A DNA stretch of 48,611 nucleotides from a virus. Both the position numbers and the translations under genes were made by a program. Shown here piece by piece: positions 1 to 48,611 of the stretch. The DNA is taken from the IMG/VR virus record IMGVR_UViG_3300045612_000176, positions 1 to 48,611 of that record; one strand, 5' to 3'. The notes beneath the pieces are model-generated. The model was not told the DNA's origin. It ran no database searches and saw only the letters and a list, made by a program, of their open reading frames with translations. The stretch's first letter is position 1, and each line of letters begins with the position of its first letter.

Positions 1-863
1 TGAGATTCAATCGCCCAGAGCTAAGAGACATAAGCTATTATAACTTGGACATAGCAGATAAGAAGAAAGTAGAAATTATTTTCTCTCTGCACAAGTTTGA
101 TATAGTAGTGAACTTAGCAGGCCAGGCCGGAGTTAGAGCCAGCGTCAAGAATCCGGATTTATTTGCCCGATCAAATGTCCAGGGATTCTTGAACATTATA
201 GAAGCATGTAAGAAATATGAAGTAAATCATTTAGTGTATGCATCTAGTTCAAGTGTATATGGAATGGGAAATAACATGGATATAGCATTTAGTACAGATG
301 ATAGAACAGATGTGCCGGTATCATTTTATGCAGCAACTAAGAAGATGAATGAATTGACGGCACATGTATATAGTCATTTGTTCAACATGCGTACTACAGG
401 TCTTAGATTCTTTACAGTGTATGGTCCATGGGGTAGGCCTGATATGATGATGTATAAATTTGCATATAGGATTCATAATAACATTCCTATTGACATTTAT
501 AATAATGGAGAGATGTATAGAGGATTTACTTACATTGATGATATTATTGATGGGATTAATATTGTGATTAAAAATGAAACAGATGTTAAGTACATGTTAT
601 ATAATGTAGGGAGTAATGAGAGTGTTAAAATTTTAGATGTTATTGATGTTCTGGAGAAAGAGATTGGAAAGGAGGCCCGCCGGAATTTTCAACCTATGCA
701 AGACGGAGACGTTTACTTCACCGCATCCGACATAACACCTCTAAGAAGACTTGGCTACGAACCTAAAGTAGAATACAAAGAAGGAATCAAACGGTTTTTA
801 AAATGGTATGATTCAATAGACGATACAGATCACCGGATTATAATGGAACAGACCGGTGAGTAA
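1..863 (+). CDS. NAD-dependent sugar epimerase/dehydratase (5' end outside window)
   Basis: Extended short-chain dehydrogenase of the UDP-glucuronate/UDP-glucose 4-epimerase type, which interconverts nucleotide sugars with bound NAD. The frame is open to the window edge, so the N-terminal Gly-rich NAD loop is missing; an internal TTG at 45 is not the true start. Visible motifs are VVNLAGQAGVRAS, the serine triad region YASSSSVYG, the catalytic YAATKK (YxxxK), RFFTVYGPWGRPDM and RGFTYIDDIIDGI, all typical of the family. The C-terminal end RFLKWYDSID is also typical, so the 3' end is intact. It may supply a sugar for glycan or DNA/virion decoration; the substrate cannot be read from sequence. 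The stop is TAA, followed by a hairpin terminator. Confidence 0.9.
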   Translation, partial: RFNRPELRDISYYNLDIADKKKVEIIFSLHKFDIVVNLAGQAGVRASVKNPDLFARSNVQGFLNIIEACKKYEVNHLVYASSSSVYGMGNNMDIAFSTDDRTDVPVSFYAATKKMNELTAHVYSHLFNMRTTGLRFFTVYGPWGRPDMMMYKFAYRIHNNIPIDIYNNGEMYRGFTYIDDIIDGINIVIKNETDVKYMLYNVGSNESVKILDVIDVLEKEIGKEARRNFQPMQDGDVYFTASDITPLRRLGYEPKVEYKEGIKRFLKWYDSIDDTDHRIIMEQTGE

Positions 864-889
864 GAACAAAGTTTAAGTGGTGCATTTTA

Positions 890-933
890 GAAGACGGGCT
901 CTGACCTCCCCGGTTACTCCTGTCTTCCTTTTT
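890..933 (+). terminator. Rho-independent terminator after the epimerase gene
   Basis: A stem GAAGACGGG (890-898) pairs with CCTGTCTTC (919-927) with one mismatch, followed by five T residues. It lies in the gap between the epimerase and the next gene, so it probably ends the upstream transcript. Confidence 0.55.
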
Positions 934-953
934 AAAAACAACCAAACAATTAT

Positions 954-1292
954 ATGAAATCAATTCTTTCAACCTTTTTAGTCCTACTATCGTTTATATC
1001 ATACGGACAGGAACCGATCAATTGTGTAGTAAACAATACGGTTCTGTTTGTGCCCGATGAAGATAGACGCGAGTACGTTATAGTAAGTAGGCACCAAGAA
1101 TTTGTAACCAGTATAAATTACATGTTAGCCTATGTGGTACCAAAAAGAAATAATATCATAATGTCTTTCAACGGTAAGGAGAGAGAAGTTATGTATGATC
1201 CAAAGAAGAAACGGTATGACTTCGATGGAGGAACCTACAAGTCTTTCCGAGATCTACTTTCGGCGGTGAAATTCTTTTTATTAACCAATTAA
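954..1292 (+). CDS. Small exported protein, unknown function
   Basis: The 112-residue product begins with a short positive tip and a hydrophobic stretch, then SFISYGQEP, which reads as a signal peptide cleaved before Gln, a pattern common in Flavobacteriia. The mature part is about 94 residues, mixed charge, with no motif I recognise. It probably acts in the host periplasm or envelope, for example in changing the cell surface during infection, but this is inference. It follows a terminator and precedes an unrelated gene by 12 bp. Start ATG at 954 is the only one that includes the signal peptide. Confidence 0.6.
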   Translation: MKSILSTFLVLLSFISYGQEPINCVVNNTVLFVPDEDRREYVIVSRHQEFVTSINYMLAYVVPKRNNIIMSFNGKEREVMYDPKKKRYDFDGGTYKSFRDLLSAVKFFLLTN

Positions 1293-1304
1293 AACATTCC
1301 TTAC

Positions 1305-1715
1305 ATGTCAAAAAATTTAAGAGTAGAAAATCTTCTATCATTAGATTCATTATCATTAGGAGATGCTATAGATAGTGATATGCAGATATTCAATCATGTC
1401 ATTACATCTATTAAAACATTTCCAGATTCCAATTATCTATGTACGGCTTACTTACTATTAGAAGATCCAAATGATGAAACAAATGTATTCTTCTTTCCAT
1501 TGTTCGAAGATGATGATAAAAACATGCAGGCATTCTTAGTTAAAACGAAAGATGAAACAAAAGCATTTTTAGATTACATGAAGAAAGTATCTGAAAATGT
1601 AAAAGTTCCAAAATTAAAAGAATTCATAGATGAAATAAATCATGAGATTAATATTGATTCTGAAAAAGGAAAATATTATAAATCATGTAAAGGAATATTA
1701 ACCCTACCGGAATAA
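1305..1715 (+). CDS. Hypothetical acidic protein
   Basis: A 136-residue acidic, soluble protein without a recognisable domain. It has alternating hydrophobic and charged segments and a hydrophobic-aromatic patch (NVFFFPLFEDDD) in the middle, suggesting a compact alpha/beta fold. It starts 12 bp after the preceding exported-protein gene and is probably co-transcribed with it. Typical of small early phage proteins; no function is claimed. Confidence 0.6.
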   Translation: MSKNLRVENLLSLDSLSLGDAIDSDMQIFNHVITSIKTFPDSNYLCTAYLLLEDPNDETNVFFFPLFEDDDKNMQAFLVKTKDETKAFLDYMKKVSENVKVPKLKEFIDEINHEINIDSEKGKYYKSCKGILTLPE

Positions 1716-1813
1716 ATTAATAGCTGGGATGGAAAATATGTCCCCGCGGAAAATTAAGGAACGCATTTAGAACAGACTCGAAAAAATATATGGAAAAAAA
1801 TATTCGCCGGGGC

Positions 1814-1844
1814 TTGCATATGTCAAAAGAATGTATTATCTTTG
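1814..1844 (+). promoter_or_regulatory. Bacteroidota-type promoter
   Basis: TTG at 1814-1816, a 20 bp spacer and TATCTTTG at 1837-1844 match the Bacteroidota -33/-7 consensus (TTG, N19-21, TAnnTTTG). It lies about 12 bp before the ATG at 1857, so it would give a very short leader for the operon 1857-2907. Confidence 0.75.
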
Positions 1845-1856
1845 CAGCATATTAAA

Positions 1857-2210
1857 ATGATAAACATGGGAGAACAAGAATTAAAAGACCTAGTAAATAG
1901 AACGGCTCTAATAATCCGACAGAGGAAGGATCTAGAAGCTAAGGAAGAGGTCTATAAGAAACAGATACAAGAGGCACTTAGTAAAGACAACGTCGACTCC
2001 TTTACTACTTCATTAGTAACGGTATCTAAAGTGAACAGAAATACTTATTCCTATTCTCCGGAAGTACAGAACATGGAGAAGGAACTAAAGCTAAAGAAAA
2101 GCCAGGAGGAAATATACGGTGTAGCTAAAGAAACGACTAAGTCTTACTACATGTACTCACTCAATAAAGAATTCGTAAAAGATGAATACGATGACTTCGG
2201 AGACATTTAA
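1857..2210 (+). CDS. Hypothetical coiled-coil protein
   Basis: About 117 residues, highly charged, with an N-terminal helix rich in Glu, Lys and Arg (residues 8-45) that should form a coiled coil, and a Ser/Tyr-rich centre. I take ATG 1857 as the start because the upstream TTG at 1842 lies inside the promoter -7 box; ATG 1866 is also possible. The ATG overlaps a TGA in another frame (ATGA). The 3' end overlaps the next gene by 29 bp, so translation is probably coupled. Base composition is richer in GC than in genes after 4 kb. Function unknown. Confidence 0.6.
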   Translation: MINMGEQELKDLVNRTALIIRQRKDLEAKEEVYKKQIQEALSKDNVDSFTTSLVTVSKVNRNTYSYSPEVQNMEKELKLKKSQEEIYGVAKETTKSYYMYSLNKEFVKDEYDDFGDI

Positions 2211-2490
2211 AGAAAGATTCAACGACGCACTTTCAATTAGGATGAACGGCGTTAGATACTGCGGTAAACGACTTCAAACCGACGGAATTGAATTGTATGT
2301 TTTAACCGGTGACTTTAATCCGGTTCTTAAACAATACATGGAGTACATGGGAATAATTCATACCCCAACCGGTAACATAAACATAGTAAGCATGGAAGAG
2401 AACGGTAAATTATACCCATGGATTACTCAAAGAATGATTAAAGAGATTGAGAAATTTAAAAACATTAATAAACAGGGTGCAACCCATTAA
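2182..2490 (+). CDS. Hypothetical protein
   Basis: A 102-residue soluble protein overlapping the end of the previous gene; the start may be ATG 2182 or ATG 2191. The middle reads as a small beta-rich fold (VRYCGKRLQTDGIELYVLTGDF) followed by a C-terminal helix. It sits between a coiled-coil protein and the SSB-tailed protein, 9 bp before the latter, so the three probably act in one early function, perhaps DNA metabolism. No known family recognised. Confidence 0.55.
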   Translation: MNTMTSETFKERFNDALSIRMNGVRYCGKRLQTDGIELYVLTGDFNPVLKQYMEYMGIIHTPTGNINIVSMEENGKLYPWITQRMIKEIEKFKNINKQGATH

Positions 2491-2499
2491 TAAACTATC

Positions 2500-2907
2500 A
2501 TGGAACAGAAAAGCAAAAAGTTTGTAGGTAATGGCAGACTAATCACAACAAAAGATTCGACCGGCTTTGGTATGAGTATATGTATCACAGACCTGTTCGA
2601 AATGTGTATGAATGATCCGGATGTAACTCAATTCATTTATGTGTCAGAGAAGACCGGCAAGAAATATCTCCCGCTTATCGCATGGCCTCTAAAAGAAGTA
2701 AGAGAAGATGATAAGTACAGGACCCATGCCATTAGTATCGACACCTATAAGAAAGACGAAGCTAAAGGCCAAACATCAACTATAGCAAAATCAGCTCCGG
2801 CTCCAAAACAAAAGACAGCCCCAAAAGAAAATAAGTTCGATGATGTATTTCTAACAGCACCGGTAGAATCTTCATCTACTCTAAGTGATGACGATCTTCC
2901 ATTCTAA
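2500..2907 (+). CDS. SSB-tailed protein, possible single-strand DNA-binding protein
   Basis: The 135-residue protein has an N-terminal folded part (1-88), a low-complexity linker with AK/AP/PK runs (89-125), and ends in SDDDLPF. The terminal DDDLPF is the classic acidic tip by which bacterial SSB recruits partner proteins. The N-terminal part begins KKFVGNGRLITTKDSTGF, compatible with the first strands of an OB fold but too divergent for me to assign. Layout (fold, linker, acidic tip) and length fit a phage SSB. It is the last gene of a three-gene operon. It could instead be an unrelated protein that mimics the SSB tip to bind host SSB partners. Confidence 0.5.
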   Translation: MEQKSKKFVGNGRLITTKDSTGFGMSICITDLFEMCMNDPDVTQFIYVSEKTGKKYLPLIAWPLKEVREDDKYRTHAISIDTYKKDEAKGQTSTIAKSAPAPKQKTAPKENKFDDVFLTAPVESSSTLSDDDLPF

Positions 2908-2951
2908 TATCACATGAATTAATTTTAACATAACCATTAAATCTTTTTCAA

Positions 2952-3137
2952 ATGTTACCGACAACTGTTTTAATTGTTTTAGCTATCTTTTCTGTTATCT
3001 TTATGATTATGGGATTAGTTATCTTGGCCGACAAAGCTAAAGTAAGTTCTCCATGGGAAAAGAAAGTACCCGGAACATTGCTATTGTTCTCCGGAGTGGC
3101 TCTATCCATCGCATGTATCATAGACATAATTGGTTAA
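2952..3137 (+). CDS. Small membrane protein, two predicted helices
   Basis: A 61-residue protein with two hydrophobic segments (about 3-25 and 40-60) separated by a basic loop with KAKVSSPWEKK. It probably sits in the host inner membrane as a hairpin. It is followed within 15 bp by a strong terminator. The size recalls superinfection-exclusion or lysis-control proteins, but nothing specific supports that. Confidence 0.55.
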   Translation: MLPTTVLIVLAIFSVIFMIMGLVILADKAKVSSPWEKKVPGTLLLFSGVALSIACIIDIIG

Positions 3138-3152
3138 TGGTTGCGTGTGGGA

Positions 3153-3184
3153 AGGAGACCGACGCAAGTTGGTCTCCTTTTTTT
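3153..3184 (+). terminator. Strong rho-independent terminator
   Basis: Perfect 8 bp stem AGGAGACC (3153-3160) and GGTCTCCT (3171-3178) with a 10-base loop and a T tract to 3184. It closes the 1857-3137 operon. Confidence 0.85.
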
Positions 3185-3189
3185 ATAAG

Positions 3190-3335
3190 TTCTATCTCAC
3201 TGGCCACAAAAAAATATAAAAAAAATGTAAATGATTGATTTTCAATGGCATCTTAATTTCAAACATGCCAATTAAACCAAAAAGATGCATTTTATTCTAT
3301 CTCACTGGCCACAAAAAAATATAAAAAAATGTAAA
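3190..3335. repeat. Pair of ~38 bp direct repeats in non-coding DNA
   Basis: The segment starting TTCTATCTCACTGGCCACA is present at about 3190-3229 and again at about 3295-3334, followed in both by an A-rich ATATAAAAAAA tract and TGTAAA. The copies are nearly identical and 105 bp apart, directly after the terminator. Confidence 0.8.
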
Positions 3336-3524
3336 ATGTTGATAATCAATGATGTTTTTTATCAATATTCTTAAAAATGCACAGCAAAATGCCTAAAAAA
3401 TGCACAAAATGATTAAAAATTAAACAAAATGATGGAAAAAATGAACAAAACGATGAAAAAATGTACGCAATGTAGCAAAAATCCATCATTATTCATGCTT
3501 TTTATCATCTAAACAAGTGATATT

Positions 3525-3695
3525 ATGAAATTAAATATATGTTTACAATGCTTTTTAATGAGACATCTAAAAATCATTTCTAAGGCATCTATCGTTCATT
3601 CTGCTGCATCTTCTCATAGTGAGTGGAACTTAAGTAAGGGTACAGTACAAAGTCTGTTAGAAGCCAAATATGTGCGAAATAGAGGAGGTCGATGA
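3525..3695 (+). CDS. Possible small ORF (56 residues), doubtful
   Basis: An open frame from ATG 3525 to TGA 3693-3695. The second half (WNLSKGTVQSLLEAKYVRN) has balanced, protein-like composition and the DNA is less AT-rich than its surroundings, which is why I note it. The first half is less convincing. ATG 3558 is an alternative start. It has no recognisable promoter or homologue and may be the remnant of a larger gene. Confidence 0.2.
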   Translation: MKLNICLQCFLMRHLKIISKASIVHSAASSHSEWNLSKGTVQSLLEAKYVRNRGGR

Positions 3696-3795
3696 AAAAA
3701 TTTGGCTCAAAACCTCGAGATTGCCCCCATACAAAAACACAATGCACTACAATTTAACTTACATTATAGAACGCATTTTTTGTTGCTCATTTCCT

Positions 3796-4124
3796 CATGT
3801 CTGCATTTCATTTCCAGTAATGCTCTTACATGTGATTGATTTATTGATTTTATTTTTATCATTTTATTTCATTTATCATATATCCATTCATGTGACTATC
3901 ATGTTCATCAAGATTTCATTTATCATTATATATCTTATTAAAATGTTGTCTTGATTGGGATAGGGATGTTATTTTATAATAATATTTTTTTTATTTAATT
4001 TAGATTATCATGTTTTATTAATGTATTGATTTAGATTATCATGTTATTATTTTAATGTTTTTTATTTTTTTTATTATGTTTTATTTGGATATTATTTTTT
4101 TATGTTGTATATTTGTGTTCATGT
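3796..4124. repeat. Cluster of seven CATGT words
   Basis: CATGT occurs at 3796, 3829, 3889, 3900, 4009, 4040 and 4120 in about 330 bp. At this base composition fewer than one would be expected. The same word is clustered in the other long non-coding interval near 38.3-38.7 kb. Confidence 0.6.
3998..4045. repeat. 17 bp direct repeat, 31 bp apart
   Basis: ATTTAGATTATCATGTT is found at 3998-4014 and exactly again at 4029-4045. Each copy contains one of the CATGT words. The spacing is about three helical turns. Confidence 0.8.
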
Positions 4125-4222
4125 TATTGATGTAATGATTGTTATTATTATTAATCATATTGCTGGGGTGATGATATTATGTGAGTTCCCCGCGCAAAAG
4201 TAAAAAAATTAATGGTAAAATT

Positions 4223-4714
4223 ATGAAAAAAGAACTTCCAGCATCTTATAAGCATTTAATTTCAGAATCACCTAGGACATTGAAAGAGCTATTGTTCAAT
4301 CAATGGGGTGCTAAACAAAACGTAATATGGCACCCAGAGGGAAATACATTAAAGCATATTATTGTAGTATTGCGAAGAGCTTATGAAAAGTATCCGGATA
4401 ATCCTAATATAATAATGGCAGCTCTGTTTCACGATTTAGGAAAAATGGAAACCTATGGTATAAACGAAAAAACAGGACAGCCAACTGCTTATGGCCATGA
4501 ACATAAATCAGCAGAGTATGTCTTACAGTATAAAGATTGGATTCTGTCTTTCGGGGGTACAGACATTGAAGCTATACATTTTATAGTAAAGAATCACATG
4601 TTAATAAAATACATTGAATCTACGAGACCATTCAAGCGAGAGGCTATTGAAAATCATAGGTCATTCAATGATTTAATATTCTTCTCTACAATCGACAAAG
4701 GAGGAATTAATTAA
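4223..4714 (+). CDS. HD-domain phosphohydrolase
   Basis: Metal-dependent HD superfamily hydrolase, probably acting on nucleotides or RNA ends. The motif set is visible: an early His in NTLKHIIVVLRRA, the HD pair in AALFHDLGKMETYG, and later His residues in GHEHKSAEYV and VKNHMLI. The arrangement resembles the HD domain of CCA-adding and RelA-like enzymes. I prefer ATG 4223 over a GTG at 4181, whose extra 14 residues are Lys/Ser-rich and not conserved-looking. The gene follows the long non-coding interval and precedes a promoter at 4731. Substrate unknown. Confidence 0.75.
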   Translation: MKKELPASYKHLISESPRTLKELLFNQWGAKQNVIWHPEGNTLKHIIVVLRRAYEKYPDNPNIIMAALFHDLGKMETYGINEKTGQPTAYGHEHKSAEYVLQYKDWILSFGGTDIEAIHFIVKNHMLIKYIESTRPFKREAIENHRSFNDLIFFSTIDKGGIN

Positions 4715-4730
4715 AAAATTGTAAAATAAT

Positions 4731-4760
4731 TTGTTTTTGTCATTTTTATTCATATATTTG
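4731..4760 (+). promoter_or_regulatory. Bacteroidota-type promoter
   Basis: TTG at 4731-4733, 19 bp spacer, TATATTTG at 4753-4760; 32 bp before the ATG at 4793. It should drive the gene group starting there. Confidence 0.75.
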
Positions 4761-4792
4761 CATATTATTATTTCACCTTTAAATTTTTTATC

Positions 4793-4990
4793 ATGTCTAA
4801 AAACTCCTCTAGTTCAGGCATTAGTTTCCTAGGTATGTTAACTATTTTATTCATTGCCTTAAAACTTACTAATTATATAGATTGGTCTTGGTGGTGGGTT
4901 ATGTCTCCTCTGTGGCTTCCGCTAGTTGTTCTATTAATATTTGCGGGACTAATATCTGTTATTATGTATGTTAAAAGTACAAAAAAATAA
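4793..4990 (+). CDS. Small membrane protein, two predicted helices
   Basis: A 65-residue protein with a Ser-rich tip and two hydrophobic stretches (about 10-28 and 33-58) that include a tryptophan-rich join (DWSWWWVMSPLW), ending in a basic tail. Predicted inner-membrane hairpin. First gene behind the 4731 promoter and 6 bp before the next gene. Function unknown. Confidence 0.6.
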   Translation: MSKNSSSSGISFLGMLTILFIALKLTNYIDWSWWWVMSPLWLPLVVLLIFAGLISVIMYVKSTKK

Positions 4991-4996
4991 ATAATT

Positions 4997-5269
4997 ATGG
5001 ACGATTTTGATTATCATGGTTTAACGCCTAAAAGAGTTTTTCCAGATTCTATAAATGAAAGTCTTATTGGGAGAAAGGTTTGGTATAAAGAAGATTGGAA
5101 AAATGTTAATGTTCAATATGAGCATGGTACCATTACTTCATTTAATGATAGATATATTTTTATTGATTTTAGAGGTAATGGATTGGGACAAGCATGTAAG
5201 TATCATAATGTATTGTTAGCCCCCACGGTTTTACCTCCTCACATTTGTAGGCTTCCAGAATATAACTAA
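4997..5269 (+). CDS. Hypothetical small beta-rich protein
   Basis: A 90-residue protein. Residues 22-72 (GRKVWYKEDWKN, then EHGTITSFNDRYIFIDF) read as a small SH3-like beta barrel of the sort seen in many phage accessory proteins, where a ligand- or RNA-binding role is usual. Fourteen bases separate it from the exonuclease gene downstream, so the two are likely co-expressed. The barrel reading is inference. Confidence 0.6.
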   Translation: MDDFDYHGLTPKRVFPDSINESLIGRKVWYKEDWKNVNVQYEHGTITSFNDRYIFIDFRGNGLGQACKYHNVLLAPTVLPPHICRLPEYN

Positions 5270-5283
5270 TTAAATCTTATATC

Positions 5284-5910
5284 ATGTTGTATGTTAGTAT
5301 TGATATTGAAACAAGTGGGTTGAATCCTAAGAAAGATCAAATCCTATCATTTGGAGCAATCATTGAAGATACAAGTAAAATGTTATCATTTGATGATTGT
5401 CCTAAGTTTTATGCTACTGTTATTCATAGACGTATTAAAGGATCTCCGAAAGCATTATTGATGAATGTAGATTTAATTAAAAACATTTCGAATTATTTAG
5501 AAAATGAGGATTATTATAAGTTAAAGGATTTACATAATGTTCACCTTAATTGGAATTACATTTTCGTAGAATATTTTTCATTGGCTTCATCTTTTACTTC
5601 ATTTTTACATGCTAATGGAATTAAAGCTGATTGTAAATCTAAAAAATATGTTATAAATGTAGCTGGAAAAAACTTTGCTATGTTTGACATGTTATTTTTG
5701 AATAATGTTCCTGGATGGAAGGAATCTATTTATGTTAATAAAAGAGTGATTGACCCCGCAATTTTATATTTTGATGTAATGAAAGATTCTGATATGTTGC
5801 CTTCTTTAGATATATGTAAGATGAGAGCTGATATGGATGATGATGTTAGTCATAATTCTTTATTGGATGCATGGGATGTTATTCGACTAATAAGACATTT
5901 CGACGAATAA
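5284..5910 (+). CDS. DEDDh 3'-5' exonuclease (RNase T / DNA Pol III epsilon-like)
   Basis: The 208-residue protein carries the three Exo motifs: Exo I SIDIETSGLNP (residues 5-15, catalytic Asp and Glu), Exo II NVAGKNFAMFDMLFL (about 124-138, Asp) and Exo III SHNSLLDAWDVIRLI (about 188-202, His and Asp). This is the DEDDh arrangement of proofreading exonucleases, RNase T and oligoribonuclease. The NxAGKNFxxFD form is typical of phage and oligoribonuclease-like members. It may degrade short RNA or recycle nucleotides. All four acidic residues and the His are present, so it should be active. Confidence 0.85.
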   Translation: MLYVSIDIETSGLNPKKDQILSFGAIIEDTSKMLSFDDCPKFYATVIHRRIKGSPKALLMNVDLIKNISNYLENEDYYKLKDLHNVHLNWNYIFVEYFSLASSFTSFLHANGIKADCKSKKYVINVAGKNFAMFDMLFLNNVPGWKESIYVNKRVIDPAILYFDVMKDSDMLPSLDICKMRADMDDDVSHNSLLDAWDVIRLIRHFDE

Positions 5911-6040
5911 GACATAAATTTAAAATGCAAGCCATAAACTCTAACCAAAAAAAGAATCGTGATTTGCATCTTTATTTTTCGGTTTCAAAAAGTTAATAGT
6001 AATAAGAGATGATTGAGGTATATTTATAATTATACACAAA

Positions 6041-6307
6041 ATGAATACTAAAAGGGTTAGAATCTCAACCTGTTCACAAACAAATATAAAAATGTTGTAC
6101 AGAGAAATAAAAAATAACAACCGTAAAGTTCAGATATTTAGACAAAAAAGCCTAATACAAAAAGGGTATGAATACTTTTTGCAAGTGCTTACAAAAGGTA
6201 TGTTTGGGGATTGGGTGGTTAATACAAACTACAAGCAAAAAATAGAAATAAATTCTGAACAAGTTGCCATAAGAGTAGCTAATGAATTTCTTGACGATGG
6301 TAGTTAA
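6041..6307 (+). CDS. Hypothetical basic protein
   Basis: An 88-residue basic protein with many Lys, Arg, Asn and Gln residues; the N-terminal half (KMLYREIKNNNRKVQIFRQ) would form a positive helix, suiting nucleic-acid contact. No known family. It stands alone after a 130 bp gap that shows only an AT-rich stretch and a TATTTATAAT word at about 6021 that resembles the putative late-promoter word found elsewhere in the window. Confidence 0.5.
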   Translation: MNTKRVRISTCSQTNIKMLYREIKNNNRKVQIFRQKSLIQKGYEYFLQVLTKGMFGDWVVNTNYKQKIEINSEQVAIRVANEFLDDGS

Positions 6308-6377
6308 GGTTCTATCTATTGGTTTACGACTTACTTTCAGTAGCGTATTTATATTACTAAAATTAAATTAAAATATT

Positions 6378-6563
6378 ATGGATGAAAGAGATTGCAAAGC
6401 TATAAATAATGAATTAGTCGATACAGATAATCCTAATCGACTATTTGAGATTAAAATGGAAATTAAGAAGTCAAGACACGAAATGTATGAAAAATGTTTT
6501 AGTAATCTAGCAAAGCCTATCGTTAAGTTTTTTACTGATGATTGGTTTGTTTTAAAAAGATGA
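6378..6563 (+). CDS. Hypothetical small protein
   Basis: A 61-residue charged protein ending in TGA at 6561-6563, one base before the phosphoesterase ATG at 6565, so the two are probably translated together. The sequence reads as an amphipathic helix with an aromatic C-terminal end (VKFFTDDWFVLKR). Function unknown. Confidence 0.5.
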   Translation: MDERDCKAINNELVDTDNPNRLFEIKMEIKKSRHEMYEKCFSNLAKPIVKFFTDDWFVLKR

Positions 6564-6564
6564 T

Positions 6565-7329
6565 ATGAAAAGTGTAATTATTGGAGACATTCATGGTAGA
6601 ACATCATGGGAAAAAATTGTTGAAAAAGAAAATGATGCAGATAAATTTATATTTGCAGGAGATTACTTTGATACACATGAATCTATAAGAGTTATAATTC
6701 AATTAGATAATTTTAAACGTTTAATTGAATTTAAGAATAAATCAAAGGCAGATGTTATTATGTTAATTGGTAATCATGACTTTCATTATATGCCTTTTGC
6801 TAATGAGACATATTCAGGACATCAAAGAGGACATCATTATACTATTCAAATGTTATTAATGGAAAATATAAAAGAGTTATCTATGTGTTATAAGATGGAT
6901 AATTTTTTATTTAGTCATGCCGGAATTAGTTATAAATGGTTGGAGTATTGGGGTAAGAAGATGAAGGTGGATATGAATAATGATATTGATGTTATTGTTA
7001 ATGATTTATTTATTAATTCCCCCCGAGCTTTTAAATTTGCAGGGTGGGATCCTTACGGAGACAGTGTTGAATCTTCTCCTATATGGATTCGGCCTAAGTC
7101 ATTACAAGAATCTAATTATGACACCTTTAGGAAAAAATACATCCAGGTTGTAGGACATACTCAACAAAAAAACATAGATATTAAGGGAGTAACTACAGGA
7201 GGTAGATATTACTATATTGATACTCTAGGTACCAGTCAAGAATATTTAATTATCGAAGATGGAAAAGTCGGTTCGGGTAAATTAATAGGTAATTACAATC
7301 GCAATGAAGATTCTTGTAAACTATTATAG
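6565..7329 (+). CDS. PPP-type metallophosphoesterase
   Basis: Calcineurin-like hydrolase with the complete metal-binding set: GDIHGR (7-12), FAGDYFDTH (30-38), LIGNHDFHY (67-75), FSHAGISY (about 113) and VGHTQ (about 195). This series (GDxHG, GDxxD, GNHD, H, GH) defines the PPP group, which includes bacteriophage lambda protein phosphatase and Ap4A hydrolases. It probably removes phosphate from proteins, dinucleotides or RNA ends. The stop is TAG, one of six TAG stops in the window; reading through it would add only five residues before a TGA. Confidence 0.85.
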   Translation: MKSVIIGDIHGRTSWEKIVEKENDADKFIFAGDYFDTHESIRVIIQLDNFKRLIEFKNKSKADVIMLIGNHDFHYMPFANETYSGHQRGHHYTIQMLLMENIKELSMCYKMDNFLFSHAGISYKWLEYWGKKMKVDMNNDIDVIVNDLFINSPRAFKFAGWDPYGDSVESSPIWIRPKSLQESNYDTFRKKYIQVVGHTQQKNIDIKGVTTGGRYYYIDTLGTSQEYLIIEDGKVGSGKLIGNYNRNEDSCKLL

Positions 7330-7374
7330 GTTTTTAAAAAGTGATTTTTATACTTTATAAATTTATATAAAAAC

Positions 7375-7728
7375 ATGAATAAAGATAGTTTTAAATTTAT
7401 AGTAAAAAAATACTACGAAATCACCTATTATATATACGACTTATATTTTATCGGTTTTGATATTACAGATAATAAAAAATTTCCAATAAATAATTTAGTT
7501 TATGATATGTTTATCGAAACTATGAAATCTCAATACAATGAAGAAGGATTAGAATGGATATCATGGTATATATATGAGTATTCTCCACCTGATGAGTTAA
7601 ATTTTGAAAAATGGATGTATCCAGATAAAGAACCAGGTGCTTGGGATGTCGATGGTACTCCAATATGTTATAATATTGATTCATTATATGATTATATAAA
7701 TGAGCATTGTAAACTTGTAAATAAATAA
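7375..7728 (+). CDS. Conserved phage protein of unknown function
   Basis: A 117-residue acidic, aromatic-rich protein. The centre and end (YNEEGLEWISWYIYEY, then AWDVDGTPICYNIDSLYDYI) match the layout of a family often seen in phages and annotated as hypothetical, with an EEG-x-W-x-x-x-Y/F core and a DGTPIC-x-SL end. No catalytic residues are evident. Its stop overlaps the start of the DUF4326 gene by one base, which suggests translational coupling. Confidence 0.65.
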   Translation: MNKDSFKFIVKKYYEITYYIYDLYFIGFDITDNKKFPINNLVYDMFIETMKSQYNEEGLEWISWYIYEYSPPDELNFEKWMYPDKEPGAWDVDGTPICYNIDSLYDYINEHCKLVNK

Positions 7729-8039
7729 TGAATATGATAATTAAATCAAAAGTTGTTCATTGTAAAAAAGAAAAATATGATGTATATATTGGAAGACCTA
7801 GTAAATGGGGGAATCCTTTCACGCATAAACAAGATGGAAAAACGCTTGCTAAGTATGTAGTGGAAGATAGGGATGCTGCTGTCAATGCTTATAAGGAATG
7901 GATTACAAATGGAGAAGGAAAACATTTATTGGATGATTTACATGAATTAAAAGGTGGAAAAATTCTTGGATGTTGGTGTAAGCCACAAGCATGCCATGGA
8001 GATGTTTTATTGGAATTGTTAAATAAATTAACTCTCTAA
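7728..8039 (+). CDS. DUF4326 protein
   Basis: A 103-residue protein with the DUF4326 signature: an early YIGRPSKWGNPF block and a late GKILGCWCKPQACHGDVL block in which three Cys and one His could bind a metal. The family is common in phages and plasmids but its role is not established. Full length for the family. ATG 7728 overlaps the previous stop; ATG 7734 is an alternative start. Confidence 0.85.
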   Translation: MNMIIKSKVVHCKKEKYDVYIGRPSKWGNPFTHKQDGKTLAKYVVEDRDAAVNAYKEWITNGEGKHLLDDLHELKGGKILGCWCKPQACHGDVLLELLNKLTL

Positions 8040-8132
8040 AAGCCATCTTTATGTGCCGTTATTCTTAAAATTATGACAGGAGTACAAACTCCTATCCGGT
8101 GTAATGATATTGTTTAACTTAAATTTATTATT

Positions 8133-8690
8133 ATGTACATTTTAATTATTTTATTCATTGTTGTAATTGGTTATATCCCCGCGATAATTCTGTATTACTA
8201 TATTAAATCCTATGTGACTTATAAAATAGGATTTTATAAATTAAGAAAAAAGTTTGGGTCGATGTCAAGCAGAGGTGCAAGATATAAATTTCCTCCCGTA
8301 GCCTTCAAAGATATCCTAAGATGTTTCTCTAATGACAGAGAATATAGATATAACTACATAGGTGTTTCCTGGAACATATTTAAAGAAGAGACCGATTTAT
8401 ATGAATACTTAGAAAATTTTATTATATTTGTTGCAAAAAAAGCTAAACCATGGTGGTGTCCTGCCTTCGTGTTGAATCTTCTTCATTTGTTTGCTAATGA
8501 TAACTCAATAGTAAGATGCAGAGACCAACACTTGCATTCTGCTTTTAAATATATTACTAAAGGATTATTTATAACTGATATAAAAATAAAATACGGTACA
8601 CTCAGAGTATATGGTTATTTTTCTAAAGAAGTAGACGATGAATTAAAAAAAGTAGAAAACTTAATTAACCCACATCTAGAAGCTTATTAA
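8133..8690 (+). CDS. Membrane-anchored hypothetical protein
   Basis: The 185-residue protein starts with a hydrophobic N-terminal helix (residues 1-24) followed by a basic stretch (KLRKKFGSMSSRGARYKF), so it is probably anchored in the inner membrane with the rest in the cytoplasm. The soluble part has a Trp-rich KPWWCPAF patch and no known motif. One base separates it from the next gene. Upstream, 8078-8093 forms a small hairpin (AGGAGT/ACTCCT) without a T tract, perhaps a leader structure. Confidence 0.55.
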   Translation: MYILIILFIVVIGYIPAIILYYYIKSYVTYKIGFYKLRKKFGSMSSRGARYKFPPVAFKDILRCFSNDREYRYNYIGVSWNIFKEETDLYEYLENFIIFVAKKAKPWWCPAFVLNLLHLFANDNSIVRCRDQHLHSAFKYITKGLFITDIKIKYGTLRVYGYFSKEVDDELKKVENLINPHLEAY

Positions 8691-8691
8691 C

Positions 8692-8991
8692 ATGGTTATA
8701 AAAGACAAAAAAGAATATCTTAAAAATAGATTTGCTAATCTATCTGAAGAAAAAAAAGAAGAGCACAGAAAAAAAAGACTGGCTGATTATCATTCAATGT
8801 CTGAATATGCTAGACAAAAGGAAAGAAAACGAAGGCAAAAATATTACATAAAAAACAAAGAAAAATTAATTGAAAAACAAAAAGAGTACTATGCTAAAAA
8901 TAGAGAAATATATGTAGAGTACGCCAGAAATAAAAGAAAGAGAGAAAAAGAATTAAAAAAATCTCTAATTAATTTGGAAATTACGAAATAA
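8692..8991 (+). CDS. Highly basic, repetitive helical protein
   Basis: A 99-residue protein made almost wholly of Lys, Arg, Glu and Tyr with a repeated pattern (KYYIKNKEKLIEKQKEYYAK, then NREIYVEYARNKRKRE). Such KNKEKxxE-YYxKN repeats occur in phage proteins as a DNA-binding helical segment, often ahead of HNH or endonuclease VII domains. Here no nuclease domain follows, so it is a stand-alone repeat protein or a truncated nuclease. It probably binds nucleic acid; this is inference from charge and pattern. Confidence 0.55.
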   Translation: MVIKDKKEYLKNRFANLSEEKKEEHRKKRLADYHSMSEYARQKERKRRQKYYIKNKEKLIEKQKEYYAKNREIYVEYARNKRKREKELKKSLINLEITK

Positions 8992-9004
8992 TTGCTTATC
9001 TTTG
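8974..9004 (+). promoter_or_regulatory. Bacteroidota-type promoter before the RNA ligase gene
   Basis: TTG at 8974-8976, 20 bp spacer, TATCTTTG at 8997-9004, which ends 19 bp before ATG 9024. The -33 box lies inside the end of the previous gene. Confidence 0.75.
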
Positions 9005-9023
9005 TGCCATTAAATCATAGTTT

Positions 9024-10157
9024 ATGAAAAATGAAAATAGTGTTTGTTTCGTGTCCGTGATAAATGATATTCAATCTATTCCGGATGCTGATAATATAGA
9101 ATTGGCTACTATAAACGGCTGGAACTGTATTATAAAAAAAGGTTCTCACTCAATTGGAGATTTAGTTATTTGTGCTATTACAGATGCTATGATACCTTTA
9201 GAAATTTCAGAGAAATTAGATATAACCAATTATCTACGTAACAAAGAAAGGGTTAGGACAATTAAGCTAAGAGGTGTTTATAGTGATTGCTTAATTATGC
9301 CTATTGACTTGATTCCAGAATGCAATAAGAAAGATGGAGAAGATGTAATGGATGTTCTTAAAATATATAAATATGAGCCTCCAGCTAAAATGATTAACTT
9401 GTCAAATGGAAAAAAAATAAAATACTGTGAAAATCCAAATTTTCCTATTTATTATAAATTCCCCAATTTTAAAAATGTTCCCAATATTTTTGACGAAAAT
9501 GATTATGTAGAAATCACTAGAAAAATACATGGAACAAACGCAAGATATGGAATTGTAAAAAAGAGTAAGTTGTCCTTGTGGAATAAAATTAAAAAGTTTT
9601 TTGGTTTTGAACTAGGTTTGGATGAATACGAATTCGTAGTAGGTTCTCATAATGTAGAAAAAGGATCTGATAGCCAAGGTTTTTATGATACTAATATTTG
9701 GTATGATATTGAAACAAAATACGATATCAAAAGTAAACTATGGAACCTTGTTAATAAAAATTCTAGAATAGGTGAAATGAGCATAGGGACCGGTTTTATA
9801 ATATATGGTGAAATATACGGAAAAGGAATCCAAAAAAATTATGAGTACGGATTAGATGACATACAACTTTGTATTTTTGATATCGAATTAGATAAAAAAT
9901 ATTTAAATTTATCTGCTACTAAACATGTAACTGAAAAATATTTAAAATTACCTTATGTTGAAGTCCTATATAAAGGACTTTACTCAGAAGAAATAAAAAA
10001 TTCATTTGTATTCAATAATTTTATAAACAATACTAAAGTTCCTCACGAAGGTATTGTTATAAAAGCTGTTGATGGAAATAGATCGAAAGTAGCTAAAGTA
10101 ATAAACCCAGATTATTTAATATACAGTGAAAAAAATAATGTCGGGGATTCACACTAA
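9024..10157 (+). CDS. RNA ligase, DRB0094-like
   Basis: ATP-dependent RNA ligase. Residues 1-115 form the N-terminal domain typical of the Deinococcus DRB0094 group (IPDADNIELATINGWN, then a KKG-S-x-x-x-GDLV block). The nucleotidyltransferase motif I is EITRKIHGTNARYG (about 168-181), whose Lys in KIHGTN should carry the AMP. Motif IIIa/IV equivalents are GEIYGKGIQ and EGIVIKAVDG, and a final AKVIN may be motif V. Length (377) is near the family norm. It has its own promoter. It probably repairs nicked RNA, such as tRNA cut by host anticodon nucleases, as T4 ligases do. Confidence 0.85.
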   Translation: MKNENSVCFVSVINDIQSIPDADNIELATINGWNCIIKKGSHSIGDLVICAITDAMIPLEISEKLDITNYLRNKERVRTIKLRGVYSDCLIMPIDLIPECNKKDGEDVMDVLKIYKYEPPAKMINLSNGKKIKYCENPNFPIYYKFPNFKNVPNIFDENDYVEITRKIHGTNARYGIVKKSKLSLWNKIKKFFGFELGLDEYEFVVGSHNVEKGSDSQGFYDTNIWYDIETKYDIKSKLWNLVNKNSRIGEMSIGTGFIIYGEIYGKGIQKNYEYGLDDIQLCIFDIELDKKYLNLSATKHVTEKYLKLPYVEVLYKGLYSEEIKNSFVFNNFINNTKVPHEGIVIKAVDGNRSKVAKVINPDYLIYSEKNNVGDSH

Positions 10158-10181
10158 TCAATCACAATTATATCACAAAAT

Positions 10182-10406
10182 ATGAGAAAAGTTTATGTTA
10201 ATTTATTAGTTTTATTGTTTTTCTTAATAACAAATTGTATTGGGTCTTTAATGGTTATGGTATGTTGGAATTTTTCAATTGCTGATTATTTTGAATTAAA
10301 AGATTTATCTTTCCTTCAATCTTTTGGATTCTATGTCATGTTAAGAATTATCCTAGACAATCCTATAAATATAGAGGTGACAAATCAGTTTGAAAAGGAC
10401 AAATAA
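10182..10406 (+). CDS. Small membrane protein
   Basis: A 74-residue protein with one strong hydrophobic helix at residues 5-30 and a weaker one at about 43-60, then a charged tail. It overlaps the PAP2 phosphatase reading frame by 17 bp if the latter starts at TTG 10390. It could be a membrane partner of that enzyme, but only position suggests it. Confidence 0.5.
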   Translation: MRKVYVNLLVLLFFLITNCIGSLMVMVCWNFSIADYFELKDLSFLQSFGFYVMLRIILDNPINIEVTNQFEKDK

Positions 10407-11115
10407 AATAATCAAGTATGAGTCCTTTTTACAAAAAAATCATATTTATTTAAAAGATATTATGGATTCTAAGAAAATAGACTCGGTTAAATTTGGAAAT
10501 CAACCAGAAGAGTATGTAAGAAAGATTGAGAAAGATGAATACGGAACTCTTGAAAAAGCAAAAGATTCTGGTATGATAGACGAATTTATAAAAAAGTTCC
10601 ATCCTCCAAAGAATTCTTCCGATACCACAAGGAATGAACTTGAACATCTTAAAAAAATTTCTGATAATGTTACGGATAAAGAAAGAAGTATGTGTTTTTA
10701 TATGGAGCATCATCATTTAGATTTCTTCGTGAAAACGGCGGAAAAATTGGGTATTAAAGGTGTAGACCGGAAAAAAGTTAACTCTTGGTCTGATGAGGCT
10801 TTTCCTATAGTGTACTACCTTAAAGATTACTTCAATAGACCTAGGCCAAACGAATTAGCCGGAGAGTATGGTATTAAGCTGCATCCTATAACTAGAACAG
10901 ATGCAAATTCAGCTGCCTATCCTTCAGGGCATACCATGGATTTCCTAGTTATGATTTACCAATTAATGAAATTGAAACCATCATCTAGAAAATATTTTGT
11001 AAATCTCTACAATAAAATAAAAGATGTTAGAGAGTTATCAGGAGTTCATTATCCGTCGGATGGAGATGGAAGTGAAGAATTGTTCAAATTAATGTTGAAA
11101 TACAAAATAATATAG
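10390..11115 (+). CDS. PAP2-family phosphatase
   Basis: The C-terminal half holds the PAP2 acid phosphatase motifs: KDYFNRPRP (KX6RP-like), AAYPSGHTMDF (PSGH) and RELSGVHYPSDGD (SRX5HX3D-like, with the catalytic His and Asp). The family removes phosphate from lipids, dNTPs or other small molecules; this member lacks transmembrane helices, so it is soluble. The start is uncertain: TTG 10390 gives an N-terminus KRTNKIIKYESFLQK that resembles T4-type capsid-targeting sequences, whereas ATG 10462 omits it. The stop is TAG; readthrough would add 18 residues of low quality. Confidence 0.75.
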   Translation: MKRTNKIIKYESFLQKNHIYLKDIMDSKKIDSVKFGNQPEEYVRKIEKDEYGTLEKAKDSGMIDEFIKKFHPPKNSSDTTRNELEHLKKISDNVTDKERSMCFYMEHHHLDFFVKTAEKLGIKGVDRKKVNSWSDEAFPIVYYLKDYFNRPRPNELAGEYGIKLHPITRTDANSAAYPSGHTMDFLVMIYQLMKLKPSSRKYFVNLYNKIKDVRELSGVHYPSDGDGSEELFKLMLKYKII

Positions 11116-11124
11116 TTATATTTG
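11095..11124 (+). promoter_or_regulatory. Bacteroidota-type promoter before thyX
   Basis: TTG at 11095-11097, 19 bp spacer, TATATTTG at 11117-11124; 58 bp before ATG 11183. It overlaps the end of the PAP2 gene. Confidence 0.7.
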
Positions 11125-11182
11125 CACAATAAACTTAATTGGTTTATTACACAAAATTTAGTTTACTAAAAAGTTTCAACCA

Positions 11183-12046
11183 ATGAAAGCAGAATTAATT
11201 GATTTTATGGGAAGTGATCTTAAGATTGCTAATGTTGCTAGAGTTTCTTATGACAAAGATGCTTCAAATTATCTAGATAGCCAAAATGAAAATTTATTAG
11301 AGTTTTTATGGGAAGAAGGGCATGTATCTCCCTTTAGACATGCGCAATTGCAATTTAGGATATCGTGTCCACTATATGTAGAAAGGCAGCTAAGAAAGCA
11401 TGAAATTGGCGTTGAAGTTAATTTACCAATAGAGAATATGTCTGTAAATTCTATATCAGGAAGATATGTAGATTTCTCTGATTTTTATTATGCTATTCAA
11501 ACATTTAGATTACAGTCAAAAGATTCAAAGCAAGGTAGTGGTGAAGATTTAGATGAAACAAGTAACACAATAGCTAATATTATTCAAGATGATATAATAG
11601 ATAATGCTAAAACAGCTTATCAAGAGTTAATTGAATTAGGAGTAAGTAAAGAACAGGCTAGGTCGATACTTCCTCTATCTTTGGAGACCACCTTTATTTG
11701 GACTATGAGTTTTTTAGCTTTTATACACTTAGTTAAATTGAGAATTAAGAAAGATGTTCAAAAAGAAACTAGAGATTTAGTTGCAGATATGTTGGAACAA
11801 GTAAAAAACATGCCAGGTAATCCTTTTAAGAAATCTTTAGAACTCTTGGAAAGAAAAGAAGAAGCGTTTATTGTGACAAATAATAACGGAGATATTATAT
11901 CTGTATTTACTAGTCTACGAAAATTAAAAAAACATTTCTCGAATAAAGGTTGGATTTTTGATAAAACTTCTTTATCTTTGCAGAACAATTTTAAAACATT
12001 ATTTATCACAAAAATAGGATTAGACGGAAGTTATGAAAAGATCTAA
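11183..12046 (+). CDS. thyX: ThyX-like flavin-dependent thymidylate synthase, divergent
   Basis: Makes dTMP from dUMP using FAD and methylene-tetrahydrofolate. The ThyX core is visible over residues 1-212: HVSPFRHAQLQFRISCP, the substrate loop ending NSISGRYVDF, and the C-terminal helix block ARSILPLSLETTFIWT followed by LRIKKDVQKETRDL. The canonical RHRxxSxNExSxRY signature is altered: RKH replaces RHR, Ser replaces Glu after Asn, and about nine residues are inserted between the halves. A C-terminal extension of about 70 residues (from EAFIVTNNNGDIISVF) is not part of the usual enzyme. It has its own promoter and overlaps the next gene by 14 bp. Confidence 0.8.
   Translation: MKAELIDFMGSDLKIANVARVSYDKDASNYLDSQNENLLEFLWEEGHVSPFRHAQLQFRISCPLYVERQLRKHEIGVEVNLPIENMSVNSISGRYVDFSDFYYAIQTFRLQSKDSKQGSGEDLDETSNTIANIIQDDIIDNAKTAYQELIELGVSKEQARSILPLSLETTFIWTMSFLAFIHLVKLRIKKDVQKETRDLVADMLEQVKNMPGNPFKKSLELLERKEEAFIVTNNNGDIISVFTSLRKLKKHFSNKGWIFDKTSLSLQNNFKTLFITKIGLDGSYEKI
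11950..11980 (+). promoter_or_regulatory. Bacteroidota-type promoter inside thyX
   Basis: TTG at 11950-11952, 20 bp spacer, TATCTTTG at 11973-11980, followed by CAG as at 1845. It lies in the 3' extension of thyX, 52 bp before ATG 12033, and should give the next genes an independent transcript. Confidence 0.7.
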
Positions 12047-12536
12047 AGGTATTTTTTACATTGAAGGAGTTATAGGAAGCAAAGAGTATGCTTCTGTATT
12101 CAGAAAAAATCTGTATGGTAAGGAAAATTATGATAAGACTATAATTTTTGATGAAATCATGCATAAAATAGATGGAGAAATAAGAATAGAATCTTTAGTT
12201 TACCCGGGAAAAGATGCTAAGATAATTCAGCAAAATGAGTTTGACAAGAAAGGAATTAAAAAAATTGGACTTGTTTCGGATAAAATAGAGAATGTATATT
12301 TTCTATATCCTCCTACAGGCTGGTATGATAGCGAAATACATTTAGATGAGCATGGAGAAGTTGAACAAGTCATTTTTGATTTCAAGTATTTAGATTCAGA
12401 GAATCCAAACGATATAGACGATTTACTATTCTTTGATTCAAAGTATCTTCGTCTATTTATAGACAGTTCTCTAAAAGTAAAAGACCGTTATAAATTCACA
12501 AACTTAAATTTATTATGTTACAATCACCAAATTTAA
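12033..12536 (+). CDS. Hypothetical protein
   Basis: A 167-residue acidic, soluble protein of unknown family, rich in beta-strand-like segments and with a central YFLYPPTGWYDSE motif. It overlaps thyX by 14 bp and the next gene by 22 bp. A promoter inside thyX precedes it, so it begins its own transcription unit. No function proposed. Confidence 0.6.
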   Translation: MKRSKGIFYIEGVIGSKEYASVFRKNLYGKENYDKTIIFDEIMHKIDGEIRIESLVYPGKDAKIIQQNEFDKKGIKKIGLVSDKIENVYFLYPPTGWYDSEIHLDEHGEVEQVIFDFKYLDSENPNDIDDLLFFDSKYLRLFIDSSLKVKDRYKFTNLNLLCYNHQI

Positions 12537-12808
12537 AAAGGGATTTACCTAAATTTATCATTGTCTCTACGTCTTATTTAGCAGAAGAAACATTTATATT
12601 TGAAGCAGAGAACGCAAAAGGCCATCCTAAAACAACAAGATGGGGAGGGATTGAAGAATTAACCGGATTAGCAAAAAGATGGGGAGATAAAAATTGGGAA
12701 TCAAAAGAAGATGTTATTAATTCTTATTCGTCTGGTTCTTACGTTTGTATAGAAAAAAAAGTGCCGAATTTTTATGACGCTTATTTATATATGTTAAAAA
12801 ATAACTAA
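12515..12808 (+). CDS. Hypothetical protein
   Basis: A 97-residue soluble protein with a GHPKTTRWGG-x-EEL centre and several Trp residues. The end DAYLYMLKNN resembles a helix. It overlaps the upstream gene by 22 bp and is one base from the next, so it is part of a tight three-gene operon. No family recognised. Confidence 0.55.
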   Translation: MLQSPNLKRDLPKFIIVSTSYLAEETFIFEAENAKGHPKTTRWGGIEELTGLAKRWGDKNWESKEDVINSYSSGSYVCIEKKVPNFYDAYLYMLKNN

Positions 12809-12809
12809 A

Positions 12810-13244
12810 ATGAAAAAAGTATTTGTTTTTATGTTTTTGTTGTTGAGTTTAAAGGGTTTTTCCCAGTATTACAATTTCAACAACCCTGTTAGAAAATCAA
12901 TTGACAGTATTATTTGTATAACCATAGAATACAAAAAAAGAGCTCCAGCTCCTTGCAGTATAGAAATGGACACATACGAAGTTCCTATTTACATGATTAG
13001 AGTTGGACTATATGACAGATCCATAAAGTCAGGTCCAGAAATAATTAAAATAAAATTAGGGATTCAGAATTATTACTACTATGCTCGTATGTATAATTCT
13101 TATGGCAAAGCTGCTATCGATTTAGAAAAATTAAAGAGAGTTGGTTTCTGTGATGCTTTTATCACATCTCCTCCAATAGAAATTAGTGGGTTCTCATTTT
13201 TCCTGGAACAAGGTGGTTATGCTAGCAAATTTAAATTTAAATAA
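12810..13244 (+). CDS. Exported protein with flavobacterial signal peptide
   Basis: The 144-residue protein begins MKKVFVFMFLLLSLKGFSQ, a clear signal peptide with cleavage before Gln, then about 125 residues with two Cys and many Tyr residues. It should be secreted to the periplasm. Together with the 954 gene it is the second small exported protein in the window. It ends its operon and is followed by a strong terminator at 13248. Role unknown; envelope modification or superinfection control are guesses. Confidence 0.6.
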   Translation: MKKVFVFMFLLLSLKGFSQYYNFNNPVRKSIDSIICITIEYKKRAPAPCSIEMDTYEVPIYMIRVGLYDRSIKSGPEIIKIKLGIQNYYYYARMYNSYGKAAIDLEKLKRVGFCDAFITSPPIEISGFSFFLEQGGYASKFKFK

Positions 13245-13247
13245 CAA

Positions 13248-13274
13248 AAAAGGCCTGCTTTTAGCGGGCCTTTT
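13248..13274 (+). terminator. Strong rho-independent terminator
   Basis: Stem AAAAGGCCTGC (13248-13258) with GCGGGCCTTTT (13264-13274), one G-T pair, five-base loop. The A-rich and T-rich flanks would let it work in both directions. Confidence 0.85.
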
Positions 13275-13288
13275 ACATTTATTTTTTT

Positions 13289-13540
13289 ATGGAAACACCT
13301 TTAGAACATATTTTATATTGGGCGGAAAAAAAGAAAGACCAATATAATACATTATCGGAAGTGTCTAATAATCCTTCTTTTTATTTAGGTAGATTAGATG
13401 TACTATTAGAGTTAATAGCTTTGATTTATAAAAAACTACCAGAAGAAAAAGAAATGATTGAAAATGCTTATGAAAATGGTAAAACAGGGGATGGTAGAGG
13501 TAGCCACTACTATGAATCCCTATTTAATCAAGATTCTTAA
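13289..13540 (+). CDS. Hypothetical small protein
   Basis: An 83-residue, helical, charged protein (AEKKKDQYNTLSEVS, LLELIALIYKKLPEEKE) with no known motif. It is the last plus-strand gene before the strand switch and its end overlaps the convergent DUF5856-like gene by 17 bp. A terminator separates it from the upstream operon, and I see no clear promoter of its own. Confidence 0.55.
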   Translation: METPLEHILYWAEKKKDQYNTLSEVSNNPSFYLGRLDVLLELIALIYKKLPEEKEMIENAYENGKTGDGRGSHYYESLFNQDS

Positions 13541-13889
13541 GTAAGTAAGTCGTTTGGTATATTAAACTTGCTATTTCGTCACAGATATTTCTAAGATATG
13601 TGTCTTCGGGTAAGTCTTTAACTTTATTATCTACATAATTGGATAGAGTTCCAAAATATTTTACAATATCATCATCTGTTTCTATATTTTTGATACTTCC
13701 AGGCACTTTAATATCTTTTATAATACCATATTTACCTTGATATGCTTCTGCCAAAGAATCTACGAGGTCTAAAATAGTATCATAATATTTATTTAAGGCT
13801 TTATGTTTTGCGTAAGATGATGTTTGTAAATGATAAATTCTTGTTTGGGTACTAGAATGTAGTAAAAATCCAATATATTCGTTTATCAT
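13524..13889 (-). CDS. DUF5856-like protein
   Basis: A 121-residue, all-helical protein. The start IGFLLHSSTQTRIYHLQT, followed by SYAKHKALNKYYDTI and SLAEAYQGKYG, matches the DUF5856 family of T4-like phages, with paired His and acidic residues in a ferritin/Dps-like pattern (LLHSxTQxxxxHLQTxSYAxHKAL). The spaced His and Glu residues could bind metal; function is not established. It is the last gene of the minus-strand block and overlaps the plus-strand gene end by 17 bp. Confidence 0.7.
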   Translation of the reverse strand: MINEYIGFLLHSSTQTRIYHLQTSSYAKHKALNKYYDTILDLVDSLAEAYQGKYGIIKDIKVPGSIKNIETDDDIVKYFGTLSNYVDNKVKDLPEDTYLRNICDEIASLIYQTTYLLKNLD

Positions 13890-13949
13890 AGTTTTTTTAT
13901 ATAAGTATTATTTATTTTCTATTTCTGAAATTAAATTTTGTATATAGAA

Positions 13950-14471
13950 TTAAAAATCTGATGAATTACTAAAGTTTTTATGTGCTTTTATATTGTTCAC
14001 CCTAGTAGATATACTTTTTATATGTCTAAGGGATTGATTACTTTTTCTTATAATTCTTCCTTTTTCTCCATCTCCTAGTATCTTAAGGATACACGGGTTA
14101 GATTTATTTATAAATTTTGAATTAGAAAATCTATCACCTTCAAAAATTGCTATTTTATTCTGTTTTTTTATATAATTTTTTATACAATCTTCAAATTTAT
14201 TTTTTGCATATCTTCTATCTATATCCTAGCCAAATTTAGTATAATTTTTTCTAAAAAAATCATATAATTTAAATACATCTATATTATCTAAGTCTAGGAA
14301 TTCTTTATATATTAAATAAGTACTTACTACATTCTAAGTGCATCCATTTATAAAGGAGAACCAAAGTTTTTGATTCATACTCATATTTAATGATTCAAAA
14401 ATATATGGAAATGCATAATATATGGCTCCTGCGTGAGCCTTGTTTTTTAAGTGAAATTCGTAAAAGTCCAA
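13950..14471 (-). pseudogene. Amino acid:DNA transferase-like gene interrupted by two TAG codons
   Basis: Ignoring two in-frame TAGs (at 14334-14336 and 14226-14228), this strand encodes about 170 residues with good protein character: FYEFHLKNKAHAGAIYYAFP, QKLWFSFINGCT-TAG-NVVST, LIYKEF, then KFG-TAG-DIDRRYAKNKFED. From memory this fits the phage amino acid:DNA transferase family predicted to attach amino groups to modified thymine, whose core reads W-x-x-FxNGxTQNPxT and DTDRRY. The first TAG falls on the conserved Gln. There is no in-frame TAA or TGA until 13950. The start is unclear (TTG 14471, or a frameshift from the ParB fragment upstream). Either a decayed gene or one read with TAG as Gln. 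Confidence 0.5.
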
Positions 14472-14500
14472 AAAAACTTTTCTTCTATTTTTTATATAAA

Positions 14501-14623
14501 TTACTTTGGCTTTATAGAAAGACCCTTGGGCATTTCTACAATACTATTTTTTAATTTTTCTAATTTTTCCTCTGATATTGTGTGCGGATTCTTAGGATTT
14601 GGTTTTATATCGGATAATTTCAT
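14501..14623 (-). pseudogene. Truncated third ParB-like protein (40 residues)
   Basis: ATG 14623 opens MKLSDIKPNPKNPHTISEEK and runs 40 residues to TAA at 14501. This is the well-known N-terminus of ParB/sulfiredoxin-fold phage proteins (xLSDIKPNPxNPRxI, then LKNSI), which normally continue for over 150 residues through a GGHxR motif. A -1 shift at the end would continue as VIYIKNRRKVF into the transferase-like frame. It begins six bases after the TAG of the previous ParB gene, in the same frame. Probably the stub left by a deletion or frameshift. Confidence 0.55.
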
Positions 14624-14629
14624 ATTGTA

Positions 14630-15208
14630 CTATGCTTTTGCTAAATAAAAATCAAGTAATCTAACTAAGACTTCTTCATGATCTACGCAACCCTCTTTAT
14701 CCATAATATCATTTATTGAATCAATTGTAGTATCATAATCGTCAGCATCGAAATTTATTTTCAATGTCTTTAACTTATGTACAACTAAAGCATCCGGATT
14801 TTTTTCTTTAAACATTGAATCTATAAACTTTTTATTGAATCCTAACAAGTCAATATCCATTTCACTCTTAAGTATAATATCAAATTCATCTTTCAACATA
14901 TCATAATCCCATTCTCCGGAAAGCGCTATTTTATTATCCGCTATGATAAATGCTCTCTTATTATCTTCGGTGAGATGGATTAGACGTATAATAGGAACTT
15001 CTTTTAATTTATTAAATAGTGCTGCTCTATATCTACCATGTCCAGCTATTATTTCATTGTTTTCATCTACAATAATGGGATTAACAAAACCAAATTCATT
15101 AATACTGTTGGCAATCTTCTCTATTTGAACTTCGCTGTGTATTCTCGAATTATAATTTGATTCTTTTATTTCATCTATTTTGACAATTTCTATATTTAAT
15201 TTACTCAT
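14630..15208 (-). CDS. ParB-like nuclease-fold protein (second copy)
   Basis: ParB/Srx N-terminal domain: IVKIDEIKESNYNSRIHSEV, then NSINEFGFVNPIIVDENN and the nucleotide-binding IIAGHGRYRAA (GHxR motif), followed by IADNKIALSGEWDYD, a feature of the phage and methylase-associated ParB group. About 192 residues from ATG 15208; ATG 15232 is an alternative that overlaps the upstream ParB gene more. ParB proteins bind CTP and DNA; in phages they often flank DNA-modification enzymes. The stop is TAG, six bases before the start of a third ParB stub. Confidence 0.8.
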   Translation of the reverse strand: MSKLNIEIVKIDEIKESNYNSRIHSEVQIEKIANSINEFGFVNPIIVDENNEIIAGHGRYRAALFNKLKEVPIIRLIHLTEDNKRAFIIADNKIALSGEWDYDMLKDEFDIILKSEMDIDLLGFNKKFIDSMFKEKNPDALVVHKLKTLKINFDADDYDTTIDSINDIMDKEGCVDHEEVLVRLLDFYLAKA

Positions 15209-15815
15209 GATGTCTTTCATTGTAATGTTCAATCAATAATCTTATAACTTCAGAATTAGCTTTTAGGTCGTTCTCATTCATTACTGTCTTGAATTTCTTC
15301 ATCATGTTTGTATAATCTTCTATGTTATATGAGAAGACAATGCTTTTTTTATTTTTAGATGCAGGAGAAGATTCAGATTTATTTGTGGATAAGATGTCAG
15401 TATCATTTTGAAAAGATTCATTAAGCATTTCAAAATCTTCATAATCAAATCCCATGGCCATTGCATCTATGTCAATAGAATTGAGATATTCTAATTCATC
15501 GCTTAGTTTTGTGTAGTCCCATTCCCCTAATTCTGTTAATTTATTATCTGCTATGGAATAAGCTCTTATTTGATCATCTGTTAAATTCTCAATGCGGATA
15601 CATGGGATTGATTCTATATGTAATGCCTTAGCTGCTGTAAATCTAGCATGTCCAGCAATAATCATGTTTTTTTTATCAATGAGAATGGGAATGTTAAACC
15701 CAAACTCTGTAATGCTCTTCATTAATTTACCTATCTGCTCATCCGGATGTATTTTACTATTTCTTGGATTCTCCGATAATCTATTTACATCTATATATTC
15801 AATATTATTCTTCAT
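15201..15815 (-). CDS. ParB-like nuclease-fold protein (first copy)
   Basis: The 204-residue protein has YIDVNRLSENPRNSKIHPDE, SITEFGFNIPILIDKKN, the IIAGHARFTAAKAL motif with GHxR, and IADNKLTELGEWDYT, the same architecture as the next gene. The C-terminal 70 residues are acidic and Ser-rich with a terminal helix. It overlaps both neighbours (11 bp and 8 bp), so the terminase-like gene and two ParB genes form one operon. Similarity to the second copy suggests duplication. Likely DNA binding, perhaps linked to base modification or packaging. Confidence 0.8.
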   Translation of the reverse strand: MKNNIEYIDVNRLSENPRNSKIHPDEQIGKLMKSITEFGFNIPILIDKKNMIIAGHARFTAAKALHIESIPCIRIENLTDDQIRAYSIADNKLTELGEWDYTKLSDELEYLNSIDIDAMAMGFDYEDFEMLNESFQNDTDILSTNKSESSPASKNKKSIVFSYNIEDYTNMMKKFKTVMNENDLKANSEVIRLLIEHYNERHHE

Positions 15816-16122
15816 CTTTTAATGTTTGTGCTCTTCTTTGTCTATATATTTCTTTATCTTTTCTTTCTTCATATTTTTTTAAAGCTCTTATGTTTCCACT
15901 TTTAGCTTCTTCAAATAGTTTCATGTCTATGACGTAGTCTGCTTTATCTATTCCTTTTTTGTATGCTCTATATACTTCACTATTTTTATTATAAAATTCG
16001 TTGCTAAATGTTGTTATTTCAGATGTAGGAATGTCTAATACATTTATTATTTTTTCTAATGAGTATCCTAATGTTCCTACTCCTACTATTCTTCTTAAAA
16101 AATCTTCATCATTATAATTCAT
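15805..16122 (-). CDS. Small terminase subunit-like HTH protein
   Basis: A 105-residue protein. The N-terminal half reads as a helix-turn-helix (VGTLGYSLEKIINVLDIPTS), and the C-terminal half NSEVYRAYKKGIDKADYVID followed by MKLFEEAKSGNIRALKKYEE matches the helical end typical of small terminase and related phage DNA-binding proteins. It could recognise packaging sites. No large terminase is in this window, so a regulator role is equally possible. It overlaps the ParB gene by 11 bp. Confidence 0.55.
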   Translation of the reverse strand: MNYNDEDFLRRIVGVGTLGYSLEKIINVLDIPTSEITTFSNEFYNKNSEVYRAYKKGIDKADYVIDMKLFEEAKSGNIRALKKYEERKDKEIYRQRRAQTLKDEE

Positions 16123-16137
16123 GTTGTTTATTTATTT

Positions 16138-16647
16138 TTAAGATTCATTTCTTAATTCTTTTCTTTTAACTCTTTCTTTATATGCTTTTTTCATTTTCAT
16201 TGATTCTTTTTTGGATTCTTCCCAATCAGCTCCTAATATCTGGTGCATCCATTTCCAATAATCCCCGCCCTTTTTTTTAACTAACCATTTCTCATATTCT
16301 TGTCTTCTTAATACATCTTCTTTTCTACATTCTTTTATAAACACATCATAAATGAATGCTTCATCTTTTCTCATTTTTTCATGTCTTCCGAATGGAAAAT
16401 AATAATACATGGCATCAATTAAAAAATATATTCTATCTGCGGAAGAAATATCATTAAATGTTTTGGAATCTACAACAAATGCAAACAATCCTTTAATTGC
16501 ATCTAAATGTAGTTTATCCCTGCGGCGAATTAATCTATCACTATAATCAGCACCTTCTTCCGCTATAATCTGTAAATACTTATGAAAATTATCTAAATCT
16601 TTTCGTAAATACCTCCTCAAATAATCAGTAATAATAATACCACTCAT
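16138..16647 (-). CDS. Hypothetical basic protein
   Basis: A 169-residue, mostly helical protein with a Trp-rich region (GGDYWKWMHQILGADWEE) and a very basic C-terminal end (KMKKAYKERVKRKELRNES). The N-terminal helices (DYLRRYLRKDLDNFHKYL) are charged. It begins with ATGA, overlapping the stop of the tiny ORF upstream, which implies coupling. Nucleic-acid binding is likely from charge; the function is unknown. Confidence 0.55.
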   Translation of the reverse strand: MSGIIITDYLRRYLRKDLDNFHKYLQIIAEEGADYSDRLIRRRDKLHLDAIKGLFAFVVDSKTFNDISSADRIYFLIDAMYYYFPFGRHEKMRKDEAFIYDVFIKECRKEDVLRRQEYEKWLVKKKGGDYWKWMHQILGADWEESKKESMKMKKAYKERVKRKELRNES

Positions 16648-16736
16648 GTAAAACTATTTTTTAAAACATCTAAAAAATTTAGTGTAGCATCTTTTAATTT
16701 ATATAATATAGATTTACCGAGATTCTCATTAATCAT
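16644..16736 (-). CDS. Tiny ORF (30 residues) or TAG-readthrough end of the upstream gene
   Basis: Starts at ATG 16736, nine bases after and in frame with the TAG of the 16743-17021 gene, and encodes MINENLGKSILYKLKDATLN followed by FLDVLKNSFT. Its TGA overlaps the next gene's ATG (ATGA). It may be a separate micro-gene or the real C-terminus of the upstream protein if TAG is read through, which would give about 123 residues. Amphipathic helical composition favours coding. Confidence 0.4.
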   Translation of the reverse strand: MINENLGKSILYKLKDATLNFLDVLKNSFT

Positions 16737-16742
16737 TCTAGG

Positions 16743-17021
16743 CTAAGTCTTAATAACTTTACTAAAATCTATTTTAACCTTTTTAAAATCTTGTTTTAAT
16801 TTTTTTATCGCATCCACTATCTGTGACAAATTTTCGCTAATAATAATTTTTTCACCTTCTGAAGTAGTCATTTTTAATTTATAAGCATCCCCTGGAGGTA
16901 TTGTAGTTCTAAAACCTGAGGCATCCATAAATTCTTTAGATTTAGTAGATGCTTTTCTCGGTTTTTTTGTTTCCGGATTCTCTATTTTAGAATCTACTTC
17001 TGTTTTTTTAGGTCTTCCCAT
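16743..17021 (-). CDS. Hypothetical basic protein, TAG stop
   Basis: A 92-residue protein with a Lys/Pro-rich, AT-hook-like N-terminus (GRPKKTEVDSKIENPETKKP) and a folded C-terminal half ending in a helix (IVDAIKKLKQDFKKVKIDF). The stop is TAG, and the same frame stays open for 33 more codons up to the next gene's start. It may contact DNA through the GRPKK tip. A late-promoter-like word lies 10 bp upstream at 17032. Confidence 0.55.
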   Translation of the reverse strand: MGRPKKTEVDSKIENPETKKPRKASTKSKEFMDASGFRTTIPPGDAYKLKMTTSEGEKIIISENLSQIVDAIKKLKQDFKKVKIDFSKVIKT

Positions 17022-17031
17022 AATATTTGCT

Positions 17032-17044
17032 TTTATTATAAATA
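17032..17044 (-). promoter_or_regulatory. Putative late-promoter word TATTTATAATAAA
   Basis: On the minus strand the word TATTTATAATAAA ends 10 bp before the ATG of the 16743-17021 gene. The same word, or a one-base variant, precedes genes at 25068, 36815, 38275 and 44337 in the same orientation as the gene. A target for the gp55-like sigma is inferred. Confidence 0.4.
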
Positions 17045-17086
17045 GTGTTATTTTGCTATAAACTTACTCTTTTGTATAATTACACA

Positions 17087-17764
17087 TTAATAACGATTAT
17101 TTGTTAAAGGTTTTAGATTGTAGTATAATTCTAAATCTTTTTCCGCTAAACATTTTATCAGTCTTTTAGATCCTTCACTATGACTTAATTTATGTGAATC
17201 TGATGTATTCAATCTTTTTAATTCTGTAAATGGAATACTTAATTTATTACATATATCCCTAAAATCTTCATCTAAAAATTCTGTTCTTCCAATAAAATTA
17301 ATGGGTTTATCTATCCAAGATACTTGAGTTACATGACTATCCATTATATTTTCATTTATAGTAGGATAAAACCAAAAATCATTGAGTAATTGAATTATAA
17401 TTATGTGCTTTTCATATAATGTGTAATTAACAGGTTCGGGTAAAGTATTATCATCTGTCAATATTAAACCTAAACTTTTTTTTGCTAGTTCACTATCTTT
17501 ATCCCATGAATAATTCAAAAGATCCGAGTAGTAGGATTTGTACCACTGATAAGGCTCTCGAATGAAAGTAAATTTATAATAAGAGTTCCATATTGTATGA
17601 CCATGCTGTTCTAGTAATTGAGAACATGTGTCGTGCCCATACGGAGGTTTATCCCCTGATGAAATACAATCCGGGTCAACTTCTTTTAAATATGTCTCTA
17701 CACTAGTTGAACCGGTCTTTGGAATTCTTATGAAGATACATTTATATTTGTGAGATATAATCAT
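17087..17764 (-). CDS. Sulfotransferase family protein
   Basis: Carries the two PAPS-binding signatures of cytosolic-type sulfotransferases: the 5'-phosphosulfate loop FIRIPKTGSTSVETYL near the N-terminus and the 3'-phosphate motif KFTFIREPYQWYKSYYSD (about residue 75). It would transfer sulfate from PAPS to a sugar, protein or small molecule. I choose ATG 17764, which places the first strand as in the family; ATG 17785 adds seven residues. About 225 residues is typical. Its place between the terminase-like genes and the lysis/fibre block suggests a virion or host-glycan target, which is inference. Confidence 0.75.
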   Translation of the reverse strand: MIISHKYKCIFIRIPKTGSTSVETYLKEVDPDCISSGDKPPYGHDTCSQLLEQHGHTIWNSYYKFTFIREPYQWYKSYYSDLLNYSWDKDSELAKKSLGLILTDDNTLPEPVNYTLYEKHIIIIQLLNDFWFYPTINENIMDSHVTQVSWIDKPINFIGRTEFLDEDFRDICNKLSIPFTELKRLNTSDSHKLSHSEGSKRLIKCLAEKDLELYYNLKPLTNNRY

Positions 17765-17813
17765 GATATACAATGTTATAAACAATTATTTAACGTAAAA
17801 ATTAAAAAAATAG

Positions 17814-17844
17814 TTGCGTAAGTGGATTGTTTTTATTATATTTG
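17814..17844 (+). promoter_or_regulatory. Bacteroidota-type promoter
   Basis: TTG at 17814-17816, 20 bp spacer, TATATTTG at 17837-17844, 34 bp before ATG 17879. It is divergent from the sulfotransferase gene and explains the lone plus-strand gene here. Confidence 0.75.
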
Positions 17845-17878
17845 CGCTTATTATTACTATTTAAAACACGAACACACT

Positions 17879-18457
17879 ATGGAGACTATTTTTAGACTGA
17901 GATTTAGAGCGGAAAAAAGTTTTGCTGAATTAAAAAAAGGAGAAATCATTGAGGTATTTGAGAACATATTTGATAATGACAATAAGGATTTAGGATATGT
18001 TTATACAGGAACACATAGAGGATTTTCTCTCGAATCCTGTGATGCATGGACTGGCTTTAGGGACTCTTTAGGGAATAGAATCTACGAAAATGATAACATA
18101 CTTAGTAGATTTATTGGTGATGATTACAAGCTATATATAAAGCTAGAAAGGGTAAGATGGAATCCAATCACTTTACAATTTTTCTGCGGGGACTATCCAT
18201 TATATAGATACCAAGAACTCAAAAGATTAAATATCATTAGTAACATAACAAAAGATAAACTAAAGGAGATACAAAAAATAATAGGACATAATTTCTCTAA
18301 TGAAGATTTAACTGATTTAATATGCCCTTTTGAAGTCATGGGAAATATTTATGACCTGTCAAAAGATATAGATGGTAAGGAAGACAAATTCTTTATACCT
18401 CTTTCCAAAAAAATAAGAAATCCTAAAGAAACAGAGACTTATGATCCTGTTGTTTAA
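17879..18457 (+). CDS. YopX-like protein
   Basis: The 192-residue protein contains the YopX pattern: FRLRFRAEKS at the start, WTGFRDSLGNRIYENDNILS (about 48-67, equal to the YTGLKDKNGKEIYEGD core), and a following VRWNP strand. YopX proteins are small beta-rich phage proteins of unknown role. The frame extends upstream to 17822, but that part is the promoter, so ATG 17879 is chosen. It is the only plus-strand gene between 13.5 and 38.7 kb and is convergent with the amidase gene, overlapping its end by 4 bp. Confidence 0.75.
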   Translation: METIFRLRFRAEKSFAELKKGEIIEVFENIFDNDNKDLGYVYTGTHRGFSLESCDAWTGFRDSLGNRIYENDNILSRFIGDDYKLYIKLERVRWNPITLQFFCGDYPLYRYQELKRLNIISNITKDKLKEIQKIIGHNFSNEDLTDLICPFEVMGNIYDLSKDIDGKEDKFFIPLSKKIRNPKETETYDPVV

Positions 18458-19338
18458 ATACTTCTCATCATATCTACTATTTCATCCTGCGGGAAAATAT
18501 CCCATTTGCCGGACATGATAACATTAGTATGAGAGAATACACCTTTCACAAGACCTTTCTTTACGTCATCTTTATAATCTAAAGCTATAAATGGATCTTG
18601 TGAATTGAAATATGTGTGTAGCCCGCTTTTTAAATCAATAGAATGATCGTTAGATATTTTTATAAGTAATTTTTTCAATGCAGATATTTGATTGTCAGAA
18701 TATTTATGGAAATATCTAAATCCTCTAAAATCTTTCTTCAATGTTACTACTTGACTTGGGTGCACTTCCCTTCTTGTATAGGTGTAAAATTTAGTACCCT
18801 CTTTTGTTAGGTATCCGAAATTACATAATTCAATCCCTACTGATCTTGAATGCATGTAAGTAGCTCCAATGCCTAAATGATAAGCATAATACTCTTTTGG
18901 AAATGCTTCAACAATAATACCATCGTATTTATGGGAAACATTTGTAATATTTTGTCCACCTATAACATATTGAGTTCCTACTCTACCCCTAGTATCTGTA
19001 GCCCATCCATTTATAACATTATATGGATTATCCCATCCGGCTGTATGATGTAGGAAAATATACTCTTTTTTTGTTTCTGTTTTTATATATTCCTTTTCGG
19101 GCATATGTCTTCTATCAATAACTAAATCGCCGGACACTTCTACTCTACTTAGAAAATCAGTTGTGAGTTCTCCTTCGAAAATAAGGTTAACCGTATAATC
19201 ATCTAATTTTCCGTCGGGATAAACTTCATTACTTCTTTGCACATTCTTTACTGCTGCTTCAGTTAATGAATCATATTCTCCAGTCTTAGTAAATCCAAAA
19301 AACTCTTGAATTTTTTTTATTAATTCCATGTCTTGCAT
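18454..19338 (-). CDS. N-acetylmuramoyl-L-alanine amidase (endolysin)
   Basis: A 294-residue peptidoglycan hydrolase. Residues 1-50 resemble a peptidoglycan-binding domain (IQEFFGFTKTGEYDSLTEAA, then DDYTVNLIF). The Amidase_2 domain follows: YIFLHHTAGWDNP (zinc-binding His pair), GTQYVIGGQ, YAYHLGIGATYMHSRSVGIE and a late SHTNVIMSGKWDIFP that supplies the final His, Lys and Asp of the site. It cuts the amide between muramic acid and the stem peptide at lysis. No signal peptide, so it would need a holin or another export route; no holin is evident beside it. Confidence 0.85.
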   Translation of the reverse strand: MQDMELIKKIQEFFGFTKTGEYDSLTEAAVKNVQRSNEVYPDGKLDDYTVNLIFEGELTTDFLSRVEVSGDLVIDRRHMPEKEYIKTETKKEYIFLHHTAGWDNPYNVINGWATDTRGRVGTQYVIGGQNITNVSHKYDGIIVEAFPKEYYAYHLGIGATYMHSRSVGIELCNFGYLTKEGTKFYTYTRREVHPSQVVTLKKDFRGFRYFHKYSDNQISALKKLLIKISNDHSIDLKSGLHTYFNSQDPFIALDYKDDVKKGLVKGVFSHTNVIMSGKWDIFPQDEIVDMMRSI

Positions 19339-19379
19339 TTTATTACATTATTTTAAAATCGAAAAAATATATAAAACAT

Positions 19380-19913
19380 TTACCTCTTTCCTATTGACAT
19401 TGCAGCACCAACCAATCTTCCAATGCCTCCTACTTTTCCTGACTTAGGTTTTCTACTATAATACCCTTCATCTGTTTTCTTAAATGCATTAGGATCATTC
19501 TCTAATTCATTTGACATATACTGACATAAAGTTGACATGTAATCATGAGCTTTTGTTATTTTAGATTCTACCCATTCTGGTAAATCATCTCTTTCATTTA
19601 TCATCTTATGAATCTCTAAAGCATATTTCATAATGTCTTTAGCTTGATATTTTGCCATCTTACCTTCTTCCGCATTCTCCACATCATTAGGTTTTACATC
19701 CGACATTGCATTTTCTTTTTTTATGTTTAATAATTCTTTTAGTTCTTGGATATCTTCTTTTGTCAATTTCGTAAATTTCTCAATTTCTTTATCTGACATA
19801 TTTTTAGCTACATCTTCTACATTCTTTCCTACATCCGCTGCCGACATTTTTTTATCTTTATATGCTTTTACTAACTGAAAGAATTTTTGTTGTTTTTCTG
19901 ATTTTGCTGGCAT
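19380..19913 (-). CDS. DUF3008-like structural protein
   Basis: The 177-residue protein begins MPAKSEKQQKFFQLVKAYKD, the start of the DUF3008 family (PAKSKxQxxxFxxAxxYKxG). The second half KDIMKYALEIHKMINERDDL, then PEWVESKITKAHDYMSTLCQ, matches a helical motif frequent in T4-like phage and prohead-associated proteins. The end is Gly-rich and basic. Both halves occur in marine T4-like phages, but the function is not established; a virion or scaffold role is likely. Confidence 0.65.
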   Translation of the reverse strand: MPAKSEKQQKFFQLVKAYKDKKMSAADVGKNVEDVAKNMSDKEIEKFTKLTKEDIQELKELLNIKKENAMSDVKPNDVENAEEGKMAKYQAKDIMKYALEIHKMINERDDLPEWVESKITKAHDYMSTLCQYMSNELENDPNAFKKTDEGYYSRKPKSGKVGGIGRLVGAAMSIGKR

Positions 19914-19939
19914 TTTGTTTTTTTATTATGTTATATAAA

Positions 19940-21193
19940 TTATGCTGTAAAGGAACCTGCTCCTGTAAAAGTATGAATAGTAGAACCGGACCATGTTGTA
20001 GCTATGCCTCCTATTCCTTTTGGTCCTCCGTAATACTTTAAGATTACTATACCCGAACCTCCGGCACCCCCTCCAAAGAAAGTAGTGTTGAAAGAACCAC
20101 CACCACCGCCTCCACCTGTATTTACTGTACCAGCGGTTCCATTTGAGTTACTATTCCCTGTACCACCTCCTCCAACACCACCTGCGGCAGCCGTGCCTCC
20201 ATACTCTCCACCTCCACCTCCTCCTGCGTATGAGGTTATAGGTCCTGTGAATCTAGTTGTAGCTCCTGCGCCTCCTGTACCCGCGGTTGGCTGCCCTGCG
20301 CCTCCGTTAACCATAGCGCCACCGCCTCCGCCTGCTCCAAGATTGCTTGAAACAGTGTCTCCACCTCTTTTCCCTTGTGGACTATTACCGGCTCCTCCTG
20401 TGGATCCTACTGTAGCTCCTCCACCGCCACCGGAACCTCCTGAAAGACCTGAGTTATTAGTAACGAAAGCTCCACCTCCTCCACCGCCTATACATACTAT
20501 TATATCTGATATACTAGAGTTATTTCCACTTAAACCATTTACATCACCAGGACCTGCTGAGTTTGGTGTTGCTGCTGCTCCTGCACCTATCGTTATTGGA
20601 TAAGTTCTATTTTTTTGCACAACCAAGGATCCTGAGAGAAATCCGCCGGCACCTCCTCCTCCTCCTCCACCTTGACCACCACTACCTCCCCCGGCAACTA
20701 CTATATATTCTATTGTATAAGACCCCTCCGCAAACGAAACCCAGCTAGTTCCGCTGTATATTTCGGCTACTCCTAATGTTGTATTATATCTTATTGAACC
20801 GGGAGGGGAAAATATTCTTTGTCCAGTTGTTCCTACAGGTATTTGTAAATAACCTGTTGATTGGATTCTAATATTACTTCCTGTCTGAAATAAAGAACTA
20901 GAAGCTATAAAATTCTTACCTTGATATACTGGTATGTATGCATTAACACCACTTCCAGATATAATAGACGGTTTATTTGTTATACCTGCGAAAGATATTT
21001 GAGATGAACCGGAAACTAAAGTAGGTCTATTTCTAAGTCCTGTAAAAGAAACTTGGGTAGATCCGGAAATAACATTTCTAGAATTTATATAATTTAGAGT
21101 ATCTGTATTAGTATAGGATACAACTCCGGACAATTGAGAGCCATCTCCAATAAAAGAACCTGTAAATATCCCAGTTAATTTTTCTACTTTCAT
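19940..21193 (-). CDS. Tail fibre protein with glycine-rich tip
   Basis: The 417-residue protein has the common fibre leader GIFTGSFIGDGSQLSGVVSY (8-27), SGS-rich repeats with ISFAGITNKPS units, then the QRP-like module IPVGTTGQRIFSPPGSIRYN ending in YSGTSWVSF, and finally 230 residues of poly-Gly loops closing with GGSGIVILKYYGGPKG. The last part matches the glycine-rich domain found at phage fibre tips and adhesins, which presents variable loops for receptor contact. The 33252 gene shares the same tip end. It follows the 1150-residue fibre gene by 17 bp and is probably co-transcribed. Confidence 0.8.
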   Translation of the reverse strand: MKVEKLTGIFTGSFIGDGSQLSGVVSYTNTDTLNYINSRNVISGSTQVSFTGLRNRPTLVSGSSQISFAGITNKPSIISGSGVNAYIPVYQGKNFIASSSLFQTGSNIRIQSTGYLQIPVGTTGQRIFSPPGSIRYNTTLGVAEIYSGTSWVSFAEGSYTIEYIVVAGGGSGGQGGGGGGGAGGFLSGSLVVQKNRTYPITIGAGAAATPNSAGPGDVNGLSGNNSSISDIIVCIGGGGGGAFVTNNSGLSGGSGGGGGATVGSTGGAGNSPQGKRGGDTVSSNLGAGGGGGAMVNGGAGQPTAGTGGAGATTRFTGPITSYAGGGGGGEYGGTAAAGGVGGGGTGNSNSNGTAGTVNTGGGGGGGSFNTTFFGGGAGGSGIVILKYYGGPKGIGGIATTWSGSTIHTFTGAGSFTA

Positions 21194-21210
21194 TTTTTAA
21201 TTTTTTATTT

Positions 21211-24200
21211 TTATACAGCACTACCTGAGAAAACTAAAGTATTCCATCCTCTACCATCAAATCCTCCAAATCCTGTAAATACTTCTACTCTTCTAGTTTG
21301 AGTATTAAATCTTATAGATCCTGTTTGTGGTAAAGCAACTCTTTGAGCGGTAGATCCTATTGGGAGGATTCCAGAGTTATTATCGTCAGATAAACCTGTC
21401 CATCTACTACCATAGTACTCCATTCTATCTCTACTCGTATTATATCTAATCATGCCCCTACCTGCAAGCTCCGGTCTTTGTCCTTCCGTACCAGCAGGTA
21501 ATTGTATTGCGTCAGTCGCTGATACAACAAAGCCTGTTGTCGGATTTAATGAATTTAAAGACGTTTTTTGAACAGACTCCATAACTCTTTGAATACCTGT
21601 TCTAGCAACGGCTACAAAAGAACTATTTCTAGGAGACCATACGACGGATGTCCATTCGTTTTGTCTAGGAGTTGCTAAAGATACCCAGGTAATCCCATCT
21701 CGGGAATACATGCTCCTATTAGTCCCACTACTAGCTACAGCCATAAACATTAGTATGTCCGGAGACCATGTAATAGATTTCCAGCTATTTTGCTCTGCTG
21801 CTAATCTAGCAATCCAATTTATACCATTAGTTGAGGTCATAACTCTATTTACACCATCTGTGGAAACCGCTGCAAATAAACCTAATTCAGGAGACCATGC
21901 GATTGAATCCCAACTATTTTGTTGAGCTGCTGATCTAGTAGCCCATGTTATTCCATTAGAAGAAGTCATTACTCTATTTGTACCGTCACTAGACACTGCA
22001 ACAAATAAAGACAAAGAAGGAGACCATGCTACAGAAACCCAGCTGTTTTGCTCGGCGGCGGTTCTAGATGTCCATGTTACTCCATCAGAAGAGGTCATTA
22101 CTCTACTTGTTCCTGTACTCGAAACGGCTACAAACAAAGCTAATTCAGGCGACCATATAACAGATTCCCATGCGTTTGATTCAGGTTCTTGTATTCTATT
22201 CCAATTTATACCGTTTGATGAAGTTCTAATTCTTCTAGTACCTGTTTTTGATACTGCAACAAATAGACCTAGTTGCGGAGACCAAGTAACTGAAGACCAT
22301 TGATGGTTTGGAGTATATCTGAGTCCAAATTCCACATCTCTTATCCCGCCAGTAGGAGTAACGGAATTAAAAGACGTGTCAAATCCTAAAGATCCGGATA
22401 GATTTCTTTGTACTCTTCTTACTGTAACTCCATCTCTTAAATAACTCACGTATGTTCCATCATATTCTATTCTAAGTACTGTAGTTGATGTATAAGTATT
22501 AAATGAAGCAGAAAGATTACTCACCACACTACTCTCATATATTTGGAGTGTCCCATCAATAACATAAAAAGCGTAATCTATAGACTCATAATTTGCAGAT
22601 ACCGCCGGATCAGTATTTAATCCAAACATCAGAGATCCTACGGTTGATTGTGCACTATATCTTGCTTGAGTGTATACCAATCTAGGGTATCTCTCCGAAG
22701 AATAAACAGAGGCATTAAAGGCAGTTGTACCCGAAGTTTTTCTAAAATGATTACTTCCAGACTCAACTACTCCTGTGCCTAAAAAATTTCTAGTCCAAGT
22801 TATAGGCTCGTCTAAACTTGCCGGAATCCAGTTGGTAGCATCTGTAGAATATGCTATAGGGTATAATCCGGACTCTGCTACTGCAACATATCTTTCTAAT
22901 TGTGGAGACCATGTTACAGATGTCCAATTATTATCTTCTATACTACCAGATGCCGAAAATATAAGATTCTTTAATCCTTGTTCATTGTTATTAGTAAAAG
23001 CTGTGTCTAAGGCTAGGGCATGTCTAGTATTTCTAAATACAGATCTTTGAACTACTCCTGCTTTTTTATAAATTACATTAGAGCCCGCAAACTCAATACT
23101 GTGTTCTGTATCTGTTGTGTGAGTTCCAAAGGTACCGACAAAAGTAGTTCCTTCGTAGATTCTAGAAGATCCTGTAGCTAATAACCATGCGTAATCTATA
23201 CTAGTAAAAAGAGTATTAGCTCTTGGGTCATTATTCAATCCAAAAGCAGCTATTGATGATACACTAGTTGCTTTAGCTGAAACATAAGATGATGTACCAT
23301 ACGCTTGTATAGAATGTAATGTGGCATTATAAGATGATGTAGTAGGAGCAATTTTTAAGTATGTAGAAGGTCCTGCCTTTCTAACATTTTCTGATACTAC
23401 AATTCCAAAATCATCTCTCATTTCCCAAGTTATCGGAGCATCGTATAATCTAGCTCTAGTTAATGAGGATGTGGTATTATATATTGCATAACTGTTCAAT
23501 CTTCCAAAGTTAGAACCTATATTTGCATTAGGGACATTTATTAAACCACTACCATCACCTATAAAGGAAGAAGCTCTTAAAGAACCTGTGATACTTACAG
23601 AACCGGTAAACTGGTGCCTATCATCTAAACTGTTTCCAAATTTAGATGACCCCGATTTATAAACTATTGACGCGCTTACAAATTCTGTGTGAAACTCTTC
23701 TGCTGTTATTTTTCCTGAAACTGTCAAATTTCCAGGAATGGTAGCATTTGCTAATTGAGCGGAGCTACTAATAATCCCTGTTGGTTTGTTTATTATTCCG
23801 GAATAAGATACTTGAGAAGATCCTGATATTAAATTTGTAGGTTTATTAGATATGCCGGAATATAGTATTTGAGACGAACCTGATACTATACCTACTGGCT
23901 TATTTAAAATATTATTATACTCAGTTATATTATATGAAGTTCCGGATACAATATGACCTCCGGTATTAACTACTGCAAATCCAGAACGAGGATTAACAAA
24001 TAATACATTAACCGTATTATCGTTTGTTAATATAATCTCATCAGGAATAATTAATTTGTTAGTAGTATCATAAACAGATACTACAACATTTTTAGTATTT
24101 AGGTTATGTACTACTGTTGCGTTAGTAGTATTAGTAAAAGATGCAGTATGTGTAAAATCTCCCTCTAGTAAAACTCCTGTTAATCCGCTTCCGTCACCTA

Positions 24201-24663
24201 TAAAACTAGTGGCTCTAACTGAACCTGTAACATACATAGATCCAGTAAATTGATGCTTATCATTAAGACTATTACCAAACTTAGAAGAACCTGATTTGTA
24301 TATAATAGATGCGCTAACAAATTCAGTAAAATATTCCTCAGCAGTTAATTTACCAGATATAGTTAAATTACCCGGAATTGTAGTGTTAGCTAATTGGGCT
24401 GAACTACTAACAAGTCCTGTTGGTTTTCCCGTTAAACTAGCAAAAGTTATATTTGATATTCCAGTTAGTCCACTTCCATCTCCTAAAAATACAGAAGCAG
24501 ATACCACTCCATGTACTTGTAATTTATGTTTTGGATTTAATGTTCCTATACCTACATTTCCACTACTAGAAACAAATAGAACATTATCATTTATTTGTAA
24601 TGGATTCTTATTACTATCTATTATTTGTATTGAACTAGATACTGTTAATTTGTCTATTCTCAT
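21211..24663 (-). CDS. Large tail fibre with lectin-like domains and a seven-blade propeller
   Basis: The 1150-residue fibre starts with VGIGTLNPKHKLQVHG, a fibre head motif, then GDGSGLTG leaders and an NHN-like beta domain (VVHNLNTKNVVVSVYD). Two lectin-like domains follow (each with GLNxDP, SIDYA, IYE and a final FDTSF or ALDTAF). Seven blades of the form W-x-SVxWSPxLxLFVAVS-x-x-G are visible, each ending near TSSDGVTW; the first is separated from the rest by the second lectin-like domain. The end carries two QRP/IRYNT modules. A receptor-binding fibre is near certain; sugar binding is inferred. Confidence 0.8.
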   Translation of the reverse strand: MRIDKLTVSSSIQIIDSNKNPLQINDNVLFVSSSGNVGIGTLNPKHKLQVHGVVSASVFLGDGSGLTGISNITFASLTGKPTGLVSSSAQLANTTIPGNLTISGKLTAEEYFTEFVSASIIYKSGSSKFGNSLNDKHQFTGSMYVTGSVRATSFIGDGSGLTGVLLEGDFTHTASFTNTTNATVVHNLNTKNVVVSVYDTTNKLIIPDEIILTNDNTVNVLFVNPRSGFAVVNTGGHIVSGTSYNITEYNNILNKPVGIVSGSSQILYSGISNKPTNLISGSSQVSYSGIINKPTGIISSSAQLANATIPGNLTVSGKITAEEFHTEFVSASIVYKSGSSKFGNSLDDRHQFTGSVSITGSLRASSFIGDGSGLINVPNANIGSNFGRLNSYAIYNTTSSLTRARLYDAPITWEMRDDFGIVVSENVRKAGPSTYLKIAPTTSSYNATLHSIQAYGTSSYVSAKATSVSSIAAFGLNNDPRANTLFTSIDYAWLLATGSSRIYEGTTFVGTFGTHTTDTEHSIEFAGSNVIYKKAGVVQRSVFRNTRHALALDTAFTNNNEQGLKNLIFSASGSIEDNNWTSVTWSPQLERYVAVAESGLYPIAYSTDATNWIPASLDEPITWTRNFLGTGVVESGSNHFRKTSGTTAFNASVYSSERYPRLVYTQARYSAQSTVGSLMFGLNTDPAVSANYESIDYAFYVIDGTLQIYESSVVSNLSASFNTYTSTTVLRIEYDGTYVSYLRDGVTVRRVQRNLSGSLGFDTSFNSVTPTGGIRDVEFGLRYTPNHQWSSVTWSPQLGLFVAVSKTGTRRIRTSSNGINWNRIQEPESNAWESVIWSPELALFVAVSSTGTSRVMTSSDGVTWTSRTAAEQNSWVSVAWSPSLSLFVAVSSDGTNRVMTSSNGITWATRSAAQQNSWDSIAWSPELGLFAAVSTDGVNRVMTSTNGINWIARLAAEQNSWKSITWSPDILMFMAVASSGTNRSMYSRDGITWVSLATPRQNEWTSVVWSPRNSSFVAVARTGIQRVMESVQKTSLNSLNPTTGFVVSATDAIQLPAGTEGQRPELAGRGMIRYNTSRDRMEYYGSRWTGLSDDNNSGILPIGSTAQRVALPQTGSIRFNTQTRRVEVFTGFGGFDGRGWNTLVFSGSAV

Positions 24664-24705
24664 TTTTATGTATTATTTCATTAGTTATCATTTTGAAACT
24701 AATAT

Positions 24706-25068
24706 TTAAACTAAATACCATTCTTGATTTTCTTCACTCCAATTATATGTATTTCCATCATTAGGATAAGGAATTGGAGGAATCCATTGACATGTACTTT
24801 CATCTAATATCCATGTACTATTATTTTTTGGAGGAATGAAAGCGTCTAATGTTGAATTATATACATATCCTTTCCCCGCAAAATTTTTTCTAAAGGATCC
24901 ATTATATGATGTTTGAACCCATATAGTACCCTGTCCAAATAATTTTTTTAAGTATTCTATTCCTATTGACTCGGTTTCAACACCTTGAGGTGTCATTATA
25001 TCCACATTATTAACTACTACAACTTCTTCAACTATATTATCTAATCCTAATCTTGCAAAATGTGCCAT
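24706..25068 (-). CDS. Virion protein of the MAHFA family (first of two paralogues)
   Basis: A 120-residue protein starting MAHFARLGLDNIVEEVVVVN, with GIEYLKKLFGQGTIWVQTSY, FRKNFAGKGYVYN, DAFIPPK and an end of WIPPIPYPNDG and YNWSEENQEW. This family is very common among T4-like marine phages as a putative structural protein next to fibres. The 32815 gene is a paralogue with the same order of motifs. It starts a short transcription unit with a late-promoter-like word 53 bp upstream (25122). Confidence 0.75.
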   Translation of the reverse strand: MAHFARLGLDNIVEEVVVVNNVDIMTPQGVETESIGIEYLKKLFGQGTIWVQTSYNGSFRKNFAGKGYVYNSTLDAFIPPKNNSTWILDESTCQWIPPIPYPNDGNTYNWSEENQEWYLV

Positions 25069-25121
25069 GTTTATTCTTTTTACTATATATAATTATTGAT
25101 GTTAAAAATCAAATAATGTTA

Positions 25122-25134
25122 TTTATCATAAATA
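25122..25134 (-). promoter_or_regulatory. Putative late-promoter word TATTTATGATAAA
   Basis: One base different from the word at 17032, 36824 and 38330, in the direction of the downstream minus-strand gene and 53 bp before its ATG at 25068. Confidence 0.35.
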
Positions 25135-25180
25135 GTTTTTTTTTGTTGTTTATGATATTTATTTCCATGTTTTAAACAAA

Positions 25181-28100
25181 TTAAATAGTTCTCCATGTAG
25201 TACCTGTATATATCTCCAATAAATTTGTACTTGTGTTAAATCTAATGGATCCTGCTAGTGGACTTATGGGTCTTTGTGCTGTTGTTCCCACTGGGATAGT
25301 CATTGATGCTAAAAATCTAGCCCCGCCCGAAGTTCTACTACCGGAAACAGCAAAAGATCCTGTTAATTGCATATTACCAACTAATTTTATACCAGCTGTA
25401 CTTTCTTGTATTAAACTACCTGTTACATAGTTAGAACCTTTGAACTTTGCTAATCTACCGTCGGTTCCACTACCTGATATGGATGATATAGCAGAAACAA
25501 TATGTCCTCCTTTAGATATTACTGCATATCCGGAAGTAGGACCAGAAAAAGTTATATCAACTCTATTTAATGTTGGAAGAGTTATTGAATCAGGGAAAAA
25601 TAGTCTATTGCTACTATCATAAACTGCTACGTTTACATTTCTAGAATTAAAGTTATGATTTATAGAAGCGCTATATATAGATACAAAAGTTGCTTGAATT
25701 GTAGCAACTTCCGATACCGTTATTCCTGTTAACCCGCTTCCGTCTCCAACAAATGAACCGGAAAATAAAGAACCTGATATTACTTTAGCTTTTGAAAAAT
25801 CTACCTTAGATCCTGATACTAATAATGAACCTGTTATAACCGCGTCTCCGGCAAAAGGAAAACCATCACCACTACTTGTTGGGGGAACATTAGTAAGATT
25901 ATTATAGTCTAAATAGTAAGAAGGTAGTTGGTTATCTAAAGTTACTGCGTTTTGTAAAGACCCGCTTAGTATATGTCCTCCCTTAGAAACCACCACATAT
26001 CCGGAAGACAGACCTGAAAATATAATATCAGCTCTATTAAGTGTAGATAGGGTTATTGAGTCAGGGAAAAATAACTTGTTATTCGTATCATAAACTGCTA
26101 CGTTTACATTCCTAGAATTAAAGTTATGATTTACAGAGGCACTATATACAGAAGTAAAATTACTTTGTACTGTAGTAGCTTGGGATACAGTAATTCCAGT
26201 TAGGTTACTTCCGTCTCCTACGAAAGAACCGGAGAATATAGAACCTGATATAGCTTTTACATTAGTGAAATCTACTTTTGACCCAGATACAAACAAAGAT
26301 CCAGTTATAACTGCTTTACCTGAGAATGGAAATCCAATACCACTCCCTGAAATTGGATATGTTCCTGTAACAATATGGCCTCCTTTAGAGACTACGACAT
26401 ATCCGGAGGATAATCCTGAGAATATTATGTCAACTCTATTGGGAGTAGCTAAAGTTATCGAATCAGGAAAAAATAACTTATCATTATTATCATATACAGC
26501 TACGTTTATATTTTTGGAATTAAAGTTATGATTTATAGAAGCGCTATATACAGAATTAAAAGTAGATTGTATGGTTGCTATTTCAGATACCGTTATTCCT
26601 GTTAACCCGCTTCCGTCTCCAACAAATGAGCCGGAAAATAAAGAACCTGATATTACTTTAGCTTTTGAAAAATCTACCTTAGATCCTGATACTAATAATG
26701 AACCTGTTATAACCGCGTCTCCGGCAAAAGGAAAACCATCACCACTACTTGTTGGGGGAACATTAGTAAGATTATTATAGTCTAAATAGTAAGAAGGTAG
26801 TTGGTTATCTAAAGTTACTGCGTTTTGTAAAGACCCGCTTAGTATATGTCCTCCCTTAGAAACCACCACATATCCGGAAGACAGACCTGAAAATATAATA
26901 TCAGCTCTATTAAGTGTAGATAGGGTTATTGAGTCAGGGAAAAATAACTTGTTATTCGTATCATAAACTGCTACGTTTACATTCCTAGAATTAAAGTTAT
27001 GATTTACAGAGGCACTATATACAGAAGTAAAATTACTTTGTACTGTAGTAGCTTGGGATACAGTAATTCCAGTTAGGTTACTTCCGTCTCCTACGAAAGA
27101 ACCGGAGAATATAGAACCTGATATAGCTTTTACATTAGTGAAATCTACGTGTGAACCTGATACTAGTAAAGATCCTGTTATAACCGCACTACCAGAGAAG
27201 GGGAAACCGATTCCGCTACCTGAGGATGGAGCTATGAGGTGACCTCCTTTAGATACCACTACATACCCAGAAGATAATCCGGAGAATATTATATCTACTC
27301 TATTAGGCGTAGTTAAAGTTATTGAGTCCGGGAAAAACAATTTATTGTTAGTATCATAAACTGATACGTTTACATTCCTAGAATTAAAGTTGTGATTTAC
27401 CGAAGCGCTAAATACAGAAGTAAAATTACTTTGTACTGTAGCTACTTGAGATATTGTTAAACCCGTTAAACCACTTCCATCTCCTACAAAAGATCCCGAG
27501 AAGATAGAACCTGATATAGCTTTTACATTAGTTAAATCTACGTGTGAACCTGATACAAATAATGAACCTGTTATAACCGCACTACCGGAAAATGGAAATC
27601 CTACCCCACTACCGGAAGGTATAGCTACTCCTGTTACTAAATGACCACCTTTTGAAATAACAACATATCCGGAAGATAAACCGGAAAAAGTTACATCAAC
27701 TATATTTGGTGTGGTTAATCTTATTGAATCGGGAAAGAATAGTTTATTATTAGTATCGTAAACTGCTACATTTACATTCCTAGAATTAAAGTTATGATTT
27801 ATAGAAGCACTTAAAACAGAAGTAAAAGTATGTTGTACTGTAGCTATTTGAGATATTGTTAGTCCAGTTAGGTTACTTCCATCTCCTACAAAAGAACCGG
27901 AGAATATAGAACCTGATATAGCTTTTACATTAGTGAAATCTACGTGTGAACCTGATACTAATAAAGATCCTGTTATAACTGCACTACCAGAGAAGGGGAA
28001 ACCGATTCCGCTACCTGAAATAGGATATACTCCTGTCACTAAATGTCCTCCTTTAGATACAACAGCATATCCAGAAGATATACCCGAAAATCTTAAATCT

Positions 28101-28939
28101 ACTCTGTCCGGAGTGGCTAGAGTTATCGAATCAGGAAAGAATAGTTTATTATTATTATCGTAAACTGCTACATTTACATTCCTAGAATTAAAGTTGTGAT
28201 TTATAGAAGCACTATAAGTAGATACAAAACTATGTTGAACTGTGGCTACTTGAGATACTGTTAGTCCTGTCAAACCACTTCCATCTCCTACGAAAGAACC
28301 GGAGAATATGGAACCGGATATTACTTGTACTTTTGTAAAATCTACTTTAGAGCCGGATACAAGAAAAGAACCCGTTATAACAGCACTCCCAGAAAAGGGG
28401 AAGCCTATACCACTACCAGATGCAGGCTCTATTATATGTCCGCCTTTAGATACTACTGCATATCCAGTAGAAGGACCAGAAAAAGTTATGTCAACTCTAT
28501 TTGGCGTAGATAAAACTATAGAATCAGGGAAAAATAATCTATTGTTATTATCGTAAACTGATACATTTACATTCCTAGAATTAAAATTATGGTATACAGA
28601 TGCGCTATATACTGCATGAAAATTAGACTTAGCTGTTGCGACTTGAGATACTGTAATACCTGTTAATCCACTACCATCTCCTACAAATGACCCGGAAAAT
28701 ATAGAACCGGATATAGCTCTCACATTGGTAAAATCTACATTAGAACCGGAAATACTCAAAGAACCTGTTATTTTAGCATTACCTATGAAAGGAAATCCAA
28801 CTCCGTTATTATTTAAAGCGTATGATGCGGTTAGTGCATAAGATGAGGATACAATATTATATAACCTAGACCCGTCTCCCTCTAAAGAACCAGAGAAGTA
28901 GCCTGAACCAGAAAAAATAGTAGGAAAAAGTATTCTCAT
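25181..28939 (-). CDS. Giant tail fibre of eight repeated modules
   Basis: The 1252-residue protein opens SGSGYFSGSLEGDGSRLYN and then repeats one module eight times. Each has GFPFxGxAVITGSLxVSGS, SGSxFSGSFVGDGSxLTGIT, and a beta domain reading ASxNHNFNSRNVNVAVYD, LFFPDSI and SGYVVVSKGGH. Modules are about 120-155 residues. Modules 6 and 8 and their neighbours come from a recent 873 bp in-frame duplication (nearly identical over 563 bp). The end is IPVGTTAQRPISPLAGSIRF with a TGTTW tail. The pattern suits an elongated trimeric shaft. No receptor-binding tip domain is evident, so it may be a spacer or scaffold fibre. Confidence 0.8.
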   Translation of the reverse strand: MRILFPTIFSGSGYFSGSLEGDGSRLYNIVSSSYALTASYALNNNGVGFPFIGNAKITGSLSISGSNVDFTNVRAISGSIFSGSFVGDGSGLTGITVSQVATAKSNFHAVYSASVYHNFNSRNVNVSVYDNNNRLFFPDSIVLSTPNRVDITFSGPSTGYAVVSKGGHIIEPASGSGIGFPFSGSAVITGSFLVSGSKVDFTKVQVISGSIFSGSFVGDGSGLTGLTVSQVATVQHSFVSTYSASINHNFNSRNVNVAVYDNNNKLFFPDSITLATPDRVDLRFSGISSGYAVVSKGGHLVTGVYPISGSGIGFPFSGSAVITGSLLVSGSHVDFTNVKAISGSIFSGSFVGDGSNLTGLTISQIATVQHTFTSVLSASINHNFNSRNVNVAVYDTNNKLFFPDSIRLTTPNIVDVTFSGLSSGYVVISKGGHLVTGVAIPSGSGVGFPFSGSAVITGSLFVSGSHVDLTNVKAISGSIFSGSFVGDGSGLTGLTISQVATVQSNFTSVFSASVNHNFNSRNVNVSVYDTNNKLFFPDSITLTTPNRVDIIFSGLSSGYVVVSKGGHLIAPSSGSGIGFPFSGSAVITGSLLVSGSHVDFTNVKAISGSIFSGSFVGDGSNLTGITVSQATTVQSNFTSVYSASVNHNFNSRNVNVAVYDTNNKLFFPDSITLSTLNRADIIFSGLSSGYVVVSKGGHILSGSLQNAVTLDNQLPSYYLDYNNLTNVPPTSSGDGFPFAGDAVITGSLLVSGSKVDFSKAKVISGSLFSGSFVGDGSGLTGITVSEIATIQSTFNSVYSASINHNFNSKNINVAVYDNNDKLFFPDSITLATPNRVDIIFSGLSSGYVVVSKGGHIVTGTYPISGSGIGFPFSGKAVITGSLFVSGSKVDFTNVKAISGSIFSGSFVGDGSNLTGITVSQATTVQSNFTSVYSASVNHNFNSRNVNVAVYDTNNKLFFPDSITLSTLNRADIIFSGLSSGYVVVSKGGHILSGSLQNAVTLDNQLPSYYLDYNNLTNVPPTSSGDGFPFAGDAVITGSLLVSGSKVDFSKAKVISGSLFSGSFVGDGSGLTGITVSEVATIQATFVSIYSASINHNFNSRNVNVAVYDSSNRLFFPDSITLPTLNRVDITFSGPTSGYAVISKGGHIVSAISSISGSGTDGRLAKFKGSNYVTGSLIQESTAGIKLVGNMQLTGSFAVSGSRTSGGARFLASMTIPVGTTAQRPISPLAGSIRFNTSTNLLEIYTGTTWRTI
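25713..26275. repeat. First copy of a 563 bp near-identical repeat in the fibre gene
   Basis: Nearly identical to 26586-27148, offset 873 bp (291 codons, in frame); I see one base difference (A to G within AATGAACCGG). Confidence 0.85.
26586..27148. repeat. Second copy of the 563 bp repeat in the fibre gene
   Basis: Matches 25713-26275. Other modules in the gene are far more diverged at the DNA level, so this copy is recent or kept alike by conversion. Confidence 0.85.
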
Positions 28940-28959
28940 TTTTTAAATTTTATATTTAC

Positions 28960-29679
28960 TTAGTTTAATGTAACAGCTATCCAGTATATTGTATGAGCCG
29001 ATGTCGGATTAGTTACCCTAAAAAAAGTAGTTGTTATTGATGTTATAGAAATAGCTGCTCCTACGGCAGATGACAATACAACTACCGGAGTATTAGTAAA
29101 AGGTGTAGAAAAATTAATATCGCTAGAAGTAGTTCCTATTAAGGTGGAACCTATTTGAATTTGTTTTATTAGTGGATTAATCCAGGATAATGAATTTCCG
29201 GTAGATGTTAGAACTTGATTTAAAGAACCTATAGAGTTAGATGAATCCGCTATAGTTGTAGTTTTTAAAGAACCGCTTATAGTAAATTTATGAGTAGGAG
29301 ATGTTGTAGATACTCCAATATTTCCGCTACCGCTAATGTAAAAATATGAATTACCACCTCTTGTTACATTGACTAAAGATGACGAAGATCCAGATATTTG
29401 AAATTTAGATGATGGATTTTTTACACCTATCCCAATATTGTTTCCATTAAAATACATGCCACTTCCAGATATTATGAATGGAGGTCTATTAGATATTGAT
29501 GGATATGATATTTGAGATGATCCAGATACAACATTTCTAGAATTTATATAACTTAAAGTATCGGAATTAGTATATGATATGACATTCAATAAATTAGATC
29601 CGTCACCAGAAAAAGAACCTGTAAAATGTCCTTTAAAATTACCAGAACCCGATATTATAGTAGGATATAAAAATTTCAT
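28960..29679 (-). CDS. Short tail fibre protein
   Basis: The 239-residue fibre begins FLYPTIISGSGNFKGHFTGS with GDGSNLLNV, then YINSRNVVSGSSQISY repeats shared with the 19940 gene, two VGIGTxNPxxKFxISG head motifs (IGIGVKNPSSKFQISG, IGVSTTSPTHKFTISG) and a C-terminal beta domain, FTNTPVVVLSSAVG ending FRVTNPTSAHTIYWIAV. That end resembles the H-type lectin-like beta sandwich found in fibre tips. It may form a separate short fibre or attach to the large fibre beside it. Confidence 0.7.
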   Translation of the reverse strand: MKFLYPTIISGSGNFKGHFTGSFSGDGSNLLNVISYTNSDTLSYINSRNVVSGSSQISYPSISNRPPFIISGSGMYFNGNNIGIGVKNPSSKFQISGSSSSLVNVTRGGNSYFYISGSGNIGVSTTSPTHKFTISGSLKTTTIADSSNSIGSLNQVLTSTGNSLSWINPLIKQIQIGSTLIGTTSSDINFSTPFTNTPVVVLSSAVGAAISITSITTTFFRVTNPTSAHTIYWIAVTLN

Positions 29680-29682
29680 TTA

Positions 29683-30054
29683 TTAAGGTTTTATTGGCCA
29701 ATTTACAGATGACATGTCTAAATTATAAGTATTGTCTAATGTTGGATTTGAGTTATTGGGTAAATCTCTTAACTCCTGCATGTAAGTGGATAATTCTATG
29801 CTTATTTGCTCACCTCTCGAAATTGATTTTATAACTTCCCAATCTACATCTGCCAATAATTTATTCCTTTCAATGCGAAGTAATCTCATAGGTTCTTCTA
29901 CATGTAATTCCTCTATTTTATTTTGTATTTCATTTATAGAGGGCTTATATTCATTTTCATCAATCCAATATATATTTTCATAATCGTCTCCTATTATACT
30001 ATATTGAGCATTCGGAGATAATATTTTTAAAGCATGTTCTATTTGATATTTCAT
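29683..30054 (-). CDS. Tail fibre assembly chaperone-like protein
   Basis: The 123-residue protein ends with MRLLRIERNKLLADVDWEVI, then ISRGEQISIELSTYMQELRD and a Pro/Asn-rich tail, the pattern of phage fibre assembly proteins related to XkdW and DUF4376 (ERxxLLAxTDWxxxR, then YRQALRDLP). These help fibres fold or attach. It sits between fibre genes, 3 bp from one and overlapping none, which fits a chaperone role. The N-terminal part is a variable acidic domain. Confidence 0.7.
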   Translation of the reverse strand: MKYQIEHALKILSPNAQYSIIGDDYENIYWIDENEYKPSINEIQNKIEELHVEEPMRLLRIERNKLLADVDWEVIKSISRGEQISIELSTYMQELRDLPNNSNPTLDNTYNLDMSSVNWPIKP

Positions 30055-30055
30055 G

Positions 30056-30616
30056 TTAGCTTATTTTTATCTCTTTTACAATCATATAACTAAATCCTGC
30101 CATATCATTAGATGACCTGTTATTTATGTATAGAGCATAAGCAGTTCCGGACCATCCTGCCGTAGCTCTAATATCATAGGTTCTAGCAAGTAAAGTAGAA
30201 GATATTTCATGATGTCTAATAGGAATTGTCCATAGTTCATCAGTAGTAGCACTTCCTATATAATTAGTTACTTGCATATTGGGCTCGTTAGAATTTGTCT
30301 GTCCAGTAGTAGACACAGTAGCGACACCATCCTTGAAAACCCCATACGAAGATACGTGAGTATTAGAGCTAAGAATTACGCCTTCTATAACAATTAAACT
30401 GTTTGAATATTTTGGAGTAATCGTTAATGATAATCCGCTTATAGTAACAGGGGTTAGGCTACTTATTGTTTGACGTGCGGGACCGCTAATAGCATATAGA
30501 TATTGAACAACTTTAGCATGGCTGTCAGTTATCGCCCCGGATGCTACCATGTTACCTGTTAATTCTATATTGCTACCTACTTGAGCTTGTAATTTGTTTA
30601 CGCTAAGTGTTCCCAT
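30056..30616 (-). CDS. Fibre-tip-like virion protein (paralogue group)
   Basis: A 186-residue protein starting MGTLSVNKLQAQVGSNIEL, a leader seen in neighbouring genes, then a C-terminal beta domain with LSLTITPKYSNSLIVIEGVI and a final GFSMIVKE-like strand. The 30619, 31184 and 31738 genes share this ITPKYxxSxIxVE jelly-roll pattern, common in marine phage fibre and receptor-binding proteins. Likely one of several interchangeable tips on the same fibre system. Confidence 0.65.
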   Translation of the reverse strand: MGTLSVNKLQAQVGSNIELTGNMVASGAITDSHAKVVQYLYAISGPARQTISSLTPVTISGLSLTITPKYSNSLIVIEGVILSSNTHVSSYGVFKDGVATVSTTGQTNSNEPNMQVTNYIGSATTDELWTIPIRHHEISSTLLARTYDIRATAGWSGTAYALYINNRSSNDMAGFSYMIVKEIKIS

Positions 30617-30618
30617 TT

Positions 30619-31182
30619 CTATGATTTTATTTCAGTTAATATCCACCCATAATACATTGTTTGATGTACTAGATAATTTACGATTGTTCCACCCCATTTT
30701 CTATATCTTATTTGATAAGTAACTTGCTCTGTAGTATTAGGCATATCAAAATAAGGTATTTCCATATTTCTCCATGTGTTAGAATCATAAAACCAGCCAT
30801 AAATAGTTAAGGGGCCAGAACCATTTATAGGTAATATAGGAAAAAAGACATCTTTTCCTATTTTTCTATATAAGGCTACAACTATGGCTTCGGAATTTCC
30901 TCCGTGCATCATCGAGGAATTAAACTCTACTTTTATAGTACTGTCTTTATATTTTGGTGTTATAGAAACGGTTAAATCAAGAATGGCTTCATTAGTAGTT
31001 GTTGTCTCTATATGAGTGGGACTTGTAGATTGAACATATCTTACTTGTACTATTTCTCCGGGAGATGATTTATTTAAGCTATATGAATTTAAAGATACCG
31101 AACCAGATAAATTAATATTTGATTTTATATTTAAGGTGTTATTATATAATGGGTCTATTTTATTTAAACTTGTATTTCCCAT
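30619..31182 (-). CDS. Fibre-tip-like virion protein (paralogue group)
   Basis: A 187-residue paralogue of the next gene. It starts MGNTSLNKIDPLYNNTLNIK, then ISITPKYKDSTIKVEFNSSM, VVALYRKIGKDVFF, and ends YYGWILTEIKS. The stop is TAG, where the paralogue at 31184 ends LTEIKV with TAA, so TAG clearly works as a stop here; readthrough would add six residues into the next gene start. Beta-sandwich tip domain, probably glycan or receptor contact. Confidence 0.65.
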   Translation of the reverse strand: MGNTSLNKIDPLYNNTLNIKSNINLSGSVSLNSYSLNKSSPGEIVQVRYVQSTSPTHIETTTTNEAILDLTVSITPKYKDSTIKVEFNSSMMHGGNSEAIVVALYRKIGKDVFFPILPINGSGPLTIYGWFYDSNTWRNMEIPYFDMPNTTEQVTYQIRYRKWGGTIVNYLVHQTMYYGWILTEIKS

Positions 31183-31183
31183 A

Positions 31184-31741
31184 TTATACTTTTATTTCTG
31201 TTAATATCCAACCATAATATTGTGTAGCATGAACTAAATAATTTGTTGCTGTAGTTGATATGTTTCGGTATCTTAATTCGTAAGTAACTTGTTGCGTTGT
31301 TGCAGGTGAATCAAAATATATAGCTTTATAAGGGCCCCAACTACTAGTATGATAAAACCAGCCATAATAAGTTAAAGGATTTGTTTGAGTTATGGCAATT
31401 ATAGATGTAAATGATCCTGCTCCTATTTTCCTGTATAATGCTGCTACTATTGCGTTAGCTGCTCCGTACATCATGGTAGAATAAAATTCAACTCTTATAA
31501 TGCTATTTGAATATTTTGGAGTAATTGAAATAGTTGTGGATAATGCTACTTCAGATGTAGATGTAACAGTTATGTGATTTGGATTATAAGTTTGAACATA
31601 TACTTGTTGAACTATCTCGTTAGCTAATGGAGTAATGATGTTTGTTCCATTTACATTAATTGATCCACTAACATTTAGATTTCCATCTATTGTTATGTTA
31701 TTATTTAATGATGTTATTTTATCTACAATTAATGTACTCAT
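31184..31741 (-). CDS. Fibre-tip-like virion protein (paralogue group)
   Basis: I start this at ATG 31741 (MSTLIVDKITSLNNNITIDG), because this ATGAG overlaps the TGA of the upstream gene; an upstream extension to 31801 is an out-of-context frame over that gene. About 185 residues with ISITPKYSNSIIRVEFYSTM, AALYRKIGAGSFT, a TQQVTYELRYR strand and a closing YYGWILTEIKV. It is clearly related to the 30619 gene, and the pair appears to be a local duplication that has diverged. Confidence 0.65.
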   Translation of the reverse strand: MSTLIVDKITSLNNNITIDGNLNVSGSINVNGTNIITPLANEIVQQVYVQTYNPNHITVTSTSEVALSTTISITPKYSNSIIRVEFYSTMMYGAANAIVAALYRKIGAGSFTSIIAITQTNPLTYYGWFYHTSSWGPYKAIYFDSPATTQQVTYELRYRNISTTATNYLVHATQYYGWILTEIKV

Positions 31742-32337
31742 TTTATTGCTTTTATGCTTATAGATGGCATGTGAAATTGATTTCCTCCTCCTCCATCCCA
31801 ATAGACAGTTCCGTGTGCATCCATGTTATTAGATGCTCCATATTCTCTCATTTGCAATTTTAATGTTTTCTGGGTTGTCCATGTAGATTGTCTTCCTGTA
31901 TTATTGTTTGTTATCCCCCCAATAAAAATAGGCCAGGTGAAAGTAAGCAAAGATTCTAAGTATTGTGCAGAGTGGGAAAATCTTGAGAACACTACTTCAA
32001 CTCCATCTATAAAAAATTTAGCGTGAGATATAGAATGAGCATTAGTACCTTGCCAATATAGAGTATAGTGAAAAGAATACACGACACATGTAGTGCCGAT
32101 GGGAGGTAAATATGATATGGAAGAACCATTTAAATCAGTATAAGTTGATGTAATAGAATATTGAGAAGTAACATTTTGAGATGTGAATGTTCCATTTTTT
32201 CCAACGTAAGAACCTCCATCGCAAAGTAATGTAAAATCCTCTAATACATTATTTCCTACTGTTATTACACCATTAGACATCAATGTTTGACTCTCACTTT
32301 GGTTTGTTATTGTATCTACTTTTAATTTTGAACTCAT
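31738..32337 (-). CDS. Fibre-associated virion protein
   Basis: The 199-residue protein begins MSSKLKVDTITNQSESQTLM, a leader (KVDTITN) that is very common in phage fibre proteins, and continues with a beta-rich body including SISYLPPIGTTCVVYSFHYT and a CVVY-x-FHY core typical of the same tip family. A Gly-rich stretch near the end (YWDGGGGNQFHMPSI) is similar to fibre tips. Its TGA overlaps the next gene's ATG. Virion tip function is inferred from neighbours. Confidence 0.65.
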   Translation of the reverse strand: MSSKLKVDTITNQSESQTLMSNGVITVGNNVLEDFTLLCDGGSYVGKNGTFTSQNVTSQYSITSTYTDLNGSSISYLPPIGTTCVVYSFHYTLYWQGTNAHSISHAKFFIDGVEVVFSRFSHSAQYLESLLTFTWPIFIGGITNNNTGRQSTWTTQKTLKLQMREYGASNNMDAHGTVYWDGGGGNQFHMPSISIKAIK

Positions 32338-32346
32338 CTATTTGTA

Positions 32347-32802
32347 TTATACGATTGACCAATTACCATTTTCCGTCACAGTAGATCCACTCTTTATATA
32401 AATATCACCTGCACTCATAGCATTTTCTGATGATGGTATAGTGTAATTAAAACTAATTGTTACTGCATTCCTGTAGAATATTTTACTTGCTAAATAGGTT
32501 TCTGCTAAAACAGAACCTGTTATCTGTAGACTTCCTGTAACTCTTACATTATTTCCTACTTGTTGAATTGTACTATTTCCTATGTATTTAGATCCTATGT
32601 ATTTTGGAATGTAAGAATTAGTCCCACTGCCTGATATTATATTTGCTGGTAAAGAACCGGATAATACACCTATAGAATTTATATAGTTTAATGTATCTGT
32701 ATTCGTGTATGACGTAACCCCGGATAATTGAGAGCCATCCCCAATAAAAGAACCAGAGAAATACCCGGAACCTGTAATTATGTTAGGAAAATATAAATCC
32801 AT
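32347..32802 (-). CDS. Small fibre/adaptor protein
   Basis: A 151-residue protein that consists of little more than the shared leader: YFPNIITGSGYFSGSFIGDG, then SYTNTDTLNYINSIGVLSGS and IPKYIGSKYIGNSTIQQVGN, with a beta tail. The first 60 residues match the start of the 19940 gene almost throughout. It may be a minimal fibre base to which others attach, or a remnant of a longer fibre. It lies 12 bp from the MAHFA paralogue. Confidence 0.6.
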   Translation of the reverse strand: MDLYFPNIITGSGYFSGSFIGDGSQLSGVTSYTNTDTLNYINSIGVLSGSLPANIISGSGTNSYIPKYIGSKYIGNSTIQQVGNNVRVTGSLQITGSVLAETYLASKIFYRNAVTISFNYTIPSSENAMSAGDIYIKSGSTVTENGNWSIV

Positions 32803-32814
32803 TTTACTTTATGT

Positions 32815-33240
32815 TTAAGGCGTGTATAAATCCCATGATTTAGTGTCTTCATTCCATTCATACAGATTACCATCATTAGGATAGGGTATAGGAGGTTCCC
32901 ATAAACAAGAGAATTCATTTAGTATCCAAGATGGGTATGGTTTTGGAGGAATAAAAGCATCTCTTTGATTGTCGTAAGTATATCCGTACTGAGCATAATT
33001 TTTTCTAAACGCTTTTGATTGATTTTCGTTTGGTTTATTTGTTATCGGGTTATAATGTATGCCGCCTTTAGTGTTATAGGATGTTTTTACCCAATTTGTA
33101 TCGTTTCCTACAAGAGACTTAAGGTATTGAACTCCTAATTCTTCTATATCTAAATGAAGACCACTTTGTAAGTCAATATCAGAAACGACAACAATATTTA
33201 TAACTTTATTATTTTCATTTATTTGTGCGAAATGTGCCAT
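32815..33240 (-). CDS. Virion protein of the MAHFA family (second paralogue)
   Basis: A 141-residue paralogue of the 24706 gene: MAHFAQINENNKVINIVVVS, GVQYLKSLVGNDTNWVKTSY, KNYAQYGYTYDNQRDAFIPP and an end WEPPIPYPNDGNLYEW. It has an insert of about 20 residues (GGIHYNPITNKPNENQ) that the other copy lacks. The family is frequent in T4-like phages near fibres. Two copies, each beside a giant fibre gene, suggest one partner per fibre. Confidence 0.75.
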   Translation of the reverse strand: MAHFAQINENNKVINIVVVSDIDLQSGLHLDIEELGVQYLKSLVGNDTNWVKTSYNTKGGIHYNPITNKPNENQSKAFRKNYAQYGYTYDNQRDAFIPPKPYPSWILNEFSCLWEPPIPYPNDGNLYEWNEDTKSWDLYTP

Positions 33241-33251
33241 AAAATAATTTT

Positions 33252-36200
33252 TTAATAAACTACTAATGTTCCCGTCATAGTAAATGTGTGTTTTGTATAA
33301 CCGTTTGAAGTACTTATAGTACCTCCGGTTGCTTTAGGATTTCCCACGTATTTTATAACAACTATACCACTACCTCCGTTACCTCCTATAGCTCCTTGAC
33401 TACCTCCTCCTCCTCCTCCTCCTCCTGTATTACCAACTCCATTGCCTCCATTTACATAAGCATCTCCTCCCGCACCACCGCCAGAAGAACCTATTGCTCC
33501 CGGTCCAGAGTATATCGTGTTTCCATTGAGTTGATTAGCAGTGCTAGCTCCTCCTCCTCCTCCTCCTCCAGCTCTCGTATCCCCAGTGCAAACAGAGAAG
33601 AGCCCAGTGCATCCAACTCCGGGAAATGAAATATCGTATGGATAAAAATCTCCACTTGTGCTACCTCCGGGTCCACCTGTTGATTTTGTTAAGCTACCCG
33701 CTCCACCAGATCCGCCAATATACACTGATGCATTTCCTCCAACACTTCCTGAGGTGGCTATTATATTTCCGAAAGAAGAATTTCCACCTCCTGCTGCAAC
33801 TATAACTGTATAACTACCCGGATACAACAAATAATCTAAATTTATTACCTCTCCTCCTCCTCCTCCTCCTCCTCCAGAACCTATAGAGAAGTAACCAATT
33901 CCGACACCACCCCTACTTCCACCACCTATAATAGTAACTTGAGAATTAAGCCCCGGAAAAGATGGTACCGAGTGCCAAGATCCACTGATATAGGATTCCA
34001 CACTACTGTTTGTGGAATTTAGTCTAATCATACCAGCTGATGAGCTTACAGGTCTTTGATTAGTTGTTCCAGAAGGTAATTTTATTGCTGAATTAGAATT
34101 TACAGACAAAATAGAGCCATCAAAAGTTAAATTTGATTCAGCATTTATTTCTGTTGATGAAACTGATGTTATAACTCTATTATTAGATGGATTTGTATAA
34201 GTTTGAATTCCTGCATTTGAACCCGATGGGCCCATATCTCCTTTATTTCCTTTAGATCCCGTGAGAGCTAAATTATTTCTATATATAATGTTATTATTGC
34301 TATCTAAAAGTAAAACTTTATTTTCATTTGATCCTTGTCTTATTCCTGATATGTTAAAACTACCGGAGAAAGATCCTGTATAATTTCCTGTTATTTTTTG
34401 ATTTGGATTCTGAGAATCTACAAAAGATATCTTACCATTTGGGCCAGATGTTATTTTTGTTCTGCCTAAATATATCGAGGCACTTGTTAAGTACAAATCT
34501 CTCCATCTATTACTTGAGCTTCCTAAATCATATAAATTATTTTGTTTAGGAAGTACATGAGAAAATGAACTAGAATTAGTTACGCTTAAAGACCCGGTTA
34601 TAGAAGCTGCTCCAGAAAAAGGAAAAAGACCGTTGTTTCCTTTTTGTCCTTTTGTTCCCTTCTCTCCTTTGAAATTTCCTTTCTCTCCTTTTAATCCATT
34701 TAATCCATTTAATCCTCCGCTTCCGACGGAAATAGACCCGCTAAAAGAAGTTCCAAAATCAACTTGTAACGTATTTGAATCAATAACAAGTACGGTTTTT
34801 GGTTGAACAGCTATTTTATTTTTATTATAAGCAGAAAATATAGGATATAAATGTCCTGTATTGTGATTTATAGTTACTATAGACCCACTAATAGAAGTTG
34901 TATATAAAGTACCTTCACCTTTTAATCCTTTTTGTCCTTTTGTTCCTTTTTCTCCTTTAAATTCTCCTTTTTCTCCTTTTACTCCTTTTTGTCCTCCTGA
35001 CATTATACTGATAGAGCCGGAAAAAGTATCAACAAAAGAAACTTGGGATGTATTAGAATTTACAGAAACAAAAGAGTTGGGGAATATTGCGGAACCTGTA
35101 ATATCATAAACTACAAATACTGGGTACTTATTGTTTAATCCATGATTAAGAGTAACTAAAGAACCAGATAACGGACTCGTAAATAGAGAACCATTATCTC
35201 CTTTATTGCCTTTACTTCCCGAAGGTCCTTGGACTGAGCTAGCATTACCTTTACTTCCTTTATAACCAAGTTCACCTTTTTGTCCTTTTGGTCCCAAAGG
35301 TCCTGGGATAGAGCTAGCATTACCTTTACTACCAGAAGGGCCTATATCTCCCTTTATACCTTTAGGTCCTTGTACTGTACTAGCATTTCCCTTACTTCCA
35401 GAAGCTCCTATTTCTCCTTTTTGACCTTTTAGTCCTATCTCCCCTTTATATCCTAAATCTCCCTTATATCCTTTTTCACCGATAGAACCTTTTAATCCAG
35501 TTGAACCTACAGAACCTTTCTGTCCTATATCTCCTTTTTGTCCTTTATTTCCTGTAGCTCCTTTTTGTCCAATATTTCCTTTGGGTCCTATATTTCCTTT
35601 ACTTCCTTTATTATCTCCTTTCTCTCCTTTTTGCCCTTTGAAATTTCCTTTGTCTCCTTTTAATCCTTTATCCCCGGAAGATATGGTTAGAGAGCCGGTA
35701 AAAGGAACTCCGAAATCTATTTCTACAGTGTTATTATTTATTATAGAAAAAGACTTTGGTATTGTTTCATTACCTAAATTGTCATATATATTGTAAACGG
35801 GGTAAGCAAGGTCTAAATTATGATTTACACTAACTACAACTCCCTGTAAAGAAGATGTATAAATATACGCTACCGCCTCTCCTTTCTGCCCTTTTTCTCC
35901 TGAAACATTTGTCAATCCACTACCATCTCCCTTAAAAGATCCGGAGAAAACAAAAGCACTTCCTGATATAACATCTCTCAAAGGTCTAGCTACAGATTTA
36001 TTTCCTACTCCGTAAAAAATTTGACCGTTTAATAAATTAGGAGTTGCATTTGCTCTACCCGCACCAAGAACAACACCTCCGCCATTTGTAGGGTGTACTT
36101 TAGTTACAATACCTAAATTTTGTACTAGATTTGAACCAGTAGGTGCAACATTAGTGTATCCCCCTCTAGCTCCAACATATATAACTTCTCCATTTTTAAA

Positions 36201-36815
36201 GGCAGATGTATTTACTCCTGTTATTAATCCAGATATTATACCTAGACCTTCAGCTCCTGCTGCTAATGTTTGAGCTAATATAAAAGTTGCAGGCATTGTA
36301 GAAGCTACGGAAGCACTAGCAGCAATAACTCCAACAACATTACCAGATGTTCCGGAACCCGTTGCATGTACAGGCGTTCCTTTATACAAGGTATATCCAG
36401 ATACGTTTTTTACATTCTCTACAATAGTATCAATATTACCAAATGACAAATTACCAGCTCCATCTGTCTCTATAATTTGACCAGCAATACCATCTATCTT
36501 CGGATATTTAAGTCCACTCGCAGTTAATTCAGATAATACATTTAATTTAGAAACTCTTAATCTAGAACCTGTTATATAAACTACATCGGAAAAGTCAACA
36601 TAAGAACCAGAAACGGTCAAAGATCCTGTTATTACTGCTGCTCCGGAAAAAGGAAAGCCAGCTCCTGTGCCACCACCACCTCCTCCATTTAGAGCGTAAG
36701 ATGCAGTTAGAGCATAAGAGGAGGATCTTATGTTATATAACCTAGACCCGTCTCCATCGAAAGACCCGGAGTAATATCCTGATCCAGAAATAATCGTAGG
36801 CCTGTAAATTAGCAT
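33252..36815 (-). CDS. Collagen-like tail fibre with glycine-rich tip
   Basis: The 1187-residue fibre begins YRPTIISGSGYYSGSFDGDG and has a shared GFPFSGAAVITGSL module, then a parallel beta domain. A long collagen-like stalk of GxxGxKG triplets (for example GQKGEKGDNKGSKGNIGPKG) is broken by three NHN-type beta domains (VSVNHNLDLAYPVYNIYD). A QRPVSSSAGMIRLN module precedes a tip of poly-Gly loops ending GGSGIVVIKYVGNPKA, as in the 19940 gene. The stalk should form a trimeric helix. A late-promoter-like word lies 8 bp upstream. Confidence 0.85.
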   Translation of the reverse strand: MLIYRPTIISGSGYYSGSFDGDGSRLYNIRSSSYALTASYALNGGGGGGTGAGFPFSGAAVITGSLTVSGSYVDFSDVVYITGSRLRVSKLNVLSELTASGLKYPKIDGIAGQIIETDGAGNLSFGNIDTIVENVKNVSGYTLYKGTPVHATGSGTSGNVVGVIAASASVASTMPATFILAQTLAAGAEGLGIISGLITGVNTSAFKNGEVIYVGARGGYTNVAPTGSNLVQNLGIVTKVHPTNGGGVVLGAGRANATPNLLNGQIFYGVGNKSVARPLRDVISGSAFVFSGSFKGDGSGLTNVSGEKGQKGEAVAYIYTSSLQGVVVSVNHNLDLAYPVYNIYDNLGNETIPKSFSIINNNTVEIDFGVPFTGSLTISSGDKGLKGDKGNFKGQKGEKGDNKGSKGNIGPKGNIGQKGATGNKGQKGDIGQKGSVGSTGLKGSIGEKGYKGDLGYKGEIGLKGQKGEIGASGSKGNASTVQGPKGIKGDIGPSGSKGNASSIPGPLGPKGQKGELGYKGSKGNASSVQGPSGSKGNKGDNGSLFTSPLSGSLVTLNHGLNNKYPVFVVYDITGSAIFPNSFVSVNSNTSQVSFVDTFSGSISIMSGGQKGVKGEKGEFKGEKGTKGQKGLKGEGTLYTTSISGSIVTINHNTGHLYPIFSAYNKNKIAVQPKTVLVIDSNTLQVDFGTSFSGSISVGSGGLNGLNGLKGEKGNFKGEKGTKGQKGNNGLFPFSGAASITGSLSVTNSSSFSHVLPKQNNLYDLGSSSNRWRDLYLTSASIYLGRTKITSGPNGKISFVDSQNPNQKITGNYTGSFSGSFNISGIRQGSNENKVLLLDSNNNIIYRNNLALTGSKGNKGDMGPSGSNAGIQTYTNPSNNRVITSVSSTEINAESNLTFDGSILSVNSNSAIKLPSGTTNQRPVSSSAGMIRLNSTNSSVESYISGSWHSVPSFPGLNSQVTIIGGGSRGGVGIGYFSIGSGGGGGGGGEVINLDYLLYPGSYTVIVAAGGGNSSFGNIIATSGSVGGNASVYIGGSGGAGSLTKSTGGPGGSTSGDFYPYDISFPGVGCTGLFSVCTGDTRAGGGGGGGASTANQLNGNTIYSGPGAIGSSGGGAGGDAYVNGGNGVGNTGGGGGGGGSQGAIGGNGGSGIVVIKYVGNPKATGGTISTSNGYTKHTFTMTGTLVVY

Positions 36816-36823
36816 GATTAACC

Positions 36824-36836
36824 TTTATTATAAATA
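36824..36836 (-). promoter_or_regulatory. Putative late-promoter word TATTTATAATAAA
   Basis: Exact copy of the word at 17032 and 38330, on the minus strand, 8 bp before the ATG of the collagen-like fibre gene. It would serve the whole fibre operon. Confidence 0.4.
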
Positions 36837-36854
36837 TTGCATTTTGTATTAATT

Positions 36855-36884
36855 AAAAAGCCCCGCCAATTTTTTTAGCGGGGC
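36855..36884 (-). terminator. Strong terminator after the 36906 gene
   Basis: Perfect stem GCCCCGC (36860-36866) and GCGGGGC (36878-36884); read on the minus strand it ends in five T residues (36855-36859). It separates the small 36906 gene from the fibre operon. Confidence 0.8.
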
Positions 36885-36905
36885 GAAAAATCGAATAGTT
36901 TACAA

Positions 36906-37286
36906 TTACACTAGGTCTTGAACTTTTTGCTTGATTGCGAAGAATTTTGCCTGATTCCAAGCAAATACTTCATACAATTCTACGATAATTCCGAAGCCCT
37001 TAGTTACCGTGTCAACTACCTTGTCTTGAGCTACGCCGGTGCGCTTTGCGATTTCTGCGTGTGCTTTTTTAGCTTCTTCAACACTCAAGTTTTTAAGTTG
37101 GTTGATTGCCATAGGAGCATCAGAAATAATCTCTTGAACTTTAAAGAATTCAGGTGTCAACGCAATAAGATCAGGAATTAATTGGAATCCGTCAGCAAAT
37201 ACGTTTTTTACATTTTTACCTAGTTCAATTACGTCGCAGATAGTATCTACCACTTCGTCGTAACCTAAATCATCAAAATTTGCCAT
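36906..37286 (-). CDS. Small, probably abundant helical protein
   Basis: A 126-residue, all-helical, acidic protein (VVDTICDVIELGKNVKNVFA, SVEEAKKAHAEIAKRTGVAQ). Codons end in C or G more often than in the neighbours and the gene has its own strong terminator, both signs of high expression. It could be a small virion or scaffold protein. No known family. It starts at ATG 37286 with an A-rich upstream stretch and no Shine-Dalgarno site. Confidence 0.6.
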   Translation of the reverse strand: MANFDDLGYDEVVDTICDVIELGKNVKNVFADGFQLIPDLIALTPEFFKVQEIISDAPMAINQLKNLSVEEAKKAHAEIAKRTGVAQDKVVDTVTKGFGIIVELYEVFAWNQAKFFAIKQKVQDLV

Positions 37287-37359
37287 TTTATTTATTTTAA
37301 AGAGTTAACTAATAATATATATCATCAAATCTTCAAAATATGTGCCATTTTATGTTAAA

Positions 37360-37941
37360 TTAATTGTAACAAATATCATTTTCTAATTTCCCAAGAATCT
37401 TATATACTTTCTTAAACTTATAACCAGTTACTATGTCTAATGTTTTTATCTTATCTATTTCTTGATCAGGTATTTTAGTATATATGTAACCATCTAAAAA
37501 ACAATAATTGTAGATATAAGTATGTATATCCTCCTCAGTATTAGAAAACACCAATAAGATATCATCATTTATAATAACTTCTACTTCTAAGCTATCATCC
37601 GAATTAAATAAATGTTCTTCATCTCCTAATTCATCTAACATGCTATCCATTTCTTCATCGGAATAAGAAAAAGCATCGAAGTTTTCATCCTCGGGACTTA
37701 TAAAATTTTCATTATTGTCTAAAAATGAAAAAAAGTCATTCATTTCTCTTGAATCATGCAACATATTACCAAAAATGTCAGAATTGGTAGAATCATTAGA
37801 AAATAGCATGTTAAATGTTTCCTTATTTAAATCAAAATTGTCATCGGGATTCTTTAGCAAGATGTTATTATACAAAAACATCACCCTATCATGTTCTGAC
37901 ATAAAAGACAATGTGTCATTCAATCTTTTCTTTAAATTCAT
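37360..37941 (-). CDS. Hypothetical very acidic protein
   Basis: The 193-residue protein is strongly acidic (SDEEMDSMLDELGDEEHLFN) with an Asn/Asp/Phe-rich N-terminal half and a beta-rich C-terminal third (VIINDDILLVFSN, then YKFKKVYKILGKLE). It overlaps the preceding gene by 26 bp, so the two are co-translated. DNA mimicry or a chaperone for a basic virion protein would fit the charge, but this is speculation. Confidence 0.55.
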   Translation of the reverse strand: MNLKKRLNDTLSFMSEHDRVMFLYNNILLKNPDDNFDLNKETFNMLFSNDSTNSDIFGNMLHDSREMNDFFSFLDNNENFISPEDENFDAFSYSDEEMDSMLDELGDEEHLFNSDDSLEVEVIINDDILLVFSNTEEDIHTYIYNYCFLDGYIYTKIPDQEIDKIKTLDIVTGYKFKKVYKILGKLENDICYN

Positions 37942-38275
37942 CCTGTAGCATTTGTTTTAATTTATCTAACAAATCTTCTACATCATTGGTTTCATCAACA
38001 TCTAAATCTATAATGTAAGGAACTAAAGCATTTCCTTTATTATCGAAAACATCTTTATTTGCATAGATGTAGAATTGACATTTTATTGTGGGGCATAATG
38101 TAATTTCTGCTTTCATCTCCCCATCATCTCCTCCAATGGGAATTAATGTTTCTTTTTCTTTAAAATGTACAGTTAATGCTTTGATTTTAAAGAATGCTTC
38201 CGGAAATATTTTTTTTAAGTAAACCATATGTCCGGTATGTTCAAAATCTGATATTGCTTTTATCATTGTTGTCAT
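37916..38275 (-). CDS. Hypothetical protein
   Basis: A 119-residue alpha/beta protein, with PEAFFKIKALTVHFKEKETL and VPYIIDLDVDETNDVEDLLD, a C-terminal helix and no known motif. First gene of the pair ending at 37360; TGA stop within the next gene. A late-promoter-like word is 54 bp upstream at 38330. Function unknown. Confidence 0.55.
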   Translation of the reverse strand: MTTMIKAISDFEHTGHMVYLKKIFPEAFFKIKALTVHFKEKETLIPIGGDDGEMKAEITLCPTIKCQFYIYANKDVFDNKGNALVPYIIDLDVDETNDVEDLLDKLKQMLQDEFKEKIE

Positions 38276-38325
38276 AATGTATAATGTGTTTTAATTTATA
38301 ATCAATTATCAATAAATGTTTGTTA

Positions 38326-38646
38326 CATGTTTATTATAAATAGATTTTACATGTATTTTTCATGTTTTTTTAAATTTTTTATTTTTTGCTGGGATGTCTT
38401 ATCAAGTTTTCCCTGCCAAAAATCTATACATGTTAATAAAATGTTAAAATTATATGCTTTCATTCAAATATTCAACCTTTGTCAAAAAAAATATGTTGAC
38501 ATACATTCATGTATAAATGTATATTCATGTTAATGCTCATTAATATCTTTAAAACAAAATGTTAAAACAATAAACATGTAATTTTAACATAATTATATAC
38601 ATAATTGTTTTCTTTATATTACATAGCATTCATGTAAAAAACATGT
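38326..38646. repeat. Cluster of nine CATGT words, five as ACATGT palindromes
   Basis: CATGT at 38326, 38350, 38361, 38429, 38508, 38526, 38575, 38631 and 38642; those at 38326, 38350, 38429, 38575 and 38642 are part of ACATGT. Under one is expected by base composition. Confidence 0.65.
38330..38342 (-). promoter_or_regulatory. Putative late-promoter word TATTTATAATAAA
   Basis: Exact copy on the minus strand, 54 bp before the ATG at 38275; it touches one of the ACATGT palindromes. Confidence 0.4.
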
Positions 38647-38665
38647 AAAAAAAATATGCAAAAAG

Positions 38666-38695
38666 TTGATTATATAAAAAAATTGACTACCTTTG
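38666..38695 (+). promoter_or_regulatory. Bacteroidota-type promoter
   Basis: TTG at 38666-38668, 19 bp spacer, TACCTTTG at 38688-38695, 13 bp before ATG 38709. Confidence 0.75.
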
Positions 38696-38708
38696 TAAAA
38701 AAAATAAC

Positions 38709-40220
38709 ATGACCAAAGACATTAAAACACAAAAGAGAATATCATATCTTCTTTTAACCTGCGCTATTTTTCTTGCATCTGTCGTAGGTTTTTTTTCAGT
38801 TAAAGGACTAGCGCAAGTTTTCGCCGGAGCAGGAATAGCTATTGTTCTTTTAGGAGCCGGTATAGAAGTATCAAAACTTGTAATCGCATCATTCCTTCAT
38901 AGATATTGGGATAAATTGACATTCGGATATAAAGTAGGAGGATTAATTTTTTTGATTCTTGTCATCTTTGTAACATCTTCTGGAGTTTATGGTATCCTAT
39001 CTCAAGCATATACTGAAAATAAGAATAAATTAATGGCTTCTAAATCAGAAGTCGCATTGGTTGAAGAGAAAAAGAAATTCTTCGAGGATAAGAAAAATGA
39101 CTTACAAAATGAATACAAGCAAATAATTTCAGACATTGCTCAAACAAGATTACAAAGAAATACGACATCTTCCGGGATGATGAATGATTCTAAAGATGTT
39201 TATACAGATAGTAGAGGAAGAACATCAACAAGATCAAATGCATCTACCAGAAAAGATTATTTAAAGCAAGTTGAGGGTCTTAATTCTGACATTGGAAAAA
39301 TGGAAAATAGGAGAGATGGAGTATATGTGGACATTACAAATATCTCCGATTCTATCTTTTATTATGAGACAAAGATTATTGAAATAAAGTCAAGTAATGA
39401 TGTAGCTGTAGAATTAGGTCCTCTCATTTACCTTTCTGAAGTAACTAATACAAGTTTAGATAAAGTACTATTTTGGTTTTTATTAGTTATCGTATTTTTA
39501 GCAGACCCATTAGCTATCGCTCTTTTGACTGCTTATCACTATACTCAAAAAGTAATATTAGAAGATAATGAGAAAGATAATAATACTATTGAAGAAAATC
39601 CTACCCCAGAAAAACAAAAAAAGAGAAGCCCTTTAGCGGAATTTTATTCAGATGATTTGACACCAGAAGATGCAGAGTATATTAAACACTTTGATGAAAA
39701 AGTAAAATTTACTAGTTCTTTTGTAGAAAATAATAGTTATTTTGGAGAGCCTATAATTGGTTCAATAGTACCTACAAATCCACATAATTTACAAGGTCCT
39801 TTTTCATGGTCTAAATTTGTAGACTTACCAAAACCAAAAAGAAGAGGTAGACCTACAGGAAGTAAGAATAAGGTAAAAAATAATAGTATAGAATCTACAA
39901 ATGAACTTATTGATATTCCTGTTATGGCAGGATCTCTACAAATAGATAATGAAGTTTATGAAGATACTAACTCATTTGATATTTACGAACCTAAAATAAA
40001 AACGGAAGTAATTAGTAGTTTTAATAGCTCAAGTATAAATGAAGAGGAATTAGAAATGGTTGAAGATATTACTTTTGAACCTATAGATGAGGATTATGAT
40101 ATTTCTTCAGGTGAGCAAGAAGAAGAAATTATACTCCCTCCTCCTACAAATCAAGCAAAAAGTAGAAATTATAGAGAACCAAAATCAAATGTAAAAAAAA
40201 ACTCTCTGAATCGGAGTTAA
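38709..40220 (+). CDS. Four-helix membrane protein with AT-hook-like tail; likely -1 frameshift end
   Basis: The 503-residue protein has three N-terminal membrane helices (about 12-30, 34-56, 75-97), a coiled-coil region (100-225) and a fourth helix (about 250-275, FWFLLVIVFLADPLAIALLT). The last 220 residues are acidic with a basic KPKRRGRPTGSKNKVK (about 375-391) AT-hook-like motif. It recalls large membrane proteins common in T4-like phages. The 0 frame ends NSLNRS just after nine A residues; a -1 shift there gives 25 more codons (LSESELRNMSPAQIKEWHKI...) to TAA at 40277. It probably lies in the inner membrane. Confidence 0.65.
   Translation: MTKDIKTQKRISYLLLTCAIFLASVVGFFSVKGLAQVFAGAGIAIVLLGAGIEVSKLVIASFLHRYWDKLTFGYKVGGLIFLILVIFVTSSGVYGILSQAYTENKNKLMASKSEVALVEEKKKFFEDKKNDLQNEYKQIISDIAQTRLQRNTTSSGMMNDSKDVYTDSRGRTSTRSNASTRKDYLKQVEGLNSDIGKMENRRDGVYVDITNISDSIFYYETKIIEIKSSNDVAVELGPLIYLSEVTNTSLDKVLFWFLLVIVFLADPLAIALLTAYHYTQKVILEDNEKDNNTIEENPTPEKQKKRSPLAEFYSDDLTPEDAEYIKHFDEKVKFTSSFVENNSYFGEPIIGSIVPTNPHNLQGPFSWSKFVDLPKPKRRGRPTGSKNKVKNNSIESTNELIDIPVMAGSLQIDNEVYEDTNSFDIYEPKIKTEVISSFNSSSINEEELEMVEDITFEPIDEDYDISSGEQEEEIILPPPTNQAKSRNYREPKSNVKKNSLNRS
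40193..40202 (+). other. Slippery sequence A AAA AAC
   Basis: Nine A residues followed by C give the classic X XXY YYZ heptamer in the correct phase (AAA AAA AAC). It lies 18 bp before the 0-frame stop. A -1 shift enters an open 25-codon frame. Either programmed frameshifting, transcriptional slippage, or an indel in the A run. Confidence 0.5.
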
Positions 40221-40302
40221 GAAATATGTCCCCGGCTCAAATAAAAGAATGGCACAAAATAAACAAAAATAATAAATAAATTGTTACACCAAAAAAGTTT
40301 TT

Positions 40303-40902
40303 ATGAAATCACAAGAGTTGTTTAAAGAATTTACGGATTTATTAGAATTGCGAGTAGTAGGCGAAAGAAAAGAAAAGTTCTTGAAGTTATTAACCGACTA
40401 TGAAACTACATTAAAAAGTTCGCCTGCTTCTATGTTTTTGGACAACAATTACTGCTACGAAGGAGGTTTACTACATTTTGCAATTAACACTTATAATTTT
40501 GGGTTAGGTCTATGCAAATTGTATAAGTCTACAGAAATTGCTTTAGATTTTAATTTAGAGGAGTTTACAGTTGCTGCTTTATTTAATTCTATTGGTTTAT
40601 GTGGAGTTGACGAGGATCCATTCTTTGTAGAAGAAACTTCGGATTGGCATAGAAAAAATCTAAACAGAGGATATAAATTTAATGACGGAGCTAAATTTCT
40701 AGTAGCCTCCGATAAATCTTTATATCTTTTACAGAAATATGTGACTTTATCTTACAATGAATACGTATCAATAAAAATTCAGGCGGGGCTATACGATGAC
40801 ACTGCATCCAAATATTTACAAATCCCAGAAACTAAAAAAGTAACATTGGGATCAATCATTATGGCTTCCACAGACGCAGCAAGACAAATGATTTCTCCAT
40901 AA
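40303..40902 (+). CDS. HD-domain-like protein with lost catalytic residues
   Basis: A 199-residue protein built like phage HD phosphohydrolases: EGGLLHFAINTYNFGLGLCK (normally GGLLxHSLxV), then TVAALFNSIGLCGVDE in place of the metal-binding AALFHDLGKVG, the WHRKNLNRGYKFND block, SLYLLQKYVTLSYNEYVSIK and QAGLYDD where the family has HxG. The final Asp of STDAA is kept. Since His-Asp became Asn-Ser and a later His became Gln, it is most likely inactive and kept as a binding or structural protein. It follows the frameshifted membrane gene by about 25 bp. Confidence 0.65.
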   Translation: MKSQELFKEFTDLLELRVVGERKEKFLKLLTDYETTLKSSPASMFLDNNYCYEGGLLHFAINTYNFGLGLCKLYKSTEIALDFNLEEFTVAALFNSIGLCGVDEDPFFVEETSDWHRKNLNRGYKFNDGAKFLVASDKSLYLLQKYVTLSYNEYVSIKIQAGLYDDTASKYLQIPETKKVTLGSIIMASTDAARQMISP

Positions 40903-40913
40903 AAAATAAATAC

Positions 40914-41216
40914 ATGTTAATAGCATCAATAATATTAAACGTAATACTTTTATATATAGCCATAATAAATTTCTCTAAAAATGAAAAATTACTAAAAGAA
41001 ACAGAAAAGTACTTAAATGATTTAGAGAAAGAAAATGATAATTATTTTAATGTAATATTATCAATAAGAGCAAGAGTAAGAGATTCACTAGCAACAATGA
41101 GAACCTTAGATAGGATTGGAGCTTTTGAATCAGATGACGAAGTAGGGGTAGTTTTTAAAGAGTTAAGTAAGACAATAGAAGATTTAGATTTACTTTTCAC
41201 TTCGGAAAAAAAATAA
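40914..41216 (+). CDS. Small membrane-anchored coiled-coil protein
   Basis: A 100-residue protein with a hydrophobic N-terminal helix (1-22) and a charged, coiled-coil C-terminal part (KNEKLLKETEKYLNDLEKEN, and a second helix to the end). It probably sits in the inner membrane with a cytoplasmic tail. It closes the 38709-41216 unit and is followed within 10 bp by a terminator. Unknown function. Confidence 0.55.
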   Translation: MLIASIILNVILLYIAIINFSKNEKLLKETEKYLNDLEKENDNYFNVILSIRARVRDSLATMRTLDRIGAFESDDEVGVVFKELSKTIEDLDLLFTSEKK

Positions 41217-41224
41217 TCAACATG

Positions 41225-41252
41225 AAAAGTCACCTTTTAGGGTGACTTTTTT
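41225..41252 (+). terminator. Strong rho-independent terminator
   Basis: Perfect stem AAAAGTCACC (41225-41234) and GGTGACTTTT (41241-41250), six-base loop, T tract to 41252. It separates the membrane-protein unit from the sigma factor and baseplate genes. Confidence 0.85.
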
Positions 41253-41284
41253 ATTTAATATAAAATTATAAAATTAAAGAAAAA

Positions 41285-41944
41285 ATGTATTTTGATGAAA
41301 CCGTACAAAATTCTATAGTAAACTATAATAATTCAAACTCACAAAAAGAAAAAAATATAATATATGAAACTAACATTTATCCTGCATTTTGTAAACTAGC
41401 GGAGAATTTAATAAACATGGGTAAATACATGTACATTGATTTACCTTACGAAGATTTACATTGTCAATTAGTTTCCATGTTGACTATAAAAATGCATCGA
41501 TATAATGAAGAAAGAGCTAAAGCCTATTCTTTTTTTACCCGTATTGCCATAAATTATCTTATTATGGAGAATAAAAAAGGTTATAAAAATAGAGTAGGAG
41601 AAGCAGAGTTATGGGAGATAGATGAAGAAAGAGATATAATAAATGAGGTGGTGATTAAACATTATAAAGAATCTTTAGATGACTTTATGAATTTATGGAC
41701 AGATGATTTATATGAAAAATTTAGACATACATTTAAAAACAATTTAGATAAATCTATTGCAGATTCTATTATAGACATCTTTAAACATCGAAAATCTTTA
41801 TATGCATTTAATAAGAAAGCATTATATGTATTAATAAGAGAACGATCTAACATCCCTATGACTAATACTAATAGAATCACTAAAATAGTAAAAATATTTA
41901 AAGATGATTTTGATTTACAATTTAATAAATACATGAAAAAATAA
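41285..41944 (+). CDS. gp55-like late transcription sigma factor
   Basis: A 219-residue protein with the layout of T4 gp55 and its relatives: INYxxxxxxxxKNIIYETNI-type start with PAFCKLAENLINMGKYMYID, a central region-2-like KAYSFFTRIAINYLIMENKK (binding of RNA polymerase and the -10 box) and a C-terminal helical half. Such factors direct host RNA polymerase to late promoters. It begins the baseplate gene group and lies behind a terminator, with an AT-rich leader (TTATTTAATATAAAATTATAA) but no clear host promoter. Late genes in the window share a TATTTATWATAAA word that could be its target. Confidence 0.8.
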   Translation: MYFDETVQNSIVNYNNSNSQKEKNIIYETNIYPAFCKLAENLINMGKYMYIDLPYEDLHCQLVSMLTIKMHRYNEERAKAYSFFTRIAINYLIMENKKGYKNRVGEAELWEIDEERDIINEVVIKHYKESLDDFMNLWTDDLYEKFRHTFKNNLDKSIADSIIDIFKHRKSLYAFNKKALYVLIRERSNIPMTNTNRITKIVKIFKDDFDLQFNKYMKK

Positions 41945-41945
41945 T

Positions 41946-42398
41946 ATGGATGATATAAAATTATTTGATGATTTTAGCATGTCAAATCTATTAAAAGAGA
42001 TTTACAGTAACTCAAAGAAAAGAGGGAAAGAATTAGATAAGACGCTAAAAGGATTAGATGGAGTTGTACAAAGTATAAATGATGCTGTTGTTGTTTTACC
42101 TGTTGTTAAAGAATTTTTTGATGTTATGGTTAAAAATGATGACCAACTTATAAAAATGGCAGCTATTGTACAAAGAATGCATAGTAGAGCATCGTCTATA
42201 TCTAATGGTGATTTTAATTTAACTGAGGAGGAAAAAGAGCATTTACTTCAAGAATTATCTCTAGAAACACAAAAAGAATTGACGGAATTAAAGATGTTAC
42301 AAAAAGGGGATGATGACTTATTAAAAGAATTTACAGGCATAGATAAAGAATTACAAGATGGGCTATTTAGTATCGGCGGAAGTGATAGAGACCTTTAA
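41946..42398 (+). CDS. Hypothetical helical protein beside baseplate genes
   Basis: A 150-residue, helical, acidic protein (SMSNLLKEIYSNSKKRGKEL, LTEEEKEHLLQELSLETQKE) without a known motif. It begins one base after the sigma factor stop and overlaps the hub/spike gene by 41 bp. Position suggests a baseplate or tail-assembly role. No function is claimed. Confidence 0.6.
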   Translation: MDDIKLFDDFSMSNLLKEIYSNSKKRGKELDKTLKGLDGVVQSINDAVVVLPVVKEFFDVMVKNDDQLIKMAAIVQRMHSRASSISNGDFNLTEEEKEHLLQELSLETQKELTELKMLQKGDDDLLKEFTGIDKELQDGLFSIGGSDRDL

Positions 42399-44310
42399 GG
42401 CGTATGGTAAAAATCAAAAAGACGATAAAGGTAGAATTCTTCCACTAGGATCCGTAAAAGTAAAATTGCATCCGGAATCATTAATAGGTAATGTTAGAGC
42501 TCATTATGCTAGACCTTTATTTACAAATTTTAGAAATATTCCATTAAAAGGAGAGCATGTAGTTGTATTTGAGTTAACTGGATATGATGGTACAGATGCT
42601 CCCAATTTGGATAAAGTAATGTATTATATTCCTCTCCCGATAAATACCACGAATGATCCGGTAATAAATCAAATCCCTCATGTAACTAATAGGTCTAAAA
42701 TTAAAGATAATAAACCTGCACCCGAATTTGTAAAACCCGGTAATACATTTCCTACTAGGCCTTACACTTTTAATTTTATGCAACCGTTTGAAGGAGATAC
42801 AACTTTTACGGGGAGAGGAGGATCTTCAATTAGATTAGGTATTGGAACTGGAAATCATCCACAACATGCTGTTCAACCTACATGGAAATCCGGTAAGGCA
42901 GGGAATCCAATAACGATAGTGGCAAATAAACCTTTAGGTCCTAATAAACCATTACCAAACGAAGTTAAAGATATACCAAATAGACAAATAAAAGATTCAT
43001 TATCTTATGCGATAGAGGATGCTGCAAATGATTTTTCCACAACTTACTGGACCTCTGATCAAGCATTATCTAGGTTTGTTTCTGTAAGAGCTTGTCCCGC
43101 TCCTTTATCTAGTATTCCAAGTTTTAGTAAAGCTCAATCTGCTACAAATGCGGATAGGATTGTTATGCAGGCAAAAAAAGATGATATGATGCTAATTGCT
43201 AAAAAAACATTATATTTATCTGCATCTAAAATAAGATTAACTACAGATATACATGATGTTGATTTTGATGATCTTATTGACTTTGTTCAAGGGTTATGGG
43301 AACAATTAAAAAATGTAGCCGGAATATCTGGAATAGCGACAGCTGCTGGACCCTCTTTAGTTTCTCAATGGCTTCCTAGCATATTAGCTCTTCAAAGATA
43401 TACGATAAGTCCTTTTTGGCAAGGAGGATGTCCACAAGGATTTCCACAACCTCCTGCACTACCTGCAAATTACAAATTAGGTACTGATGGATTATCAAGA
43501 GTTGCTCCTACGGGCTTCACAAATAGCATACCCGGAATGGACGGTAAAGTGGGAGGCTCTATAACATCTTCTCCTGATATGCCCGGAGGTTCTGAATCTG
43601 AAACTAATTCAATAGGTAATCCATCTAGTAATTTACCTGATTTATCTATCGACTCTTATATAAATTCAATTAATGTAAAACTACCAGGAACTCTAGGAGG
43701 TGCTAGTAATACTAATACAAATCCTACTCCCGAAGTTGGTGGAAATGCTACAGAACCAGATGGTACTCCTGCAAATTTACCCGGAACACCACAAGGTGAA
43801 GGTAATTCTTCACCTTCGGAAGGACCAAGTGCAGGTAATCCGCCAGGACAACCTGGAGGGCCTGGAGGGCCTAATGGACCAGGTGGACCTGGAAACCCTG
43901 GAATCCCCTATAATCCTGAATTAGATTTAATAAGCATACCAATTAATTACATATATCCTGATGGAAGATGTTATGGTCATTTTTATAAAATAGTCTCGAT
44001 AATAAAAAGTAAAAGAACTCAAGCTATTATTTCAGATGTAGTTTATTTGATATTAATAATAAGAGAAAACTGTAAGCCGGGTTGGTATATTGTAGGGAAT
44101 AAGTTTAAATACAATACTGATATAAACAAATTACTTAATACTAATTTATTTATATTAGAAGATTCTATGCTCGTAGAGAAAAAATTATTAGTTAATTCTG
44201 ATTGCATAAGAAAAGAATTAGAAATTTATTTATATAAAGATAATTATGCTCATATATCTCATGAATTAGTTGACCTTAGTAAAATAGTTCAAGTTAATTT
44301 TTTAAATTGA
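42358..44310 (+). CDS. Baseplate hub/spike protein, gp5-like OB domain
   Basis: The N-terminal 130 residues form an OB-fold-like domain (GSVKVKLHPESLIGNVRAHY, NIPLKGEHVVVFELTGYDG), and PFEGDTTFTGRGGSSIRLGI (about 150) is the marker of marine T4-like hub/spike proteins. No lysozyme domain is present. A Pro/Gly-rich, collagen-like run (GQPGGPGGPNGPGGPGNPGI) at about 490-520 precedes a 120-residue C-terminal domain unrelated to the rest. The 650-residue length is within the range for gp5 relatives. It would pierce the envelope at injection. ATG 42358 overlaps the previous gene by 41 bp, and I see no better start. Confidence 0.7.
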   Translation: MGYLVSAEVIETFKAYGKNQKDDKGRILPLGSVKVKLHPESLIGNVRAHYARPLFTNFRNIPLKGEHVVVFELTGYDGTDAPNLDKVMYYIPLPINTTNDPVINQIPHVTNRSKIKDNKPAPEFVKPGNTFPTRPYTFNFMQPFEGDTTFTGRGGSSIRLGIGTGNHPQHAVQPTWKSGKAGNPITIVANKPLGPNKPLPNEVKDIPNRQIKDSLSYAIEDAANDFSTTYWTSDQALSRFVSVRACPAPLSSIPSFSKAQSATNADRIVMQAKKDDMMLIAKKTLYLSASKIRLTTDIHDVDFDDLIDFVQGLWEQLKNVAGISGIATAAGPSLVSQWLPSILALQRYTISPFWQGGCPQGFPQPPALPANYKLGTDGLSRVAPTGFTNSIPGMDGKVGGSITSSPDMPGGSESETNSIGNPSSNLPDLSIDSYINSINVKLPGTLGGASNTNTNPTPEVGGNATEPDGTPANLPGTPQGEGNSSPSEGPSAGNPPGQPGGPGGPNGPGGPGNPGIPYNPELDLISIPINYIYPDGRCYGHFYKIVSIIKSKRTQAIISDVVYLILIIRENCKPGWYIVGNKFKYNTDINKLLNTNLFILEDSMLVEKKLLVNSDCIRKELEIYLYKDNYAHISHELVDLSKIVQVNFLN

Positions 44311-44322
44311 TAACAAAATAAA

Positions 44323-44335
44323 TATTTATTATAAA
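44323..44335 (+). promoter_or_regulatory. Variant of the late-promoter word, TATTTATTATAAA
   Basis: One base different from the exact word and in the gene direction, but it ends only one base before ATG 44337. Such spacing would leave no leader, so it may be chance or serve a different start. Confidence 0.2.
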
Positions 44336-44336
44336 C

Positions 44337-44756
44337 ATGGATAAGAACTCACTTATAAAATTTTTAATAAAAGAGATATCCCAAGAACTAAAAAAAGAAG
44401 TAAGATCTATTATTAGGGATGAATTTAATAAATTATCATATAGTAATTTTAGCACTTCTATAAATTCAAATAAGATTACAACCCCTATATATAAAAATGA
44501 AAACGATAAGTCAAAAACTTATAAGTCTTTAGATTCCTTACTTTCAGGTACTTCTCCTTTTAATAGTTCTGAAATGGATTACGGCCCTTCTGTTACCACA
44601 GAAAATACGAACGTATCAAATTCTTATCTAAATGAACCTGTTATTGATATGGATGGAAAAGTAGTATTACCTTCATCGGAAGGAGGTAATTTAATGAATA
44701 AGCTACTTTCTAGAAATTATACTCCTGTGCTTAAGAAAGCGGAAAAAATAAAATAA
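44337..44756 (+). CDS. Hypothetical baseplate-region protein
   Basis: A 139-residue protein with a helical N-terminal half (FLIKEISQELKKEVRSIIRD) and a Ser/Asn-rich, low-complexity second half. It sits between the hub/spike and gp25 genes, and its stop overlaps the gp25 ATG (TAATG). It is probably a tail or baseplate accessory protein; no family recognised. Confidence 0.55.
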   Translation: MDKNSLIKFLIKEISQELKKEVRSIIRDEFNKLSYSNFSTSINSNKITTPIYKNENDKSKTYKSLDSLLSGTSPFNSSEMDYGPSVTTENTNVSNSYLNEPVIDMDGKVVLPSSEGGNLMNKLLSRNYTPVLKKAEKIK

Positions 44757-45268
44757 TGGCTAGAATAATATATAAGGCATATCCACCTGATGTAAAATTA
44801 GATAAAGCAGTAGGCATACTACTTCCTTTTAATCGAAATACTTATGTTAAAAGTCCATTAGAAGCTTATAATAAAAAACCCGCTAGAGATGTTGGAGCTT
44901 TTCAATTATCTTATACAACAGAAGATCAAGCTATTAGTAATTTAATAAATTTACTAATGACTAGAAAAGGAGAGAGATATATGCATCCTACTTTTGGAAC
45001 TATCTTAAGAGATTTTGTATTTGAGCAAAATAGTTCTTTTAATAGAGGTTTTTTAGAAACATCTTTAGAAGAGGATATCGGTTTTTGGCTACCTTATATA
45101 GTACTTATAAGTCTAGATGTTGTTATTGGAGGGAATCAAAATTACGGATATTCTGAAGCAGAAAATTCCGTTAATGTTAGAATAAATTTTTCCGTAACAG
45201 AAAGAGGTGCTAATCGAACCATAATAATATATAATTCCAATAATGATTTGGCAGCTCAAATACTATAA
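44756..45268 (+). CDS. gp25-like baseplate wedge protein
   Basis: The 170-residue protein belongs to the GPW/gp25 family, which forms part of the wedge and contacts the sheath at the baseplate. The family core is ISNLINLLMTRKGERYMHPT followed by FGTILRDFVFEQN (about 61-93), the EIxxWxPRI-like segment is DIGFWLPYIVLISLD, and a terminal strand reads NVRINFSVTERG. Some 45 extra residues precede the core. Translation is coupled to the previous gene by TAATG and the next gene is 2 bp away, as in contractile-tail operons. Confidence 0.9.
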   Translation: MARIIYKAYPPDVKLDKAVGILLPFNRNTYVKSPLEAYNKKPARDVGAFQLSYTTEDQAISNLINLLMTRKGERYMHPTFGTILRDFVFEQNSSFNRGFLETSLEEDIGFWLPYIVLISLDVVIGGNQNYGYSEAENSVNVRINFSVTERGANRTIIIYNSNNDLAAQIL

Positions 45269-45270
45269 TA

Positions 45271-47157
45271 ATGAGTAAAAGAAGTAATTTAATTAGCAAG
45301 GATGTAAAATATGTAAATAAAGATTTTGGAGAATTTAGGCAATCTCTTATAGATTTTTCTAAAAACTATTTTCCAGATACTTATAATGATTTCAATGAAG
45401 CCTCCCCGGGTATGATGTTTATAGAGTTAGCATCTTATGTTGGAGATGTTCTATCTTTTTACACTGATATACAATTAAGAGAATCTCTTTTATCTACTGT
45501 ACAAGAAAAAATTAATTTATATAATATAGCTAATTCTTTAGGTTTTAAACCTGCCCTTATAACAGGAGCATCTGTAGATTTGGATATATATCAAATAGTT
45601 CCTGCTACTGGAACTGGACCTAATAATAAACCTGATTTTAAATATGCATTAGCTATAGATGCTAATATGATAGCTTCTAGTGACGAAGCTGTAACTTTTA
45701 GGGCTATAGATTCTATTGATTTTAGATATAGTTCTTCATTAGACCCTACTGAAATATCTGTATATTCTATTGATAATACAGGAGAAGTTGAAAACTACTT
45801 GTTTAGAAAAAAAGTAAAAGCTGTTTCTGGGACTATTATATCTAGAGAATATACGTTTGCTACACCTAAACCTTACAATAAGATAACTTTACCAGAAACT
45901 AATGTATTAGAAATACTAAGCATAACAGATTCGGACGGAAATAAATGGTACGAAGTTCCTTATTTAGCTCAAGACACAATACCTATTCCAGTCCAGAATT
46001 TACCGCATAATGATCAAAATTTATCTCAATATAGAGACTCGGCTCCATACTTATTGACATATTTACAAACTGAAAAAAGATTTGTTACTAGACTTAGATT
46101 AGATGACAGAACTGAAATACAATTTGGAGGAGGTGTTAGTAGTGAAGTAGACGAAGAAATTGTACCAAATCCTTTCAATGTAGGATCTGGTTTAAACTAT
46201 TTTGAAAGAATTGTAGATTTAAGCATATCTCCTGAAAACTTTTTGTACACGAAGACTTATGGTAGTGCTCCATCAAATACTACTTTAACTGTTCGATATA
46301 CAATAGGAGGAGGAATTCCTGATAATGTTCCGGCTAATTCTATAACTACTATATCATCAATAAATGTACTTACTCCTTTAGGTGCTTTAGATTCTACTCT
46401 ATATAATGCAGCTATAGGATCTCTTGCTATAAATAACCCAGAACCAGCAAGAGGAGGTATTTCTGACAAGCCCATAGAAGTTTTAAGAGAGGAGGCTATA
46501 AATCACTTTGCATCACAAAATAGGGCGGTGACAAAAGACGACTATATGGTAAGATGTTACACTATGCCACCTAAATTTGGAGCTATTGCTAAATCTCATA
46601 TTGAAAGAGATGCACAAACTAGAGCCTATGGAACATTTGATTTTGTTCCAAATCCATTATCTTTAAATTTATATTTATTAGGATATGATAATAATAAGAA
46701 TTTTACTCCTTTAAACATGGCAGTAAAAATGAATCTTAAAAATTATTTACTTCAATATAGGATGTTGACAGACGCTATAAATATTAGAGATGCTTTCATT
46801 ATTAATATAGCAATAAGTTTTGAAATATTGACATCCCCTACTTATAATTCAAATGAAGTTCTTTTACAATGTTTATCAAATCTTAGAGATTATTTTTCTA
46901 ATGATAAAATGCAGATAGGTCAACCTATTTATATAAGTGAAGTTATGTGTTTAATTAAGGATGTACCCGGTGTAAAAAATATATTGAATTTTGATATACA
47001 TAATAAATACAAAGAAGATGAGGGATATTCAGGAAATTATTACGATATAGCTACAGCGACTAGAAATAATATTTTATATCCTGCTTTAGACCCATCTATT
47101 TTTGAAGTTAAATTTAAAAATAAAGACATATTAGGAAGAGTAGTAAATCTATCATAA
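45271..47157 (+). CDS. gp6-like baseplate wedge protein (J-like)
   Basis: The 628-residue protein starts KDVKYVNKDFGEFRQSLIDF, then NEASPGMMFIELASYVGDVL and FYTDIQLRESLLSTVQEKIN, the hallmark N-terminus of T4 gp6 and baseplate J relatives (ASPGxxxIELxAYxxDxLxYYxD). A central RAVTKDDYMVRCYTMPPKFG matches the conserved NRAVTxEDYE block, and the C-terminal MCLIKDVPGVKNILNFD completes the family. It forms the ring that joins the wedges. Length is close to T4 gp6 (660). Confidence 0.9.
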   Translation: MSKRSNLISKDVKYVNKDFGEFRQSLIDFSKNYFPDTYNDFNEASPGMMFIELASYVGDVLSFYTDIQLRESLLSTVQEKINLYNIANSLGFKPALITGASVDLDIYQIVPATGTGPNNKPDFKYALAIDANMIASSDEAVTFRAIDSIDFRYSSSLDPTEISVYSIDNTGEVENYLFRKKVKAVSGTIISREYTFATPKPYNKITLPETNVLEILSITDSDGNKWYEVPYLAQDTIPIPVQNLPHNDQNLSQYRDSAPYLLTYLQTEKRFVTRLRLDDRTEIQFGGGVSSEVDEEIVPNPFNVGSGLNYFERIVDLSISPENFLYTKTYGSAPSNTTLTVRYTIGGGIPDNVPANSITTISSINVLTPLGALDSTLYNAAIGSLAINNPEPARGGISDKPIEVLREEAINHFASQNRAVTKDDYMVRCYTMPPKFGAIAKSHIERDAQTRAYGTFDFVPNPLSLNLYLLGYDNNKNFTPLNMAVKMNLKNYLLQYRMLTDAINIRDAFIINIAISFEILTSPTYNSNEVLLQCLSNLRDYFSNDKMQIGQPIYISEVMCLIKDVPGVKNILNFDIHNKYKEDEGYSGNYYDIATATRNNILYPALDPSIFEVKFKNKDILGRVVNLS

Positions 47158-47158
47158 A

Positions 47159-48283
47159 ATGCAATATTCAGTATATCCAACAAGAGACGCAACTATTTAT
47201 GAGAGAAAACCTGATATGAATACAGGTTTAGATCAAATAATTGAGTTGGAAAAAATAACAGCAAAAACAATAGATTCTGATAATATCTATTGGGATTATA
47301 ACTACAATTCTAGAATATTATTGCAACTAGATACTGCTGAGATAAATAAATTAATTCAAAATGGAACTATAAAAAAATCTAGTAAATATTACCTTAATTT
47401 ATTCTCCGCTCAAGCAGAAAATTTATCTTTATCATATTCTTTATATGCTTATCCAGTGAGTCAATCGTGGAATCAAGGAAAAGGATATTTTATTGCTGCA
47501 CCTTATATAAAAGAAGGAGTCTCGTGGACATATAGAGATGGTTATTTTAACAATACAGGTAAAAAATGGACTACTGGTTCTTTTGTTGCTGGAACTACAG
47601 GTTCTTATGTTACTCAAAAAGGAGGTGGTAATTGGTACTACCAAAGTGGTTATGTTGCATCACAGTCATTTGATCAAGAAATTCCTGATATTAGAATGGA
47701 CATAACTAACATTGTTCACAAATGGATTTCAGGTTCTATTCAAAATAATGGACTTATAATAAAAAGAAGTGATGTTGATGAAAAGAGTTCAGAAGAAATG
47801 GGCTCAATCAAATTTTTCGGCAGGGAAACTCACACTATATTCATACCAAGAATAGATATCGTATGGAATGATGCAGACTTCTCCGGAACATCTTCATTCA
47901 CTCAAGTACCTAATGAAGACTTCATCATACATTTAAAAAATAAAAAAGCATCTTACTACCCAACAGATAAAACAAAATTTAGATTCTTAGTAAGAGATAG
48001 AATCCCAGTTAAAACATATTCTACATCATCTAATTATATATCAAGTAAAAGATTACCAACATCTTCTTACTATGCTATACAAGATGAACAAACATCTATG
48101 TATGTTGTCCCATTTGATGATAATAATGTAATAAGCTGTGATAGTAAAGGAAATTATTTTAAAGTAAATTTTAATACATTTCTTCCAAATCGATATTATA
48201 AAGTTTTAATTAAAGTGAAAATGGATGGAGGAGACATTGAAAAAACAATTGATGATTCTATATATTTTAAAGTCAGTAAATAG
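47159..48283 (+). CDS. DNRLRE-like baseplate/virion protein
   Basis: A 374-residue protein starting QYSVYPTRDATIYERKPDMN, then YNSRILLQLDTAEINKLIQN and SKYYLNLFSAQAENLSLSYS, the pattern of the DNRLRE beta-sandwich (DATI, N-x-G, RxLLxFD). The middle carries WTTGSFVAGTTGSYVTQKGG and the KWISGSIQNNGLIIKRSD strand typical of this family. It follows gp6 by one base, where T4 has gp7. Probably a baseplate or fibre-attachment protein; the role is inferred from position. Its stop is TAG, whose G begins the next gene's GTG start. Confidence 0.7.
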   Translation: MQYSVYPTRDATIYERKPDMNTGLDQIIELEKITAKTIDSDNIYWDYNYNSRILLQLDTAEINKLIQNGTIKKSSKYYLNLFSAQAENLSLSYSLYAYPVSQSWNQGKGYFIAAPYIKEGVSWTYRDGYFNNTGKKWTTGSFVAGTTGSYVTQKGGGNWYYQSGYVASQSFDQEIPDIRMDITNIVHKWISGSIQNNGLIIKRSDVDEKSSEEMGSIKFFGRETHTIFIPRIDIVWNDADFSGTSSFTQVPNEDFIIHLKNKKASYYPTDKTKFRFLVRDRIPVKTYSTSSNYISSKRLPTSSYYAIQDEQTSMYVVPFDDNNVISCDSKGNYFKVNFNTFLPNRYYKVLIKVKMDGGDIEKTIDDSIYFKVSK

Positions 48284-48611
48284 TGGAGGAAAAGAAAGAC
48301 ATACATAGAGTATCTGACCCTAATAATAGAAGAACAGGTCCTAATTTATCTAATGGTGAATTTACTTATTTAAATGGAGACATCTATAAAGGTCAATATC
48401 ATGTAGATGAGTTTGTGAAATATATGTCTGGAAGATTTACCACGGCAGAATCTAAAGAATTAATAAAAATTGGAGATGCATTAAATGTAAATAATAAATT
48501 AGAAATAACTCTTCCAATCCCTAAAAATGTTATATTGACATCTGACTCAAATGATGATTACATAAATTATAAGATTATTAGAAGATATGAGGGAAATGTA
48601 GAAAAAGTAAT
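48283..48611 (+). CDS. Virion/baseplate protein, 3' end outside window
   Basis: An open frame begins at GTG 48283, sharing one base with the TAG of the upstream gene, and stays open to the window edge (109 codons). It reads VEEKKDIHRVSDPNNRRTGP, then NGEFTYLNGDIYKGQYHVDE and LPIPKNVILTSDSNDDYINY, a soluble protein with a YLNGDxYxGxYH motif often found in T4-like structural proteins. The window contains only its N-terminal part. The TAG/GTG overlap shows that TAG acts as a real stop there. Confidence 0.65.
   Translation, partial: MEEKKDIHRVSDPNNRRTGPNLSNGEFTYLNGDIYKGQYHVDEFVKYMSGRFTTAESKELIKIGDALNVNNKLEITLPIPKNVILTSDSNDDYINYKIIRRYEGNVEKV

Follow-up and report, generated by a model that had tools for sequence, protein, structure and literature searches.

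The region between a ParB gene (ParB2) and a DUF5856 gene in the viral DNA analysed here (IMG/VR record IMGVR_UViG_3300045612_000176, 48,611 nucleotides, referred to as the window) is almost certainly a cluster of pseudogenes left behind by a phage DNA-hypermodification cassette that consisted of a further ParB gene (ParB3), a TET/JBP-type dioxygenase and an ADDT/P-loop fusion. Intact orthologs stand at the same locus in two sister contigs (L042 and L043), and the window shows two deletions and three premature stops. The original prediction, made from the letters alone, had placed two readings of the ADDT frame side by side, namely a working gene in which TAG is read as Gln and a decayed cassette; it is the second that the intact cassette of L042 and the damage in the window bear out. 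A spurious example of genetic recoding is thereby struck off, and the locus shows the way in which a DNA-hypermodification cassette is lost from a phage. As a pseudogene the relic is ordinary, and the part worth following is the gain, exchange and loss of modification chemistry at the slot in which it lies.

Genomic context

A longer viral contig of 142,581 bp (IMGVR 3300045412_000261, hereafter the 142.6-kb contig) contains the window at >99.97% identity, with 100% over 12.5 kb around the relic and 99.97-100% elsewhere. The baseplate protein matches that of Microcystis phage Mel-JY01 at 50% and that of Flavobacterium phage immuto at 42%, a resemblance that points to a large myovirus-like phage, probably with the Bacteroidota as host group. 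Elsewhere the window encodes a sulfotransferase-like protein (17087-17785, minus strand; PF03567, 3.7e-9) and a 1,252-aa protein (25181-28939, minus strand) with long internal repeats, the DNA copies of which are 78-86% identical. On the 142.6-kb contig, a short gene (L020:4534-4779) has an in-frame TGA by comparison with three sister ORFs (TVVGNI*KRFNGY) and is another candidate broken gene.

Remains of the cassette and its intact counterpart

All genes of the locus lie on the minus strand. ParB1 (15201..15815) and ParB2 (14630..15232) are intact and kept in all siblings, ParB2 having TAG as its stop where L042 has TAA, and the DUF5856 gene (13524..13889), likewise kept in siblings, forms the right-hand border of the slot. 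Sister phages at this locus were found by a ParB2 search, and the most informative of them, L042, is ~82% identical to the window in aligned DNA. In both L042 and L043 the stretch from ParB2 to DUF5856 holds ParB3 (191 aa, identical in the two), a Tet_JBP-like oxygenase (258 aa) and an ADDT/P-loop fusion (500 aa). The L042 oxygenase scores 32.2 bits against PF12851, just below the cut-off of 34.9 (E 7.7e-8), and its 500-aa protein scores 80.1 bits against PF18724, the ADDT family, and carries a C-terminal P-loop with the Walker A motif GKCGVGKT. The label of phrog_6059 is queuine tRNA-ribosyltransferase, yet this family matches Tet_JBP-like oxygenases.

What is left of this cassette in the window is a ParB3 stub of 40 codons (14501..14623), with 92% identity to residues 1-39 of the complete L042 ParB3, followed in another frame by two pieces of the ADDT/P-loop gene. 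The N-terminal piece (14173..14493) corresponds to approximately residues 8-115 of the intact 500-aa protein, with 69% identity to L042 and 55% to L002, and matches both PF18724 and phrog_3271. Joined to it in frame is the C-terminal piece (13911..14178), the end of the fused P-loop domain (KIAIFEGDRFSNSK...), which is 51% identical to the intact L002 protein (residues 409-497) and 65% identical to that of L042 (residues 411-499). According to the DNA alignment with L042, the first deletion (junction 14494..14507) removed ~1,350 bp, that is, the rest of ParB3, the whole TET/JBP dioxygenase gene and the ADDT start, while the second (junction 14173..14178, with a few-base A/T overlap) removed 906 bp (302 codons) from ADDT residue ~115 to ~411, so that the bulk of the ADDT domain together with the P-loop, including the motifs GRLSxFSxxEY, SHRNG and the Walker A sequence, is gone. 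No remnants of a dioxygenase or PLP gene were found in the window. That ribosomes might pass from the ParB stub to the ADDT frame by a programmed -1 frameshift was considered and rejected, as no good slippery site was seen by eye and the run A-AAA-AAT leads into TAG.

Much of what had been read from the letters alone stands up to this comparison. The open frame of about 170 residues is 173 codons long (14471..13950, minus strand) and is interrupted only by TAG at 14336-14334 and 14228-14226. Its assignment to the ADDT family is supported by the translation with TAG as Gln, which reaches 27.3 bits against PF18724 (cut-off 26.2, E 3.6e-6, profile positions 12-111 of 232) and matches phrog_3271 at 2.3e-16; a six-frame profile search of the whole record through stops gave PF18724 at 25.2 bits (cut-off 26.2), flagged '2 TAG'. 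Identity to relatives in viral contigs is 38-54% over the first ~100 residues and 69% to the closest intact relative, and identity of 54-69% to real relatives means that the frame is ADDT sequence and not a chance opening. The ParB stub (14623-14501) and the change of frame behind it are both real, and the proposed association of ParB with modification enzymes is seen in L042, where ParB3 precedes the TET/ADDT genes, and in a further sister, L045, where it precedes DpdA.

Three stops interrupt the ancestral gene. The first TAG (14334..14336) lies at a Gln codon in all intact relatives aligned, the second (14226..14228) at Trp in L042, L024 and L002 and at Phe in L004, L009 and L010. The TAA that closes the frame (13950..13952) is premature as well: in the nucleotide alignment it falls on a Leu codon of L042, and homology past it continues to the ancestral gene end. 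The stops thus replace one codon each for Gln (TAG), Trp (TAG) and Leu (TAA), a set restricted neither to TAG nor to Gln sites.

Recent decay or a retained short product

Substitution patterns fit a recent loss of constraint. Between window and L042, pN/pS is 0.25 for the ADDT N-terminal piece and 0.08-0.13 for the intact ParB1, ParB2 and DUF5856 genes, and it is the higher value in the relic that agrees with such a loss. Change in the N-terminal piece is still mostly synonymous (pS 0.63, pN 0.16). At sites where the outgroups agree, the lineage-specific changes in this piece number 9 in the window, including the two TAGs, and 6 in L042, whereas those in the C-terminal piece number 2 and 5, respectively; because the N-terminal count barely exceeds that of L042, decay would have to be recent.

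The mostly synonymous change, together with a second deletion that is exactly in frame (906 bp), could also mean that a short product has been kept, namely an internally deleted ADDT/P-loop protein made by frameshifting from the ParB stub or by read-through of the stops. We consider this very unlikely. A recently decayed gene would show mainly synonymous change too, the ADDT start has no initiation codon nearby (the first to appear is a TTG within the conserved motif), and such a product would have to survive two TAGs in 85 codons, a premature TAA and the loss of its motif-bearing part. Recent decay of the cassette remains the preferred explanation.

Genetic code of the relic

The idea of a working ADDT gene under genetic code 15, with TAG recoded as Gln, started from two TAGs inside a recognisable gene, the first of which does fall on a conserved Gln, as had been predicted (NGNTQN/NGCSQN in the aligned relatives), and it gains some plausibility from PMC9523058, according to which code-15 phages of Bacteroidota exist. 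The prediction was also right that TAA is the commonest chance stop at this base composition: stop triplets in the window are TAA in 51%, TAG in 27% and TGA in 22% of cases, and with TAG at 27% both internal stops would be TAG by chance in ~7% of cases. Its reading of a pure TAG pattern as a sign of recoding nevertheless fails, because the closing TAA is premature too and the second TAG stands for Trp. The deletions have taken the greater part of the ADDT domain, of the P-loop and of the genes upstream, and TAG ends genes normally. Of the 134 ORFs called on the 142.6-kb contig, 15 have TAG as their terminator, and the next stop follows at a median distance of 10 codons (8 behind TAA ends). We set 144 ORFs from three sister contigs against their orthologs in the 142.6-kb contig at >=55% identity, some sister genes being represented repeatedly. 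Among the 29,208 aligned codons, in-frame TAG occurred three times, twice in the relic and once close to the beginning of an over-extended ORF, so no other ortholog carries a convincing internal TAG; as a terminator, TAG was shared by both members of 6 gene pairs and stood against TAA in 3.

A suppressor tRNA-CUA was absent from both the window and the 142.6-kb contig, the latter perhaps incomplete and with its two tRNA-like genes close to its ends, a tRNA-Met(CAT) at one and a degenerate Leu-like tRNA at the other, which leaves a small chance that a tRNA gene is missing from the assembly. The absence of a suppressor and the sense codons of relatives at both TAG sites are together the signature of decay. 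Recoding is refuted for the ADDT relic gene by the deletions, and we regard it as a practically negligible explanation of the locus.

The Leu-like tRNA gene at one end of the contig, which ARAGORN calls tRNA-Thr(AGT), had come up as a suppressor candidate and was rejected: it contains no CTA and, in a scan of its stretch, scores below the Rfam cut-off, and the ARAGORN call is probably wrong. The gene (L012:1500-1585, minus strand, equal to 142,274-142,359 of the 142.6-kb contig) has a ATGATAGT-containing direct repeat between its D-arm-like and anticodon-like parts; its variable arm is very short, and the gene appears degenerate.

That the stops and deletions are assembly or sequencing errors, a concern with metagenome-derived records, is hardly credible, given that the adjoining genes are intact and that the window and the 142.6-kb contig, which look like separate assemblies by their few-base differences away from the relic, agree at 100% over the 12.5 kb around it.

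Proposed chemistry of the intact cassette

ADDT activity consists of the transfer of an amino acid onto a modified pyrimidine in DNA. Judged by family membership, the dioxygenase of the intact cassette would hydroxylate the methyl group of a base in DNA, the P-loop domain would phosphorylate the resulting hydroxymethyl group and ADDT would exchange the phosphate for an amino acid, while ParB3 may direct or assist the reaction. The substrate base is most likely thymine, which is favoured because no C5-methyltransferase or thymidylate-synthase homologue was found (PF00145 and PF00303 in the window, the 142.6-kb contig and several relatives, these being mostly fragment records); 5-methylcytosine supplied by the host or by an unseen gene is possible. 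No complete cassette gene is left in the window, and the proposed chemistry therefore cannot work there; the window phage would thus have lost the modification. A literature search of incomplete coverage for ParB with hydroxymethyluracil, or with thymidine hypermodification and JBP, found no paper.

An exchangeable modification slot

The sister phages share the layout ParB1-ParB2-slot-DUF5856. In twelve sister contigs (L030 to L041) the slot is empty (~45-50 bp), in L042 and L043 it holds the TET/ADDT cassette, in the window it holds the relic, and in L045 (L045:536-3963) it holds ParB3, a DpdA-like transglycosylase (phrog_887, 8e-45), a methyltransferase-like protein, QueD, QueE and FolE; no QueC was seen in this 7-deazaguanine cassette. 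With empty, TET/ADDT, 7-deazaguanine and relic versions at one position, the slot between ParB2 and DUF5856 is an exchangeable DNA-modification site, and from the sister slots that are empty or filled with the 7-deazaguanine cassette we infer that loss and replacement are common there. One slot in close phages can thus be empty, filled with either chemistry or left as wreckage, and each filled version starts with the same ParB-type gene. Related cassettes occur elsewhere with other gene orders: ParB, a PLP-like enzyme, ADDT/P-loop, TET and terminase in L002 and L024, and ParB, TET, ADDT, PLP-like, kinase and terminase in L004.

ParB heads with changing tails

A ParB3-type query returned at least 600 candidate stretches, of which 597 were confirmed and 80 kept among the matches listed. 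Next-gene families were classed as Mom (PF25680), TET-associated glycosyltransferase (TAGT, PF20691), C5-cytosine methyltransferase (PF00145), DpdA, Tet_JBP, PLP/ADDT, QueD and terminase/HNH types, the 'TerS' class containing some ParB genes fused to methyltransferases. In the 88 viral contigs examined among the matches listed, the gene directly after ParB was Mom in 14, TET-associated glycosyltransferase in 12, DpdA in 9, C5-methyltransferase in 8, QueD in 4, TET in 2 and PLP/ADDT in 2, and otherwise another gene.

Three pairs of loci (L108/L099, L065/L066 and L117/L129) have ParB N-domains that are 95-100% identical, followed by unrelated tails and different enzymes, and in all three the similarity stops near residue 100-115, the end of the conserved ParB domain. 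Flanking DNA is 92-93% identical in L108/L099 and L065/L066. For L108/L099, of which the former is of the Mom type and the latter of the methyltransferase type, the DNA is 93% identical up to the breakpoint and again behind the enzyme gene, and identity on both sides of tail and enzyme indicates an allelic swap. At like N-domain similarity the tails go with the enzyme type: among ParB proteins with N-domain identity <60%, tail identity was 46% where the enzyme is the same and 27% where it differs (label permutation 0/2000, the loci being related and not independent).

A constant ParB head of ~110 residues with a tail that changes with the enzyme suggests a constant targeting module with swappable chemistry. 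We tentatively propose, with somewhat less than even confidence, that ParB3-type proteins are reusable targeting modules in which the N-terminal ParB domain sets where or when modification takes place and the C-terminal tail docks the enzyme, recombination at the domain end swapping tail and enzyme together. Physical linkage of tail and enzyme could yield much of the tail/enzyme pattern without docking, and since the loci are related and linkage gives a similar pattern, we infer functional docking rather than observe it. A literature search, incomplete in coverage, found no paper describing such head/tail exchange.

Comparison with known systems

ADDT proteins, the alpha-glutamyl-putrescinyl thymine pyrophosphorylase family (PF18724), come from thymidine-hypermodifying phages, and both relic pieces align in order to intact members of this family. 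As compared with them, the window lacks the GRLSxFSxxEY and SHRNG motifs, both within the deleted 906-bp segment. Within ADDT-type systems, the sister gene in L042 combines ADDT with a C-terminal P-loop beside a Tet_JBP-like oxygenase, and the window copy of this fusion is broken.

In 7-deazaguanine systems a DpdB-like ParB partner would be marked by an ATPase activity required for base insertion. DpdB is the ParB-superfamily partner of DpdA in this type of DNA modification (PMC6392294, PMC12839542), and L045 likewise has ParB3 directly before DpdA, with QueD, QueE and FolE; a ParB-domain gene adjoins DpdA in L066 and L083 as well. Unlike these systems the window relic is of the TET/ADDT type, and the ParB head is the only part in common. 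For the ADDT type a parallel is offered by Mycobacterium phage Fortunato, where ParB and kinase genes are again neighbours, in the order ParB, an ADDT-like gene, a kinase-like gene annotated as terminase small subunit, and terminase. The kinase-like gene goes under the name of terminase small subunit or of adenylate kinase in Mycobacterium phages; this annotation and the phrog_6059 label are likely annotation errors.

Code-15 crAss-like phages, in which TAG encodes Gln (PMC9523058, PMC10607447), resemble the window in having in-frame TAG in a recognisable gene, and relatives of the window phage infect Flavobacterium. The window phage differs from them in that it is without a tRNA-CUA, uses TAG as stop genome-wide and has one gene affected.

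A likeness for the ParB gene itself is in the CmoX/CmoY cytosine carboxymethylation cassettes, where a ParB-domain gene also stands beside a phage base-modification enzyme; the chemistry there is another one, and the accessible text of the source (PMC12783734) does not mention exchange of the C-terminal tail and calls the function of the ParBc gene beside CmoX unknown. If the ParB head is indeed a targeting module common to modifiers of unrelated chemistry, this would supply a function for a gene that, in that text, stands unexplained beside phage modification enzymes, and would account for the quick exchange of DNA chemistry among phages, perhaps in answer to host restriction.
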